Positions 1 to 64,000 of a stretch of DNA of 64,000 nucleotides are shown one piece after another. Source of the DNA: Bombella pluederhausensis (GTDB lineage Bacteria > Pseudomonadota > Alphaproteobacteria > Acetobacterales > Acetobacteraceae); contig NZ_JANIDY010000001.1 of the NCBI RefSeq assembly GCF_026385525.1, forward strand, positions 558,001-622,000. Direction: 5' to 3'. Position numbers and translations under genes: made by a program. The notes under the pieces were generated by a model. It saw only the letters and a program-made list of their open reading frames with translations. It searched no databases and was not told the DNA's origin. How positions within the stretch are numbered: position 1 is the first letter of the stretch; each line of letters starts with the position of its first letter.

Positions 1-1694
1 CATTAGGTCATGCGTTTCGTCCTCTGGTCTCCATGCTGGTGGCGCTGATCGTCTTCGAGGGCGGTATGGTGCTGGATATCCGGCAGCTTCGGGAGGCAGG
101 GCAGGGCGTTGCCCGCCTGACAATGGTTGCCCTGCCGATCAACTGGCTGCTGGGGTCTCTGGCGGCTCATTATGTTGCCAGATTGGAATGGGGAACATCC
201 TTTCTCTTTGGGGCGATCATTGTGGTGACGGGGCCAACGGTGATTCTGCCGCTTCTGCGGAGCTCCAAACTACGCCCCCGTGTAGCGGCCTTCCTACGAT
301 GGGAAGCCATTGTTAATGACCCGCTGGGGGCCATTCTGGCGGCCGTGGTCATGCAGGCCATGCTGCTGCATGTGGACCTTCACAAGCAGTTTTTCTTTGC
401 CCATACCCTGCCGGATATGATGGTCGCCGGAGCGGTTTCCATTGCAGCGGGGATTTTGCCTGCCTATTTGCTGCGCTACCTTTTCACACGGGACCTGATG
501 CCAGAGCTGCTGAAGGTGCCTGTGATGGTGACGCTGGCTCTCATCATCTTCGCTGCCTGCACGATGGAGATGGAAGGGGCTGGCCTGATTGCCGTAACGG
601 TCTTCGGTATGATGCTGACCAACCTGCATCCTCCCGGTATGAATGAGCTGAAGCGGACCAAGGAATCCCTTGTCACCCTGATGGTGTCTGTCCTGTTCAT
701 TCTGTTGACGGCGGACCTGCATCGTGCGGCTCTGGCCAGACTCTCGGTGCCCATTCTGTTGCTGACGCTGGTGGTGCTGTTTGTGGTGCGCCCTGTGGGG
801 ATTTTCCTCTCCACATTAGGTACGACCATGAGTTGGCAGGAGCGTCTTTTTGTCGGCTGGATCGCTCCACGTGGGATTGTGGCGGCGGCTGTGGCTGGAG
901 CGGCTGGGATTAAGCTTTCCGAGGCGGGTTATGCCTCGGCAGACCTTGTCATGCCGGCTGTTTTTGCCGTGATTGCTGTGACCATGATCTGCCACGGCTT
1001 TTCTCTTGGTCCGCTGGCCCGGAAGCTGCATCTGACATTGTCCAATGAGCCAGCCCTCGTCATTCTGGGAGGGAGTGCGTGGTCGTCTGATCTGGCTGTT
1101 TGTCTGAATGAGGAAAAAGTACCCGTGCTGGTGGTGGATACAACAGCGCAGGACCTTATGACGGCAGCCAGAAGGGGCGTGCCGGTTCTTAAGACTGAAC
1201 TGCTCTCTGCGGCAGGACAGGAAGCGCTGGAGGAACGCCCTGCCGACTATCTGATCGCTACGACAGGGGACGCTATCTATAATGGAATGGTGTGCGGACA
1301 TCTGGCGCCTCATATGGGGCGGGAGCGTGTCTATCAGGTTAGCCCCGGCGTAGCCCGGCTGGACCTCTATCGTGGCCTGTCTCGGGATGCCCGTGGCAAG
1401 GTGCTGGGTGAACCGGGTTGGAATTATACGTTCTTTGACACGCTGTTCAGTCGTGGCTGGCGTTTTTTCAGTTCTACTGTAACAGAAGCGACAATCGAAT
1501 CGTTCGAGAAGGAAGAAAACCGGATAGACATTATGATTATCCGGCGGGGGACAGGTATTTTCATTCGTTCCGCAGAGGATAGAGCACGGACAATGCCTGT
1601 CGTGGGAGACCTTGTTATTTCCATGAAGGCACCAGAAACGCGTGATGTGGAGTTAGACCCAAAAGAGGACACAGAAATGCGTGAGGGGAATTAG
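1..1694 (+). CDS. CPA1-family Na+/H+ antiporter with C-terminal nucleotide-binding-like domain (5' truncated by window edge)
   Basis: A monovalent cation/proton antiporter of the inner membrane, NhaP-like. The frame is open to the left edge (LGHAFRPLVS precedes the first internal Met at position 33), so the true start lies outside the window. Seen: a run of hydrophobic helices over about the first 340 visible residues, with the ALIVFEGG, TGPTVILPLLR and WIAPRGIVAAAVAG segments typical of CPA1 exchangers (the last carries the conserved Arg region). From about residue 345 the protein becomes soluble, beginning with VILGGSAWSSDLAV, a Rossmann-like start resembling TrkA/RCK regulatory domains. 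Known of the family: Na+(K+)/H+ exchange for pH and salt homeostasis. Ion specificity cannot be read from the sequence. Ends 126 bases before the response regulator. Confidence 0.88.
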   Translation, partial: LGHAFRPLVSMLVALIVFEGGMVLDIRQLREAGQGVARLTMVALPINWLLGSLAAHYVARLEWGTSFLFGAIIVVTGPTVILPLLRSSKLRPRVAAFLRWEAIVNDPLGAILAAVVMQAMLLHVDLHKQFFFAHTLPDMMVAGAVSIAAGILPAYLLRYLFTRDLMPELLKVPVMVTLALIIFAACTMEMEGAGLIAVTVFGMMLTNLHPPGMNELKRTKESLVTLMVSVLFILLTADLHRAALARLSVPILLLTLVVLFVVRPVGIFLSTLGTTMSWQERLFVGWIAPRGIVAAAVAGAAGIKLSEAGYASADLVMPAVFAVIAVTMICHGFSLGPLARKLHLTLSNEPALVILGGSAWSSDLAVCLNEEKVPVLVVDTTAQDLMTAARRGVPVLKTELLSAAGQEALEERPADYLIATTGDAIYNGMVCGHLAPHMGRERVYQVSPGVARLDLYRGLSRDARGKVLGEPGWNYTFFDTLFSRGWRFFSSTVTEATIESFEKEENRIDIMIIRRGTGIFIRSAEDRARTMPVVGDLVISMKAPETRDVELDPKEDTEMREGN

Positions 1695-1820
1695 TCTTTT
1701 GTAATGGATAGGGCTAGTATGGTCCTGTTTTGTAACAATGATCCCCTAGTCTCGTCCTGAGATGGTGCTGGTGGGATAGGTGAGATTTTAACATACTGCT
1801 ACGGACAGGATTTCTGAAAC

Positions 1821-2522
1821 ATGAATGCTCATCACTCAATACTGATTGTTGACGATGATGATGCCTTGCGTCCTCTACTTGCTGAGCAGCTGGGGGATGA
1901 TGGAGTGTACCGGGTTGAACAGGCCGCCACTCTGACAGTCGCAAAAGAAGTCATGGAACGGCCCGGTGGACGGATTGATGTTATTCTGCTGGACGTGAAT
2001 CTGCCTGATGGGGATGGGCGTGACTTTTGTGCTGAGCTGAGGCGCAAGGGTGTCCATATTCCCATCATCATGATGACGGGGTCTCATGATGAGGATGATG
2101 TCATTCGTGGGTTGGATGCCGGGGCAAATGATTATGTTGCCAAGCCGTTCCGTGTGGGCGAGCTGAAGGCACGTGTTCGGGCGCAGCTCCGTCTGTTTGA
2201 GAATAGCGAAGATGTCGTGTTCGATATTGGGCCTTATGTTTTCCACCCGGCCAGAAAACAGCTGACGGACCAGAAAAAAGGGTACCGCATCCATCTGACG
2301 GAAAAAGAGACAGCTATCCTCAAATATCTCTATCGTGCCGGCGGTCAGCCTGTGGAACGGGACGTGCTGCTCCATGAGGTCTGGGGATATCATGCCTCGG
2401 TAACAACCCACACGCTGGAAACCCACATCTATCGCCTGCGCCAGAAGATTGAACCCGATCATGGTCGGGCTGGGATTTTGCTGACGGAAGGGGGTGGATA
2501 CTGCCTCAATCCGGAGATGTAA
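1821..2522 (+). CDS. OmpR/PhoB-family response regulator (orphan)
   Basis: Two-component transcription factor of 233 residues. An N-terminal receiver domain (about 5-120) shows the acidic pocket D12-D13, phosphoacceptor D58 in LLDVNLPDG, T86 and K108 in VAKPF. A C-terminal winged-helix DNA-binding domain (about 135-230) shows the LTEKETAILKYL and HTLETHIYRLRQKI segments usual for OmpR regulators. No histidine kinase gene lies beside it: the neighbours are an antiporter and a convergent exonuclease, so the partner kinase must be encoded elsewhere. A weak ribosome site (GACAGGA) precedes the ATG. A strong hairpin terminator follows. The regulon is unknown. Confidence 0.9.
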   Translation: MNAHHSILIVDDDDALRPLLAEQLGDDGVYRVEQAATLTVAKEVMERPGGRIDVILLDVNLPDGDGRDFCAELRRKGVHIPIIMMTGSHDEDDVIRGLDAGANDYVAKPFRVGELKARVRAQLRLFENSEDVVFDIGPYVFHPARKQLTDQKKGYRIHLTEKETAILKYLYRAGGQPVERDVLLHEVWGYHASVTTHTLETHIYRLRQKIEPDHGRAGILLTEGGGYCLNPEM

Positions 2523-2550
2523 GTCTTCAGATCAGTGGGTCAGAATAACG

Positions 2551-2591
2551 AAGGCTGACAGGATGATCCCTGTCAGCCTTTTCGTTTTTTT
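2551..2591 (+). terminator. Rho-independent terminator after the response regulator
   Basis: A perfect 12-bp stem (AAGGCTGACAGG, 2551-2562, pairing with 2569-2580) with a 6-base loop, then a T-rich tail TTCGTTTTTTT. It sits between convergent genes; the T-run favours plus-strand use, but it may also slow the opposing xthA transcript. Confidence 0.85.
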
Positions 2592-3384
2592 AAAGTGCTA
2601 TATCCATCAGGACAGGCACATGATCGGATGGTGATGTCCAGTCACGCACGGGGCTGAGGACCTCGATGGTGTTCAGGCCGGGGAGTATGTCCGGTGTTGT
2701 CCAGATATGGTCCAGACGGCGGCCCCGGTTGGATTTCTTCCAGTCCCGATTACGGTATGACCACCATGTGAAAAGCTTTTCGGGTTCTGGAATGGCCTTA
2801 CGCATGGCGTCTTCAAATCCGGCCTTCATCCAGTCTATGAGGCGGGATGTTTCCGGCGGCGTATGGCTGACGATCTTCAGAAGCTGGCGGTGGCTCCAGA
2901 CATCATGCTCCAGCGGGGCAATGTTGAGATCACCGACCAGAATACTCCGCTTGGGTGGATTGGCTTTGAACCACGCCGTTGCTTCCTCAAGGAAGGCGAG
3001 CTTATGGGCGAATTTATCGTTTTCCTGAGGGTCAGGAATATCGCCCCCGGCGGGAACATAGAAATTATGGATGGTCACCGGCCCGGACTTTGTCTGGATA
3101 GTCGCAGCTACATGGCGGCAGTCTGTTTTGCCGCACCAGTCTGGCGTGTCAGCTACGGCTTCCAGCGGTGTGCGGGACAGAATGGTGACTCCATTATAGC
3201 TTTTCATGCCACGATAGAGCTGATGGGGGAAACCCAGCTCAGCCAGAGCATCCTGAGGATAGAGCGGGTCCGGCACCTTGGTTTCCTGAAGGCAGATGAC
3301 GTCAGGGGCCTGTTCTTCAATCAGACGCTGAAGCAGAGGCAGCCGGAGGCGGAGCGAATTGATATTCCATGTAATAAGGCGCAT
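2590..3384 (-). CDS. xthA: Exodeoxyribonuclease III
   Basis: AP endonuclease / 3'-5' exonuclease of base-excision repair, 264 residues, normal for the family. It is a single endonuclease/exonuclease/phosphatase domain. Visible active-site motifs: N7 in TWNINSLR, the metal-binding E34 in LQETK, the YNGVTILSR strand, D152 and N154 in GDLNIAP, RRLDHIW near residue 225 and the terminal D254-H255 pair in PSDHVPV. It is transcribed alone, convergent with the response regulator, whose terminator it meets, and divergent from the dipeptidase gene. Start chosen at the ATG that gives the conserved MRLITWN amino end. Confidence 0.95.
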   Translation of the reverse strand: MRLITWNINSLRLRLPLLQRLIEEQAPDVICLQETKVPDPLYPQDALAELGFPHQLYRGMKSYNGVTILSRTPLEAVADTPDWCGKTDCRHVAATIQTKSGPVTIHNFYVPAGGDIPDPQENDKFAHKLAFLEEATAWFKANPPKRSILVGDLNIAPLEHDVWSHRQLLKIVSHTPPETSRLIDWMKAGFEDAMRKAIPEPEKLFTWWSYRNRDWKKSNRGRRLDHIWTTPDILPGLNTIEVLSPVRDWTSPSDHVPVLMDIAL

Positions 3385-3486
3385 GCCTTCTGATCCCCTC
3401 TTGAGCAGGAAATTTCAAGGGATGATCTTGCGATTGACAGGTTTTACGCCAATCTGGAGGGGATGAATAAGGAGAGAACCCCACCC

Positions 3487-4515
3487 ATGTCCGTCCTGAT
3501 GATCGATACTCATATTGATATTCCGTGGGAAGAAAAGACCGCTGAAGGTCTGCCCAGCTGGGAGAAGCGGGATCAGACGGATATTGCCATGAGGGAGGCG
3601 GAGCGCCGTTTCACCATTCCCAAAGCGGAGGCTGGTGGGCTGGGAGCGGCCTGTCTGGCGGCCTATACGCCACAGGGCCCTCTTGATGGGGTAGGGCATG
3701 ATGCTGCATGGCGGCGGGCTCAGGCTATGCTGGAGGCTATGGAGGAGATGGTGCCCCTCTATGTGCCGGGGCGGGCTGTCTTGTGCCGGACGGCGCAGGA
3801 GGTGCGTCAGACAGCGGAAGCTGGGAAGGTGGCCCTGGTGCCGGTCATGGAGAATGGCTACCCGCTGGCAGATGATCCGTCCCGGATTGCTCACTTCGCC
3901 CGGCGTTATGGCGTGCGCTACATGACCCTGACTCATAATGGTCATAACCTGTTGGCGGATTCAGCAGTTACCCGGCAGGGGCCTGAAGAAGCCTATGGTG
4001 GGCTGTCTGCTCTGGGGCGAGAGGTTATCGGAGAGATGAACCGGCATGGCGTGCTCGTGGATGTCTCTCATGCGTCTCGCAAGACCATGATGCAGGCGGT
4101 GGAGTGTTCCACGGTGCCGGTTTTTGCCAGTCATTCCTGTGTGCGTGCCCTGTGCGATCATCCCCGGAATCTGGATGACGGGCAGCTTGATGCCCTGCAG
4201 GCCAGTGGCGGGTTGATCCAGATCACGGCGATGGGGCCGTTCCTGCGCCGTGGTGGCGGGGGGACTTTGGCCGATTTTGTGGAGCATGTGCTGTATGTCA
4301 TCCGCCGGATTGGTGTGGAGCATGTTGGCATTTCCTCTGACTTTGATGGCGGCGGTGGGATAGAGGGCTGGCAGGATGCCAGCGAGACCCATCATCTGCT
4401 TGCCGCCTTGCAGCGAACAGGGCTGGATGATGCTGAGATTCAGGCTGTCTGCGGTGGGAATATGCTCCGTTTGATGGAAAAGGCAGAACAGAAAATGTCA
4501 GAATGTCAATTGTAA
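3487..4515 (+). CDS. Membrane dipeptidase-like metallopeptidase (family M19)
   Basis: Zinc dipeptidase of the renal dipeptidase family, expected to hydrolyse dipeptides, often with D-residues. With the start at 3487 it has 342 residues. Metal and active-site motifs appear in order: H9 and D11 in DTHIDIPWEE, a bridging Glu in VMENGYPLADD, MTLTHNGHN, VDVSHAS, ASHSCVRALCDHPRNL and GISSDFDGGGG. The frame also has an ATG at 3463, but its GGAGG lies only about 2 bases upstream; the 3487 start has GGAG about 12 bases upstream and gives the usual short amino end. No signal peptide is seen, so it is probably cytoplasmic. No operon partners; the following 306 bases hold no gene. Confidence 0.9.
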   Translation: MSVLMIDTHIDIPWEEKTAEGLPSWEKRDQTDIAMREAERRFTIPKAEAGGLGAACLAAYTPQGPLDGVGHDAAWRRAQAMLEAMEEMVPLYVPGRAVLCRTAQEVRQTAEAGKVALVPVMENGYPLADDPSRIAHFARRYGVRYMTLTHNGHNLLADSAVTRQGPEEAYGGLSALGREVIGEMNRHGVLVDVSHASRKTMMQAVECSTVPVFASHSCVRALCDHPRNLDDGQLDALQASGGLIQITAMGPFLRRGGGGTLADFVEHVLYVIRRIGVEHVGISSDFDGGGGIEGWQDASETHHLLAALQRTGLDDAEIQAVCGGNMLRLMEKAEQKMSECQL

Positions 4516-4821
4516 ATTACGGTTTCTGGCAATAATTTCTGCATTTTTGTCTTCATTATTTTTCACGAAACGGCATTGACAGAGCTTTTCCCCCTCAGCC
4601 GAAGATGTAGAGGCGGTTGGGGAGGAAAAATCTTTCAGAAATCGTTATTTTTCAGATGGTTGCTATGTATGCCTAAAAAATGGGCAATCTATGAAAAAAG
4701 AAGATAAACCCTATGCTGCGTGCTTTTACCCTTGGAGTATTCACAGCTTTTTCCACAGGAATGGTGGATGAGTGTAAAAGAACTGTCATGACATCAGGAA
4801 AGCGGCGGAAAACAGGGAAAA
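4516..4821. other. Intergenic region upstream of uvrC
   Basis: About 306 AT-rich bases with no convincing gene. A TTGACA at 4576-4581 resembles a -35 box, but no good -10 follows at the right distance. The longest ATG frame, from 4691, has about 26 codons and no family likeness. It presumably holds the uvrC promoter. Confidence 0.4.
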
Positions 4822-6699
4822 ATGGCTGAAACACCCCAAGGCGTTGCTGCGATTCGCAAGGCGCTGAAGACGATTCCCGATAGCCCCGGTGTGTATCGGA
4901 TGCTCAGTACAAAAGGAGAGGTGCTGTATGTCGGTAAGGCACTGAACCTGAAGAAGCGTGTCACCTCATACACGCATGTAGCCCGCCTGCCGGAGCGGCT
5001 CCGCCTCATGGTCTCCCTGACGGTCAGTATGGAGATTGTCGTTACCCGCACCGAGGCAGAAGCCTTGTTGCTGGAGGCTAATTACATCAAGCGGATGAAG
5101 CCCCGCTTCAATATTCTTCTGCGGGATGACAAGAGCTATCCGTGGCTTCTGCTCAGTGGTGACCATACTTTTCCCCGTCTGATGCGGCAGCGAGGCAAAC
5201 CCCTGAAGGGGGCGACCTACTGGGGGCCCTTTGCTTCATCTCGTGCGGTGGATCAGACCATTCAGGTCATTCAGCGGACATTCATGCTGCGGACCTGTAC
5301 GGATAGTGTTCTGGAATCCCGAACACGTCCTTGTCTGCTCTATCAGATCAAGCGCTGTTCAGCGCCCTGTGTGGACCGGATTAGCCATGCGGAATATCAG
5401 GGGCTTGTGGAGCAGACGAAGGAGTTCCTGAGTGGTGGCGGACGGGAGTTGCAACAGCGCCTGACCAGAGAGATGGAGCAGGCTGCCGAAGAAATGGCGT
5501 TTGAGCGGGCGGCTCTGATCCGTGACCGTATCCGGGGTTTTGCCAATTTGCGGGCCTCCGGGGCAATCAACCCGGCCAGCATTCAGGAGGCGGATGTGGT
5601 GGCGTTGTGGCAGCAGGCAGGGCAGAGCTGCATACAGGTCTTCTTCATTCGTGGGGGGCGCAATAACGGGAACAGGGCGTTCTATCCCCGCCATGCGGCT
5701 GATGAACCTGCCGAAGATGTCCTTTCGGCTTTTCTGCTCCAGTTCTATGAGGACAAGCAGCCGCCCTCTCAGGTGCTGACCAATATCGAGCCTGCTGAAC
5801 AGGCCCTTCTTGGTGAGGCATTAACATTGCAGAGAGGGCAGAAAGTGCAGCTTCTTCAGCCTCAGCGGGGCGAGAAGAAGGCTGTGCTGGATCATGCGGT
5901 TCTCAATGCTCGTGAAGCTCTGGAGCGTCGCCTTGCTGAAACGGCTGGTCAGGCCGTTCTGTTGAAGAAGGTGGCTGAACTTTTTGATCTGCCAGCACCA
6001 CCCAAGCGGATTGAGGTCTATGACAACTCTCATCTCATGGGGCAGGCGCCTTATGGGGCCATGATTGTCGGAGGGCCGGAAGGTTTTGTGAAGCGGGCTT
6101 ACAGGAAGTTTTCCATTCGTGGCCCTGTAGCTCCCGGTGATGATTTCGGCATGATGAAGGAAGTGATGAGCCGTCGTTTTGCCCAGCTCAGCGAGGCTGA
6201 TGTAGGGAGCGAAAACTGGCCGGACCTGCTGCTTATTGATGGCGGCAAGGGGCAGGTGCGAGTCGTGCGGGAGATGCTGGTGGAGCAGGGGTTGTCTTCC
6301 ATTCCTGTAGTGGGGATCGCCAAGGGTGTGGACAGGAACGCCGGGCGGGAATGGTTCTTTGTGGAAGGGAAGGAGCCGTTTCAGTTGCCGGTGAATGATG
6401 CCGTCCTTTATTATCTCCAAAGGTTGCGGGATGAGGCGCATCGCTTTGTTATTACAACACACAGGGCTGGCCGCTCTCGGGCGCTGACCCATTCCGGGCT
6501 GGATGATATTCCCGGCATTGGCCCGGCCCGTAAGAAAGCATTATTGACCCGGTTCGGGTCGTTACGGCACGTTCGTCAGGCTGCATTGGAAGAACTGGAG
6601 ACTGTACCGGGAATTAATCGTGAAATGGCGCAGGTCATTTATGGATATTTCCATCCAGAATGGGTAAGAGAGCAAAGTGACGTCTTCAGAAACCCCTGA
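4822..6699 (+). CDS. uvrC: Excinuclease ABC subunit C
   Basis: Dual-incision nuclease of nucleotide excision repair; it acts on UvrB-DNA complexes and cuts on both sides of a lesion. 625 residues, normal size. Seen: an N-terminal GIY-YIG nuclease domain (PGVYRML ... [14 protein letters not shown], about residues 20-95), a UVR/UvrB-interaction motif ([21 protein letters not shown], near 215), a C-terminal RNase H-like endonuclease domain ([21 protein letters not shown], about 390-540), and tandem helix-hairpin-helix motifs at the end ([28 protein letters not shown]). The weak Shine-Dalgarno CAGGG precedes the ATG. pgsA begins 44 bases downstream, so the two may be co-transcribed. Confidence 0.97.
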
Positions 6700-6743
6700 C
6701 TGAGCATTGTTGTTGGGGAAGGCATGCCAAATAGGGATATACG

Positions 6744-7307
6744 GTGATCAATCTCCCCAACCTTCTCACGCTGTTCCGTATCCTTGTCATTCCCGTGCTT
6801 GTCGGGTTTTTGGCAGTGGGTGGGCTGTGGGCGGACCTGGCCTTCCTGTTCTATGTCGGGGCGTGTGTGACGGACTATCTGGATGGTGCGCTGGCCCGTA
6901 AACAGGGGCTGACATCGGATCTAGGTCGCATGATGGACCCTATTGCAGATAAGCTGCTTGTGGGTGGGCTTCTTCTGGCTCTTGCCGGTATGGGGGGATT
7001 GCGTTTTGGGTCTCTCTACGCAGCTATTCTTATTATGCTGCGGGAAATACTGATAAGTGGATTGCGGGAGTATATGGCCTCCCATAATGAGATGATCCCT
7101 TCTACTCGTCTGGCCAAGTGGAAGACAGGCGTGCAGATGGTGGCGATTGGTTTCCTCATTATTGGGCAGGGGGATGCAGGGCCCTTCCATGAGGTGGCCC
7201 GTTATTCTGGAATGGTCGGTGCGGTGCTGCTCTGGCTGTCTGTCGTCCCGACACTTCTGACGGGGACGGGTTATCTCAGGGCGACCGTGGCACGGATGCG
7301 GGGATAG
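6744..7307 (+). CDS. pgsA: CDP-diacylglycerol--glycerol-3-phosphate 3-phosphatidyltransferase
   Basis: Makes phosphatidylglycerophosphate, the committed step to phosphatidylglycerol and cardiolipin, in the inner membrane. 187 residues with several membrane helices. The CDP-alcohol phosphatidyltransferase signature (DG-x2-AR-x8-G-x3-D-x3-D) is complete in TDYLDGALARKQGLTSDLG followed by RMMDPIADK, near residues 45-70. The start is a GTG (MINLPNLLTLFRI), preceded by AGGGA about 8 bases upstream; this amino end matches the family closely. Follows uvrC on the same strand, an arrangement common in proteobacteria. Confidence 0.95.
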   Translation: MINLPNLLTLFRILVIPVLVGFLAVGGLWADLAFLFYVGACVTDYLDGALARKQGLTSDLGRMMDPIADKLLVGGLLLALAGMGGLRFGSLYAAILIMLREILISGLREYMASHNEMIPSTRLAKWKTGVQMVAIGFLIIGQGDAGPFHEVARYSGMVGAVLLWLSVVPTLLTGTGYLRATVARMRG

Positions 7308-7423
7308 GACTGCTTGAAGTATCAGGTGGATCAATATAGTGGTAGCGGGAGTCCGGGCGACGTTCTCCCAGTGCCGGGGCATGATGTGACAGAGGGTATG
7401 GAATGAAGACCAAAGAAGGGAGA

Positions 7424-8821
7424 ATGAAGAGGGCAGGCGTCGTCATAATGTCCTTTCTTGCGGTCAGCTGTACCGGGCTGGACCGGCACATTCATGATAC
7501 CGTAAACCCTTATGGCACCCCGAATACGCCGGATTCACAGAGCGAAACGGCGCAGCGTGTCCGTGGTGCGAAGCTCAGCACCGTGCCGATCCTGCCAGAG
7601 ACAGGCGATGTCTGGCCCGGTCAGCCGGAGCCTGTTCCCAGCCTGCAGGATGTGAGCCGCTCCAACGCTCATTTCATCGAAAAATGGCGGAAGGCCCAGC
7701 CTCAGCTGGAAGAAGACCTGAAACAGCAGCTTGCTGATGGGCAAGGCATGGCTGTCGGGGAAGATGTTGGCAAGCAATACGGGGCCGGCAAGGAAGTGGT
7801 GCCTATTGGCAAGCCCATTACATCCCACGTGCAGGATAATGCGCCTCCTTATCTTGAGCCTGTGAACAGCGGGACTGTGGCCATTCCGAATGGAGACGGC
7901 ACGGATACGCTGATCGCACCTGATGGCAGCGTGAAGATTGTCAGCAAGGACAAGGCCGCTCTTTTCGAGAAAGCAAAGACGTTCCAGCCTGGTGGTTCTG
8001 ATACGGGAAGCCGTGCTGCACCGTCTCATAGTCGAGAGGACGGAGAGCCCGCAGTGCAAGCACAACCGCAGGCTCGAAAGGATGTGATGGTTGTGCCGCC
8101 TGTGCCTTCACAGCCTAAGGATGATGTGGCTGTTGCTCATCCCCGCCCTCAGCCTGAGGCGCCAGTGGTTGCGGAGCCGCCGCATCGGCAGGCTCGGAGA
8201 GATGTGGCTGTTCCACCGCCGCCGCCAATGCCTAAAGATGACGTGGTCGTGGCTCATCCCCGCCCTCAGCCTGAGGCACCAGCGGTTGCGGAGCCGCCGC
8301 ATCGGCAGGTTCAGAGAGATGTGGCGATTGCACCGCCGCCGCCGATGCCTAAGAATGATGTGGCTGTGGCTCATCCACGTCCTCAGCCTCAGAAAGAGGT
8401 GGCTGTTGAGGCACCGCATTCTCGGGATGACGTGGTCGTAAAACTGCCCCGTTCTCAGTCTGAGGAGGCTGTGACAGTCAAGCCGTCTCGGCATCACAAG
8501 CATAAGGAAGACGTTGTCGTAGAGGTTCCTGAGAATGCGACTGTTTCCGTAAAGTCTCGGAAGGATAAGACGGAGCATAAACATGCTCATAAACGGCATG
8601 AGGAGGCTGAGAAGCATCCGGCTGTCGTTTCTGAAAAGCATAAGACTGTCCCTGAAAAACATCGGGCTCGGCCGGAGAAGGCTCCAGAGAAGAAGCATCA
8701 TTCTCATGAGCAGCAGGGCGATGATTTCGTTGATATGATGGGCTATAGCAGTCCGAAGTCTCACAAGCGGTCCCATCATCATGATGATGGTGGCGTGTAT
8801 CAGTTTGACTGGGATAAGTAA
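7424..8821 (+). CDS. Pro/His-rich repeat protein with lipoprotein-like signal; function unknown
   Basis: 465 residues from the ATG at 7424, preceded by AAGGGAG; an in-frame ATG at 7403 is the alternative. The amino end (MKRAGVVIMSFLAVSC) looks like a lipoprotein signal with AVSC as an imperfect lipobox, suggesting export and lipidation at about Cys16. The body is low complexity. A middle section has about 2.7 copies of a roughly 39-residue unit built on DDVAVAHPRPQPEAP and AEPPHRQ; the tail (about the last 110 residues) is rich in Lys, His and Glu and ends YQFDWDK. No catalytic domain is recognised. It could be a flexible envelope spacer or a metal-binding surface protein; both are guesses. 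Confidence 0.75.
   Translation: MKRAGVVIMSFLAVSCTGLDRHIHDTVNPYGTPNTPDSQSETAQRVRGAKLSTVPILPETGDVWPGQPEPVPSLQDVSRSNAHFIEKWRKAQPQLEEDLKQQLADGQGMAVGEDVGKQYGAGKEVVPIGKPITSHVQDNAPPYLEPVNSGTVAIPNGDGTDTLIAPDGSVKIVSKDKAALFEKAKTFQPGGSDTGSRAAPSHSREDGEPAVQAQPQARKDVMVVPPVPSQPKDDVAVAHPRPQPEAPVVAEPPHRQARRDVAVPPPPPMPKDDVVVAHPRPQPEAPAVAEPPHRQVQRDVAIAPPPPMPKNDVAVAHPRPQPQKEVAVEAPHSRDDVVVKLPRSQSEEAVTVKPSRHHKHKEDVVVEVPENATVSVKSRKDKTEHKHAHKRHEEAEKHPAVVSEKHKTVPEKHRARPEKAPEKKHHSHEQQGDDFVDMMGYSSPKSHKRSHHHDDGGVYQFDWDK
8081..8397. repeat. 117-bp in-frame tandem repeat
   Basis: Units begin with GATGTG at 8081, 8201 and 8318; the conserved GCTCATCC core recurs at 8135, 8252 and 8369, exactly 117 bases apart. The repeat encodes a 39-residue Pro-rich unit of the lipoprotein-like gene and is a likely site of copy-number variation by slippage. 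Confidence 0.85.
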
Positions 8822-8995
8822 GAGAGGTTTCTGGGAAAAAAGAACATTAATCTTTCTTATGGAGGGGATACCGTGCCTGAAAGGGCTTGACCTGAAAGGC
8901 ACAAGGTATCATTGTTCCGTCCAGATATAGGGGGATGTGCTGCTCCGATAATGATGAAGCGGCGCCCCATCACGCGGCAGCAGTCCGAGGGTAAT

Positions 8996-9163
8996 ATGGC
9001 CAAGACAAACGTAATCATGATCCGTCTCGTTTCTTCCGCAGATACGGGCTATTTCTATGTCACGAAGAAGAATGCTCGTACAGCAACGGGCAAGATGGAA
9101 GTGCGCAAGTACGACCCGGTCGTGCGTAAGCACGTTGTCTTCCGTGAAGCAAAGATCAAGTAA
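8996..9163 (+). CDS. rpmG: 50S ribosomal protein L33
   Basis: A 55-residue ribosomal protein of the large subunit. The sequence [18 protein letters not shown], then [16 protein letters not shown], with a basic carboxyl end (VFREAKIK), is typical of proteobacterial L33. It lacks the paired CxxC zinc ligands, so this is the zinc-independent (C-minus) form. The frame extends upstream to 8912, but the ATG at 8996 has a GAGGG ribosome site and gives the family length. Transcribed alone, with a strong terminator directly after. Confidence 0.96.
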
Positions 9164-9191
9164 GCATCAGGATTTTCCGATGCTATGAAAG

Positions 9192-9217
9192 AAGCGGCCT
9201 TCTGGGCCGCTTTTTTT
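9192..9217 (+). terminator. Rho-independent terminator of rpmG
   Basis: An 8-bp stem AAGCGGCC (9192-9199) / GGCCGCTT (9205-9212), a 5-base loop and a run of seven T. Confidence 0.9.
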
Positions 9218-9301
9218 ATGAGAGAAAAATGTTGCTGCTCTAAGTGCAGGTTGCTGATGTCATGCGTGTGATGGCATCAGCATAAACTGCCGGTGAGGGG
9301 A

Positions 9302-9625
9302 TCAGTAGAGCTGGTTCTTGTCACCATAGGGGATGACCAGATCCCCTTTGTGGCTGCTATTGAGCATGACCCGACTGCGTTCATCCAGCATATCTGGGTC
9401 CAGCGCATTCTCATTCAGGGCCATGACCCGGCGGTGCCAAATATCCAGCTCTTGATGGGCATCACGCAGGGCAGCTTGTGCCTCGGCCTGTAATTTCTTC
9501 TGGTGTTGATAGGCTTCAATACCGAGATTGCCGTGCAGGGCATTCCACATGAAATAGGCTGTCAGCACAAGGAACAGGAGAGGAGCAAAAACGGCACCCA
9601 CTCCACGCCGTAGCATAGCGGTCAT
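9302..9625 (-). CDS. ftsB: Septum formation initiator family protein (FtsB/DivIC-like)
   Basis: A 107-residue bitopic membrane protein: short cytoplasmic start, one transmembrane helix (VGAVFAPLLFLVLTAYFMW, about 8-26), then a periplasmic Gln/Ala-rich coiled coil (about 35-75) and a short tail. This matches FtsB/DivIC, which links FtsQ-FtsL to the septal peptidoglycan synthases. In many alphaproteobacteria ftsB sits between eno and pdhA; here it still follows eno, but pdhA has moved away, which supports the call. The eno terminator lies between them, so ftsB probably has its own promoter. Confidence 0.8.
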   Translation of the reverse strand: MTAMLRRGVGAVFAPLLFLVLTAYFMWNALHGNLGIEAYQHQKKLQAEAQAALRDAHQELDIWHRRVMALNENALDPDMLDERSRVMLNSSHKGDLVIPYGDKNQLY

Positions 9626-9744
9626 ATGAAAGGCTCCTCCACGCTCATTACGAAGCAGAACAGTCTGTCATTTATAGGTTGTTTAATAGAATAGGCAAGA
9701 AGCGTCTTTTCTTTTCAGGAGGAGCAGCGTTTCATTACACATGA

Positions 9745-9778
9745 AAAAAGCCCCCACCCGAAGGGGTAGGGGCTTTTT
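9745..9778 (-). terminator. Rho-independent terminator of eno
   Basis: Near-perfect stem: 9745-9759 (AAAAAGCCCCCACCC) pairs with 9763-9778 around a small loop. The A-run on the plus strand becomes the T-run on the minus strand, directly 3' of eno. Confidence 0.85.
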
Positions 9779-9822
9779 CAGTCAGTGGTCAGGTGACCCG
9801 ACCAGTGACTGTTTTTGCAGAC

Positions 9823-11145
<1,323 letters not shown>

Positions 11146-11198
11146 CTATCATCAGGTGCAGGCTCGGATCCGCTTTCGCTCTATTTCAGTCTCAAAAT

Positions 11199-11702
11199 AT
11201 GCACCTGAGGTCAATTAAGATGCGACAATTTCCTGTCACGGCTGCCATGCTTGTTGCGCTTGGCGGCGTTTTTCCTTTTTTTGTGGGTGGATGGCTGTTT
11301 CTGGCCGGGGTGTTGACCTCTCTGCCTCACCTTAGTGTGATCCTCTTGGCTTATGGAGGCTGCCTGCTATCGTTCTATGGAGCCGTGCAGTGGGGGCTAC
11401 TAGCCAGCAAGCCGACAATCATTCTGCCCAAAGGTGAAGGGCTACGGGACAGGCGGGCGCTCCTGATGGGTGCATTTGCTTTTCTGTGGGGGTGGTTGTC
11501 CCTCTGTGTAGGACTATTGGGAAGCCTGCGAACAGGGTTCGGGCTGGAAGCAATCGGTTTTGCTGGCATGTTCGCATTGGAGCGAATCGCAAACCGTTGC
11601 GGTGATTTGCCACCGGGTTATTTCATGGTCCGGACGATTAGCACCGGGCTCTGTGTGGTGGGGTTCTTGCTGGCTCTGCTGTCCCCGCAGGGGCAATTCT
11701 GA
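11199..11702 (+). CDS. DUF3429 family membrane protein
   Basis: A 167-residue integral membrane protein with about five hydrophobic helices. The motif pattern (LGGVFPFF at the start, GGCLLSFYGAVQWGLL in the middle) matches DUF3429, the family of human TMEM69, whose biochemical role is not established. The frame starts at 11199; an internal ATG at 11220 (MRQFPVTAA) is equally possible and gives 160 residues. It lies alone on the plus strand between eno and kdsA, genes which are usually neighbours, so it looks like an insertion into that block. Confidence 0.72.
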   Translation: MHLRSIKMRQFPVTAAMLVALGGVFPFFVGGWLFLAGVLTSLPHLSVILLAYGGCLLSFYGAVQWGLLASKPTIILPKGEGLRDRRALLMGAFAFLWGWLSLCVGLLGSLRTGFGLEAIGFAGMFALERIANRCGDLPPGYFMVRTISTGLCVVGFLLALLSPQGQF

Positions 11703-11724
11703 AGGCAGGTAGAAGGTCCTCTCT

Positions 11725-14198
<2,474 letters not shown>

Positions 14199-14263
14199 TT
14201 ATATAGTGGAGATGGGGGTGAGGGAAAGCAGATTATGTGTTCTGCTTCCCCTAAAATGCACGG

Positions 14264-14593
14264 TCAGGGATGCTGTGGTGCCTGAGGCTGCGCCGGAGCG
14301 GCAGGAGCAGCAGGCTGGCTGACAGGCGGATGGGCCAGAATGTCATGAGTCACGCCGCCGTTGGAGGCCCCACGGTTCAGTACGGCCAGGCAGAGGCAGA
14401 GAATCATGAAGATGGCAGCCAGAACGGCGGTGCTGCGGGTCAGCAGCGTTGCCGTACCCCGGCCGGACATGAAGGAGCCAAGCCCCTGACTGCTGCCAAC
14501 GCCAAGACCACCGCCTTCGCTACGCTGGATCAGGATAACGCCAATGAGGGCCAGGGCAACCAGAACAGTGAGGATAAGCAGTAATGTGGTCAT
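14264..14593 (-). CDS. secG: Preprotein translocase subunit SecG
   Basis: Small inner-membrane subunit of the SecYEG translocon, 109 residues. Two hydrophobic helices: about 2-22 (LLLILTVLVALALIGVILIQ) and 53-75 (TAVLAAIFMILCLCLAVLN), joined by the conserved Gly-rich loop RSEGGGLGVGSSQGLGSFMSGRG typical of SecG; the Pro/Ala/Gln-rich tail is common in alphaproteobacterial versions. It lies 18 bases after tpiA on the same strand, the usual tpiA-secG-pyrG order. Confidence 0.94.
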   Translation of the reverse strand: MTTLLLILTVLVALALIGVILIQRSEGGGLGVGSSQGLGSFMSGRGTATLLTRSTAVLAAIFMILCLCLAVLNRGASNGGVTHDILAHPPVSQPAAPAAPAQPQAPQHP

Positions 14594-14611
14594 GCAGTCA
14601 GGTCCAACAGG

Positions 14612-15406
14612 TTATGAGGAGGGCTGAGGCGTTGTTGCTTCAGCCGCAGCGCCGATGATGTCCAGAAAGCTCTGTGCTTCAAGGCTGGCACTGCCGACCA
14701 GAACACCATCCACGGCCTCTATGGACATGATGGACGGTGCCTGAACGGAAGTTACAGACCCGCCATACAGGACCGGGACGCGAATGTCATCCGTCATGAG
14801 CCTCATTGGCAACAAGGCGCGGATCAGTGTCAGCTTTCTCTGAAGTTCTTCAGTGGAGGGTGTAATGCCGCTACCAATGGCCCAGACAGGTTCATAAGCC
14901 AGGATTCCACGGAAGCCCCTGGTCAGCGATCCTTCAATCTGGGTGGCAAGCACGCTTGCGGCCCGTCCCTCGTTTCGTTCGGCCAGATGCTCGCCGATAC
15001 AGACGATTGGCGTAATACCGGCAGCCGTGGCTGCTTTGACTTTCTGGCGAATGATGGCATCGGTCTCACCGTGGTTCTGGCGGCGTTCCGAATGGCCCAG
15101 AATGACATAACGGGCCCCAAGATCTTTTATCATCGGGGCAGAAATATCTCCGGTGAAGGGGCCGGAGGAGGCGGGGTAACAATCCTGTGCCCCCATGCTG
15201 AGCTGTTCATAGGGAAGTCCTTCATCTTCCAGAGCTTGATGGACACCATCAAGCTGCGTGAAAGGAGGACAGATGATGGTGTGGAGGTGCTCCGGTAGTG
15301 GAGTGTCCTTTATGCCGCGGGCAACGTCTCGTGCGAGCTTCAGGCCGTGCTCGTGGCGAGCCTGCATTTTCCAGTTCCCAATGACGAATTTGGGTACGAT
15401 GGCCAT
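14612..15406 (-). CDS. tpiA: Triose-phosphate isomerase
   Basis: Interconverts dihydroxyacetone phosphate and glyceraldehyde 3-phosphate. 264 residues from the ATG at 15406, which has GGGGAGAG about 7 bases upstream and gives the classic MAIVPKFVIGNWKMQ start; an upstream in-frame ATG at 15451 has no comparable support. Catalytic features: Lys in GNWKM, His in LGHSERRQNHGE, Glu in AYEPVWAIGSG, and the phosphate loop LYGGSV. Divergent from the ppiD-like gene with about 160 bases between; heads the tpiA-secG-pyrG-kdsA series. Confidence 0.97.
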   Translation of the reverse strand: MAIVPKFVIGNWKMQARHEHGLKLARDVARGIKDTPLPEHLHTIICPPFTQLDGVHQALEDEGLPYEQLSMGAQDCYPASSGPFTGDISAPMIKDLGARYVILGHSERRQNHGETDAIIRQKVKAATAAGITPIVCIGEHLAERNEGRAASVLATQIEGSLTRGFRGILAYEPVWAIGSGITPSTEELQRKLTLIRALLPMRLMTDDIRVPVLYGGSVTSVQAPSIMSIEAVDGVLVGSASLEAQSFLDIIGAAAEATTPQPSS

Positions 15407-15564
15407 TCTGCTCTCCCCGGTCGGCACGAAGTATCCACGATCATGGATCAAAGAAGGGACACGCCGTGCTGGTCAATCTGTGTCGGCATCTCTATGCTGG
15501 GGCAGCTTAGCGGGTTTTCCCGGCTAATGCTATTCTGCCATCAGTAAAGTGATATGCGCCTTCG

Positions 15565-17532
15565 ATGATTACTGCCCTGCGTCATTTCCTGGTTGACTCC
15601 TGGCTCGGCCGGGTGATTGCCTTTGTGGTCTTTGTTTCTTTTGTCGTTCTTGGGGGAACCTTTTTTGGAATGGGCGGCGGTATGGCCGGTCTGAACGGTG
15701 ATACCGTGGTGCAGATTGGTACGCGCAAAATTACGCCTGTGGAGTTCCAGAAAGCGATCCAGCGGCATGTCGCTTTTGCTATGCAGCAGAATGGCGGTTC
15801 GGCAGATTTCCTGAAGACCCCTCAGGGGCGGCAGGAGGTTGGTCATGCAGCCCTGCGTAACCTCATTCTGGTGCATGAGGGAGAGCTGGCTGGTGAGCGG
15901 AATGGTCTCAATCCAAGCGATGAAACGATTCGTGAAGTCGTTTTCTCCATGCCGGATTTCAAAGACCCCAGCGGTAAGTTCGATCCCCGCAAGATGGATA
16001 ATGTTCTGAAAGCCAGCAACCTGAGCCATCAGGACATGATTCTGGAAACACGGCGCATGCTTTACAGTGCTGCAACCATGTTTGCTTTCGGGCAGACAGT
16101 GCAGCCGCCGGCGCAGGAAGTGGACCTGATGGTGAATTATATCGGCCATGGTCAGGTGGTGGATATGGTCCGCTTGCCTTTCTCTCTGAGTGAGGTCTCC
16201 ACCCAGCCGACTGATGAGCAGCTGAAACGGTATTATCAGAATCATCTCTGGCAGTTCCGTCAGCCGGAATACCGCCATGCCCGTATCGTGGTTATGACGG
16301 CAGGTAGTGTGGCAAAGACGATCCAGATTTCAGATGAAGACCTTCGGGCCTCTTATAATTTGAAAATGCAGGACCCGGCTGAGGCGGCTCGTTACAACAG
16401 CCCGGAACTGCGTTCCATTGAAGTGCTGGCCGTGGCAGATGAAGCAACAGCCAAGAAGCTTGCATCCGCATGGCAGGGCGGGAAAACATGGGCTGTTCTA
16501 CAGAAACAGTATCCCAAGGCTATCCCGGCAACGCTGAATGATGCTCGTCTGACGGACCTGCCCGATGCGGCGCTGGGGAAAGTGGCTTTTGCTACACCGG
16601 CAGGCAAGGTTTCTGCTCCTGCCCAAACAGCAGCCGGGTGGAGTGTCGTGCATGTCCTGTCCATCAAGCCCGCCACGCATGTCAGCTTTGAGAGTCTGAA
16701 GGATAGCATCCGTGAGGACCTGGCAAATGAGCGTGCTGCATCCGTGCTGAAGGACCGTCAGAGAGCCTTTGAGGAGGCGGTGGCTGGGTCCACAACGCTG
16801 GATAAGGTGCCGGCTGATATTGGTGCGTTCCCTCTGGAGGGAAGTCTGGATGCGCATGGCAACCTGCCCGGTGGTGAGCCGGCCCCATTGCCGGGTGATG
16901 CAGCTCTGCGTCAGGCGCTGATTGAGCAGGTTTTCAGCCAGAAGAAGGATGAGCCGCCGCATGTTGTGACGGAGCCTGATGGCAGCGCATTTGCTGTGCT
17001 GGTGGATGACATCACACCGAGTAAGCAGAACAGCTATGAAACAGCCCAGCAGGCCGTGAAGGATGCATGGACAGCCGATGCTCAGAAACACGCTACGGAA
17101 CAGCGTGCCACGGCACTGTTCCAGCAGGCGAAGAAAGAGGGGCTGCGTTCAGCTCTGGCAGGGCAGAAAGAAGACGCCATGCTTCAGAAGGATGAACATT
17201 TTTCCCGTCTTCAACTGCGGCATGATGTGCCGGAGCTTATCCTGAAGGCTGCTCTTGAGCTGAAGCCCGGGCAGACAGCCATGCTTCAGGCAGGGGATGG
17301 TTACTGGCTCGTGAATGTGACGGGGAGCTATGAAGAATCACCGACCCTGATGCAGGCCATCCGGCAGCGTATGGTTGCCCAGATGACGGCCGCCTATCGT
17401 AATGATCTTCAGGAGGCGCTGAGCATGTCTTACACCCGTGCGGCTCCCCCACGTCATTTCAACGCAGCTCTGTTCAACGATATTAATGACAGGGTACTCA
17501 GCATGATTTCAGGAAGGCTAGGTCAGCAGTGA
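15565..17532 (+). CDS. PpiD-like membrane-anchored periplasmic chaperone / peptidyl-prolyl isomerase
   Basis: 655 residues: a short cytoplasmic start, one membrane anchor (VIAFVVFVSFVVLGGTFFGM, about 17-37), then a periplasmic part with a SurA-like N-terminal chaperone region (about 45-240, containing ITPVEFQKAIQRH) and a parvulin/PPIC-like region around 245-385 (ISDEDLRASYNLK ... GWSVVHVLSIKPATHVSFESL). Known role of the family: helps newly exported proteins leave the SecYEG channel and fold. The parvulin active-site residues are not obvious, so isomerase activity may be lost, as in PpiD. The stop overlaps the GTG of trpE (GTGA), a coupling found in other alphaproteobacteria. Confidence 0.88.
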   Translation: MITALRHFLVDSWLGRVIAFVVFVSFVVLGGTFFGMGGGMAGLNGDTVVQIGTRKITPVEFQKAIQRHVAFAMQQNGGSADFLKTPQGRQEVGHAALRNLILVHEGELAGERNGLNPSDETIREVVFSMPDFKDPSGKFDPRKMDNVLKASNLSHQDMILETRRMLYSAATMFAFGQTVQPPAQEVDLMVNYIGHGQVVDMVRLPFSLSEVSTQPTDEQLKRYYQNHLWQFRQPEYRHARIVVMTAGSVAKTIQISDEDLRASYNLKMQDPAEAARYNSPELRSIEVLAVADEATAKKLASAWQGGKTWAVLQKQYPKAIPATLNDARLTDLPDAALGKVAFATPAGKVSAPAQTAAGWSVVHVLSIKPATHVSFESLKDSIREDLANERAASVLKDRQRAFEEAVAGSTTLDKVPADIGAFPLEGSLDAHGNLPGGEPAPLPGDAALRQALIEQVFSQKKDEPPHVVTEPDGSAFAVLVDDITPSKQNSYETAQQAVKDAWTADAQKHATEQRATALFQQAKKEGLRSALAGQKEDAMLQKDEHFSRLQLRHDVPELILKAALELKPGQTAMLQAGDGYWLVNVTGSYEESPTLMQAIRQRMVAQMTAAYRNDLQEALSMSYTRAAPPRHFNAALFNDINDRVLSMISGRLGQQ

Positions 17533-19043
17533 GCAGGATTTTACATAGGGTAGAAGCGGCAGACCTGCTGACGCCGCTCTCTGTTTTTCTTCGTCTTTCC
17601 CGTCTGGCTGATGATCCTTACCGCCTTTTCTTCGAGAGTGTGGAAGGTGGTGAGGCCAGAGGGCGCTACTCCATCATTGCTCTGCTGCCGGATACAGTAT
17701 GGCGCTGCAAAGATGGTCAGGCCTTCCGTGATGGTCAGAAAGAGGATGCGGCGCCACTTGTGTCATTGAAGGCACTTCTGGATGAAAGCCGGATGGAGCT
17801 GCCTGAGGGTATGCCGCCGATGATCGGCGGTGTTTTTGGTGTGCTGGGCTATGACATGGTCCGGCAGATGGAGGACCTCCCCAATCCACCGCCGAATGAC
17901 TTGAATCTGCCGGAAGGGGTTATGATTCGTCCCCGGCTTTTTGCCGTGTTTGATACGGTGAAGGATGAGCTGATTCTGGCCACTCCTTTGCGGGATGGCG
18001 TGGATGCAGCGGAAGGTGAGGCTCTGCTGGCAGAGGCCGTAACGGCATTGCGTCAGCCCGTGCCTGATCCGGCAGAAACCCTGCCGGAAGGGAGCCACCT
18101 GGATGAACCTGTCTCCAATATCACCCATGAGGATTTCCTTCAGAAGGTGAAGACGGCGCAGGATTATATCGCTGCCGGTGATGCGTTCCAGATTGTGCCA
18201 AGTCAGCGTTTCACAACGGCTTTCCCGCTGTCATCTCTGGCGCTCTATCGTAGCCTGAGACGCATTAACCCAGCGCCTTTCCTGTTCCTGATGGAACTGG
18301 GTGAGTTTACCCTTGTGGGGTCGTCACCGGAGATTCTGGTGCGGATGCGGGATGGTATCGTGACGGTCCGTCCGCTGGCGGGCACTCGGCCCCGTGGGAA
18401 GGACCGTGAGCATGATCTGGCTCTGGAAAAAGAGCTTCTGGCCGATGGCAAGGAGCTCGCCGAACATCTCATGCTGATCGACCTTGGCCGTAATGATGTT
18501 GGACGTGTCTCCCAGCTAGGGACCGTGGAGGTGCCGGACCGTTTTGTGGTGGAACGCTACAGTCATGTCATGCATATTTCCTCCACCGTGACGGGGAAGG
18601 TGAAGCCGGATTGTGGTGCGCTGGATGCCCTGTCTGCAGCTTTCCCAGCCGGTACCCTGACAGGGGCTCCGAAGATACGCACCATGGAAATCATTGACGA
18701 GCTGGAGCCAACACGGCGTGGCCCTTATGCGGGTTGTGTTGGTTATTTCGGTGCTGATGGCGATATGGATACCTGTATTGGTCTGCGTATGGCCCTTCTG
18801 AAAGAGGGGCAGATGTATGTGCAGGCTGGCTGCGGCGTGGTCGCTGAGTCTGATCCGGAAGCCGAATATCAGGAGACAAGGGCAAAGGCCCGTGCGCTCT
18901 TTACGGCAGCAGAAGCGGCAATCAGGCAGGCTGTGCATAATGGGCGGCAGAGGGTTTCTGCAGAAGGGGGGTGTAAATCACCTTCCGGCGCATCATCTGA
19001 GAGAACAGATAAGACCTCTCAGACTGAGGAGACCGTCAGATGA
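17529..19043 (+). CDS. trpE: Anthranilate synthase component I
   Basis: Catalyses chorismate to anthranilate with TrpG, first step of tryptophan synthesis. 504 residues; the start is a GTG overlapping the ppiD-like stop. Seen: an N-terminal region with the SRILHRVEAADLLTPL start, a possible feedback-binding segment FFESVEGGEARGRYSI near residue 35, and the C-terminal chorismate-binding domain with FQIVPSQRFT, NPAPFLFLMELG, VRPLAGTRPRGKD, EHLMLIDLGRNDVG and FPAGTLTGAPKIRTMEII. The last 35 residues are polar and variable. It overlaps trpG by 4 bases (ATGA), so the two subunits are coupled. No leader peptide is visible before it. Confidence 0.97.
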   Translation: MSRILHRVEAADLLTPLSVFLRLSRLADDPYRLFFESVEGGEARGRYSIIALLPDTVWRCKDGQAFRDGQKEDAAPLVSLKALLDESRMELPEGMPPMIGGVFGVLGYDMVRQMEDLPNPPPNDLNLPEGVMIRPRLFAVFDTVKDELILATPLRDGVDAAEGEALLAEAVTALRQPVPDPAETLPEGSHLDEPVSNITHEDFLQKVKTAQDYIAAGDAFQIVPSQRFTTAFPLSSLALYRSLRRINPAPFLFLMELGEFTLVGSSPEILVRMRDGIVTVRPLAGTRPRGKDREHDLALEKELLADGKELAEHLMLIDLGRNDVGRVSQLGTVEVPDRFVVERYSHVMHISSTVTGKVKPDCGALDALSAAFPAGTLTGAPKIRTMEIIDELEPTRRGPYAGCVGYFGADGDMDTCIGLRMALLKEGQMYVQAGCGVVAESDPEAEYQETRAKARALFTAAEAAIRQAVHNGRQRVSAEGGCKSPSGASSERTDKTSQTEETVR

Positions 19044-19639
19044 TTCTGCTGATTGATAATTATGACAGCTTCACCTTCAATCTGGTGCATCACTTTGGTG
19101 CGCTGGGGGTGGAGTGTGCTGTCAAACGCAATGATGCGCTGACTGCCGATCGTGCGCTGGAGATGAACCCGTCTGCCATCGTGCTGTCACCGGGGCCCTG
19201 TTCACCTGATGAGGCAGGCATCTGCTGTGAGTTGATTGAAAAGGCGGCCGGGAAGGTGCCTGTGCTTGGTGTCTGTCTGGGGCATCAGTCCATTGGGCAG
19301 GTGTTCGGGGCGGATGTCGTGCGGGCTTCCGTGCCGATGCATGGCAAGATTAATGCCATTCATCATGATGGCAGCGGGGTCTTCGCTGGTCTGCCGAACC
19401 CGGTGGATATGGTGCGCTATCACAGCCTGACGCTGGACCCGGCAAGCATTCCCGATTCACTCATCGTCAATGCGAAGACGGAAGATGGCGTCATCATGGG
19501 CGTGCGGCATCGGGAGTATCCGATTCACGGTGTGCAGTTCCATCCGGAGAGCATTGCGTCCAATTCCGGGCGTGAGCTGCTGGCTAACTTCCTCCGGCTG
19601 GCCAACGTCCTGCCGCAGAAAGAAGGTGCTGCTGGCTGA
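19040..19639 (+). CDS. trpG: Anthranilate synthase component II (glutamine amidotransferase)
   Basis: Supplies ammonia from glutamine to TrpE. 199 residues, single class I amidotransferase domain. Seen: LLIDNYDSFTFNLVHHFG at the start, the oxyanion region LSPGPCSPDEAG, nucleophile Cys in LGVCLGHQSIGQ (about residue 80) and the His-Glu pair in HGVQFHPESIAS (about 170). Its start overlaps trpE by 4 bases and its stop overlaps the trpD start by 1 base (TGATG), so trpE-G-D are translated as a chain. Confidence 0.97.
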   Translation: MILLIDNYDSFTFNLVHHFGALGVECAVKRNDALTADRALEMNPSAIVLSPGPCSPDEAGICCELIEKAAGKVPVLGVCLGHQSIGQVFGADVVRASVPMHGKINAIHHDGSGVFAGLPNPVDMVRYHSLTLDPASIPDSLIVNAKTEDGVIMGVRHREYPIHGVQFHPESIASNSGRELLANFLRLANVLPQKEGAAG

Positions 19640-20712
19640 TGGGGAGGCAGGACAAGCCTTTTGCACCTCTTTTGAAAAAAGTGGCTGCCGGAAAAGAGCT
19701 GGATGTTGCCGAGGCTGAACAGGCATTTATGCTCATCATGCAGGGGGCTGTTTCAGACATTGAATTATCGGCTTTTCTGACAGCCCTCCAGATGAGAGGC
19801 GAGACGGCAGAGGAGCTTGCCGGGGCTGTGCGTGCCGTCCGGCGCAACATGCAGGCTCTTGATGAGGTTCCAGAGGGGACAGTCGATGTCTGCGGGACGG
19901 GCGGGGATGGTCTGGGGACATTGAATGTCTCCACCGCTACGGCTTTTGTTCTGGCCGGGCTGGGCGTACCCGTGGCCAAGCATGGAGGCCGTGCCCTGTC
20001 ATCTCGTGCAGGCGCTACGGATGTTCTGGAGGCTCTGGGCATCCCTGCGGAAGCCGACCATAGGCGGCAGGAAATGCGGTTGAAGGAAGGTCGGCTCGCT
20101 TTTCTGGCCGCTCCTTTCCATCATCCGGCTATGCGGATTGCGGCGCCGGTTCGCAAGCAGCTTGGTTTCAGGACATTATTCAATCTTCTGGGCCCGCTCT
20201 GCAATCCGGCACGGGTCCGGCGGCAGCTTGTGGGCGTGTTTGCGGAAGCATGGTGTCATCCTGTGGCGCAGGTGTTGGGGGAGCTTGGGGCTTTTTCCGC
20301 ATGGGTTGTACATGGCCATACGGATGAAGGCGGTATTGACGAGCTGACACTTGCCGGACCGACTCATAATGAGGTGTGGGAAGGGGGGCGGATTATCTCT
20401 TTCGCACTGACGCCGGAGATGGCGGGTCTGCCCCATTATGAGATTGCTGCCCTCAAAGGGGGTGACCCGGCCAGCAATGCAAAGCGCATGATGAGCCTTT
20501 TTAGTGGAGAGGTAGGCTGTTATCGTGATACAGTCCTGCTGAATGCGGCGGTTGGCCTGCATGTTGCCGGTCGTGGCAATGTGCTCGAACATGGTCAGCT
20601 TTCTGTTCCTGCACTGCGGCGCAACATTGCCGAGGCCGCACGGTCTCTTGATGACGGGTTGGCTCATGAGGCTTTAATCCGTGCTCAAAGGGGTGTAAGT
20701 GCTCAGGACTGA
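19639..20712 (+). CDS. trpD: Anthranilate phosphoribosyltransferase
   Basis: Transfers phosphoribose from PRPP to anthranilate, second step of tryptophan synthesis. 357 residues. Seen: an N-terminal helical domain with EQAFMLIMQGAVSDIELSAF, the PRPP-binding glycine loop VDVCGTGGDGLGTLNVSTA (about residue 75), KHGGRALSSRAGATDVLEALG, FLAAPFHHPAMR, RTLFNLLGPLCNPA and a late GGDPASNA. Coupled to trpG by a TGATG overlap. trpC starts 48 bases later. Confidence 0.96.
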   Translation: MGRQDKPFAPLLKKVAAGKELDVAEAEQAFMLIMQGAVSDIELSAFLTALQMRGETAEELAGAVRAVRRNMQALDEVPEGTVDVCGTGGDGLGTLNVSTATAFVLAGLGVPVAKHGGRALSSRAGATDVLEALGIPAEADHRRQEMRLKEGRLAFLAAPFHHPAMRIAAPVRKQLGFRTLFNLLGPLCNPARVRRQLVGVFAEAWCHPVAQVLGELGAFSAWVVHGHTDEGGIDELTLAGPTHNEVWEGGRIISFALTPEMAGLPHYEIAALKGGDPASNAKRMMSLFSGEVGCYRDTVLLNAAVGLHVAGRGNVLEHGQLSVPALRRNIAEAARSLDDGLAHEALIRAQRGVSAQD

Positions 20713-20760
20713 ACGCGAGAACCGTTCCTTAATGTTCCAAGGTAAAGATTCAGGACGAAC

Positions 20761-21726
20761 ATGATTTTTTTGCCACAGCGGTCGAGGGCTGCTTTTGCTC
20801 CTGTCGAGGACAGCGGACAGTTTCCGGTTTCTGGTGCATCTGCGGAGAGTAGTGCACAGGAAGCATCCAGCACGGAAGAGTCTCAGCCTGTTCCGGCAGA
20901 TGGGGGGACAGACTGCCCTGTCGCTGGGGATGGCAGTGACGTGCTGGCCCGTATCTGTGCCCGGACCCGCCTTGATGTTGAGCAGCGCATGCAGGTCATG
21001 CCGCTGAAGGAAATTGCTGCTCGTGCCAAGGAGGTCTCTACACCGACCCGTGGGTTTGGTCAGGCGCTCCAGCACATCACGGCGGATAGGCGTGTTGGCC
21101 TTATTGCTGAGGTGAAGAAGGCATCGCCTTCCGCTGGTGTTCTGCGGCCTGATTACGATCCTGCCCAGATTGCCCGCTCTTATCAGAATGCCGGTGCAAG
21201 CTGCATTTCCGTTCTGACGGAGGGCTCCTGTTTTCATGGCAGTGTAGAGGACCTTCAGGCCGTACGGGCTGCTTGCAGCCTGCCCATTCTGCGGAAGGAT
21301 TTCATTCTGGAGCCATGGCAGGTGCATGAAAGCCGTCTGATCGGTGCAGACTGCATTCTGCTCATCATGGCAGCGCTAAAGGAAGAAGAAGCCGTTGAGC
21401 TGATTGCTCTGGCCCGTGGGCTGGATATGGATGTGCTGCTTGAGGTGCATAATGAGGAGGAGCTGAACCGGGCACTTGCCTATGACAGCTTCCTGATCGG
21501 CATCAATAACCGCAACCTCAAGACGCTGAAAACGGACATTCAGACAACGCTGGACCTTGCCCCGCAGGTGCCGCCGGATCGTCTTGTCGTGTCCGAAAGT
21601 GGCATTGCCACGACAGAGGATCTGACGAAGGTTGGTGAGGCAGGCTGTAGTGCTGTTCTCGTGGGTGAGTCTTTGCTGCGTGAGGAAGATCCCGGCCTTG
21701 CCGCCCGGCGTTTGCTCGGTTTTTAA
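20761..21726 (+). CDS. trpC: Indole-3-glycerol-phosphate synthase with N-terminal extension
   Basis: Closes the indole ring in tryptophan synthesis. The family core starts near residue 58 (SDVLARICARTRLDVEQR) and carries EVKKASPSAGVLRPDYDP, ISVLTEGSCFHGS, LPILRKDFILEPWQVHESR, LLEVHNEEELNRAL, INNRNLKTLKTD and VSESGIATTEDL, all typical of the TIM barrel. The first ~57 residues are a Ser/Ala/Glu-rich low-complexity stretch not found in ordinary TrpC; the ATG at 20761 has an AGGACG site 5-10 bases before it. A later GTG at 20941 in the same frame would give a standard-length enzyme (about 261 residues), so the start is uncertain. Last gene of the trpEGDC run. Confidence 0.92.
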   Translation: MIFLPQRSRAAFAPVEDSGQFPVSGASAESSAQEASSTEESQPVPADGGTDCPVAGDGSDVLARICARTRLDVEQRMQVMPLKEIAARAKEVSTPTRGFGQALQHITADRRVGLIAEVKKASPSAGVLRPDYDPAQIARSYQNAGASCISVLTEGSCFHGSVEDLQAVRAACSLPILRKDFILEPWQVHESRLIGADCILLIMAALKEEEAVELIALARGLDMDVLLEVHNEEELNRALAYDSFLIGINNRNLKTLKTDIQTTLDLAPQVPPDRLVVSESGIATTEDLTKVGEAGCSAVLVGESLLREEDPGLAARRLLGF

Positions 21727-21841
21727 AAGAGTACTAACCCGGTATAAAAAGTGAGAGAGCGGGCTCTGACCCCGCTGGATTTCGGGGTGGAGTGTTGATA
21801 CAACTCCGCCCACGCAAAGTTATTAGCCCCAGGAGAGTGTC
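21727..21841 (+). promoter_or_regulatory. Leader region of the pdh operon
   Basis: Between trpC and pdhA. A TATAAA at 21743-21748 could be a -10 box. Two inverted repeats follow: AGCGGG/CCCGCT (21758-21776) and a GGGTGGAGT/AACTCCGCCC hairpin (about 21785-21812). AGGAGAG lies 5-11 bases before pdhA. Neither hairpin has a T-run, so trpC-pdhA read-through cannot be excluded. Confidence 0.35.
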
Positions 21842-22846
21842 ATGGGTTCTATGACAGGTGCGCCGAGCCGCCAGAATGGCCCGGCGCTGTCAAAGGAAGA
21901 AATGGAGCGTGCCTACAGGGAGATGCTCCTGGTTCGCCGCTTTGAGGAAAAAGCTGGTCAGCTCTATGGTATGGGTTTGATTGGCGGTTTCTGTCATCTT
22001 TATATCGGTCAGGAAGCCGTTGTGGCGGGTATTGGCCTTGCCATGAAGAAAGGCGATCGGTCCATCACCTCATACCGCGATCATGGTCAGATGCTTGTTG
22101 CTGGCATGACAGCGCGTGGTGTCATGGCGGAGCTGACAGGTCGTGCAGGTGGCTATTCCCATGGTAAGGGTGGCTCCATGCATATGTTCTCCAAAGAACA
22201 GGAGTTCTACGGGGGGCATGGTATTGTTGGCGCACAGGTGGCCATCGGGACCGGCCTTGCTTTGACGAGTGCCTATAAGAAGGACGGTGCCGTTTCCATC
22301 GTCTATTTCGGCGAAGGCGCTTCCAATCAGGGGCAGGTCTATGAGAGCTTCAACCTTGCCGCCCTGCACAAGCTGCCCTGCCTCTATGTGATCGAGAATA
22401 ACCGCTACGGTATGGGTACGTCCATTGAGCGTTCTTCTGCTTCGAAGGACCTTTCAAAGAACGCGGCTCCGTGGGGTATTCCGTCCCGTAAGGTGGATGG
22501 CATGGATGTGGCTGCTGTCTATCAGGCTGCCAAGGAAGCTATGGAACATTGCCGTTCTGGCAAGGGGCCCTTCCTGCTGGAAATGGAAACCTACCGTTAT
22601 CGTGGTCATTCCATGTCCGACCCGGCAAAATATCGTAAGCGCTCAGAAGTGGACGAGATGCGCCGGACACGTGACCCGATCGAAGCTCTGAAAGCAGAAA
22701 TGATCAAGCACGGTATTGATGAATCCTTCTTCAAAGCAGTGGAAAAAGATGTGAAGGCCACTGTGAAGGATGCTGCCGAATTTGCAGAAACCAGCCCTGA
22801 GCCGGATGCGTCCGAGCTCTGGACCGATGTTCTGGTGGGGGAATAA
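21842..22846 (+). CDS. pdhA: Pyruvate dehydrogenase E1 component, alpha subunit
   Basis: Thiamine-diphosphate-dependent decarboxylation of pyruvate, with PdhB, in the pyruvate dehydrogenase complex. 334 residues, usual for the alpha2beta2 form. Seen: YREMLLVRRFEEKAGQLYGMG, FCHLYIGQEAVVAGI, SYRDHGQML, HGKGGSMHMF, the TPP/Mg motif from GEGASNQG through ENN (about residues 158-185), and YRYRGHSMSDPAKYR. A good AGGAGAG ribosome site precedes the ATG. First gene of pdhA-pdhB-pdhC-lpd-lipA-coq10; pdhB follows after 3 bases. Confidence 0.97.
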   Translation: MGSMTGAPSRQNGPALSKEEMERAYREMLLVRRFEEKAGQLYGMGLIGGFCHLYIGQEAVVAGIGLAMKKGDRSITSYRDHGQMLVAGMTARGVMAELTGRAGGYSHGKGGSMHMFSKEQEFYGGHGIVGAQVAIGTGLALTSAYKKDGAVSIVYFGEGASNQGQVYESFNLAALHKLPCLYVIENNRYGMGTSIERSSASKDLSKNAAPWGIPSRKVDGMDVAAVYQAAKEAMEHCRSGKGPFLLEMETYRYRGHSMSDPAKYRKRSEVDEMRRTRDPIEALKAEMIKHGIDESFFKAVEKDVKATVKDAAEFAETSPEPDASELWTDVLVGE

Positions 22847-22849
22847 GTC

Positions 22850-24223
22850 ATGGCCTCTCCTATTCTTATGCCCGCTCTTTCTCCGACCATGGAGGAAGGC
22901 ACTCTGGCCCGTTGGGTCAAGAAAGAAGGTGACGTGGTCAAGCCCGGCGAAGTGATCGCCGAGATTGAGACCGACAAGGCCACCATGGAAATGGAAGCCG
23001 TTGAGGAAGGTGTTCTGGGGCGTATCCTCATCACCGAGGGGACGGATCATGTGGCTGTAAACACGCCCATCGCCGTTCTTCTGGAAGAAGGTGAAGATGC
23101 TTCCGCTGCGGATGCTCTGGACCTTGGCCCGAAGGCTGAGCCTAAGGCAAAGGTGGAAAAGAACATTCCGGCTCCGGCCTCTGCTCCCAAGGCTCCGGCT
23201 AGCAGCTCCACAGTAGAAACTACTGAGCCAGAATGGGGTGAGACAGCCGAGATCACAGTGCGTGAAGCGCTGCGTGATGCCATGGCTGCCGAGATGCGCC
23301 GTGATGAAGATGTCTTCCTGCTCGGTGAAGAAGTCGCCCAGTATCAGGGCGCTTATAAGGTCAGTCAGGGTCTGCTGGACGAGTTCGGTGCTAAGCGTGT
23401 CATGGACATGCCGATCACGGAGCATGGTTTCACAGGTATGGCCGTTGGTGCCGCCCTCTCTGGCGTGAAGCCGATCGTTGAGTTCATGACGATGAACTTC
23501 TCCCTGCAGGCGGTGGATCACATCATCAACTCGGCCGCTAAGACACGTTATATGTCCGGCGGTCAGATGTCCTGCCCGATCGTGTTCCGTGGTCCCAACG
23601 GGGCGGCTGCCCGTGTTGGTGCCCAGCATTCCCAGTGCTTCGGCAGCTGGTATGCCCATATCCCGGGACTGAAGGTTGTGGCTCCGTGGTCTGCCGCTGA
23701 TGCCAAGGGTCTGCTCCGTGCGGCCATTCGTGATCCGAACCCGGTTGTGGTTCTGGAAAATGAGATTCTGTACGGTAAGAAGTTCCCGTGCCCGGTAGAT
23801 GAAGACTTCATCCTGCCGATTGGCAAGGCCAAGATTGAGCGTGAAGGTAAGGATGTAACGCTGGTGGCGTTCTCCATCATGGTCGGTGTGGCTCTGGAGG
23901 CTGCTGAGCTTCTGGCCGAGCAGGGCATTGATGCTGAGGTCATCAACCTGCGGACTCTGCGCCCTCTGGATACGGAAACGATCATCAAGAGCGTGAAGAA
24001 GACCAGCCGTATCGTATCGGTGGAAGAAGGCTGGCCTGTCGCAGGTATTGGCTCCGAAATCTGCACCATTGCGGTTGAGCAGGCTTTTGACTGGCTGGAT
24101 GCGCCTCCGGCTCGTGTCTGTGGGCTGGATATTCCTCTCCCTTATGCAGCAAATCTGGAGAAGCTGGCTCTGCCCAAGCCGGAATGGATTGTTGAAGCTG
24201 TGCGCAAGCAGTTTGGAGACTGA
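22850..24223 (+). CDS. pdhB: Pyruvate dehydrogenase E1 component, beta subunit with N-terminal lipoyl domain
   Basis: 457 residues, longer than the usual ~330 because a biotinyl/lipoyl domain is fused in front (about 1-80; lipoyl Lys43 in ETDKATME), followed by an Ala/Pro/Lys linker (about 85-125) and the transketolase-like beta subunit (about 130-457, with [44 protein letters not shown] and [15 protein letters not shown]). This fusion is known from alphaproteobacterial PDH. Its lipoyl domain is nearly the same as that of PdhC, with a 39-base identical stretch. Probably lets E1 carry its own swinging arm, though the benefit is unproven. Confidence 0.97.
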
Positions 24224-24228
24224 AACCA

Positions 24229-25473
24229 ATGGCGATCAATATTTTAATGCCGGCCCTGTCTCCGACCATGACGGAAGGGACTGTTGCCCGCTGGCTTAAA
24301 AAAGAAGGTGACATGATCCAGTCTGGCGATGTGATCGCCGAGATTGAGACCGACAAGGCCACCATGGAAGTGGAAGCCGCGGATGAGGGTATCCTCGGGA
24401 AAATCCTCATCCCGGAGGGGACCGAGAATGTCGCCGTGAAAACCCCGATCGCCATTCTGGTGGACGAGGGTGAAGACGTTCCGGACGCTCCGGCTGCCGG
24501 TAACAAGCCTGCGGTAGAGGAAAAGACCGAGGCCAAGGCGGAAAAACCGGCCCCGATCGAAATTTCTTCTTTCGATCCCGATAAGAAGCCTGCTGTGGTT
24601 GACAAGGGCAAGGGCGAGCGTATTTTCATTTCTCCGTTGGCCCGCCGTGTGGCTAAAGAGCATGGGGTCGATATTGCCAGCCTGACAGGGACAGGCCCTA
24701 ATGGCCGTATCCTGCGCCGTGACGTAGAGAAGGCGAAGGGGCAGAAGCCTGCTCCGGCGGCCCATTCTGCGGCACCAGCAGCGGGCCATGTCGAGCATGT
24801 GAAGCATTCTGGCATGCGGAAGGTCATTGCCCGCCGCCTGACAGAGTCCAAGACACAGGTTCCGCATTTCTATGTCTCGGTTGATATCGAGCTGGATGCC
24901 CTGCTGGCTCTGCGCAGCCAGCTGAACAAGGCTCTTGAGGCTGAAGGCTGCAAGATTTCCGTCAATGACATGGTCATCAAGGCCGTAGCATTGGCTCTGA
25001 AGAAGCTGCCGGGTCTGAATGTCCAGTTCACCGAAGCCGAGATGCTGCATTTTGAGGATGTGGACATTTCCATGGCTGTCTCCATACCGGATGGGCTGGT
25101 GACGCCGGTCATCCGTCAGGCTGACCGCAAGAGCCTCAAGGAAATCAGTCAGGAGGCCCGCAGCCTTGCGACCCGTGCTCGTGATGGCAAACTCTCTCCT
25201 GAGGATTATCAGGGCGGGACGTTCTCCATCTCCAACATGGGCATGTTTGGCGTGAAGGATTTCGCCGCCATCATCAATCCGCCGCAGGCTGCCATCCTGG
25301 CCGTTGCCTCTGGTGAGAAACGCCCTGTGGTGCGGGATGGTGAGCTGGCTGTGGCAACTGTCATGACAGCCACGCTCTCGGTGGATCATCGTGCCGTGGA
25401 TGGTGCTCTTGGTGCGCAGTGGCTCAATGTGCTGCGTGACCTTATTCAGAACCCTTATTCTCTGGTGCTTTGA
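24229..25473 (+). CDS. pdhC: Dihydrolipoamide acetyltransferase (E2 of pyruvate dehydrogenase)
   Basis: Core of the PDH complex, moves the acetyl group from lipoyl to CoA. 414 residues: one N-terminal lipoyl domain (1-80, Lys43 in ETDKATME), a linker, a peripheral subunit-binding domain (about 130-165, [19 protein letters not shown] and [12 protein letters not shown]), an Ala/Pro linker, and the trimeric acyltransferase domain (about 185-414) ending with the catalytic His in [14 protein letters not shown] and a Pro-Tyr-Ser-Leu terminus. 5 bases after pdhB and 3 before lpd. Confidence 0.97.
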
Positions 25474-25476
25474 TTC

Positions 25477-26883
25477 ATGTCTGACCTTTTTGATCTTATT
25501 GTGATCGGTGGCGGTCCGGGGGGCTATGTGGCCGCCCTGCGGGCCAGCCAGCTTGGTATGAATGTGGCTCTGGTAGAGAGCACCCATATGGGCGGCGTGT
25601 GCCTCAACTGGGGTTGTATCCCCACAAAGGCCCTGCTGCGTTCCGCTGAGGTGTATCATACGCTGGGTCATCTTCAGGAATATGGCCTTTCTGCCAGTCA
25701 GCCGTCCTTTGACCTTGCTGCTATCGTGAAGCGCTCTCGTGGCGTGGCAGACAGGATGGGCAAGGGCGTTGCTCACCTGCTGAAGAAGGCCAAGGTCAAG
25801 ACCTTTGATGGTCGTGGCAAGTTGGCCGGTCGTGCAGGGGAGGCCCATAAGGTCTCCATCACGAAGGACGGCAAGGAAACGGGGCAGATCCGTGCACCAC
25901 ATGTCATTCTGGCTACCGGGGCACGGGGGCGTCAGCTTCCCGGTCTGGAGACGGATGGTAAGCTCATCTGGGGTGCCCGTGAGGCCATGACGCCGGATAC
26001 GCTGCCCAAGCGTCTTCTGGTCATTGGTTCCGGTGCCATTGGCATTGAGTTCGCCTCCTTCTACCGTGACCTTGGCTGTGAGGTGACGATTGCCGAGGTG
26101 GCTGATCGTATCCTCATGACAGAAGATGCCGAGATCAGCGCACAGGCGCATAAGGCCTTCGAGAAGCGTGGCATGACCATCCATATGGGTGCCAAGGTCG
26201 GTCCGCTGAAGAAGGGTGCCAATGAGGTCTCCACCACGATCGAAACGGCCAAGGGCAAGGTTGATCTGACGGTGGACCGTGTGATCTGCGCTGTTGGTAT
26301 TGTTGGCAATGTGGAAGACCTCGGTCTTGAGGGCACGAAGGTCAAGGTTGACCGTTCTCACATCCAGACAGACGAGTTCTGCCGTACGGGTGAACCGGGT
26401 ATCTACGCCATTGGTGACGTGGCGGCTCCGCCGTGGCTGGCTCACAAGGCAAGCCATGAAGGTGTGATCTGTGTTGAGAAGATCAGTGGCCGTTCTCCGG
26501 AACCGCTGCATGCCCGCAACATTCCGGGCTGCATCTATGCTCGCCCGCAGGTCGCTTCCGTGGGGCTGAGTGAGGAGAAGGCCAAGGCAGAGGGCTATAA
26601 GGTCCGTGTCGGGCGTTTCCCCTTCCTTGCCAACGGTAAGGCTGTAGCCATGGGTGAGCCAGACGGCATGACGAAGACGGTCTTCGATGCCGAAACAGGC
26701 GAGCTGCTTGGTGCTCATATGATCGGCTCCGAAGTGACGGAGATGATTCAGGGGTATGTCATCGCCCGCACGGGTGAGCTGACAGATGCTGAGCTGATGG
26801 AAACAGTCTTCCCGCATCCGACCATTTCCGAGACGATGCATGAGGCTGTCCTTGCCGCTTACGAGGGTGCACTGCACATCTAA
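25477..26883 (+). CDS. lpd: Dihydrolipoyl dehydrogenase (E3)
   Basis: FAD flavoenzyme that reoxidises dihydrolipoamide with NAD+. 468 residues, normal. Seen: FAD-binding GGGPGGYVAALRASQLG at the amino end, redox-active cysteine pair in GGVCLNWGCIPTKALL (about residues 40-50), the NAD-binding GSGAIGIEFASFYRDLG (about 185), the second FAD motif YAIGDVAAPPWLAHKASHEG (about 310) and the C-terminal HPTISETMHEAV with the catalytic His-Glu pair. Located between pdhC and lipA; likely also serves other 2-oxoacid complexes if no second copy exists. Confidence 0.97.
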   Translation: MSDLFDLIVIGGGPGGYVAALRASQLGMNVALVESTHMGGVCLNWGCIPTKALLRSAEVYHTLGHLQEYGLSASQPSFDLAAIVKRSRGVADRMGKGVAHLLKKAKVKTFDGRGKLAGRAGEAHKVSITKDGKETGQIRAPHVILATGARGRQLPGLETDGKLIWGAREAMTPDTLPKRLLVIGSGAIGIEFASFYRDLGCEVTIAEVADRILMTEDAEISAQAHKAFEKRGMTIHMGAKVGPLKKGANEVSTTIETAKGKVDLTVDRVICAVGIVGNVEDLGLEGTKVKVDRSHIQTDEFCRTGEPGIYAIGDVAAPPWLAHKASHEGVICVEKISGRSPEPLHARNIPGCIYARPQVASVGLSEEKAKAEGYKVRVGRFPFLANGKAVAMGEPDGMTKTVFDAETGELLGAHMIGSEVTEMIQGYVIARTGELTDAELMETVFPHPTISETMHEAVLAAYEGALHI

Positions 26884-26886
26884 TTC

Positions 26887-27867
26887 ATGGTTCAGCGTAT
26901 CGTTATCAATCATCAGCGGGAGCGTATGGCGGCCATACGCCATCCAGAAAAAGCCCACCGGCCGGATAACCCGATCCAGAAGAAACCTTCATGGATTCGG
27001 GTGAAGGCTCCGGGCAACAATCCCGTCTATGATGAAACAAGAGAGCTGATGCGCAAGCATGGCCTGGCGACTGTCTGTGAAGAAGCAGCCTGCCCGAATA
27101 TCGGGGAGTGCTGGTCCCAGCGCCATGCGACCATGATGATCATGGGCGAGATATGTACGAGGGCCTGCGCCTTCTGTAACGTCACGACAGGTCTGCCCAA
27201 CAAGCTGGACCCTGACGAGCCCGCTCATGTGGCAGAGGCTGTGGCCAAGCTGGGGCTGAAGCATGTGGTCATCACATCCGTGGATCGTGATGACCTGCCT
27301 GATGGTGGGGCCCAGCATTTTGCTGATGTGATTGCTGCTGTTCGGGCATCTTCCCCCGACACGACCATCGAAATCCTGACACCGGACTTTCTGCGGAAGC
27401 CGGGTGCACTGGAAGTGGTGGTGGAAGCCCGACCTGACGTGTTCAATCATAACATCGAGACTGTTCCTCGGCTTTATCCGGGTATTCGTCCGGGTGCCCG
27501 CTACTATCAGTCCGTCCGCCTTCTGGATGACGTCAAGAAGCTTGATCCGTCTATCTTCACCAAATCCGGTATGATGCTGGGATTGGGTGAGGAAAAGATG
27601 GAAGTAGCGCAGGTGATGGATGATTTCCGTATTGCGGATGTCGACTTCCTGACTCTGGGGCAGTATTTGCAGCCAACGGTTAAACATGCTGCGGTAAAGT
27701 CATTCGTCACACCGGATGAATTTGCTGATTATGGGGCTATGGCCCGTGCAAAGGGCTTTCTTCAGGTCAGTTCATCGCCGTTGACCCGGTCTTCCTATCA
27801 TGCGGATCGGGACTTTGCCGAACTGCGTGAGGCCCGGGCACGCCGTCTGAAAAAAGGTCAGGATTGA
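26887..27867 (+). CDS. lipA: Lipoyl synthase
   Basis: Radical-SAM enzyme that inserts two sulfurs into octanoyl groups to give lipoate. 326 residues. Seen: the auxiliary cluster cysteines in [13 protein letters not shown] (about residues 59-71), the radical-SAM CxxxCxxC in [12 protein letters not shown] (about 86-97), [31 protein letters not shown] and a conserved C-terminal RSSYHAD containing the RSSY motif. Placed right after lpd, it matures the lipoyl domains encoded by pdhB and pdhC in the same operon. lipB is not in this window. Confidence 0.97.
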
Positions 27868-28325
27868 TGCCGACACATGCCGAGCAGAGAGTGATCCCGT
27901 ACTCCGCTGAGCAGCTTTTCGATCTAGTGGCGGATGTGGGTAAATATCCCGAGTTTCTGCCATGGTGTGTCCGTTCCGTTGTCCGGTCCCGTACGGAACA
28001 TGAGCTGCTGGCTGATTTGACAATCGGCTTTGGGCCGTTTCGGGAGAGCTATACAAGCCGTGTACGGCTGGAGCGTCCCGATCGTATCATCGTGGGTTAT
28101 GAGCGTGGTCCTTTTAAGCATCTCAAGAATGTCTGGACCTTCACCCCGGAAGGGCAGGGGTGCCGTGTTGATTTCTTCGTGGATTTCGAGTTTCGGTCTC
28201 GTCTTCTGCGGAATGCTATCGGGATGGTCTTCAATGAGGGTGTTCGCCTCATGGTGAAGGCTTTTATTACACGGGCAGGTAAGATTTACGGGCCACCCAA
28301 GGGGAACGACCAGCAGCTTCCGTAA
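27867..28325 (+). CDS. Coq10/RatA-family START-domain protein
   Basis: 152 residues from the ATG at 27867, which shares its first base with the lipA stop (TGATG); a TTG one codon earlier is also in frame. Seen: the SRPBCC/START-type pattern AEQLFDLVADVGKYPEFLPWCVRS, then a VDFFVDFEFRSRLLRNAIG strand-helix near residue 110. Known of the family: Coq10 binds ubiquinone and assists respiration; RatA is an E. coli homologue named as a toxin. The position after lipA is normal for alphaproteobacteria, where Coq10-type function is more likely than toxicity. Confidence 0.9.
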   Translation: MPTHAEQRVIPYSAEQLFDLVADVGKYPEFLPWCVRSVVRSRTEHELLADLTIGFGPFRESYTSRVRLERPDRIIVGYERGPFKHLKNVWTFTPEGQGCRVDFFVDFEFRSRLLRNAIGMVFNEGVRLMVKAFITRAGKIYGPPKGNDQQLP

Positions 28326-28472
28326 AGAGAATGCTTCGCCGTAGTAAAAATACGGCAGATAGAAAGCTGTTTTTTATGTAATATTTCTTTTAGATAAGTG
28401 TGATTGTCTTGAAGAAATATTCGTCCTAAAATACCCCCATCATCACATGGAAGGATGATTGAGGAGGATTTT

Positions 28473-28778
28473 ATGAAGAAACTGTCCCTTTCTGCTATCG
28501 CCCTGATCGGTCTGACAGCTGCTGCCGCTCCGGCTTTTGCTGCTGATGCTACACACACAGGTGCTGCTCACCACGCTCGTGGCGCTCACCACCACCACGG
28601 CAAGAAGTGCGGCATGAAGCATGCTGCTCCGAAGAAGGAAGACGGCAAGGCTCCGCAGGCTACTGACGACCTGAATGCGTCTTCCCTGCAGAAGTCCGCT
28701 CAGCCGGCTGCTCCGCAGGCCCCGGCCCCGCAGGCTCCTTCTCAGCAGCCTGTTCCGGATGCAGCTCCGGCTAACTGA
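28473..28778 (+). CDS. Small exported His- and Ala/Pro-rich protein; function unknown
   Basis: 101 residues from the ATG at 28473, which has GAGGAGG 6-12 bases upstream; a frame extension to 28455 lacks such a site. A clear Sec signal peptide (MKKLSLSAIALIGLTAAAAP, cut after AFA) is followed by a short histidine cluster (HHARGAHHHHGKKCGMKH, about 31-48) with one cysteine and one methionine, then a disordered Gln/Ala/Pro tail. It could bind metal in the periplasm; that is inference from composition only. Own promoter region and own terminator. Confidence 0.72.
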   Translation: MKKLSLSAIALIGLTAAAAPAFAADATHTGAAHHARGAHHHHGKKCGMKHAAPKKEDGKAPQATDDLNASSLQKSAQPAAPQAPAPQAPSQQPVPDAAPAN

Positions 28779-28807
28779 TCGCAGACATCTGTCTGTCAGT
28801 GGGAAAG

Positions 28808-28833
28808 GCGGCCCTCAATGGGCCGCTTTTTTT
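28808..28833 (+). terminator. Rho-independent terminator of the His-rich protein gene
   Basis: 7-bp stem GCGGCCC (28808-28814) / GGGCCGC (28820-28826), loop TCAAT, then seven T. It overlaps the 3' end of the convergent lytic transglycosylase gene (stop at 28815). Confidence 0.88.
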
Positions 28834-30782
28834 GTAGCTAGAGCATAAAGAGACATGTCCGTCTCAATATGTTCAATATAGAAGCGGGTCTCTTTGTATG
28901 GGATCAGCATAATCCAGCGTAACATGGTTTCTTCATCCGCTGTGGTCGGGGAGGCTGGGCTATTCATTTGTGTCTGCCACTGTTGGGAGCGGGACGGGCC
29001 CGCATTATAGGCCGCCAGTGCATAGGGCAGCACATTGCCAAAGCGGGCGTACAGGTCCGCCATGAACAGGCTCCCGATTGTAATGTTGATGTTCGGATCG
29101 AGTAGGTTGAGCGGAGAGGTCAGCCTGTAAGGTAGTTGATGACGGCGGGCTGTTTCCTGCGCTGTTGGGAAAAGAAGCTGGGTTAGTCCAAGAGCGTGGC
29201 GGGGGCTGACAGCAAATTCATCCATGCTGCTTTCCTGTCGGATCAAGGCAGGCATCAGGCCATCCGGTAGGGGTGAAGGAATTGCAACATCAAGAGTAGG
29301 ATATCCTGCCGGATAAAGAGAGCTTCCCTGACGCATCATCTGGCGTGAGGCCAGAATGGCGGCTTTGGGCAGATTCATGGAGAGAGCTAGTCGGGCAATG
29401 GCGGGTTGGGCTGCCTTGTCCCCCTGTGTCCGTGCCTGAAGGAAGGTGAGGAACAGGGAGGCGTTCATCATGTCGCCTGCCTGTTGAAGCCGTGTTGCCG
29501 CATCTACGAGGTCTGGACGGGGAAGCCTTCCGCCGGGAGGGGGGGCGGGAAGTTTGTCTAACTGTTGTTTCAGGGCTGCTAGAAAGCGGTCGTCTCGTGT
29601 ACTTGATGTCAGAAAAGGGGTGCGGAGTGTCTGGGCCAGAGCAAGCTGGCCATAAAATGTCGTGGGTAATGAGGCTGCTTTTTTGTAGAGGGTCATCGCA
29701 TCATTGGCGTGACGGGCTTCTGCTGTTCGTGCCATCCAGTAGAGGCCGGTGGCCTGCCTGTTTAGATCTGTTTCGGTAGAGAGTGCTTTGAAATGAGGCA
29801 GTGCCTGATCCGGATCATGCAGGAGGGTAAGGGCTACATAGCCTGCCATGAGGTGGCTGTCGGGCGTGTGGGCGCCGGCCGGAATGGTATTGAGGAGATC
29901 GAAGCTGATTCTGGCAGCGTCCGGTGTGTTTGAGCGGAGCAGAGCACGGACAAAACTTGTGCGTTCATCCTGCCATTGCACGGAGGTCGGAGCAGGGCGG
30001 ATGACGGTTTGCGTTATGTTGGCCTGTTGCCAGAGTTGCTGGGCTTCATCCAGCCTGTCATGTAGTCGCAGATATTTCAGCCGATAATAGGTTAGTGCGG
30101 CATCGTTGTTGCCAGCGCTGTTCCAGAAGGCAGAATCTGCGTCAGGTGTGGCAAAGCGGTTAGCCAGTCTGGGGTTCAGCAAGGGCCGCATATCGGCAGG
30201 TAGACGTTGAAGCTGTTGCCGGGCTGCGGCAAGTGAACCTGTACTTTCCAGCTTGCCATAGCGTTTCAGGTCATCGTCAGCTGTCAGGAAAGAGGAAAAA
30301 CGAGCAAGAAACAGACGGGTCTCATCAGGTCCCATGTCCATCTCTCTCCAGAGCTGTCTTGCTCGTGCGGGCAGGTCCGGCAGAAAAGACGCGCAGGCTG
30401 AGAGGAGAGCACGCTGGGTTATAGGAAAGGCCGGGCAGAATGTGCGGCGTGTCTGGGGGGATGCATCTGCCAGAAGGGCCTTTTCATAACGGCTTTCAAT
30501 CCGTTTCTGCAAAGGCCATGCAGGTTGCTGGTGAAGAAATGCCGCATAACGGCTGACAGGATAGGCGGTTCCACCGGGGGCGGTCAGGGCCTTCCATTCA
30601 TTAAGGCGGGAAGATGTGGCTTGCGAGGTGGCAGGAGGTGGCACAAGGCCAAGTTCACGTTCCAGTGTGCGGTCTGTGTCATCTCCCATGGCTGTCGTGG
30701 TTAGACAGAAAAAGCTGCCTAAGAGGAGAAGGGCTGTCCGGCGGGCTGTTGTCATGGCGTCAGTGGATGAGAAAGGCGTCAT
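28815..30782 (-). CDS. Soluble lytic murein transglycosylase (Slt-like)
   Basis: Periplasmic enzyme cleaving peptidoglycan glycan strands with 1,6-anhydro product. 655 residues: signal peptide (RRTALLLLGSFFCLTTTAMG), a long helical superhelix of TPR-like repeats (about 50-480), and a C-terminal SLT/lysozyme-like catalytic domain with E517 in LIRQESSMDEFAVSPRHALG, then TQLLFPTAQETA, GSLFMADLYARFG and LAAYNAGPSR. Two starts are possible: 30782, overlapping the TerC-like stop and preceded by GGGGG, or 30755, 4 bases after that stop; both retain the signal peptide. Co-directional with the TerC-like gene. Confidence 0.92.
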   Translation of the reverse strand: MTPFSSTDAMTTARRTALLLLGSFFCLTTTAMGDDTDRTLERELGLVPPPATSQATSSRLNEWKALTAPGGTAYPVSRYAAFLHQQPAWPLQKRIESRYEKALLADASPQTRRTFCPAFPITQRALLSACASFLPDLPARARQLWREMDMGPDETRLFLARFSSFLTADDDLKRYGKLESTGSLAAARQQLQRLPADMRPLLNPRLANRFATPDADSAFWNSAGNNDAALTYYRLKYLRLHDRLDEAQQLWQQANITQTVIRPAPTSVQWQDERTSFVRALLRSNTPDAARISFDLLNTIPAGAHTPDSHLMAGYVALTLLHDPDQALPHFKALSTETDLNRQATGLYWMARTAEARHANDAMTLYKKAASLPTTFYGQLALAQTLRTPFLTSSTRDDRFLAALKQQLDKLPAPPPGGRLPRPDLVDAATRLQQAGDMMNASLFLTFLQARTQGDKAAQPAIARLALSMNLPKAAILASRQMMRQGSSLYPAGYPTLDVAIPSPLPDGLMPALIRQESSMDEFAVSPRHALGLTQLLFPTAQETARRHQLPYRLTSPLNLLDPNINITIGSLFMADLYARFGNVLPYALAAYNAGPSRSQQWQTQMNSPASPTTADEETMLRWIMLIPYKETRFYIEHIETDMSLYALATKKAAH

Positions 30783-31398
30783 GATACCCCCGAATGATAA
30801 GGTGGATACTGAGCCCTATCATGATGACCAGTCCCGCCCAGCCTGCCCAACGCAGACGAAGCATGAGGGCCGGGGTAAGCATGACACCAAATGTGATGAC
30901 GAGAATTGAAACGATCAGCCCGATGATGAGGATGGCGTGATGATTGACGGAAATGCAGGCAACACCCAGAATATTGTCGAGACCAAGGGCAAGGTCCGCA
31001 ATAATGATCTGCGGTATGGCTTCGGCCAGACTGGTGGAATGGGTGCTTTCTTCCTCCGGGGCAGGCCGGGTGAGCGTGCGGAAAAGAGCCCAGCTTGTCC
31101 ATAGCAGCAGAATGCCTGCCGCAATCTTGGTGTAGGAGAATATGAGAAGGTCACTCAGGATGAGAGTCAGGCCGATCCTGAGGAAGGCGGCCAGCATTGT
31201 CCCGAATATCAGGGCCTTACGCCGGCATGACAGGATAGCCTGCCGTGAGGAGCGTTCCTGAATCTCGCCATCGGGTCTGGTCGGTCTTATGCTGTCGATG
31301 ATCCGTTTAAGGATCACCACATTGTAACCGCTGAGAGCCAGATTGAGGATGATGGTCAGGCAGACCATCAGGATGAAATAGGTAGGAGACATGGCCAT
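30760..31398 (-). CDS. TerC-family integral membrane protein (YjbE-like)
   Basis: 212 residues from the ATG at 31398, about seven membrane helices; the frame extends to 31479 but the extra residues do not look like the family. TerC/YjbE proteins are implicated in metal ion (notably Mn2+) export or metalation of exported proteins. The second signature, ADLALGLDNILGVA (about residue 128), is intact. The first, normally LSGDN near residue 25, reads LSGYN here (Tyr25 in place of the conserved Asp), which could change or abolish ion handling. Divergent from purB; overlaps the start of the lytic transglycosylase gene. Confidence 0.8.
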   Translation of the reverse strand: MAMSPTYFILMVCLTIILNLALSGYNVVILKRIIDSIRPTRPDGEIQERSSRQAILSCRRKALIFGTMLAAFLRIGLTLILSDLLIFSYTKIAAGILLLWTSWALFRTLTRPAPEEESTHSTSLAEAIPQIIIADLALGLDNILGVACISVNHHAILIIGLIVSILVITFGVMLTPALMLRLRWAGWAGLVIMIGLSIHLIIRGYHDAFLIH

Positions 31399-31613
31399 AC
31401 TATACGTTGTCAGTGTCCAGCATATATCATTGTTCTCGACCGTATAGACGGAAAATACACCAGATGTGAGGCAGATCATTCATCCGGAGTATGATGCTGG
31501 CCGTGCTACTACGCCCTCTGCAAAAGCAGATCTATTCTCCTTATCACCTCTGGGCAAAAGGGTACCATTTAGGCTAATCAGGGCTGGATTGCTTTTCCTG
31601 CAGGAGTTACGTC

Positions 31614-32945
31614 ATGGTTCCCCGCTATTCGCGCCCTCGGATGACGGCCATCTGGTCCCCTGTCAACCGTTACCGCATCTGGTTCGAGATCGAGGCTCTG
31701 GCCTGTGAGGCCCTCGCCCGTAGGGGAGAAATCCCGGAGGAGGCTGCCAAGGTCATCCGTACCAAGGGCGATGCGGCTATGGCGGCATTCTCCGATGCAG
31801 ACGTGGCCCGGATTGATGAGATTGAAGCGGAAACCCGTCATGATGTCATTGCCTTCCTGACATGGCTGGCGGAGAAAGTCGGGCCGGAAAGCCGTTTTGT
31901 CCATATGGGCATGACATCTTCCGATGTGCTGGATACCTGCCTTGCCGTGCAGCTGACGCAGGCCACAGACATTCTTCTGGAGGATATGGATATCCTCCTT
32001 GCTGCGCTGAAGAAGCGTGCGCATGAGCATAAGCACACCGTCACCATCGGGCGCAGCCATGGCATTCATGCGGAGCCGATGAGCTTCGGCCAGAAGCTGG
32101 CTGGTCACTATGCTGAGTTCGCCCGTAACCGCCGCCGTCTTGAAGTCGCTCGTGAGGAAATCGCCATCTGTGCCATTTCCGGGGCTGTGGGAACTTATGC
32201 CCATATCTCTCCAGAAGTGGAAGAATATGTGGCGAAGCATCTGGGTCTGAAGGCTGAATCTGTCTCCACACAGGTGATCCCCCGTGATCGTCACGCAGCC
32301 TTCTTCTGTGCTCTTGGCGTGATCGCCAGCGGCATTGAGCGTCTGGCAACGGAAGTGCGCCACCTTCAGCGTTCTGAAGTGCGTGAAGCCGAGGAATTCT
32401 TCCATGCTGGCCAGAAGGGCAGCTCGGCCATGCCGCATAAGCGGAACCCGGTTCTGTCTGAAAATCTGACAGGTCTGGCCCGTCTGATCCGTTCCTATGT
32501 TACTCCGGCGCTGGAGAATGTGGCTCTGTGGCACGAGCGTGACATCAGCCACTCCTCCGTGGAGCGGAACATCTGCCCGGATGGCACGATTACGCTGGAT
32601 TTTGCACTGGCCCGTCTGTCTGGCATGATGGAGAAGCTGGTGGTCTATCCGGACCAGATGCTTGCCAATGTGGAAAGCCTTGGCGGTGTGGTGCATTCTG
32701 GCGAGGTTCTTCTGGTGCTGGCCCGTGCTGGTATTTCCCGTGAGGATGCTTATCGTATCGTCCAGCGTGCCGCCATGGAGACATGGACCAAGCTTGGCAC
32801 CCCGGAAGGCCGGACCTTCCGTGAGAATCTGGAAGCCGATCCTGCCGTTGCCGAACGGGTTGAGAAAGCCGTCCTTGATGATGCGCTGGACCCGGCACGT
32901 CATCTGCGTGCCGTGGATCAGATTTTCGCCCGCATTTTTGGCTAA
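31614..32945 (+). CDS. purB: Adenylosuccinate lyase
   Basis: Cleaves SAICAR to AICAR and adenylosuccinate to AMP in purine synthesis. 443 residues. Seen: start MVPRYSRPRMTAIWSPVN, VHMGMTSSDVLDTCLAVQL with active-site His/Ser-Asp, GRSHGIHAEPMSFGQK, and the mobile signature loop with catalytic Ser in GSSAMPHKRNPVLSENL (about residue 267). AGGAG precedes the ATG by 8 bases. First of the purine cluster; purC starts about 108 bases downstream. The small DUF1476 gene often found between purB and purC in alphaproteobacteria is absent. Confidence 0.97.
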   Translation: MVPRYSRPRMTAIWSPVNRYRIWFEIEALACEALARRGEIPEEAAKVIRTKGDAAMAAFSDADVARIDEIEAETRHDVIAFLTWLAEKVGPESRFVHMGMTSSDVLDTCLAVQLTQATDILLEDMDILLAALKKRAHEHKHTVTIGRSHGIHAEPMSFGQKLAGHYAEFARNRRRLEVAREEIAICAISGAVGTYAHISPEVEEYVAKHLGLKAESVSTQVIPRDRHAAFFCALGVIASGIERLATEVRHLQRSEVREAEEFFHAGQKGSSAMPHKRNPVLSENLTGLARLIRSYVTPALENVALWHERDISHSSVERNICPDGTITLDFALARLSGMMEKLVVYPDQMLANVESLGGVVHSGEVLLVLARAGISREDAYRIVQRAAMETWTKLGTPEGRTFRENLEADPAVAERVEKAVLDDALDPARHLRAVDQIFARIFG

Positions 32946-33053
32946 GGACCCGGCGGGGATAATCCCGTCTGATCGCAGTCTCGTATAAGGGCACCCGGCT
33001 GTGCTAGGGTGCCCGGACGAACCTGTAGGTGCATCAAGTAAGGATTGAATGAC

Positions 33054-33818
33054 ATGGCTCGCCGTCGGCAGATTTATGAGGGAAAAGCCAAGATTATCTT
33101 TGAGGGGCCCGAGCCGGGGACGGTGGTCCAGTATTTCAAGGATGATGCAACGGCAGGCAATGGTGCCAAGAGTGGCATCATTACCGGCAAGGGCGTTCTC
33201 AATAACCGGATCAGTGAATATCTGATGCAGCGTCTGGGGGAGCTGGGCATTCCCACGCACTTCATCCGCAGCCTGAACATGCGTGAGCAGCTGGTGCGTG
33301 AGGTGGAGATCATCCCTCTGGAGGTTGTGGTCCGGAATGTCGTGGCGGGGTCTCTGTCCAAGCGTTTTGGCCTGCCGGAAGGCGACCGTCTGCCGCGTAC
33401 TCTTGTGGAATATTACTACAAGAATGATGCGCTGAATGATCCTCTGATTTCTGAGGAACATATTGCAACATTCGGTTGGGCGCATCCGCAGGAGCTTGAG
33501 GAGATCCAGAGCCTTGCCTTACGGGTGAATGATTTCCTCTGCGGGCTGTTTACGGGTGTCGGTATCACTCTGGTGGATTTCAAACTGGAGTTTGGTCGCC
33601 TCTGGCAGGGTGAGGAGATGCGGATCGTTCTGGCTGATGAAATTTCGCCAGATAACTGCCGCCTCTGGGACAGCCGCACACAGGAAAAAATGGACAAGGA
33701 TCGGTTCCGCCGGGATATGGGTGGTGTAGGCGAGGCTTATCAGGAAGTGGCGCGCCGTCTTGGCATCCTCCCGGAAAACGGACAAGGTGAGAATGTATCT
33801 GTGGAGGGTGTACAATGA
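33054..33818 (+). CDS. purC: SAICAR synthetase (phosphoribosylaminoimidazole-succinocarboxamide synthase)
   Basis: ATP-dependent ligation of aspartate to CAIR. 254 residues from the ATG at 33054 (AAGGA about 10 bases upstream); the frame could begin at a TTG at 33045. Seen: [69 protein letters not shown] and [14 protein letters not shown], all signature stretches. The stop overlaps the purS start by 4 bases (ATGA). Confidence 0.97.
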
Positions 33819-34057
33819 AGGTCAGGGTTTTCGTCTATCTGAAGGATGGTGTTCTGGACCCGCAGGGCAAGGCAGTGGAACATGCGCTGCATTCTCTGGG
33901 GTTTGAAGGAGCCTCCCATGTGCGTATCAGCCGTGTGGTGGACCTGCATGTAAAGGCCGATAATGCCGAAGCCGCCAAGAAGAAGGGCGAGGAAATGGCT
34001 CGTGCCCTACTGGCGAATGAGGTGATTGAGGACTTCCATGTGGAGGTTACTGTATGA
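33815..34057 (+). CDS. purS: FGAM synthase subunit PurS
   Basis: 80-residue small subunit that bridges PurL and PurQ in the three-part FGAM synthase. Seen: [40 protein letters not shown] and a C-terminal [14 protein letters not shown], all usual for PurS. Coupled to purC by an ATGA overlap, and its own stop overlaps the next ATG by 4 bases. It is separated from purQ by the Rap1a-type gene, which is unusual. Confidence 0.96.
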
Positions 34058-34821
34058 CGCCTGTTCAGAAGACGGGGTTTGCTCTGCTGCTAGGTGCTGC
34101 CTGCATGTTCTTCGGTACGGCTGCTCATGCACAGCGCATTTCTTCCCTGTCCGGGATCGAACTGGGAGACCTCTGCCGGAAAGAATCCAAGCGCGCTGCG
34201 TGCGGGTCCTATCTGGCAGGTGTGGTAGATGGTGCCGCATGGTCTCAAAGTTTTGGTGCACTGGTTGGTGCCCGCCCCGCAACGGCTTTCTGTCTTCCCG
34301 CGGGTATTAAGGGGATTCAGGTGCGGTCTCTCGTAGTTGGCTGGTTGGCTGGACATGAGACGGCAGCAAGCCAGCCTGCTGGCCGTGCCGTGTATCAGGC
34401 CCTGCATGATAACTATGCCTGCCCCACCGGGATGGCCGGCATGTATGTTGAGCAGCGTGCTGAGGCCCAGAATATTTCCTCCCTGCCGGGCCGTGGCCTG
34501 GTCTCCATGTGCACGCATGAGAGCGGGATGCTGGCTTGTGATGGCTATCTGGCTGGGACAATGGACAGCGAAGTCTGGGCGCGCAACTATTCCACGGTTG
34601 AGGGTGTGCATACGCCGGTGGCCTTCTGTGTTCCGAAGGAAATCCGGGGGGCACAGCTCCGTGCTCTGGTGGTCGGCTGGTATGCTGGCCATGAAGACGC
34701 CCTGAATGAACCAGCCGGTCGTGGCATCTATCGTGCCCTGCATGACAATTATCCGTGTGCTTCCACGGTACGACCCGTTGCATCTGCACCAGTGGTACAG
34801 TCAGAGGACAATAGACAGTAA
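34054..34821 (+). CDS. Exported protein with two Rap1a/Tai-type domains
   Basis: 255 residues with a signal peptide (FALLLGAACMFFGTAAHA, cut before QRISS). The mature protein is two copies of a ~100-residue module (about 28-125 and 137-232), alike at roughly half of positions by eye: each has ISSL at the front, Cys ... ACxxYLAG..D, AFC.P, an LVVGW.AGHE core and ends ALHDNY.C. This cysteine pattern and fold signature match Rap1a/Tai proteins, first known as periplasmic immunity proteins against type VI effectors; many relatives are not tied to secretion systems. Embedded in the purine operon: 4-base overlap with purS, purQ starts directly after its stop. No effector gene nearby. Confidence 0.78.
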   Translation: MTPVQKTGFALLLGAACMFFGTAAHAQRISSLSGIELGDLCRKESKRAACGSYLAGVVDGAAWSQSFGALVGARPATAFCLPAGIKGIQVRSLVVGWLAGHETAASQPAGRAVYQALHDNYACPTGMAGMYVEQRAEAQNISSLPGRGLVSMCTHESGMLACDGYLAGTMDSEVWARNYSTVEGVHTPVAFCVPKEIRGAQLRALVVGWYAGHEDALNEPAGRGIYRALHDNYPCASTVRPVASAPVVQSEDNRQ

Positions 34822-35520
34822 ATGAAAACAGGTATCGTTGTTTTTCCGGGCACCAATCGGGAGCGCGATATGGCTCAGGCCTTCCGGGTGGTATCCGGCA
34901 AGACACCGCAGATGCTCTGGCATCAGCAGGATAATGTCGATGGGCTTGATCTGATCGTGCTTCCCGGTGGTTTCAGCTTTGGGGACTATCTCCGCAGCGG
35001 GGCCATGGCGGCTCATTCTCCCATCATGAAGGCTGTTCGCCAGTTTGCGGAGAAGGGGGGCTATATCCTCGGTGTCTGTAATGGCTTTCAGATTCTGACG
35101 GAATCTCAGCTTCTGCCGGGAGCGCTCCTGCGGAATGCGGGTCAGCGCTTCCTGTCTCAGGACTGTCATCTGAAGGTGGAAGGCCGGGACAGCATCTTCA
35201 CCTCCGGCTGGAAACATGGTGACGTGTTCCGTGCCCCCATGGCGCATGGGGATGGTAACTATACGGCTGCCCCCGATGTGCTGGACCGTCTGGAAGGCGA
35301 AGGCCGTGTGGCTTTCCGTTACTGCACGGCGGAAGGGCATGTGAAGGACAGCGATGAGCATGTGAATATGAATGGCAGTGCCCGTTCCATTGCTGGCGTT
35401 TTGAGTGAGAACCGCCGTGTCTGTGGTCTTATGCCGCATCCTGAAAATCTGACTGAGGAGATTCTGGGCGGAACGGATGGTCTGCCACTCTTTACCGGGA
35501 TCATGGAGGCACTGGGCTGA
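34822..35520 (+). CDS. purQ: FGAM synthase subunit PurQ (glutamine amidotransferase)
   Basis: Provides ammonia to PurL. 232 residues, single class I amidotransferase domain: [15 protein letters not shown] at the start, [17 protein letters not shown], nucleophile Cys in [13 protein letters not shown] (about residue 88) and C-terminal [11 protein letters not shown] with the His-Glu pair. Begins immediately after the Rap1a-type gene stop; its own stop overlaps the purL start by one base (TGATG), so purQ and purL are coupled. Confidence 0.97.
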
Positions 35521-37760
35521 TGACAGCAGCACCTGTTGATATTGAGCTGGCGCGCTCTTTCGGTCTGAAAGATGACGAATATGAGACCGTGCTGAACATC
35601 ATGGGGCGGACGCCGAGCCTGACAGAGCTTGGCATTTTCTCCGTCATGTGGTCCGAGCACTGTTCGTATAAGTCATCACGCCTGCATCTCAAGACATTGC
35701 CGACCAAGGCACCGTGGGTCATTCATGGTCCGGGTGAAAATGCCGGTGTGATTGATATCGGGGAAGGGCTGGCGGCTGTCTTTAAGATGGAGAGCCATAA
35801 CCACCCATCCTTTATTGAACCCTATCAGGGGGCAGCTACGGGTGTTGGCGGTATTCTGCGTGACGTGTTCACGATGGGTGCCCGCCCCATTGCGAACCTG
35901 AATGCTCTGCGTTTTGGTGATCCGTCCCATAAAGATACCAAGCGTGTCGTGGATGGTGTCGTCCGTGGGATTGGCGGCTACGGCAACTGCATGGGTGTGC
36001 CGACTGTTGGCGGTGAGGTGAACTTCCACAGCTCTTACAACTGCAACCCGCTGGTCAATGCGATGACGGTCGGGCTGGCCCGTCAGGATCGTATTTTCCT
36101 GTCTGCTGCGGCCGGCGTGGGGAACCCTGTCGTTTATGTCGGGTCCAAGACGGGCCGTGATGGCATCCACGGGGCCACAATGTCTTCCGCTGAGTTCGAT
36201 TCTGAATCCAGCTCCAAGCGGCCGACTGTACAGGTGGGTGACCCCTTCACCGAGAAGCTGCTTCTGGAAGCCTGCCTTGAGCTGATGGCGACCGATGCGG
36301 TGATTTCCATTCAGGATATGGGGGCCGCCGGTCTGACCTCATCTGCCGTGGAAATGGCCAGCAAGGGCGGGGTCGGGATTGATCTGGACCTTGATCACGT
36401 TCCGCAGCGTGAAGCCAACATGCAGGCTTACGAGATGATGCTCTCGGAAAGTCAGGAGCGTATGCTCATGGTGCTGCGTCCGGACCGGACAGAAGCAGCC
36501 CGTAAGATTTTCGAGAAGTGGGAACTGGATTTCGCCATTGTCGGTAAGCTGACTGACAGCGGGCGGATTACGGTGCGTCATAACGGGAAGGTCGAGGCGG
36601 ATATTCCGCTGGGCCCGCTGGCTGATGAAGCCCCGATCTATGACCGTCCGACCATGAAGTATGAGCGCCAGCCTGCTCTGGTACCGCCTGCTGATCCGTG
36701 CGGTGTTGAGAAGGGGTTACTCCGTCTTCTGTCCAGTGCCAACGGGGCATCCCGTGCATGGATCTGGAACCAGTATGATAGCGGTGTTGGTGGTCAGACC
36801 GTGCAGCGTCCCGGCGGCGCTGATGCAGCTATCGTCCGGGTGGAGGGGACCGATCGTGGTCTCGCCATGACGACAGACTGTACGCCTCGTTATGGGCAGG
36901 CTGACCCTTACATTGGTGGGGCTCAGGCCGTGCTGGAAGTCTGGCGTAACCTGACAGCCACAGGCGCCAAGCCTCTGGCCATGACGGATAACCTGAACTT
37001 CGCCAGCCCGGAAAATCCGCGCATCATGACGCAGTTTGTCGAAGCCGTGAAAGGCATTGGCGATGCTGGTCGTGCGCTGGACTTCCCAGTCGTCAGCGGT
37101 AACGTCTCCCTGTACAATGAGACCCGTGGTGATGATGGGTCAGTGACGGCCATCCAGCCTGCCCCTGTGATCGGTGGCGTGGGTGTTCTGGAGGACGTGC
37201 AGAAAGCTGTCGGTCTGGCCATGCCGCAGGATGGTGAGCTGCTTCTGGTTGGTGAGACCAAGGGTGAGCTTGGTCAGTCCATGTGGCTGAAGGAAATCCT
37301 TGGTCGTGAGGAAGGTGCTCCTCCGGCTGTTGATTTCGCTGCGGAACGGCAGAACGGTGATTTCGTGCGTGAGCAGATCCAGAAGGGCGCTGTTGAAGCC
37401 TGTCATGACGTGGCTGATGGTGGCCTGATCGTGGCTCTGGCTGAAATGGCGATGGCTGGCAATGTGGGTTGTTCCCTTGAGAAAGGCCCGGATGCTCTGC
37501 CAGAACATGTTTTCTGGTTTGCTGAAGATCAGGCCCGCTATGTTCTGGCCACGAAGCAGGCTGATGCTGTGGTGAAGGCTGCTCAGGCTGCTGGTGTTCC
37601 GGTGCGCCGTCTGGGACGTGCTGGTGGTAATGCCTTGAAGCTTGGCGACATGGCTGTGCCGGTCCAGCATCTGCGGAAGCAGCATGCTTCTTTCTTCCCT
37701 CGCTTCATGGGGAAGCAGGAAGACGATGCGCCTGTCGTGCATCTGGATGAACTTCCCTGA
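35520..37760 (+). CDS. purL: FGAM synthase subunit PurL
   Basis: Catalytic ATP-dependent subunit converting FGAR to FGAM. 746 residues: the short form that needs separate PurS and PurQ, consistent with the operon. Seen: [41 protein letters not shown] with the catalytic His and ATP loop, [57 protein letters not shown], and in the second half [11 protein letters not shown] and [20 protein letters not shown]. bolA follows after 27 bases. Confidence 0.97.
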
Positions 37761-37787
37761 AAGAACGGACATAAGGAGGTTTCGACC

Positions 37788-38018
37788 ATGATGACAGCAG
37801 ACGAGATTGAAAAGACCCTCCGGGCCGCTTTCCCCGATGCGGAGATTATGGTTGAAGATCTTGCAGGCGATGGTGACCATTTTGCCTGCGAGGTCATCAG
37901 CGAAACATTCCGTGGCGTCCCACGGGTGAGACAGCATAAGCTGGTTTATGAAGCTTTCGGGAACCGTGTCGGAACGGAGCTTCATGCTCTCGCCGTGAAG
38001 ACACGGACGCCTGACTGA
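37788..38018 (+). CDS. bolA: BolA-family protein
   Basis: 76 residues with the BolA fold: EIEKTLRAAFPDAEIMVEDLAGDGDHFACEVIS, then FRGVPRVRQHKLVYEAFG, carrying the invariant C-terminal His. BolA proteins form [2Fe-2S]-bridged heterodimers with CGFS monothiol glutaredoxins; grxD follows 18 bases downstream, so the pair is encoded together, as in most alphaproteobacteria. AAGGAGG precedes the ATG. Role: iron-sulfur cluster trafficking or iron sensing. Confidence 0.94.
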   Translation: MMTADEIEKTLRAAFPDAEIMVEDLAGDGDHFACEVISETFRGVPRVRQHKLVYEAFGNRVGTELHALAVKTRTPD

Positions 38019-38036
38019 TTAAGAGGACGTGATCAA

Positions 38037-38372
38037 ATGAGTGAAGCTGTTTTTCAGACCATCCAGTCTCTGGTGGATAAGAACCCCGTCATGCTTTTCA
38101 TGAAGGGCGACAAGCAGTTCCCGCAGTGCGGTTTCTCTGCTCGTGTCGTGCAGATTCTGACCCATGTGGGTGTGGAGTTTGAGACGGAGAATGTGCTTGA
38201 GAGCCCTGAGATGCGTCAGGGGATCAAGGATTTCTCTCAATGGCCGACCATCCCGCAGCTTTATGTGAAGGGTGAGTTCATCGGTGGCTGCGACATCGTG
38301 ACCGACATGTATCAGAGCGGTGAGCTGGAAAGCTTGCTGGCAGAAAAGGGTCTGCTGAAGAACGCCGGCTGA
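38037..38372 (+). CDS. grxD: Monothiol glutaredoxin (Grx4 type)
   Basis: 111 residues. The CGFS active site is seen in DKQFPQCGFSARVVQIL (about residues 31-47) with the KGD before it and the glutathione-binding WPTIPQLYVKGEFIGGCDIV (about 65-84). Known role: carries and delivers [2Fe-2S] clusters, working with BolA. Last gene of the purine-bolA-grxD series; no clear terminator follows. Confidence 0.96.
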   Translation: MSEAVFQTIQSLVDKNPVMLFMKGDKQFPQCGFSARVVQILTHVGVEFETENVLESPEMRQGIKDFSQWPTIPQLYVKGEFIGGCDIVTDMYQSGELESLLAEKGLLKNAG

Positions 38373-38533
38373 ATTCTGGCAGTAGGGGGCGGTGCTTTAT
38401 TAAATAAATGCTGGGATGTTACGTCTGACATTGCTTTCCTTTGCATGTCGTGGTTAGACTGCTCATCATTTGTGGCGAAAGGTTCCGTCCCTGCTCTGGT
38501 CGTGCGGGATGAGGAAGTTGAGGGAGTAGTGAC

Positions 38534-38860
38534 ATGGTGAAATCCCTTAAGGGAGGGGTTCTTTTTGGGCTTCTGGGGTTTGCAGGGCTGGCTTCTGCTC
38601 CCGCAGCTCATGCGGATCGTGTTTTGACAGAGCATGAAGCGAGCAAGCTGACATTCAGTGCGCTGATTGCACCGCCTTCGGCATTTCATCAGTTTCATCA
38701 TGTGGCACTGCACAAGCCTGCTGCCTCTCACTGGCATGCTGCACCTGTTCGTCTTGCTTCAGCGCATTCTTCTCATCATGGTGCGGCTGTGCGGACTGTG
38801 GCCTTCCATGGCCATGTGGTCAGCAAGCATCAGCGGAATACTCATCGCCGCCGCGGCTGA
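38534..38860 (+). CDS. Small exported His-rich protein; function unknown
   Basis: 108 residues with a signal peptide (GGVLFGLLGFAGLASAPAAHA, cut before DRVL). The mature ~80 residues hold many histidines spread through the chain (FHQFHHVALHK, HWHA, HSSHHG, FHGHVVSKHQ) and a basic end THRRRG. No cysteine and no known domain. GAGGGAG lies before the ATG. Composition suggests periplasmic metal or polyanion binding; unproven. A terminator follows. Confidence 0.68.
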   Translation: MVKSLKGGVLFGLLGFAGLASAPAAHADRVLTEHEASKLTFSALIAPPSAFHQFHHVALHKPAASHWHAAPVRLASAHSSHHGAAVRTVAFHGHVVSKHQRNTHRRRG

Positions 38861-38894
38861 ATCCGTTATTATTTCGGATGGCTTGAAGTACCTA

Positions 38895-38930
38895 CCCCAT
38901 GAGCTTTCGGAGCTTCATGGGGTTTCTTTT
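38895..38930 (+). terminator. Rho-independent terminator after the His-rich gene
   Basis: Stem CCCCATGA-GCT (38895-38905) against AGC-T-TCATGGGG (38911-38922) with one bulged T, loop TTCGG, then TTTCTTTTT. It lies between convergent genes (yraN ends at 38938). Confidence 0.8.
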
Positions 38931-38937
38931 TGTGGGC

Positions 38938-39324
38938 TCAAGAAAGGCGTAGAGCGTCTTCGATGTGTTCGATTGCTCCTTGCCCGTCAATAATGAGAAC
39001 GTCCAGCCGGTTATTGGGGCGCTGCCAGTCCGGCCGTGTTTCAATGATAAAGCCAAAGGCGCGTAGGAGGCGTTGGCCTTGCCTGTGGGAGAGGGCATAG
39101 CGGGCATCAGCCAATGTCGTGCGCTGCTTGACCTCAATGGCCAGCAACCAATCCTCATTGGCCACCAAAAGATCAAGCTCGCCGTATGGGGTCCTGATGC
39201 GCTGGCCCAGTAGAGAGTAACCTTGCCCAAGCAAAAACTCTGCAGCCAGAGTCTCCGCTTCCAGCCCAGCCTTATAGGCTAAACTGCCCCGCTTCCTGCG
39301 GGCAGGAGAGGGGGCAGAGATCAT
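38938..39324 (-). CDS. yraN: UPF0102 family protein YraN (endonuclease-fold)
   Basis: 128 residues from the ATG at 39324, one base after the hemB stop, implying translational coupling; the frame extends to 39363 inside hemB. Seen: RGSLAYKAGLEAETLAAEFLL, the YGELDLLV strand with Glu-x-Asp and LLAIEVKQRTT (Glu-x-Lys), the pattern of a Holliday-junction-resolvase-like or restriction-like nuclease core. The family is widespread, usually beside rsmI or glutathione synthase genes; its cellular substrate is not settled. Confidence 0.88.
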   Translation of the reverse strand: MISAPSPARRKRGSLAYKAGLEAETLAAEFLLGQGYSLLGQRIRTPYGELDLLVANEDWLLAIEVKQRTTLADARYALSHRQGQRLLRAFGFIIETRPDWQRPNNRLDVLIIDGQGAIEHIEDALRLS

Positions 39325-39325
39325 G

Positions 39326-40345
<1,020 letters not shown>

Positions 40346-40365
40346 TCATCTGACCAGACCCAAAA

Positions 40366-40401
40366 AACCACCCCATCAGGCGGCAGGCTGATGGGGTGGT
40401 T
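40366..40401 (-). terminator. Strong Rho-independent terminator after the first permease gene
   Basis: Perfect 14-bp stem AACCACCCCATCAG (40366-40379) / 40388-40401, 8-base loop, with AAAAAA at 40362-40367 giving the T-run on the minus strand. It closes the permease cluster before hemB. Confidence 0.9.
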
Positions 40402-40409
40402 ATAGATGT

Positions 40410-41855
40410 TTAGTGATGGGTATGTTTCAGGCGACTGCGGTGCAGTCCGTAGCAGGCATAAATGCCCATGCCGATGACAAGCCAGAGTGCCAGACGGACC
40501 CATGTCATGAGGTCCATGGAGAGCATGACGGCACCGCAGGAGATAATGCCAAGGATGGGCACGAGGAACGGCCCGCCCGGTGTCCGGAAGCGGCGGACGG
40601 CGTCAGGCTGGCGTAGGCGCAGCACCATCACGCCGAAGCAGACGATGATGAAGGCTAGCAGCGTTCCGATGGATGTCATCTTGCCGAGGATGTCGATGGG
40701 CAGGCAGGCAGCCAGAATGCTGGCAACGATGGCCGTGAGGATATGGGATGTCCACGGGGTTCGGCTGCGTTCATTCAGCTTTTCAAAAAGCGGTGGTAAC
40801 AGGCCATCCTTAGCCATGGAGAGGCACACACGGCTCTGGCCCATCAGCAGCCCGTAAATGACTGAGATATAGCCCAGTGCAATTCCCAGTGTCACAAGGG
40901 CAGAGAACCAAGGGATATGCAGGCTGTGCAGCACCGTAGCGACCGGGTTGGGATCGTGCAGCATGGCGCGGTAATTGACGACACCAACAATCACAAAGGA
41001 GAAAACGGCATAGATGACAGCCGCAAGTACCAGACTGCCAAGAACGCTCAGCGGGATATTGCGCTGGGGGTTGTGGCTATCCTGTGCGGCTGTGGAGACG
41101 ATGTCAAAACCGATATAGGCAAAGAAGATCAAACCCGCTGCCCGCATCACACCGCTCGGCCCGAAGGAGCCAAACTGCCCCGTGTTGGTGGGGATGAAAG
41201 GGTGAAGGTTAGCGGCTTTGATGTGCGGTAGGCAGACAGCCGTCACACTGCCAATGATAATCAGCTTGAGCAGCACGATGGCCATGTTGATCTTGCTGGA
41301 CCCTCTGGTGCCGAACATCAGCAGGGCAGTCACGGCGAAGATGATGAAGATGGCAGGTGCATTGAACCATGCCCGCACGAATTGCCCGTCCGGCGTCATG
41401 ATGGAGGCGCCTGTGGGGGCCAGAAGGCGAGGGTCAAGCGAGATACCGATCTGGTGAAGGAGGGTTCCGAAATAGCCCGACCAGCTTGAAGCCACTGTGG
41501 AGGCATTGACCGTATATTCAAGAATCAGGTCCCAGCCGATGATCCACGCAATGCCTTCCCCCATGGAGGTATAGGCATATGTGTAGGCAGAGCCTGCCTC
41601 GGGAATCATGCCTGCCAGTTCGGCGTAGCAGAGGCCGGCAAAGGCGCAGGCAATAGCGGCGATCATGAAGGAGAGCGTCACGGCTGGGCCAGCATACTGA
41701 CCAGCAGCCACGCCCGTCATGGAGAACAGACCCGCCCCAACGGTGACACCAACCCCAAGGGCAATGAGTTGCCACGGACCCAGCACACGCTTCAGCCCTG
41801 CATCGGGGGCCCCGGTCTGGGATATTGGTTTGGTGCGCCAGAAAGGCCGTCTCAT
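40410..41855 (-). CDS. APC-superfamily amino acid permease (copy 1 of 3)
   Basis: 481-residue inner-membrane amino acid transporter with about 12 helices, of the cationic amino acid transporter-like type. Seen: LGPWQLIALGVGVTVGAGLF at helix 1 (the unwound substrate-binding Gly-rich motif), GLCYAELAGMIPEAGSAYTY (helices 2-3), IIGWDLILEYT, LIFFAYIGFDIVSTAAQ (helix 6) and LGIALGYISVIYGLLMGQSRV. Substrate cannot be deduced. The three permease genes are head-to-tail paralogues on the minus strand; this is the most 3' copy, ending at a strong terminator. Confidence 0.9.
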   Translation of the reverse strand: MRRPFWRTKPISQTGAPDAGLKRVLGPWQLIALGVGVTVGAGLFSMTGVAAGQYAGPAVTLSFMIAAIACAFAGLCYAELAGMIPEAGSAYTYAYTSMGEGIAWIIGWDLILEYTVNASTVASSWSGYFGTLLHQIGISLDPRLLAPTGASIMTPDGQFVRAWFNAPAIFIIFAVTALLMFGTRGSSKINMAIVLLKLIIIGSVTAVCLPHIKAANLHPFIPTNTGQFGSFGPSGVMRAAGLIFFAYIGFDIVSTAAQDSHNPQRNIPLSVLGSLVLAAVIYAVFSFVIVGVVNYRAMLHDPNPVATVLHSLHIPWFSALVTLGIALGYISVIYGLLMGQSRVCLSMAKDGLLPPLFEKLNERSRTPWTSHILTAIVASILAACLPIDILGKMTSIGTLLAFIIVCFGVMVLRLRQPDAVRRFRTPGGPFLVPILGIISCGAVMLSMDLMTWVRLALWLVIGMGIYACYGLHRSRLKHTHH

Positions 41856-41898
41856 GTAATCTGCTCCATGATGTTGCGGTGTCGGTCAGCAGGGAAGG

Positions 41899-43347
41899 CT
41901 ATGTCCGATCCCCCGTTCTGAGATGACTGTGCCGTATGCTATAAGCGAAATAGATGACGGCACCAATGGCCAACCAGATAATTAGGCGCATCCATGTAAT
42001 CAGGCTCATGGAGAGCATGACACTGCCGCAGGAAAGGATGCCCAAAGAGGGAATCAGCAGCGGCCCGCCGGGCAGGCGGAAGGTGCGGGGCGCATCAGGT
42101 GCGGTGAAGCGCAGGGCAATTACGCCCGCACAGACAATCACGAAAGCTGTCAACGTGCCGATGGAGGCCATGTTAGCCAGAACATTAATTGGCAGGCAGC
42201 AGGCCAGCAGACCGCTCACGAGGAAGCTGAGCATATGGCTGGGAACCGGCGTATGGCTTTTGCGGCTCATCCGGCGGAAGAATTCGGGTAGCAGACCATC
42301 CTGCGACATGCTCATCAGGATGCGGCTCTGGCCCATCAGCAGCCCGTAAATGACTGAGACATAGCCCAGACAGATGCCCCCCTTGATGAGCAGGCTAAGC
42401 CACGGAAGGTTGACGACATCCATCACGGTGGCGACTGGGCTGGGGTCATTGGCAAAGTGATGGTAGTCCACCACACCCACCAGAACGGCCGATACGATGA
42501 CATAAACGACTGCACAGATGATCTGACTGCCCAGAATGGCAAAGGGCATCGAACGCTGAGGGTTTTTCGTATCATGCGCAGCGGTAGAGACGATATCGAA
42601 GCCAATATAAGCCAGAAACGCCATACCAGCCGCCCGCATCACGCCGCTAAAGCCGAAATCCCCATAATGCCCGCCATTAGGAGGAATGAAGGGGTGAAAA
42701 TGCGCCATTTGGATATGAGGAAGACAGGCTACGATCAGCCCAACCAGAACGCATATCTTGATGCCCACGATGAGGCCATTCATGCGGGCGGATTCTGTCA
42801 TGCCCCGTGTCAGCATGATGGTGACCAGCCAGAGAATGAACAGGCAAGGCGCATTGAACCACGCATGAGCCATGTGGCCATCAGGCATTTCCACCAGCGA
42901 CATGGGCGGATGCAGCAGCCGGGGGTCTATGATGACCCTCCAGTCCTTGAGGAATGAGGCTATATAACCCGACCAGCTGGAGGCCACGGCAGCCGTGCTG
43001 ACGGTATATTCAAGGATCAGGTCCCACCCGATGACCCATGCTATAAACTCCCCCAGAGCTGCATAGGCGTAGGAATAGGCTGACCCGCCGGAAGGGATCA
43101 TCCCGGCCAGCTCGGCATAGCAGAGCCCGGCAAAGCTGGCAGCAATGGCAGCGATGAGAAAGGCCAGTGGAATGGCTGGGCCAGCATAAAGCCCCGCCGC
43201 CACGCCTGTAAGCGAGAAAAGACCGGCCCCAATGGTAACACCGACCCCAATGGCAATGAGTTGCCATGTGCCGAAGATACGTTTCAGCCCCGTGGAAGAT
43301 GAGGCAGAGGAGGTAATGGCCTTTTTGCGCCACAGGGATGACATCAT
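41899..43347 (-). CDS. APC-superfamily amino acid permease (copy 2 of 3)
   Basis: 482 residues, same architecture as its neighbours: FGTWQLIAIGVGVTIGAGLF, GLCYAELAGMIPSGGSAYSY, VIGWDLILEYT, MAFLAYIGFDIVSTAAHDTKNPQR and a YVSVIYGLLMGQSRI segment. It shares a 37-base identical run with copy 1 (42323-42359 against 40831-40867). Some 43 bases separate it from copy 1, so the two are probably co-transcribed; a 130-base spacer with several inverted repeats separates it from copy 3. Confidence 0.9.
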   Translation of the reverse strand: MMSSLWRKKAITSSASSSTGLKRIFGTWQLIAIGVGVTIGAGLFSLTGVAAGLYAGPAIPLAFLIAAIAASFAGLCYAELAGMIPSGGSAYSYAYAALGEFIAWVIGWDLILEYTVSTAAVASSWSGYIASFLKDWRVIIDPRLLHPPMSLVEMPDGHMAHAWFNAPCLFILWLVTIMLTRGMTESARMNGLIVGIKICVLVGLIVACLPHIQMAHFHPFIPPNGGHYGDFGFSGVMRAAGMAFLAYIGFDIVSTAAHDTKNPQRSMPFAILGSQIICAVVYVIVSAVLVGVVDYHHFANDPSPVATVMDVVNLPWLSLLIKGGICLGYVSVIYGLLMGQSRILMSMSQDGLLPEFFRRMSRKSHTPVPSHMLSFLVSGLLACCLPINVLANMASIGTLTAFVIVCAGVIALRFTAPDAPRTFRLPGGPLLIPSLGILSCGSVMLSMSLITWMRLIIWLAIGAVIYFAYSIRHSHLRTGDRT

Positions 43348-43386
43348 AGTGAAGAAGGTCCCGTGTCCGGTCGTTTCTGATCTGCT

Positions 43387-43475
43387 CCGGCTGTTACGTC
43401 AGCCGGCAGCGGCACCCGGAGAGGGTGCCACTTTCGGAGCGATCCTTCTTCTATGGAAGAAAATTATAATTTTCT
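43387..43475. repeat. Cluster of three inverted repeats between permease genes 2 and 3
   Basis: CCGGCTG-TTACGT-CAGCCGG (43387-43406), GGCACCC-GGAGA-GGGTGCC (43411-43429) and an 18-base AT-rich palindrome AGAAAATTATAATTTTCT (43458-43475) next to the stop of copy 3. The set may attenuate or process the transcript entering copy 2, or hold operator sites. Confidence 0.55.
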
Positions 43476-43478
43476 ACC

Positions 43479-44927
43479 CTATTTGATGGAATTGTTGCGC
43501 AGTCTGCTTTTTCTGATGCCATAAGCGAAATAGACAGCAAATCCCACAGCCAGCCAGATGATGAGACGCACCCATGTGAGCGGACTCATGGAGCCCATAA
43601 CAATGGCGCAGGAGATGATTCCCAGCGCAGGGACCACAAACGGTCCCCCCGGTACCTGAAAACTGCGTGAAGCATCCGGTGCCCGAAAACGCAGGGCCGT
43701 CACGCCAGCGCAGACAATGACGAAGGCGAGCAGGGTGCCGATGGAGGTCATTTCTCCCAGCGTAGCAATGGGGACACATCCGGCCAGTAGGGCAGCGGCC
43801 ACAGCTGTGATGATATGGGCTGTCCATGGGGTACTGGTGCCCTTGTGCAGGCGGCCAAGGAAAGAGGGAAGAAGCCCGTCATCGGCCATGTTCATGGCAA
43901 TACGGCTCTGCCCGATGAGCAGCCCGAACAGCACGGAAATAAAGCCGAAGGTGATGCCGATTTTCACGAGAACGGCCATCCACGGCATATGGATTTTATC
44001 CATGGCGGTGGCGACAGGGCTGGGGTCGTGGGCAAGGGCACGGTAATCCACCACGCCAAGCAGGATGGTTGAAAAGACGACATAGATGATGGCGCAGGTT
44101 AGCAGGCTTCCCAGAATGCCAATGGGCATGTTGCGCTGCGGGTTCTTTGTGTCCTGTGCCGCTGTAGAAACGATATCAATGCCGACATAGGCAAAGAAGG
44201 CCATACCTGCCGCCCGCATGATACCGCTGATGCCAAACTGCCCGAATTCGCCCTGATTGGCGGGAATGAAGGGATGGAAGTGGCTGGTATCGACAAAAGG
44301 CGTACAGACGATGATGAGGCCGATGATAACCAGCATCTTGATGACCACGACCAGCGAGTTCAGACGCACGGAGAAATTCGTACCCCGCATCAGCATCAGG
44401 GTGATGATGAACAGGAGCAGCATCCCCGGTGCATTGCACCATGCATGCGCCGTATGGCCATCCGGCATGGTGACGGTGGTCATAGGGGGGCTGAGTAATC
44501 GCGGATCAATGATGATGCCCCAGCCTCGCAGCAGGGAGGCGATATAGCCTGAAGCACTGGAGGCCACAGCCGCCGCTCCGACCGTATATTCAAGGATCAG
44601 GTCCCAGCCGATGATCCAGGCGATGATCTCACCCAGCCCGGCATAGGCATAGGCATAGGCAGAACCGCCGGCGGGCAGCATCCCGGCGAGTTCGGCATAG
44701 CAGAGACCGGCGAAGCTGGCGGCAATAGCGGCGATGAGGAAGGAAATGATGACTGCCGGCCCGGCATTCTGTCCTGCCGCCACGCCCGTGAGAGAGAAAA
44801 GCCCCGTCCCCACGGTGACACCGACCCCCATGGCGATCAGACGCCACGGGCCAAACACACGTTTTAGTCCGTTATTCTGGCTCTCTGGAGGAGGAACTTG
44901 TTTGGTCTGCCAGAAGGGCAAGGTCAT
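43479..44927 (-). CDS. APC-superfamily amino acid permease (copy 3 of 3)
   Basis: 482 residues from the ATG at 44927, chosen because MTLPFWQTK aligns with the MRRPFWRTK start of copy 1; the open frame continues across the antisense of glyA but that part is not coding. Seen: FGPWRLIAMGVGVTVGTGLF, GLCYAELAGMLPAGGSAYAY, IIGWDLILEYT, MAFFAYVGIDIVSTAAQDTKNPQR and IGQSRIAMNMADDGLLPSFLGRLH. First permease in transcription order, divergent from glyA; the shared ~100-base gap must hold both promoters. Confidence 0.9.
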   Translation of the reverse strand: MTLPFWQTKQVPPPESQNNGLKRVFGPWRLIAMGVGVTVGTGLFSLTGVAAGQNAGPAVIISFLIAAIAASFAGLCYAELAGMLPAGGSAYAYAYAGLGEIIAWIIGWDLILEYTVGAAAVASSASGYIASLLRGWGIIIDPRLLSPPMTTVTMPDGHTAHAWCNAPGMLLLFIITLMLMRGTNFSVRLNSLVVVIKMLVIIGLIIVCTPFVDTSHFHPFIPANQGEFGQFGISGIMRAAGMAFFAYVGIDIVSTAAQDTKNPQRNMPIGILGSLLTCAIIYVVFSTILLGVVDYRALAHDPSPVATAMDKIHMPWMAVLVKIGITFGFISVLFGLLIGQSRIAMNMADDGLLPSFLGRLHKGTSTPWTAHIITAVAAALLAGCVPIATLGEMTSIGTLLAFVIVCAGVTALRFRAPDASRSFQVPGGPFVVPALGIISCAIVMGSMSPLTWVRLIIWLAVGFAVYFAYGIRKSRLRNNSIK

Positions 44928-45029
44928 TGAAGGGCACTCTCGCATTTTTTGAACGTAATTAATCCGCAACGATAGACGTGCTTGGCTCGCACGCCTATAG
45001 AAAGGAAAGAGTTTTTTTGCGGGAGATGG

Positions 45030-46331
45030 ATGACAATGTCCAAAAGCACCAATCAGGCCGGTCTGCATTCTTTCTTTCATGCCCCTCTTAAGGAGCGGGA
45101 TCATGAAGTCAGTGCGATCCTGAATGCCGAGCTTGAACGCCAGCAGGATGGCATCGAGCTGATCGCTTCTGAGAACATGGCGTCCTTCGCCGTAATGGAA
45201 GCTCAGGGCTCTGTCCTGACCAACAAATATGCTGAGGGTCTGCCGGGCCGCCGCTATTATGGTGGCTGCGTTGATGTGGATAAGGTCGAGAACCTTGCCA
45301 TTGAGCGCCTGAAGACACTGTTCGGGGCTGAGTTCGTCAACGTCCAGCCGCATTCTGGTGCCAATGCCAATCAGGCAGCTTTCATGGCGCTGGCAAAGCC
45401 CGGTGACACCATCCTCGGCATGAGCCTTGCTGCTGGTGGCCATCTGACCCACGGTGCCGCTCCGAACTATTCCGGTAAGTGGTTCAATGCCGTGCAGTAT
45501 GGCGTGCGTGGTGAAGACGGTCTGCTCGATTATGAGGAGATGGAACGTCTGGCCCGTGAGCATAAGCCCCGCATCATCGTGGCTGGCAGCTCTGCCTACC
45601 CCCGTGTGATTGACTTCCCCCGCTTCCGCAAGATTGCTGATGAAGTCGGTGCTTACCTGATGGTGGATATGGCCCATTTCGCTGGGCTCGTGGCTGCTGG
45701 CATCTATCCGAGCCCGGTCCCTCATGCTGACATCACGACATCTACAACGCATAAGACGCTGCGTGGTCCCCGTGGTGGCATCATCATGACCAATGATGCG
45801 GACATCGCCAAGAAGATCAACTCCGCCGTGTTCCCCGGTCTTCAGGGTGGCCCGCTGATGCATGTCATCGCTGGTAAGGCTGTTGCTTTTGGTGAGGCCC
45901 TTCAGGATGAGTTCAAGCAGTATCAGCAGCGTGTGCAGGCAAATGCCCGTGCACTGGCCGATGAGCTGCTGAAATGTGGTTTCGACATCGTGACAGGTGG
46001 TACGGACACCCACCTCGTGCTGGTGGACCTGCGTCCCAAGAAGGTGACAGGCAAGAAGGCTGAGGCCCTGATGGAGCGTGCTGGCATTACAGCCAACAAG
46101 AATGCCGTTCCGTTTGATCCTGAAAAGCCGTTTGTCACTTCTGGCGTGCGTCTGGGCAGCCCGGCAGCTACGGCCCGTGGTTTCGGTGAAGCAGAATTCC
46201 GTCAGGTGGCCCGCATGATTGATTCCGTGCTGAGCGCTGATGAGAATGATGACGCCACCTTCGAGCGTATCCGCAAAGAAGTGAAGGAGCTGTGTGCTCG
46301 CTTCCCGATCTATGATCGTGCCTCTGCCTGA
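45030..46331 (+). CDS. glyA: Serine hydroxymethyltransferase
   Basis: PLP enzyme interconverting serine and glycine with tetrahydrofolate; main one-carbon source, and glycine and formyl donors feed the purine pathway encoded nearby. 433 residues from the ATG at 45030 (GGGAG just upstream; an ATG at 45036 is equally possible; an upstream GTG at 44982 is unlikely). Seen: [68 protein letters not shown], the PLP Lys in [17 protein letters not shown] and TNKNAVPFD. Terminator follows. Confidence 0.96.
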
Positions 46332-46346
46332 TTAGGGCAGACATTG

Positions 46347-46377
46347 AAAGGGCATGGTGTGACAGCCATGCCCTTTT
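46347..46377. terminator. Bidirectional terminator between glyA and the helicase gene
   Basis: Perfect 11-bp stem AAAGGGCATGG (46347-46357) / CCATGCCCTTT (46366-46376) with an 8-base loop; A-run on the left and T-run on the right allow use from both strands. Confidence 0.85.
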
Positions 46378-46390
46378 GGAAAAGCTGCCT

Positions 46391-47548
46391 TTAAAGCGTT
46401 TCCGCCGTGATGATGCGGATACGGTACTGGATGTGCTTTTCAATTTCCCGCAGGCGGGTCCGTTCAGCCAGTGTAGCGAAGGTGACGGCCCGGCCTTGCT
46501 TTCCGGCACGGGCTGTTCTCCCGATGCGGTGGATGTAGAGTTCCGGCGTCTGCGGCAGGTCCATGTTCACGACCAGCTGGATGTCATCAATATCCAGTCC
46601 ACGGGCCGCAATATCCGTTGTGACAAGAATGGAACCGGGCTGTGCCTGATAGCGTTCCAGTGTTTTCTTCCGGTCGCCCTGTGTCTGGCCGCCATGAAGG
46701 GCAATGGCCTTGTACTGGGCCTTTCTTAAAAGCTTTGCGACAGAATCGGCTTTCTGTTTTGTCTTCGTGAAAATGATGGCCCGGCCCGCCTTGGCATCGG
46801 CCTGTATCTTTGACCGTTCCAGCACTGTCAGGAGCAGGAGCTCTTTCTGTGCTTCGGTAATGAACAGGGCTTGCTGGCGGATGCGGCGGGGCGTGACCTC
46901 TTCTTCGCCCGGTTCCACACGGACGGGGTCTTTCGTGACCCGCTTGGCTAGCGCCATGACAGGCTCTGGCAGGGTAGCGGAGCAGAAGATGGTCTGAGGG
47001 CGGTCAGCAATATAGGGCACGAGAGCCGTCATGCTGGCAGAGAATTCTTCATCCAGAAGACGGTCTGCCTCATCCAGAACCAGATAGATGATGTGTTCCA
47101 GCGACAGCTCGCCTTTCTCCACGAAGTCCAGAAGCCGGCCATGCGTGGCAACAATGATGTCGGCACCCTGCGCCAGTGAGAGGGCCTGTTGCTCACGAGG
47201 CACGCCGCCGCAGATAACCCGTGTGCGGAGGGGAAGCTGACGCCCTAACTGGCGGCAGACGCCGGCTGTCTGCATGGCGAGGTCACGGGTTGGTTCCAGT
47301 ATCAGAACCCGTGGAACGGAATCGGTCGTATCTTCCTGTTTGAGGTCAGCTAGTTTCTGGAGGGCAGGGAGGACAAAGGCGGCAGTTTTGCCGGTTCCTG
47401 TCTGTCCGGGTAGGAGAACGTCACGACCTGCTAGAAGGGGAGGAATACCCTGCTGCTGGATGGGGGTTGGTTTGACCATACCCGCTTTCTGGGCGGCCTG
47501 TGCAAGCTGGTCGGAAAGGCCAAGGTCTGTAAAATCTGTTTGTGTCAT
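46391..47548 (-). CDS. DEAD-box ATP-dependent RNA helicase (RhlE/DeaD-like)
   Basis: 385 residues, a bare two-domain helicase core. Motifs in order: Q motif KPTPIQQQGIPPLL, I GQTGTGKT, Ia LEPTRDLAMQ, Ib ATHGRLLDF, II LVLDEADRLLD, III CSATLP, IV IIFTKTK, V TTDIAARGLD and VI YIHRIGRTARAGKQG. No basic C-terminal extension, so substrate specificity (ribosome assembly, RNA decay) cannot be assigned. Convergent with glyA, sharing the terminator; divergent from the ELM1-like gene. Confidence 0.95.
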   Translation of the reverse strand: MTQTDFTDLGLSDQLAQAAQKAGMVKPTPIQQQGIPPLLAGRDVLLPGQTGTGKTAAFVLPALQKLADLKQEDTTDSVPRVLILEPTRDLAMQTAGVCRQLGRQLPLRTRVICGGVPREQQALSLAQGADIIVATHGRLLDFVEKGELSLEHIIYLVLDEADRLLDEEFSASMTALVPYIADRPQTIFCSATLPEPVMALAKRVTKDPVRVEPGEEEVTPRRIRQQALFITEAQKELLLLTVLERSKIQADAKAGRAIIFTKTKQKADSVAKLLRKAQYKAIALHGGQTQGDRKKTLERYQAQPGSILVTTDIAARGLDIDDIQLVVNMDLPQTPELYIHRIGRTARAGKQGRAVTFATLAERTRLREIEKHIQYRIRIITAETL

Positions 47549-47617
47549 GAATGTCAGTCTTGCCAGAAGGTGGGTGGTGATGTGATGGACGGAGACTACT
47601 GCCGGAGGGGATCAGAA

Positions 47618-48568
47618 ATGCATGCAGCCATCATAGCAGAAGATTTCGCCGGAATGAGGTCTCAGGGGCGGGGGCTGGCAGAGCGAGCGGGTTTTTCGTG
47701 GGAGTTTCAGCCTGTCCTTGCGAATAGGAGAAAGCTGGTCTCACGTTTGCCTGTTCGTTTCTGGCCATATTCTCTGGGTCTGTTTGCCCCATTCAGCCTT
47801 TCTTCTGCAACCCGTCTCATCATCAGTGTGGGTGGAAAAGGAGCCGTGGCGGGGGCGGCGCTGGGCAGAGCGCACGGGTTGCCTGTTGTGCAGATACAGC
47901 ATCCACGGGCGAAATTGTCCCCTTTTGCTCTGGTTGTGGCCAGTGCGCATGATCGACTTGAAGGGGCAAACGTGCTTTCCGTTCGCACGGCCATGCATGA
48001 CGTGACACCGGCCCGCCTAGCTCAGGCCGCTGGGCCGTGGCGAGAACGCATTCGTGCGGGAGCGGAGAAGGTGTTGGGCGTGCTTCTGGGTGGTTCCAAC
48101 GGACGTTACAGGCTGGAAGAACCAGAAGCCGTAGCGTTGTCTGAGGAGCTGGCTGGTTTCATAAGGCTGACAGGTGCCCGTTGTGTGCTGACGCCATCCC
48201 GGCGCACATCCCGTCAGGCTCTTGTGGTATTGCAGGAGCGTCTGGCCCCTCTGGGGGCTGTGGTGCTGGAGGGAGAGGGGGATGAGAACCCTTATATGGG
48301 GCTGCTTGCCTGTTCTGATGTTCTGGCTGTGACGCAGGATAGTGTTTCTATGATGTCGGAAGCTGTTGCTACGGATAGGCCTGTCGCTATTCTTCCTCTG
48401 AAGGGGCGGTCATCACGGCTGGAACATTTCGTAACCATACTTGAAAAAGCGGGACGTGTTCAGTCTTCTTTAAGGAACATATCATTTATGCCCTGCGAAA
48501 GACTTGACGATACTTCCTTGGCGGCTGATGAAATACATCACCGTATTCAGTTCAGTCGGGAAGGATGA
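47618..48568 (+). CDS. ELM1/GtrOC1-like family protein (DUF1022)
   Basis: 316 residues from the ATG at 47618 (GGAGGGG about 8 bases upstream; the frame extends further but without a comparable site). It resembles the mitochondrial-fission ELM1 family found in plants and alphaproteobacteria: IISVGGKGAVAGAALGRAHGLPVVQIQHPR, VLGVLLGGSNGRYRL, LTPSRRTSRQAL, NPYMGLLACSDVLAVTQDSVSMMSEAVATDRPVAIL. The fold is like GT-B glycosyltransferases; in bacteria the activity is unproven. Five bases before the next gene, so an operon pair is likely. Confidence 0.83.
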   Translation: MHAAIIAEDFAGMRSQGRGLAERAGFSWEFQPVLANRRKLVSRLPVRFWPYSLGLFAPFSLSSATRLIISVGGKGAVAGAALGRAHGLPVVQIQHPRAKLSPFALVVASAHDRLEGANVLSVRTAMHDVTPARLAQAAGPWRERIRAGAEKVLGVLLGGSNGRYRLEEPEAVALSEELAGFIRLTGARCVLTPSRRTSRQALVVLQERLAPLGAVVLEGEGDENPYMGLLACSDVLAVTQDSVSMMSEAVATDRPVAILPLKGRSSRLEHFVTILEKAGRVQSSLRNISFMPCERLDDTSLAADEIHHRIQFSREG

Positions 48569-48572
48569 TTTC

Positions 48573-50462
48573 ATGCTGGATATAAAGACATTTGGTCCGC
48601 AGGGCGGCAATGTCCTTTACAAGGCTTTGTCTCATCCTCTGGCTGTTGATACGATGAAGACGCTTGAGCAGACGCTCAAGGGCAAAATACTCGCCATATA
48701 CGACCCGGATGACTATCTGCCGACAGTCTGCGGTTTATATCCGGCCATACGGCCTTCAGTCATTTTGACACATGATAGCGAGCAGGTCGGGCAGCCTGAC
48801 GGTCTGGGAGGGCAGAAACAGGCTGTTGTTCATCTGGCAGAGAGTGACGCTGATGCGGTACTGGCCCTGTCCTTCGAGGATGCGAAGATGCGTTCCCGTC
48901 TTGAAGGTGTTCTGGGGGGGAAGCCGTTATATACTCTGGGTGATGCAAAGCTGCCGGATGAGTTTCTGCCTTATCGGCGGCCTTATCTGGATAAATGCAA
49001 TTTTGCGACCAATTTTGCGTTTTTCCGGGAGACGGAGCGGTTCAGCACGAGGCTGGTTACGGCAAATTACTGGGCGAATTATGGCGCCACAGAGCTGCGT
49101 TACTGGCTGCGACTTTTTGATGAATCCGGTCATGTTCTGGCTGAGTGGTGTCAGGATGTGGAAGGTGCCAATGCTGGCGTGGTGATTGATAGCCGTGAGG
49201 TGAAGGAGCAGTTCGGCCTGCCGGACTTCACGGGGCAGCTTTTCATTCATGTCATCGGGGCCAAGGGGCATGATGTCGTGAAATATGCCCTCGACAGTTT
49301 TGGCCAGAATGGTGACCCCAGCCTGTCCGTTACGCATGATGCGAATGCGTGGCCTTCCATGAGGTTTGCCACGTTGCCGGCTCCTGATAAGGATGAGACG
49401 GTTTGTCTCTGGGTACAGAACAGTCATGGTACGGTGATTCCGGCGGGGGCTATTACACTGAATCCTATGGGTGAAGATGACCATCGGGCTGTGGCGCAGA
49501 CGATCGGGCCTTACGAGACGGTAGCGGTGGATGTGGGGGCGCTGTTTCCTGATCTGAAATGGCCTGCCCAGCTTGAATTACGGTCGGGCCGTCATCTGGT
49601 GCGGCCACGCTATGAAGTCGTGCAGAGAGGGCGGACCCGCATTGCCCATATGAATGTGGAGCGTGCCGATCTGCGTCCTGATCCGGCCATTCGCACTATG
49701 TCGCCGCTGCTGGGTCGTGGGTTTGTGTTGCCTTTCCCGGTGCCGGACCCGGCGGTCTATACGAGTTTCGTTCAGCTCAATCCAATGTCCGAGTCTCTTG
49801 CAGACATGCCCATGAGGTTGGACCTGTTTGATGAGGCGGGACAGAGCTGTGGTTGTCATTTTCTTGGAAATCTGCCTCGAAATCATCAGGGAGCCGTTGC
49901 TCTCCACGAGTTGATGGACCAGCCGGGACATGCGGAGCTGGTCTATGATTTTCGTGATGGCGGGGAGGGTGATGGCTGGCCTCATGCGCTGATGCGCTAC
50001 CGCCATCTTCAGACAGACCATGCGGCAGAGACGAGTTTTGGCGGGCATATTTTCAACACTATGATGACATGGCGGAATGAACCGCAATCTTACGCTGGTC
50101 CTCCGCCAGGTCTGACGACACGGCTTTTCCTGAAACTGGGACAGACGCTGGATGGTGTGGCTTTGCAGGGCTTCTGCCATCTGATCTATCCCACGTCCCT
50201 GCGTGAGGGGCGGCAGCCATCACGGACCTGCCTGCACCTTCATGCTTCTGACGGACGTGAACTGGCGGAGAAGGTTGTGATTATTCAGCCTTCTGGGTCC
50301 TATCTTCTGAAGCCGTATCAGCTTTTTGAGGCAGACCTTCTGCATAAGGCTGGAGAGGGTGGCTATGTCCTGATACGGGATTTAACCTGCCGTCTGTTTG
50401 GTTATCATGGGCTGGAGAATGGTGCCGGGTGCTTCTCTTTGGACCACATGTTCGGGTTCTGA
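48573..50462 (+). CDS. Conserved-looking 629-residue protein of unknown function, paired with the ELM1-like gene
   Basis: Start ATG at 48573, preceded by GGAAGGA and 4 bases after the ELM1-like stop; the longer frame start at 48504 lies inside that gene. No signal peptide or membrane helix. The chain seems to hold about four beta-rich modules built around a recurring pattern, for example LRLFDESGHVLAEW, LWVQNSHGTVIPAG, LDLFDEAGQSCGC and LHLHASDGRELAEK, each followed by 60-100 residues; they may be immunoglobulin-like sandwiches, an inference from pattern only. No enzyme motif recognised. Coupling to ELM1 hints at a role in envelope or glycan biology. Confidence 0.7.
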   Translation: MLDIKTFGPQGGNVLYKALSHPLAVDTMKTLEQTLKGKILAIYDPDDYLPTVCGLYPAIRPSVILTHDSEQVGQPDGLGGQKQAVVHLAESDADAVLALSFEDAKMRSRLEGVLGGKPLYTLGDAKLPDEFLPYRRPYLDKCNFATNFAFFRETERFSTRLVTANYWANYGATELRYWLRLFDESGHVLAEWCQDVEGANAGVVIDSREVKEQFGLPDFTGQLFIHVIGAKGHDVVKYALDSFGQNGDPSLSVTHDANAWPSMRFATLPAPDKDETVCLWVQNSHGTVIPAGAITLNPMGEDDHRAVAQTIGPYETVAVDVGALFPDLKWPAQLELRSGRHLVRPRYEVVQRGRTRIAHMNVERADLRPDPAIRTMSPLLGRGFVLPFPVPDPAVYTSFVQLNPMSESLADMPMRLDLFDEAGQSCGCHFLGNLPRNHQGAVALHELMDQPGHAELVYDFRDGGEGDGWPHALMRYRHLQTDHAAETSFGGHIFNTMMTWRNEPQSYAGPPPGLTTRLFLKLGQTLDGVALQGFCHLIYPTSLREGRQPSRTCLHLHASDGRELAEKVVIIQPSGSYLLKPYQLFEADLLHKAGEGGYVLIRDLTCRLFGYHGLENGAGCFSLDHMFGF

Positions 50463-50505
50463 GGCGAGATATTAAAATAATCTGTACATATGCTCTTTAT
50501 CCCTC

Positions 50506-50534
50506 TTGCCACGGAAAGAGGGCACGGGTATAAG
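50506..50534 (+). promoter_or_regulatory. Promoter of tRNA-Val
   Basis: -35 TTGCCA (50506-50511), exactly 17-base spacer, -10 TATAAG (50529-50534); the tRNA begins 18 bases after the -10. Confidence 0.7.
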
Positions 50535-50552
50535 ACGCCCATCCACAGAGAC

Positions 50553-50627
50553 GGATGCGTAGCTCAGCGGTAGAGCACTGCCTTCACACGGCAGGGGTCA
50601 CAGGTTCAATCCCTGTCGCATCCACCA
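50553..50627 (+). tRNA. tRNA-Val (anticodon CAC)
   Basis: 75 bases including an encoded CCA. Acceptor arm GGATGCG pairs with CGCATCC; D arm GCTCAGCGGTAGAGC; anticodon stem CTGCC/GGCAG around loop TTCACAC, giving CAC (reads GUG, Val); T arm ACAGGTTCAATCCCTGT. Phage late genes begin about 130 bases beyond its 3' end, so it may be the prophage attachment site. Confidence 0.95.
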
Positions 50628-50756
50628 TGGATTTCCCTATAAAATAGCTGAAAACTGCGGATTGTGATGGGGGTTGGTGCCGTTATTGGCGTCCCGTTTC
50701 TTCCCACGAGTCTCCGTAGTTTCTTGCCCACCCATTTTGAGGGGCAAGAGGGCTTT

Positions 50757-51017
50757 TCACGGCCTGCTTTCCCCCCAACAGGCCGCATTCTCCCGCAGGG
50801 CATAATCAAGATCAGCCGCCTGAATGCGGATGTTCTTCAGCTCTGGGTGGGCTACCATCTCGGCATAGGCGCCCTGCTGCTGCTCTACAGTAGGCGTCTG
50901 CAGGTTGAGGCACTGCTGGCGGATGCGGACCTCGCTGCATCCTCCTAGTAGGGTGATGCAGCAGGCCAGCACCAGGGCGCATGGAACGTACAGCCATAGC
51001 GGGTTTTCCTTTTCCAT
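50757..51017 (-). CDS. Small phage lipoprotein, Rz1-like outer-membrane spanin candidate
   Basis: 86 residues from the ATG at 51017 (a GTG one codon earlier is also in frame). Lipoprotein signal: hydrophobic WLYVPCALVLACCITLLGGC with lipobox LGGC, then a short periplasmic chain with VEQQQGAYAEMV. It overlaps the end of the small bitopic membrane protein upstream. A bitopic protein followed by an overlapping lipoprotein at the end of a lysis module is the layout of Rz/Rz1 spanins, which fuse inner and outer membranes. Sequence families vary too much to confirm by eye. Confidence 0.55.
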   Translation of the reverse strand: MEKENPLWLYVPCALVLACCITLLGGCSEVRIRQQCLNLQTPTVEQQQGAYAEMVAHPELKNIRIQAADLDYALRENAACWGESRP

Positions 51018-51253
51018 CACTGTCCTTCCTTTCCGTCCCGAAGCTTCGCCATCAGCTCATCATCCGTCTGGGGAGCTGTGGAGGCTGCCTTATTCATGCG
51101 GGATAGGGTGGCGTTCTGGGCATTGGCCTCAGTCACGCTCTGTTGCTCAGACAGGACACGGGCGGCGTTTCGTCCGGCTCGATACAGAACCCAGCCGAAC
51201 AGGGTGAGGGCAGCGATGAACGCCACCCCCAGCCCAGCGTAGAGATACATCAT
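51017..51253 (-). CDS. Small bitopic phage membrane protein, Rz-like inner-membrane spanin candidate
   Basis: 78 residues: amino-terminal membrane helix (LYAGLGVAFIAALTLFGWVLYRAG, about 3-26) followed by a polar, helix-prone periplasmic segment (ARVLSEQQSVTEANAQNATLSRMNKA) and a charged end with DDELMAKLRDGK, a tail common in phage lysis accessory proteins. The stop overlaps the lipoprotein start, and its own ATG overlaps the preceding stop by 4 bases. Confidence 0.55.
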   Translation of the reverse strand: MMYLYAGLGVAFIAALTLFGWVLYRAGRNAARVLSEQQSVTEANAQNATLSRMNKAASTAPQTDDELMAKLRDGKEGQ

Positions 51254-51558
51254 GCCGCAGAACTGACCTGTGCCGCAGTCGGCACTGGCTTTTTCTCTTT
51301 CACGGCGGCCGGCACATCATGGATACCGCCTTCTACTTCGGCCAGACCACTCTCAACACGGTTGATACCAGCAAAAGGGGCGGGAGCATCGAAACGGTCA
51401 TCCAGAAGGGAGGCCGCTTCATCAGAGATGCTGCCGAGAATGGTGGAAGCCAGATGCAGGCGTGTTTTGGTCTTGATGCTTTCGCTGTCCCCCATGGCGC
51501 CCTCAATGAGGCCGAATAGTCCGCCAATGATGGAAGATGGGGTGTTATTTTCAGACAT
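51250..51558 (-). CDS. Phage protein of unknown function, in the lysis module
   Basis: 102 residues, soluble, beginning SENNTPSSIIGGLFGLIEGAMGD with an amphipathic stretch and a Lys/Pro/Val/Ala tail. AAGGAAA precedes the ATG. It lies between the holin candidate (about 40 bases upstream) and the spanin-like pair (4-base overlap). No recognised family; its position suggests a lysis or holin-modulating accessory. Confidence 0.6.
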   Translation of the reverse strand: MSENNTPSSIIGGLFGLIEGAMGDSESIKTKTRLHLASTILGSISDEAASLLDDRFDAPAPFAGINRVESGLAEVEGGIHDVPAAVKEKKPVPTAAQVSSAA

Positions 51559-51600
51559 GGTGATTTCCTTTTCTGTGAGGGATGAGAAAGCCGGGTTCAG

Positions 51601-51852
51601 TCAACCTGGCTTGTGCGGTTCCTTGCCGGCGGCAGCGTTCTTTTCCAACGCTTCGACAACCGGAGGAATGGCAGCAGAGGCCACAGTGCGGGCCGTGCTG
51701 TTGTCGGGAAGGAGCAGGGGGACGGCAGCAATAAGCAGGGTCGATGCAAGGTTGGCATCAATCCCGCCCGTTACAGCGCCGGACAGACCGGCAATAATCA
51801 GAGAAAGACCCTGTAGCGTGGTTGGCTGACGTAACCAGTGCAGGGGCTTCAT
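51601..51852 (-). CDS. Small phage membrane protein, holin candidate
   Basis: 83 residues with two predicted hydrophobic segments (TLQGLSLIIAGLSGAVTGGI and LASTLLIAAVPLLLPD) and a charged carboxyl end (EKNAAAGKEPHKPG): the size and shape of a holin. Its start overlaps the endolysin-like gene stop by 4 bases, the usual holin/endolysin coupling. Confidence 0.6.
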   Translation of the reverse strand: MKPLHWLRQPTTLQGLSLIIAGLSGAVTGGIDANLASTLLIAAVPLLLPDNSTARTVASAAIPPVVEALEKNAAAGKEPHKPG

Positions 51853-52259
51853 GCTGCTACCGCCTCCTGTACACCGGCAACCTTGTCCACCAGAGAGCCG
51901 TAGGGGTTCTTGCCGTTCTCCATGAGAATGATCGCCCGCATCAGCCCTGCCACAAGCTGCGGCGTGAAAGGGCCGAGCTTCTGATCCGGCGTGACACCAA
52001 GGGCATGGGACACGCCTTCAATGTAGCTGGCCGTGTCGTTCTCAGTTGGTGGCGCCCATTTGCTGATGATGCCTTTCACCGTATCGAGGCCGTCACGCTG
52101 GTTATAACGGAGCAGCTGACCACGCAGGGCAATCAGCCCAGCTTCTGGTGTGGCGAACACGGCAAAGCGGCCATGTGGGCCCGGCTCTTTGTGCGCTCCT
52201 GCCTGCCCGACATAATTCAGGTTGCCCGGATTGTTGTTACGGATACCCCGTACTTCCAT
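51849..52259 (-). CDS. Phage endolysin-like protein (RNNNPGNL family)
   Basis: 136 residues from the ATG at 52259; the frame extends further but into the next gene. Starts MEVRGIRNNNPGNLNYVGQ and contains GRFAVFATPEAGLIALRGQLL, TVKGIISKWAPPTENDT and YIEGVSHALGV. This family occurs in many phage lysis and virion modules and resembles muramidase or transglycosylase proteins; it is often annotated simply as a structural protein. No signal peptide, so it would need the neighbouring holin. Not certain to be the endolysin, but no better candidate lies in the module. Confidence 0.6.
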   Translation of the reverse strand: MEVRGIRNNNPGNLNYVGQAGAHKEPGPHGRFAVFATPEAGLIALRGQLLRYNQRDGLDTVKGIISKWAPPTENDTASYIEGVSHALGVTPDQKLGPFTPQLVAGLMRAIILMENGKNPYGSLVDKVAGVQEAVAA

Positions 52260-52264
52260 GGGTT

Positions 52265-52504
52265 TTACCCTCCGATGTGGAAAATCTTCATGATGATGGC
52301 GATGATGATGCCGCCTGCGCCGTACCCTCCGGCAATGAACAGGGAGCGCCATGAATTACCTTTTCTGACCTGAACAAGGATGTTCTCGAGCATCTGCTGC
52401 TGGCTGGCCTGACGTTCCTTGACGACGGCCATGTCAACCTCGATGTCCCGGATGTCTTTCTTGATTTCCAGACCTTCGGCACGGGTCAGATACTGGTCAT
52501 TCAT
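52265..52504 (-). CDS. XhlA-like phage membrane protein
   Basis: 79 residues from the ATG at 52504: an acidic, helical amino half with RDIEVDMAVVKERQASQQQMLENIL (coiled coil, about 15-45), then a C-terminal membrane helix (LFIAGGYGAGGIIIAIIMKI). This matches the layout of XhlA/hemolysin-type proteins that work with holins. ATGA overlap with the signal-peptide protein upstream. Confidence 0.6.
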   Translation of the reverse strand: MNDQYLTRAEGLEIKKDIRDIEVDMAVVKERQASQQQMLENILVQVRKGNSWRSLFIAGGYGAGGIIIAIIMKIFHIGG

Positions 52505-52809
52505 GGGTGTTTCACCCCAGCACCAGAGGCATCCACCCACGCGCTTCCATTGAAGAAGACGGGCTGGCCTGTCCCGGCACAGTCAGTGCAGAAGAAGGTT
52601 GTGCCAGTTGGGGCAGAAAGCTGAAGGGCGGAATAGGGAACAGCCTTCATGCTCAATCCACCAGAAGTCCCAAAGGTCATGATGCCCTGCGCCGATGGAG
52701 GAAGATGTCCGCCATCAAAAATCCCATGCTGTGCAGGGGGAATGGCAATGCTGTCCGCAAGAGCCGTGCCAGTCATCAGGGATGCAAGAAGTGCGAGTGT
52801 GAAGCGCAT
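52501..52809 (-). CDS. Small phage protein with signal peptide; unknown
   Basis: 102 residues. A clean Sec signal (MRFTLALLASLMTGTALA, cut before DS) precedes a Gly/Pro/Ser-rich chain and a C-terminal motif FFCTDCAGTGQPVFFNGSAWVDA. That cysteine-glycine-tryptophan pattern recurs at the ends of phage tail-fibre proteins, so this may be a small exported decoration or a fibre remnant. First gene after the left copy of the 21-bp repeat and its hairpin. Confidence 0.6.
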   Translation of the reverse strand: MRFTLALLASLMTGTALADSIAIPPAQHGIFDGGHLPPSAQGIMTFGTSGGLSMKAVPYSALQLSAPTGTTFFCTDCAGTGQPVFFNGSAWVDASGAGVKHP

Positions 52810-52852
52810 GAGTGTCCGTCTCCATCATCAGGACGGACAGTTCATCATGCGT

Positions 52853-52873
52853 TTGTAATTCTGGTGTGTCTCA
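52853..52873 (-). repeat. 21-bp phage intergenic repeat, copy A
   Basis: Identical over 21 bases to 58364-58384. On the minus strand it begins TGAGACACACCAGAATTAC. It lies 44 bases upstream of the signal-peptide gene start and directly 3' of the 838-residue ejection protein gene. A TGTCCGTC/GACGGACA stem-loop follows between the repeat and the start codon. Candidate late promoter, processing or exchange site. Confidence 0.75.
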
Positions 52874-52878
52874 CAGGG

Positions 52879-55395
52879 TTATTTGGTCGCATTGTACAGG
52901 TTGATGGTCGGCGACACTAGGAAACCCTGTCCCTGATTGCGCTGGACGAGCTTTTCATAGCGGGCCGTATAGCCGGGGTTTATCATGTCCTGAAGGCTGT
53001 AGATCACGCCATATTTCAGGGCAGCATTAATGACGGGCAGGTTTCCGAACGGTATCTGCCCTGAAGCGAAGCGCACGAGATCGGCCAGATAGGTGCTGGC
53101 TTTCTTGGCATCAGGACTGCCCGTCAGCTCATCACGGGTAGAGGTGAATATCCCGAACAGTTTTGTCATATCAGAGAAGGTCGGACCTGCCAGCGTTTCC
53201 AGTGCGCTGTTCCCGATTCTGTTCTGCTGGCCAAAGAGGAAGTCCCCATAGATGCCAGCGCCACCGCCCTGCGCCATGGCCGACATCCATGTGCGGACAT
53301 CGCCTGCATCCCGTGGCTCTTTCCCAGCCAGTATGGCCTTGGTCTGCATGGCAACATAGCCCAGCACGGTCGTGGCAGCGATCATGTGGATGACGCCGGG
53401 CAGGTCCAGCCCGTTGCGCTGCACTTCCCGCTGATAGAAGCGGCGTACATGGGACACTGGGAAAGATTTGAACTGGAGCATGAGCCGTGCTGCCTGCCCC
53501 AGCCATGGATTCACATCATCCAGCCTGTTGCTGTTTCCCCGGAACTCTGCCTGCGTACGGACATCCGGCTCTGTCATGCCTTCACGGGTCTGGTCGGTGA
53601 TGTATGCATAGAGCTTTCTGGTTAGTTCATCCCGCACGTCATCGGCAGTCTGACCTTTCTCGAGGAGGGGAGTAACAGTCTCATCAGACAGGCAGCCCAT
53701 CTCGCTGGGCAGGATATGGTCTTCGCCTGCCGCTGTCCGTACGGCCTGTCGCATCACGTCCCATTCCGGCTGGGTAATGCCGAAGCGTTGCAGGCTGAAC
53801 CTTAGCTTTCCATCAAGAGCTTCATAGGCCAGACCCGCATTACGCCCCAGATTGTGGGATAGCATCATGCCAACGCCTTCTGACAGGCTGTCCGTCCAGT
53901 ATTGCAGGCCGTTGATGCGGTAAAACTTGTTGATGAGGTCGCTCATCTTTCCCAGAGGGGCGTCATTGGCAGAGAATCGGCTCATGACGGAGCCAAGGTG
54001 CCCTTGCAGCCCGACCCCCAGCATCCGGGCGATCTCCTTGCGTTCTTCCGGGTTTTCGCTGGCAAGGCCCGGCGCAAGGGCTTTCAGGCTGTTCCAGTAG
54101 CTTTCCAGCAGCGGCACACCATTATGCCGCAGGACGGAGGCATTCACGGCCAGATCGGGCAGGGAGGAAATGACGACCCCGCCCAGCTTCGTGACCTGGT
54201 TCCATGCGTGGGCATAGGCTCCGATGGTTTCCACCGTCTTGTTGGCCGGCTGTCTGGCCCTGCCTGTTATGATGTCCAGCAGGGCACTGCGCTCCAGCCT
54301 GCGGAGCCGGTCCACCATTTTGCCATCAGCGCGCTCACGGGCAGCCTGTACAGCTTCTTCGATCATGCTGCGGAACATGTTTTCAGGATTGGTACCTAGA
54401 TCGCCCATCACGGCGGCATTGCGTGCTCCGCTGATGAGCCCCTTGAAGACGCTGTCCACCACATGCCCCTGACCGAACTTCTTATTGTATGCCAGCCAGC
54501 CATCGGCATCCTTGAAGTGCAGCACACGGTTCTGACTGACCTTCCTGGCAAGGTTCGATGTGCCCTTGAAGCCAGAAAGCCAGTCCCGCCCGTTGGCATT
54601 GTCATGCTCACCAGTGGACAGGTTCAACCAGACATTGCGGAGGAAATCTTCCTTCGACTGCCTGGCTGGCATCATGTCGAAGGTTCGGTCATCCAGCAAG
54701 GGAAGGATGGTATCCCGCCAGTTCTGATAGGCCAGATCAGAACTATCACCCCGTATCTTCCACATGTCATGGCTCTGGCGGGTGACGTAATGGTCTGCCT
54801 TGCCAATCCATGCGCCCTGCTTGTTCTGCATCAGCCGCACTGTGTCCTGATATTCAGACAGGATGCGGGCAGCCTCAGCAGCCAGCTTATTGCCCGTTGG
54901 TGCTCCAGCTTTCGGGTCATCCAGACGCCACATCTCACGGGCCACATCGGCGTCAAACTGTTCATCACGCTTCAGCAGGGCCTTGAAGACGCCTGCCTTG
55001 TCCAGATCGTGCATGAGCGGCCCAAGAAGCTGGGCGATGCGGGCGTGGCTGTTGGCATCAACAGAGAGGGCAGCACCATGCTCTCCGGTTTGCTTGCCAG
55101 CGAGAATACCCTCAAGGGATGCGGCTTCATCGCCTGCCACCACACGGCGGCGCAGGGCGGCCCGGACGATGAGGTTTTTCTTGCGGGCATTGGCCTCGAT
55201 GATGGCGGCCAGACGTTCCTCATCGGCCATGCGGGCACCGGCTTTCTCCAGTGCCTCCCGTGGGGATAGGCCCTGCTTCATGTAGCGTCCAGCTTCCTTC
55301 TCCAGCCGCCCGAACATCTCATCAAGCTCCGCCTTGGACATTTCACGCCCGGCGGCTTTCTCGGCTTCATTGTAGCAGGGGTTCTCGTGGGTCAT
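52879..55395 (-). CDS. Large phage internal virion / DNA-ejection protein
   Basis: 838 residues, mostly alpha-helical, soluble, with Ala-rich stretches. AAGGAAA lies before the ATG, and the start overlaps the preceding gene's stop by 4 bases. No catalytic motif was recognised. Size, helical content, place after the tail tubular gene and pairing with a second giant protein match the internal virion proteins of T7-like podoviruses (gp15/gp16 type), which form the channel for genome entry. Sequence likeness to T7 is not visible by eye, so the call rests on context. Confidence 0.65.
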   Translation of the reverse strand: MTHENPCYNEAEKAAGREMSKAELDEMFGRLEKEAGRYMKQGLSPREALEKAGARMADEERLAAIIEANARKKNLIVRAALRRRVVAGDEAASLEGILAGKQTGEHGAALSVDANSHARIAQLLGPLMHDLDKAGVFKALLKRDEQFDADVAREMWRLDDPKAGAPTGNKLAAEAARILSEYQDTVRLMQNKQGAWIGKADHYVTRQSHDMWKIRGDSSDLAYQNWRDTILPLLDDRTFDMMPARQSKEDFLRNVWLNLSTGEHDNANGRDWLSGFKGTSNLARKVSQNRVLHFKDADGWLAYNKKFGQGHVVDSVFKGLISGARNAAVMGDLGTNPENMFRSMIEEAVQAARERADGKMVDRLRRLERSALLDIITGRARQPANKTVETIGAYAHAWNQVTKLGGVVISSLPDLAVNASVLRHNGVPLLESYWNSLKALAPGLASENPEERKEIARMLGVGLQGHLGSVMSRFSANDAPLGKMSDLINKFYRINGLQYWTDSLSEGVGMMLSHNLGRNAGLAYEALDGKLRFSLQRFGITQPEWDVMRQAVRTAAGEDHILPSEMGCLSDETVTPLLEKGQTADDVRDELTRKLYAYITDQTREGMTEPDVRTQAEFRGNSNRLDDVNPWLGQAARLMLQFKSFPVSHVRRFYQREVQRNGLDLPGVIHMIAATTVLGYVAMQTKAILAGKEPRDAGDVRTWMSAMAQGGGAGIYGDFLFGQQNRIGNSALETLAGPTFSDMTKLFGIFTSTRDELTGSPDAKKASTYLADLVRFASGQIPFGNLPVINAALKYGVIYSLQDMINPGYTARYEKLVQRNQGQGFLVSPTINLYNATK

Positions 55396-58328
55396 GGGGC
55401 TTTCCTTGTCAGGCAGGCAGCTGCGGAGGTGAGGGCATCGGCATTGCCATCGGAGAGGTCTTTCTCACGTTGGATTTCTGCCAGCTCATCCAGGCTGATC
55501 TGATCGCCCAGCGCAGTGAGCTGACGGTCGATCTGGTCGGAATAGGACTGTGCTTCGGTGATGGCTTGACTTTTCGGGGCAGGATTTCCATTGTCAGAGG
55601 CGCTGCTGTGGCGACTACTGGTATACACGCCATCACTGCCGGATTTATCAGGTGATGACGGGGGAAGGTTGGCACTCTTTTCGGCAGGGTGCGACAGGTT
55701 GGGGCGGCTTCCGTCCCATAGCAGCTTTCCTTCTTGATTTCTGTCTTCTCCAGTAGCTAGAGTGCCGGAAGATGCTTCTTCAGCCCCGACAGTCGCTGAA
55801 GGTTTTTGGTCATCGGGCATGTGGCCAGCTGGATTTAGGGGATGATCTTGCCCATTACGGTCTGAAGGGGTAGTGCGACGCCCTTCCTGAAGAAGTGTCT
55901 TCTTGTTCAGATAACCTGACTTGAACGGTGCGGCTGTTTTGACAAGGTAATAGCCGTCTTCTTTTTTGAGTTCCGTGACAGTGGCATCATGCTTTGCGCT
56001 GCTGGTGTTTTTCTCACCACGGACGATGATGAAATATGAACCATTCCGCTCATCCAGCCTTACCTCATTTGCATTCTTCAGAATGTGGCTGATGTAGCTG
56101 TCGACATCGTCAAAACCTGATGCTTTCATCTGGTGTCCATGCCGCTCCATTATGTGATGGCGGCCCGTAGCGTAATAGACGGTCTTTCCGTCCTTCTTGT
56201 ATGGTGTGTGGGCTTTTTCACCATCACTTACGAGAACTGGCCAGTCTGGAACGCCTTCAATACCGGAAGGCATCCGTCCGACCATAACCGGGTTGCTCCC
56301 TGCCGCTGAAAGGTCCAGATGCTCAATACCGCCGGTTGGGAGTGGGGAAACATCCTGTCCCTGTTCCGGGCTGGGGGCCGCTTCTCTTTGGGAAGAAAGG
56401 CCTGCACGGCTCTGCGTGACCTCGTGATCCTCATACCCATGAAGGTTCCGCATGATGGCTTCGGCGGCACCCTGCTGAAGCTCATCGAGGCGCTGATGCG
56501 CTGCCTGATAGGCTTCCTGCACAACATCCTGCCATCCAGCATCATGGCCCTTGCCTTTTTCAGTTTCGATGAGGCGCAGGGCATGTTCCACAGCATCTTC
56601 CGGGCTGTCGCCTCGTAGGATGGACCCAGCCAGATCATACAGGCTCAGACTATCCACATCGGCATCAAGGTGCCGTGCATAGAGCCCCAGACGCTGGCGG
56701 GTGAGGGCATGGAGAAGCTGCTGTTTCGCCCCGATACGGGCGTGATGAACGGCCCTGCCTTCATCCATCATGGAGACGTAGCGGTCCCATGTGGAATGGC
56801 TGGCAAGCCGCAGGGCGTCCTCTATGGCATCATCAGGGTGGAGACCGGAAAGGATGGCGTCCGTGGCATGACTGTGTTCTTCTGGCGTCAGGGTGATGTT
56901 GGCATGAAGGGCCGCTTCATCAGCATCATCTGCCGCTCTTTCCCGGTGATGGTCTTCAATGCCGGAGAAGTCGGCCATCTGGCCTGATTGTTCGCCATTG
57001 GGGAAGACTTTGCGACCGTGGCTTTCTTCCACCATGGCATCCAGAAGATCGCTGATGTCAGCATCCGGCCTGAGATAGCCATGCTCGATGGCCCGTTCCC
57101 GTGCGGTATCCAGAGACATGCCCCCATTGCGGCGCACAAGACCGATGCGCTGGCGGTGAATGTCATTGGCTCGTAACTCGCCCCCTTCATCCAGCACGCC
57201 GCCATGACGGATAAGGAAGGTGAACAGGGAAGGGGATGATGGGCTGCTGCTGGCTGACATGGCAGGCTGCGGTGCAGTATTGTCGGACTGCTCCGGCTCA
57301 TCATCAGGACGCTCATAGAGGGCCGCTTCATCCAGCGTGTCAGCATGGCTCTGCCGGAGCTGGGACAGGTCATCAGCAATCCTGTCCCGCAGGGGAACCT
57401 GAGACGTGGTTTCATCAGGCTCAGCACCATGCTCGGCCATAGTGCGATCGAGGTCATTTCTGGCGTTCTGGATTTCATGGATGTTCAGCAGGCTTTCAGC
57501 ATTGCTGGGACTGTCGCTGGCCATGGAGGTGAGACCATCGGCCAGAAGCTGCCCCTTGGCATTGGTCCCGGCCCGCTCAAGGCGCTTGCCGAAGGCATAG
57601 CCCAGACCATGCAGGGAGCCGCCCAGGATGCCACCAAAGGCGATATTGCCCAGAGCCTGTCCGGCGCTCCAGTCATTATGCTCGTCACGGTCCAGATACA
57701 TGTTGAGCGGTTCGAGAGCCGCCATGCCAACCGTCCCTTGGCTGGCACCCTGCACCGCACGTCCGGGCAGGCTTCCGGAGAGAGCCGCACCGACACGGCG
57801 GTTCAGCCCTTCGGCACTGAGTAGCCCATCAGCTACCCGCTCCATGCCAAAGCCCTCGGCACGAGCGGCGGCACTGCCAAGGGCTATGCCGATACGTTCT
57901 TCACCGAGACCGGGGATCAGTGCGGCAGCATAATTGATGGGGTCCAGAAAGGACGGAAGGGCACCCGCCGCCGTGTTCAGTATGCCACTGATGGCACCAT
58001 CCGGCCCGTTGCGAATGGTGTTCTGCCGGATGAGGCTATTCTGCTTTTCCGCATTGAGGGTCTGGGCCAGAGCGGATGAAACAGGCTGGTCGAAACTGAG
58101 AACACCCTTGATGCCATAACGGGCATTGGCATCGTCCGGGCTGAGGGTATCGCCTTCGGTGCTTTTTGTCTCATGGCGTAGCCAGTCACTAAGGCGAACG
58201 ACCGGCGTGTCATTGATTCCTTCCATGAAGGAAGCGCCAAGAGACTGCTCAAAGGATGACTGCTGCCCGGCCAGCCCCTCATCCTGAACGCTCTTGAGCG
58301 TGTTCAGTCCACCAGAAAATAATGACAT
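55392..58328 (-). CDS. Giant phage internal virion protein with embedded Barnase/EndoU/ColicinE5-RelE-like nuclease domain
   Basis: 978 residues. The first ~260 residues have glycine-rich, membrane-active-looking stretches (ALGNIAFGGILGGSLHGLGYAFG), followed by charged linkers and helical repeats (for example ESHGRKVFPNGEQSGQ near 435). Residues about 717-816 form a distinct compact domain: GRHHIMERHG (His724, His725, Arg729, His730), FDDVDSYISHILKNANEVR, GSYFIIVRG, ATVTELKKEDGYYLVKTAA and GYLNKKTLL. This is the pattern of phage-type Barnase-EndoU-ColicinE5/D-RelE-like nucleases, seen in MuF-like injected toxins. A disordered Ser/Pro linker and short helical tail follow. Good GGGGGGAG ribosome site. 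Confidence 0.68.
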   Translation of the reverse strand: MSLFSGGLNTLKSVQDEGLAGQQSSFEQSLGASFMEGINDTPVVRLSDWLRHETKSTEGDTLSPDDANARYGIKGVLSFDQPVSSALAQTLNAEKQNSLIRQNTIRNGPDGAISGILNTAAGALPSFLDPINYAAALIPGLGEERIGIALGSAAARAEGFGMERVADGLLSAEGLNRRVGAALSGSLPGRAVQGASQGTVGMAALEPLNMYLDRDEHNDWSAGQALGNIAFGGILGGSLHGLGYAFGKRLERAGTNAKGQLLADGLTSMASDSPSNAESLLNIHEIQNARNDLDRTMAEHGAEPDETTSQVPLRDRIADDLSQLRQSHADTLDEAALYERPDDEPEQSDNTAPQPAMSASSSPSSPSLFTFLIRHGGVLDEGGELRANDIHRQRIGLVRRNGGMSLDTARERAIEHGYLRPDADISDLLDAMVEESHGRKVFPNGEQSGQMADFSGIEDHHRERAADDADEAALHANITLTPEEHSHATDAILSGLHPDDAIEDALRLASHSTWDRYVSMMDEGRAVHHARIGAKQQLLHALTRQRLGLYARHLDADVDSLSLYDLAGSILRGDSPEDAVEHALRLIETEKGKGHDAGWQDVVQEAYQAAHQRLDELQQGAAEAIMRNLHGYEDHEVTQSRAGLSSQREAAPSPEQGQDVSPLPTGGIEHLDLSAAGSNPVMVGRMPSGIEGVPDWPVLVSDGEKAHTPYKKDGKTVYYATGRHHIMERHGHQMKASGFDDVDSYISHILKNANEVRLDERNGSYFIIVRGEKNTSSAKHDATVTELKKEDGYYLVKTAAPFKSGYLNKKTLLQEGRRTTPSDRNGQDHPLNPAGHMPDDQKPSATVGAEEASSGTLATGEDRNQEGKLLWDGSRPNLSHPAEKSANLPPSSPDKSGSDGVYTSSRHSSASDNGNPAPKSQAITEAQSYSDQIDRQLTALGDQISLDELAEIQREKDLSDGNADALTSAAACLTRKAP

Positions 58329-58363
58329 AGCTCCCCCCTGTGAGGGAGAAGCATGTCAGGGGG

Positions 58364-58384
58364 TTGTAATTCTGGTGTGTCTCA
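58364..58384 (-). repeat. 21-bp phage intergenic repeat, copy B
   Basis: Identical to 52853-52873. It starts 36 bases upstream of the 978-residue gene and takes in the stop codon of the tail tubular gene. A CCCCCTG/CAGGGGG stem-loop follows, abutting the ribosome-binding site. Confidence 0.75.
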
Positions 58385-60658
58385 GTTTCCCAGTTCCACA
58401 TCCACGCTGACGCTGGTAACGGTCACGGGCAACGGCTGGTCTGTCTGAAGAATGAAGCTACCCTTTTGGGTCCAGTTGGGCGTGGGTATCCGCATGGTCA
58501 TGCCGGAGATGAGCGCAGGGCCGGTATCTTTCTTCTGGTAAGGGTTAGGAGCTGACGGCCCTGCGGCGGCTCCCTGATTGTCCAAATCATGGAAGGTCCT
58601 GCCCTCGTTGGTGGATACACTCAGGCCGGAGGTGTTGTAGAGCGAGGCATACACCTTGCTGACACGCTTGCGCCGGGCGAACTGCGGCGGGTTTCCGAGA
58701 TCCAAGGGGAGGGTGACGGCCCGTGCACGGATGGGCAGACCAACCGTGACCACGCTACCGGAACGGGGCAGGGAGAGGGTGCCATCATTCCCGACTGTCA
58801 ACCCCGTGAAACCACGGCCATTAATGCAGGCTGATACGGTTGCCCCAGCCAGATGGCCCAGACCGGAGACGGTGATGGTTGCCTGCCCTTCGTAGCGCAG
58901 GCCACAGTCCACGAACCATGATCGGGTGATGTCATCATTCTCTGCCCCCAGCTGGCGGGACTGGATGCGCTCCACCGTGTAACTCTGCCGCCCTGCAATG
59001 GTGCGCTTCACTACGACATAGGGCGTATCCTCAATGGCGCCATAGCCATTTTCTTCCGGCACGATCGCAACCGACTGGAAGGCACCACCTTCCGTCTTGT
59101 GCTGGTGCCACGCCATGACATTCTGTTCCTTCAGATAGGTCATGCTCAGCATGGCCCCATCCGACCGCACGGCCCAGATCAGGTTGAAGGGGAACTGTGC
59201 AAAGGACCAGTCAGAAATCGTGTAGCCATAGAAAAGATGGTCTGCCAGTACGGACAGGTCATTGCCCTGGTAAATCTGGGCATACCAGTCATATTGCAGG
59301 TCACGGATATGGCTGCCCTTGTTCTCGATGAACAGTACGTCAGTATTGATCGGCAAGGGCTGCACATCGGAACTGCCTACGAACATCTGCGGTATGGCCG
59401 TGAAGTTGGAAGGCGTGATGGGCGTTCCCGTCTGGCCGCCTGAGATTTTCCATATGCCTGTTCCGGTAAAGGCCAGAAGGTCGGCCATGGGGACCAGATG
59501 CTTGATGGTGTTGACCTGCTGGCTGGCAATGGTGGCCGTGATGGCATCATCCGAAACGACAGGCGTGTGAATGTCGAAATTGGTATAGTTGGCGCTGCGG
59601 CTCATCCAGACCGTCTGAGGGTAGGCAAAAGACCCGGCAAAGACACGCCGCTGCTGGAAGTAGGTGACAGAGACCGGATTGTTGTTGCCGTCAAAGGGAT
59701 TGCGATGGGCAGGCGGACCATTCTCGGTATCTGGAGCGTAATTCACGTCATCGAAGCTGAGGGACGTGGTATTGCCAATCAGACCCCACTGGCCTGCAAA
59801 TCTACGATAGACGTTATAATAATCAGCCCCAGACACGGCAGGCCATGAGAGCGTGTTGTAGTTCCCGTAGTTCGTATAATAGCCGATATTGTAATTCGTC
59901 ACGAAGCGGCCAACCTCTACAGGAACCTGAGACGTGACCGTGCTTGTCTTGCCTGTTGCAGGGTCCGTGACCGTCTGGGTCTGAGTGGTCATTTCTGTCT
60001 GGGACGGTGCCAGCGTGGCGTTGCTTTCCGTGTTCTTATCATTGGAGACGGAGGTGACGGCATATTCATACTTCACCTTGGATACGCCGGGCGTTGTGCC
60101 TGTATTGCCCGCATTACCTTCCACGGCAGAGGCCACGAGTGAAGCTGGGGCCTCAATGCCAGAACTGTATGGAATGACCTCCAGCGTCCAGTCAGTTTCT
60201 CCACGGCGGGAGAGGTTCATGGCGGGATAGCTGGAATGGGTCAGGGTCATCACGTCTGCCGACTGGGCATGACGCAGCCAGAAGGCATCCGCAATGCTGT
60301 AGGGCGTAGCCAGCTCGTAGGGACTGCCATCAGGGTTGGTAAGATAGGCCCCATTGCTGATGAAGCGGAGATAGTGGTCGCCAAACTCCAGCACATAGGA
60401 CTGACTGTTATTGTAGATGAAGGCAATCAGCTTCGGTGGCGGCCCGGCGGCATCAGCCTTCGATGTGCCGATATACTGCGTTCCGGGACGGTTTGAGATG
60501 CCGCCTTGCACATGCACAAAGAAGTTTTCCAACTCGGCAGCACCAGAATGCCATTTTTCCATGTCTGATCGATAGCCGATCAGGGGGGCCATGATGCCCC
60601 CACTGAAAGAGCTGAACCATGTCAGCCCGACCTGCGGGCCAGAAGGAGCCTGTGCCAT
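58382..60658 (-). CDS. Phage tail tubular / nozzle protein (gp12/gp10-like)
   Basis: 758 residues, largely beta, no signal peptide. Start: VGLTWFSSFSGGIMAPLIGYRSDMEKWHSGAAELENFF, then GGISNRPGTQYIG. The N-terminal pattern, Gly-rich then R-x-D and N ... GG..RPGT, is the hallmark of phage tail tubular B / stabilisation proteins, the nozzle through which DNA leaves in podoviruses. ATGA overlap with the dextranase-like gene. Confidence 0.75.
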   Translation of the reverse strand: MAQAPSGPQVGLTWFSSFSGGIMAPLIGYRSDMEKWHSGAAELENFFVHVQGGISNRPGTQYIGTSKADAAGPPPKLIAFIYNNSQSYVLEFGDHYLRFISNGAYLTNPDGSPYELATPYSIADAFWLRHAQSADVMTLTHSSYPAMNLSRRGETDWTLEVIPYSSGIEAPASLVASAVEGNAGNTGTTPGVSKVKYEYAVTSVSNDKNTESNATLAPSQTEMTTQTQTVTDPATGKTSTVTSQVPVEVGRFVTNYNIGYYTNYGNYNTLSWPAVSGADYYNVYRRFAGQWGLIGNTTSLSFDDVNYAPDTENGPPAHRNPFDGNNNPVSVTYFQQRRVFAGSFAYPQTVWMSRSANYTNFDIHTPVVSDDAITATIASQQVNTIKHLVPMADLLAFTGTGIWKISGGQTGTPITPSNFTAIPQMFVGSSDVQPLPINTDVLFIENKGSHIRDLQYDWYAQIYQGNDLSVLADHLFYGYTISDWSFAQFPFNLIWAVRSDGAMLSMTYLKEQNVMAWHQHKTEGGAFQSVAIVPEENGYGAIEDTPYVVVKRTIAGRQSYTVERIQSRQLGAENDDITRSWFVDCGLRYEGQATITVSGLGHLAGATVSACINGRGFTGLTVGNDGTLSLPRSGSVVTVGLPIRARAVTLPLDLGNPPQFARRKRVSKVYASLYNTSGLSVSTNEGRTFHDLDNQGAAAGPSAPNPYQKKDTGPALISGMTMRIPTPNWTQKGSFILQTDQPLPVTVTSVSVDVELGN

Positions 60659-62637
60659 CAGGGCACCGCATAATCGCTGGAGGCTACATTATTTTCAAGC
60701 CAGACCATATCCCAGTAGCTGAGGGAAGGCAGCGTGAAGGTGATGTAGGTACCATTGCTGTCCTGTCCTGGTGAATAGGATATGGTCTGAGGTGCTCCAT
60801 GCCGAACATCGGGAGACGCCCAGAAAAGCCAACCTAGTGCTGATCCGGATGTCACATACATTTTGACGGAAAGCGGCCCTGTCGTCTGAGGGGCCGCGGC
60901 GTTTGCGGCATTGTCGTTCACGTCATTGAATGAAGCACTGTTCATCTGCTGGTAATTCAGGAGATGCAGCATGTCGAAACCGGGTCTGGTTGTCTGAAGC
61001 AGCCATATCTTTCCTGCCTGTGCAGTGGTACTGCCTGAACCGCCTGATGTAATGGAAGCTGCTGGCAGGGAAGGTGCCCTTACATCACGGCGCAGGAGTT
61101 TCTCATACGCTACGCCAAAGCTCTGATAGTCATATTCAGCCTGGGCCATGCCAGCGGGAAGGGGAAGCATGTTTCCGATGGGATAGTCATCATTGGAGAT
61201 GAAACGTGCACCATCCCCCTGAGACTGCTGGCCATCTACGATCCAGTCATGATGGGCCCCAGTCGCCATGATGGCGGCCTCCTGATACAGCACACCCGGG
61301 AGATTGAATGTGCAGTATCGTGCCCCTCCATTTATGGCGCAGTTCTTATCCTGCATGGGGCCTTTATTCATGCCCAGATCCCAGTCCATTCCTATTCCGT
61401 GAGGACGGCTGCTGGCCCAGCTCTGTATCTGTTGGGCTCGTGTCCAGAAATCACCAAAATTTCCAACGTCAGAAGGATTGTTCCACCGCTCATTGAAATG
61501 GAAGACTTCTCTCCGGCTCTGCACAAGGTCTTGTTCATTCCAGCTTCCGGCTGGATTGAGCGTCATGGGAGCATTGGTCAGGCCCGTGACTGTTGTGATG
61601 AACGAAGAATAGGCGTGTGAGAAATCAACCTGTCGTCCCTGTGCGTCATACAGCGCTTCGCTGATTCCTCCATAGGTGTCGATGAAGATACCATCGAAAC
61701 CGAATTCATGGATAATCTTGTTGGCTTGTTGTGCCCAGTAATACTGCCATTCTGTATTATTTGGGTTCATGTATCCGATGTTTGCATAGAACTTTTTCAT
61801 ATCGGCAGTGCTGCATGTACCGCCATTGAGTCCACACTGGTTTGTAAACAGCCCCCACGAAATGGAAGCTCCTGATCCATCTTCCATAACGGCAGGTTTT
61901 ATGCCGATATTGGCGGCATAAAGAGGGAAGTAGAAGAAGCTCCCCATATGCAGGGCCTTGGCTGTGGCCATGGCACGGCGCATGAGAGGTTTTTCTACGG
62001 TTTCACCATCACCATTGACGTAGCGTTCTTCATTGGACCACGGCTGATGCCAGCGATAGAGAAGGTTGTAGAACTGGAGATTGTTGCAGTGATAGGCATT
62101 CAGGCTGCTGACATTTTTTTCCGGGGATGTTCCGTAGATGACTTCTGGTTTCCATTCTCCCCAGTCAGAAAATGCTCCTACCAGCCAGCACTGGCGTGGA
62201 TAAGTCCACCAGTCTGGAGAGAAGTCGATGGCTGTTGCCTGCTCATCAATGAGCCTGCCTGAAGACGTGGCGTCCAGCACGACGTGATAGCCCTGATAGG
62301 ATGACATGGGGGTGGTTGGCACATCGAGCTCGACAGTCATTTCTTGCCCTTGTGGGAGGGCATCTACACTGCGAACTATAGGGGTTCTGACCTGACGGCC
62401 ACGGCCTGTCACGGTGGCCGTAATGGATCCGCTAAAATTACCTCCTGTTCGGTTATTTAGATGAATGAACAGACGGGCGATATTTCCCTCATCATAATGG
62501 GATCTGTCCATATTGATGGACTGGATGAGAGGGCCAGAAAGGTGAGGGCCTTCTTCTGGATGGAATGACCCCGCATATGCACACGAGGCCATAAAAAGGG
62601 AAAAAAGGGCTGGGATGGACTTACCAGTAAGGTTCAT
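60658..62637 (-). CDS. Exported glycoside hydrolase family 66 protein (dextranase-like)
   Basis: 659 residues with signal peptide (SIPALFSLFMASCAYA, cut before GSF). An N-terminal beta domain (about 30-140) precedes a TIM-barrel domain: YPRQCWLVGAFSDWGEW, AYHCNNLQFYNLLYRWHQPW (the Y-H-x-N-x-x-QFY signature), FFYFPLYAANIG, HEFGFDGIFIDTYG with candidate nucleophile Asp320, and candidate acid/base Glu377 or Glu383 in REVFHFNERW; a C-terminal beta domain follows. Known GH66 members cut alpha-1,6-glucan (dextran) or make cyclic isomaltooligosaccharides. Joined by overlaps to the fibre gene (17 bases) and tail tubular gene (4 bases). A Sec signal on a tail-operon enzyme is odd: it may be a secreted depolymerase. 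Confidence 0.78.
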   Translation of the reverse strand: MNLTGKSIPALFSLFMASCAYAGSFHPEEGPHLSGPLIQSINMDRSHYDEGNIARLFIHLNNRTGGNFSGSITATVTGRGRQVRTPIVRSVDALPQGQEMTVELDVPTTPMSSYQGYHVVLDATSSGRLIDEQATAIDFSPDWWTYPRQCWLVGAFSDWGEWKPEVIYGTSPEKNVSSLNAYHCNNLQFYNLLYRWHQPWSNEERYVNGDGETVEKPLMRRAMATAKALHMGSFFYFPLYAANIGIKPAVMEDGSGASISWGLFTNQCGLNGGTCSTADMKKFYANIGYMNPNNTEWQYYWAQQANKIIHEFGFDGIFIDTYGGISEALYDAQGRQVDFSHAYSSFITTVTGLTNAPMTLNPAGSWNEQDLVQSRREVFHFNERWNNPSDVGNFGDFWTRAQQIQSWASSRPHGIGMDWDLGMNKGPMQDKNCAINGGARYCTFNLPGVLYQEAAIMATGAHHDWIVDGQQSQGDGARFISNDDYPIGNMLPLPAGMAQAEYDYQSFGVAYEKLLRRDVRAPSLPAASITSGGSGSTTAQAGKIWLLQTTRPGFDMLHLLNYQQMNSASFNDVNDNAANAAAPQTTGPLSVKMYVTSGSALGWLFWASPDVRHGAPQTISYSPGQDSNGTYITFTLPSLSYWDMVWLENNVASSDYAVP

Positions 62638-63535
62638 AATGGGTACTCCCCTCGTTGTCTTTTATGGGGCGGCAGCCTGTTGATCCAGGGATGGAACCGC
62701 ATAAGCTTGTATTGGTTGTCGTTCCCCAATATTGAGGAATAGCCTGCATGTTGATAACTGAAGCATAGATAGTAAGGGCATTTGAGCTTCCATTAGCAGA
62801 TATCACACTCTTGCCACTGGAATCCTGCCATATTTGTAGATAATTTCTAGTATTTTTGCTTGATATATTCACTGTTGAACCGTTAAGGTTTACGTTTCCG
62901 CTTTCAACATTAAGTGAATTTCCAAATATGCTAACATGATTTCCATTTGGATCAATATTTAGATTTCCTACTTCATCCTGCCATATGTCTGCCACACTTC
63001 CTGATATGGTTGATCTGAACCGGATTAAGGGAGACGGCGCAGATGTGATTGTCATCCGACCTGTTATTTCAGGATCGGGAGAAATCCACGTTTGTGATCC
63101 AATACCAAGAAATGATCCATTACTCGTACCATCCAGAAAGAATATGGGTGAGAATGAGCCGTATTCATCAAAAAACCCAAGTGCTGGACGTCCATCAACT
63201 GGCTGAAAGCTGATAATCTGTTTTTCTGTGCTTGCTAGATTGAACCCACTATTTCCTGTTAATGTCAGATTTGTTGCTGTTCCATTTTCAGCAGGTAGCA
63301 TCCCAGAAAGAGCATCCTGAATAGACTTGATATCGGACTGACCAACTTTAGACTGCAAATCAGAATTAATGCTATCAAGAGCATTTGGTATCGGCTGCCC
63401 CTTATAAAGGAGAGCCGCCTGCCAATCTGCCAACGTGGGAGCATAATTCTGTGTCCATCGGGCTGGGGAAACTTGTGCTACCCCTGTTGATGGAAACGCA
63501 GCCAGAAATGCGACCAGCCATAGGAATTTTTTCAC
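62621..63535 (-). CDS. Phage fibre-like protein with signal peptide
   Basis: 304 residues from a GTG at 63535, preceded by AGGAG; the stop of the upstream gene overlaps (GTGA). Signal peptide KKFLWLVAFLAAFPSTGVA, then a short N-terminal segment with LADWQAALLYKGQP, and a Gly/Asn/Ser-rich body with repeats such as NLNIDPNGNHVSIFG, NVESGNVNLNGSTVNISS that look like a beta-solenoid. The end GCRPIKDNEGSTHYEPYW is a typical phage fibre terminus. The gene is visibly more AT-rich than its neighbours, suggesting recent exchange. Confidence 0.65.
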   Translation of the reverse strand: MKKFLWLVAFLAAFPSTGVAQVSPARWTQNYAPTLADWQAALLYKGQPIPNALDSINSDLQSKVGQSDIKSIQDALSGMLPAENGTATNLTLTGNSGFNLASTEKQIISFQPVDGRPALGFFDEYGSFSPIFFLDGTSNGSFLGIGSQTWISPDPEITGRMTITSAPSPLIRFRSTISGSVADIWQDEVGNLNIDPNGNHVSIFGNSLNVESGNVNLNGSTVNISSKNTRNYLQIWQDSSGKSVISANGSSNALTIYASVINMQAIPQYWGTTTNTSLCGSIPGSTGCRPIKDNEGSTHYEPYW

Positions 63536-64000
63536 AGTTCTATTTCTCCTGATCCATCCTGAATGCCATCGGTAATGGTGCCGTGATAAGGCCTGCGCCA
63601 CCCGGCAGGGCTCTGACCGATAGTCAGGATGCCAATGCGACCATCTGGGGTATCGGCGGGGATATACAGGCATGATCCATCAGCAATATCCCTCATGGTC
63701 AGGCCAGTGGGGATGACACCATTTTCCCCCATGGGTGGCGCATAGGGAGCAGCAGCCGGGGCAGGTGGCTGACTGCCACCCGCTACATAGCCAACATCCA
63801 GCGTATTGCTTGTCTGATGGATGTGATGACCATAGCCAAGGCCAGATAAGCGCACACCAAGCCAGTCAGGCACAGTCTCGGTGCTGACAACCTCAACACG
63901 CTGGTCAGCCAGACAGGCCCGCTCCACTTCACGGCTTGCTTCCTGCTCCACGGCAGCAATCGTGCTGCCATCAATGCCCAGCGTGGTGGCAACAGATGAG
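63532..64000 (-). CDS. Phage protein, 5' part beyond the window edge; unknown
   Basis: The frame is open to the right edge (about 156 codons seen, starting SSVATTLGIDGSTIAAVEQ); a GTG at 63951 is in frame but not necessarily the start. It includes a central GHHIHQTSNTLDVGYVAGG with a Pro/Ala linker and ends GTITDGIQDGSGEIEL. No family recognised. It is the upstream partner of the fibre-like gene, with a 4-base overlap. Confidence 0.6.
   Translation of the reverse strand, partial: SSVATTLGIDGSTIAAVEQEASREVERACLADQRVEVVSTETVPDWLGVRLSGLGYGHHIHQTSNTLDVGYVAGGSQPPAPAAAPYAPPMGENGVIPTGLTMRDIADGSCLYIPADTPDGRIGILTIGQSPAGWRRPYHGTITDGIQDGSGEIEL

Follow-up and report, generated by a model that had tools for sequence, protein, structure and literature searches.

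Within a prophage tail operon of Bombella pluederhausensis lies a gene of the dextranase family GH66 that has a predicted Sec-type export signal and is almost confined, among the Acetobacteraceae genomes surveyed, to hosts with one ABC-type capsule cluster, which makes that capsule its probable substrate. The reading to which we give roughly even credence is that this gene encodes a phage-borne capsule depolymerase that would be exported to the periplasm, freed at lysis and directed at the capsule of that cluster; its secretion, substrate, timing and benefit we infer. The analysis covered a stretch of 64,000 nucleotides, here called the window, and the GH66 gene has the following parts in it:

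60658..62637, minus strand: GH66 (dextranase family) protein, 659-aa ORF, with a Sec-type signal peptide at residues 1-22
62572..62637, minus strand: signal peptide MNLTGKSIPALFSLFMASCAYA, followed by GS, called by a home-made heuristic rule and not by SignalP
61678..61680, minus strand: codon of Asp320, candidate nucleophile from PDB alignment
61489..61491, minus strand: codon of Glu383, candidate acid/base

A Pfam profile search matched residues 44-646 of the protein to PF13199 (GH66) with E=2.6e-84 and 284.2 bits, against a curated cut-off of 23.7 bits and covering profile positions 2-546 of 546, and its best PDB sequence matches are the dextranases 5axg/5axh and the CITases. An earlier note, made from the letters alone, had placed a GH66 gene on this strand between these positions; both placement and family hold, as does the QFY region that it named (NNLQFYNLLYRWH). 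Its candidate nucleophile, Asp320, aligns with the position occupied by D in 5axg but by G in 5axh, and is invariant in 12/12 aligned copies, as is Glu383, which from family knowledge we take to be the acid/base. The match to the dextranases (5axg and 3vmn, 'Dextranase'; 8iu8, 'Candidate dextranase') is collinear with a like position of the catalytic Asp, whereas the window protein stands apart from them by its location in a phage tail operon and by six conserved cysteines, kept in at least 11 of the 12 aligned copies. Its score with EndoDexBT3087, the NCBIfam endo-dextranase equivalog, is 170.7 bits, below the curated 730. The CITases belong to the same family, but the alignment with 3wnk breaks into two pieces, between which 3wnk has about 117 residues more than the query; hence the CITase insert within the catalytic region, presumably a CBM35, is absent from the window protein, and a CITase identity was ruled out.

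Outside the acetic acid bacteria, GH66 proteins are about a quarter identical to that of the window (25-26% to L002 and L003). The 'Bacteriophage sp.' faecal records H2 and H3 were dropped as phage evidence, because genes for TonB receptors, and in L002 for SusD as well, are among those around them; a plasmid collection gave a single GH66 match, from Bacteroides. Chromosomal GH66 copies have an architecture identical to that of the phage copies in the alignment of both, which revealed no extra virion anchor domain on the latter. In the GH66 tree, phage copies and capsule-linked copies are intermixed, with several forks open and L030 on a long branch, and we claim no direction of transfer from it. 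The dN/dS of 0.08-0.15 counts in support of the depolymerase reading.

The gene lies among virion genes, all on one strand:

63532..64000, running beyond the window end, minus strand: upstream tail gene, 321 aa (phrog_394)
62621..63535, minus strand: presumed tail fibre, with a heuristically flagged signal peptide VKKFLWLVAFLAAFPSTGVA, followed by QV, and then a W-type N-terminal motif PARWTQNYAPTLADWQAALLYKG
58382..60658, minus strand: downstream tail gene, 758 aa (phrog_376 'tail protein')
55392..58328, minus strand: virion-region protein, 978 aa (phrog_3003, to which PHROG assigns no function)
52879..55395, minus strand: virion structural protein, 838 aa (phrog_684)
52501..52809, minus strand: 102-aa protein with a signal-peptide-like start, MRFTLALLASLMTGTALA, recognized by eye (weak phrog_20787 match)
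51849..52352, minus strand: lysozyme-like phage protein (phrog_873 'endolysin')

The GH66 start at 62637 falls inside the upstream ORF, which ends at 62621, and base 60658 is common to its stop and the next ATG (TGATG), confirming the overlaps on both sides and the tail-operon position described previously. Promoter-like sites at the locus do not exceed chance, a scan for promoters and terminators having returned chance numbers. The G+C content is 43% in the fibre gene, 52% in the GH66 gene and 57-58% in two downstream tail genes.

The signal peptide, likewise among the features first noted, was flagged by our home-made rule run with internal starts permitted, and by this heuristic the n-, h- and c-regions and the signal peptidase site of a Sec-exported protein are present. 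The same heuristic flagged 18/18 acetic-acid-bacterial or viral-contig GH66 proteins with their N-terminus present (13 + 5, partly non-independent, with L030/L031 98% and L021/L022 94% identical; L020, its N-terminus cut by a contig end, is excluded). Among non-slot structural proteins taken as controls, 5/112 were flagged under the lax rule and 0/112 at the called start.

A finding that goes beyond the earlier note is that the home-made rule also flagged the presumed fibre, which begins with a GTG at 63535 overlapping the stop of the preceding gene. This protein has no Pfam or PHROG match, nor have most of the slot 'fibres' scanned, so that the name is presumptive; among the slot relatives scanned only L076b, itself signal-bearing, matched the profile of the right-handed beta-helix (PF13229), a feature of tailspikes. 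The N-terminal motif behind the signal peptide tracks tail type (W-type P..WTQNY.P...DWQ; P22-like IP.M...VTL.GP.G), and the distal parts are common to different tail types. In one and the same slot, the W-type motif is preceded by a signal peptide in some proteins and not in others, and signal peptides ahead of tail-type-specific N-termini occur in presumed fibres without GH66 too. A service of the signal peptide to disulfides in fibres was considered and yielded no rule, unflagged fibre ORFs holding 1 to 17 cysteines.

The earlier note had taken a secreted dextranase in a phage structural operon for a new combination, and this claim falls: Acetobacter phage phiAX1 (LC644973, genes 440-450) carries this pair in identical order and position, a signal-bearing presumed fibre and then a signal-bearing GH66, annotated as a hypothetical protein and a cycloisomaltooligosaccharide glucanotransferase (phiAX1_450). 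The latter bears the CITase name and is 46% identical to the window's GH66. phiAX1 is P22-like (P22_portal, P22_CoatProtein, Phage_stabilise), whereas the tail genes of the window (phrog_394/376) represent a different one. According to the phiAX1 paper, the DNA of the phage was recovered from a DNase-treated particle fraction; neither 'dextran' nor 'cycloisomaltooligosaccharide' occurs in the main text. The pair, both members signal-bearing, recurs in seven further prophage or viral-contig loci with P22-like, Mu-like and other tails: Asaia lannensis (L022), Gluconobacter roseus (L049, its proteins the same as those of IMG/VR L123), Saccharibacter (L023), IMG/VR L122 and L124, and the Mu-like L125 and L126, the GH66 of the last being cut by the contig end. 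Alignment of a sibling prophage, from genome G334, with the window by blastn delimits the exchanged segment:

60660..63576, minus strand: exchangeable slot holding the fibre and GH66 genes (blastn, G334 prophage L030 against the window)

Between homologous flanks that are 83-89% identical, the slot of the G334 prophage is occupied by a fibre-like gene of 219 aa and a GH66 of 785 aa; the latter is 27% identical to that of the window and has its own signal peptide, with an N-terminal sequence unrelated to the window's. By these comparisons the pair behaves as an exchangeable cassette; adsorption-module location and cassette exchange, as in phage capsule depolymerases, are thus both present.

Across 397 Acetobacteraceae genomes, GH66 is found in 9, and the glycosyltransferase of one ABC-type capsule cluster, at E<=1e-30, in 8, all of them among those 9 (p=6e-16 by genomes and 4e-10 by genera, kinship ignored, from 9 genomes and a single glycosyltransferase threshold). 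The ninth, G132, lacks the glycosyltransferase at E<=1e-30. Five GH66 copies lie in or adjoin the capsule cluster (L020, L025, L027, L028, L029). In the prophage slots examined, of two podovirus tail types, GH66 is present in 3/4 cluster genomes versus 0/18 without the cluster (p=0.0026); in G070, which has the cluster, the slot of a P22-like prophage lacks GH66. Phage tail genes are mildly enriched in the GH66 genomes too (p=0.03 and 0.01). A host origin of the GH66 copy at the G334 capsule locus was ruled out, because about 117 bp of the upstream phage gene are attached to it. Judged from these genome comparisons, the enzyme probably cuts the capsule of that cluster, although the two may simply be travelling together.

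In the favored reading, the GH66 and the preceding presumed fibre would form a two-gene adsorption cassette swapped among phages of acetic acid bacteria. The enzyme would be translated together with the late tail genes and exported through the Sec machinery of the host. In the periplasm it would accumulate until freed at lysis, and disulfides could form there between its conserved cysteines. The enzyme would then cut an alpha-1,6-glucan-type capsule made by the ABC-transporter cluster, opening a path for progeny and for renewed adsorption. The proposed release of an alpha-glucan depolymerase is thereby sharpened as to substrate, but release from this particular prophage is doubtful: no terminase (phrog_2) was found in it and its portal is a 93-residue piece, so that by its gene content it is defective. 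The GH66 gene there, an intact ORF all the same, may have persisted as a relic or be of use to the host.

A less likely possibility is that both exported proteins end up as virion parts: after export by the Sec route and folding in the periplasm they would be mounted on particles at lysis, the fibre domain behind the signal acting as a tail anchor. This would be consistent with N-termini that follow tail type over common distal parts, with the W-type motif with and without a signal in one slot and with the tailspike-like beta-helix of L076b. However, GH66 has no anchor domain beyond what the chromosomal copies have, most slot fibres match neither database, leaving both fibre and anchor as presumptive labels, and tailed-phage virions are assembled in the cytoplasm. 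A broader version, suggested for P22-like, Mu-like and phrog_376-type tails but in our view unlikely, has the phages of acetic acid bacteria sending fibres, and the fibre-linked glycanase where present, via Sec for periplasmic folding, with N-terminal anchors loading them onto the virion at lysis; we know of no such assembly route in tailed phages. The scant database support for the fibre label lowers the weight of both.

The chromosomal copies of the same architecture make a host role possible, and lysogenic conversion could supply the periplasmic glycanase usual for the capsule cluster, for instance in chain-length control or the clearing of stalled polymer. The window gene is the only GH66 of a cluster-bearing genome and has stayed intact in a defective prophage, and in other hosts GH66 lies in or near the cluster; still, we find this somewhat unlikely given the tight tail-gene overlaps without promoter-like sites above chance, the exchange of the slot along with a fibre-like gene and the presence of GH66 in phiAX1, recovered from particles according to its paper. 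Foreign dextran, such as that of lactic acid bacteria living on sucrose in nectar or in the habitats of bees, is quite improbable as the substrate of an enzyme helping phage or host across biofilm. Known dextranases are members of GH66, and no GH70 dextransucrase was found in the 9 carriers, so dextran would need an outside source, yet with a foreign substrate one would not expect so nearly perfect a link with the capsule cluster of the host itself. Scarcely credible is an ordinary cytoplasmic tail depolymerase with an N-terminus hydrophobic by chance: tailspikes are the usual phage depolymerases, but the signal recurs in every GH66 copy counted, with an unrelated N-terminus in the 27%-identical G334 enzyme, and is nearly or wholly missing from the controls.

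The capsule depolymerase reading has parallels in known systems. Tailspike and capsule depolymerases, for instance of Klebsiella phages, are likewise surface-glycan enzymes of the adsorption module exchanged as cassettes, but they are virion-bound and to our knowledge lack Sec signals, whereas the window's GH66 has such a signal and no anchor domain of its own. The lom gene of phage lambda also specifies a Sec-exported product from the tail region, an outer-membrane protein rather than an enzyme. Literature searches for dextranase or GH66 in phages, for tail fibres bearing a signal and for CITase together with phage returned nothing on point by title, nor did those on Bombella prophages or capsules among the matches listed; 'dextranase' does not occur in the accessible parts of two prophage surveys (PMC9379143, PMC10259446). 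The accessible part of a Klebsiella phage report (PMC10194101) gives predicted signal peptides for a spanin, an endolysin, a hypothetical protein and an internal virion protein, and there is therefore precedent for a virion protein with a predicted signal. That of another (PMC12989515) names them in an endolysin and a holin, yet also states that none was predicted.

The tie of one phage-borne gene to one capsule cluster over seven genera makes enzyme substrate and capsule chemistry testable together. Capsule clusters and phage tail operons draw on a single family of enzymes, and in one genome the copy found at the capsule locus derives from a phage. Finally, the signal-bearing presumed fibres raise the question of whether the adsorption proteins of tailed phages can be exported before joining the virion.

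We considered two adjacent genes of the prophage tail region:

60658 to 62637, minus strand: GH66 protein of 659 aa (open reading frame with a Pfam GH66 match)
GTG start at 63535, minus strand: presumed fibre gene, overlapping the stop of the phrog_394 tail gene

The Pfam GH66 model covers the whole length of the former with 284 bits, and the NCBIfam endo-dextranase model EndoDexBT3087 scores 170.7 bits, under its 730-bit cut-off. The PDB matches comprise dextranases and CITases; since 5axg aligns in one continuous piece, while the CITase 3wnk has ~117 additional residues between its two aligned pieces, a dextranase layout is the better fit. D320 aligns with a position occupied by D in 5axg and by G in 5axh. 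D315, D320 and E383 are unchanged in 12/12 aligned GH66 copies, and each of six cysteines is present in at least 11 of them. The genome has no other GH66 gene.

A Shine-Dalgarno-like AGGAGA precedes the GTG of the presumed fibre gene, which the GH66 gene overlaps by 17 bases; the GH66 stop codon in turn contains the start of the phrog_376 tail gene. Promoter-like sites show no excess over shuffled sequence (5 vs 5.6 expected) and terminator-like sites are at chance level (6 vs 5.2). The presumed fibre matched no Pfam or PHROG family. PHROG searches likewise returned no match for its counterparts in the phage phiAX1 and loci L022, L107, L114, L070, L071, L073 and L076b, and neither did Pfam searches for those of phiAX1, L107 and L073. 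The slot protein of L076b does match the Pfam right-handed beta-helix family, a fold common among tailspikes. The label "fibre" therefore rests on position, mosaic build and this match.

In phiAX1 (LC644973, from Acetobacter sp. ATCC 21760), a signal-bearing gene is followed by a GH66 gene in the same order as in the window, the two GH66 proteins being 46% identical. This phage is P22-like (P22_portal, P22_CoatProtein and Phage_stabilise), and its DNA is described as coming from DNase-treated particle fractions following mitomycin C (PMC8566455); the terms "dextran" and "cycloisomaltooligosaccharide" are absent from the main text of that paper. The paper also reports contractile-tailed particles for the strain, yet portal, coat and stabilisation genes in the genome are P22-like, and no tape measure is found among the names of 64 of its 73 features. 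The fibre and GH66 pair occurs in seven further loci: with phiAX1-like neighbours in Asaia lannensis (L022), Gluconobacter roseus (L049, whose proteins are identical to those of IMG/VR L123) and IMG/VR L122 and L124; with Mu-like neighbours in IMG/VR L125 (DNA circularisation, gp44/GpP, gp45, baseplate J) and L126 (minor tail, plus gp48 slightly below cut-off; the contig end cuts GH66); and beside PHROG tail-fibre-like genes in Saccharibacter L023. L004 is a phiAX1-type fragment. The GenBank "Bacteriophage sp." entries MT835882 and MT835837 look like Bacteroidota sugar-use loci rather than phages, because TonB receptors lie near GH66 in both and SusD in the former.

The pair lies in an exchangeable slot. 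The congeneric genome G334 carries the same prophage, and blastn homology with the window (83-89% identity) spans 51250-60660, interrupted at 55563-56372, and resumes at 63576. Between these flanks G334 has a 219-aa gene with no signal flagged and a 785-aa, signal-flagged GH66 ending in a CBM6, which is 27% identical to the window protein; one of the switch points coincides with the stop codon of GH66. G+C content is 43% in the window's fibre and 52% in GH66, against 57-58% in two downstream tail genes. Between phiAX1 and G. roseus, GH66 (71% identity) has diverged further than the other three genes compared (fibre 86%, stabilisation protein 92%, coat 98%); its dN/dS in this pair is 0.08, with synonymous sites close to saturation. 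For the phage copy of A. lannensis against the lone GH66 copy the ratio is 0.15. Elsewhere in the prophage, a CxxC-bearing 102-aa protein whose start resembles a signal (52501-52809) recurs in a decayed copy (L007:2725-3039) and in G334 (83%), and a 978-aa virion-region protein (55392-58328) contains a region with a weak, below-cut-off match to a PBECR3-type nuclease (E=0.02). Proteins of a "levanase" family (phrog_21583) are found at L068:5461-7092, upstream of a phrog_376 gene, and at L024:17895-19517.

Sec signals were assessed with a simple n/h/c-region rule permitting internal starts. All 18 GH66 proteins with an N-terminus were flagged (13 in a first set plus L122 to L126, with L049 counted as L123, and excluding L020, cut by a contig end, and two Bacteroides-type rows), though several are close kin, so these are not 18 independent cases. 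Among slot-fibre ORFs 21/27 were flagged (16/22 in a first set, plus L049, L122, L124, L125 and L126), the negatives being L030, L069, L070, L071, L110 and L113b, the last being the second half of a split fibre; in four P22-like prophages (L109, L111, L112, L115) the slot has no fibre-type gene. By comparison, 5/112 non-slot structural proteins were flagged with internal starts and 0/112 at the called start, and 29/292 ORFs of at least 150 aa in 28 loci at the called start, a set that takes in fibres, GH66 and host proteins. After the signal peptide, slot fibres carry a short motif that tracks tail type, P..W.QNY.P(T/S)...W in phrog_376-type tails and IP.M...VTL.GP.G in P22-like ones, and distal parts are common to different tail types (W with AX; L072 with L116 and L117; L076a with L107 and L108). 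In L030, L069, L070 and L071 the former motif stands in this slot with no signal flagged. The N-terminal motif may be a virion anchor that an export signal can precede.

GH66 is present in 9/397 Acetobacteraceae genomes; in a class-wide sample it exceeds the cut-off only in our genome (1/376), with three others below it. The Gly_transf_sug glycosyltransferase of a host capsule cluster, which also encodes a polysaccharide export protein and an ABC transporter, is found at E<=1e-30 in 8/397 genomes, each of them one of the nine with GH66 (hypergeometric test, kinship ignored: p=6e-16 counting genomes; p=4e-10 counting genera, 7 and 8 of 102). The ninth, G132, is a draft of ~350 contigs in which GH66 adjoins a homologue of a cluster protein. 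Phage tail genes overlap the GH66 genomes less (2/13, p=0.03; 3/24, p=0.01). Of 13 GH66 places in the Acetobacteraceae genomes, six are near cluster genes (L020, L025, L027, L028, L029, L031), four lie inside tail operons (window, L022, L023, L030), one adjoins only a signal-bearing fibre (L026) and two are alone (L021, L024). At L031, whose contig ends within the gene, a 697-bp stretch shares 97.3% identity with the phage copy of G334, and ~117 bp of this stretch belong to the phage gene upstream; judged from sequence, this cluster-associated copy is phage-derived. Our own cluster (C1:646-655 kb) adjoins decayed pieces of the same phage; these tail-region pieces (L007:2125-5285, i.e., C1:642.1-645.3 kb; 81-95% identity) lie directly beside it, ~150 bp past a tRNA-Ser gene. 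Its glycosyltransferase has two PDB matches, both weak, one an alpha-1,6-mannosyltransferase (E=0.048). A GH70 search matched 0/9 carriers, but its control set contained no genome above the GH70 cut-off by which its sensitivity could be gauged.

Across 22 genomes with prophages of two podovirus tail types, GH66 occupies the slot in three of four with the cluster (our genome G000, G334 and G085; absent in G070) and in 0/18 without it (Fisher p=0.0026, kinship ignored). This test omits 3/13 phrog_376-type genomes (G059, G297, G326, on account of a short contig or a weak match) and 12/24 P22-type genomes (weak matches); among these 15, GH66 occurs only in G215, beside the capsule cluster.

The prophage copy of our genome cannot be expected to form particles alone, because its portal (PF12236) is a 93-residue match with an internal stop, a terminase (phrog_2) was not found in G000 by a query that detects it in G296, G334 and G317, and a helicase lies in the late-gene place. 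The same query gave no match in G170 either, where a different tail lies upstream. The helicase is a ResIII-type protein (918 aa, phrog_32711; L006:7589-10345) at the late-gene place of sibling prophages.

The best-supported account of these observations is that GH66 is a depolymerase for one capsule polymer, which would be exported and then freed at lysis, and which phages would swap jointly with the fibre. The polymer may be an alpha-1,6-glucan, as suggested solely by what is known of the GH66 family. The boldest reading is that exported fibres may end up on virions.
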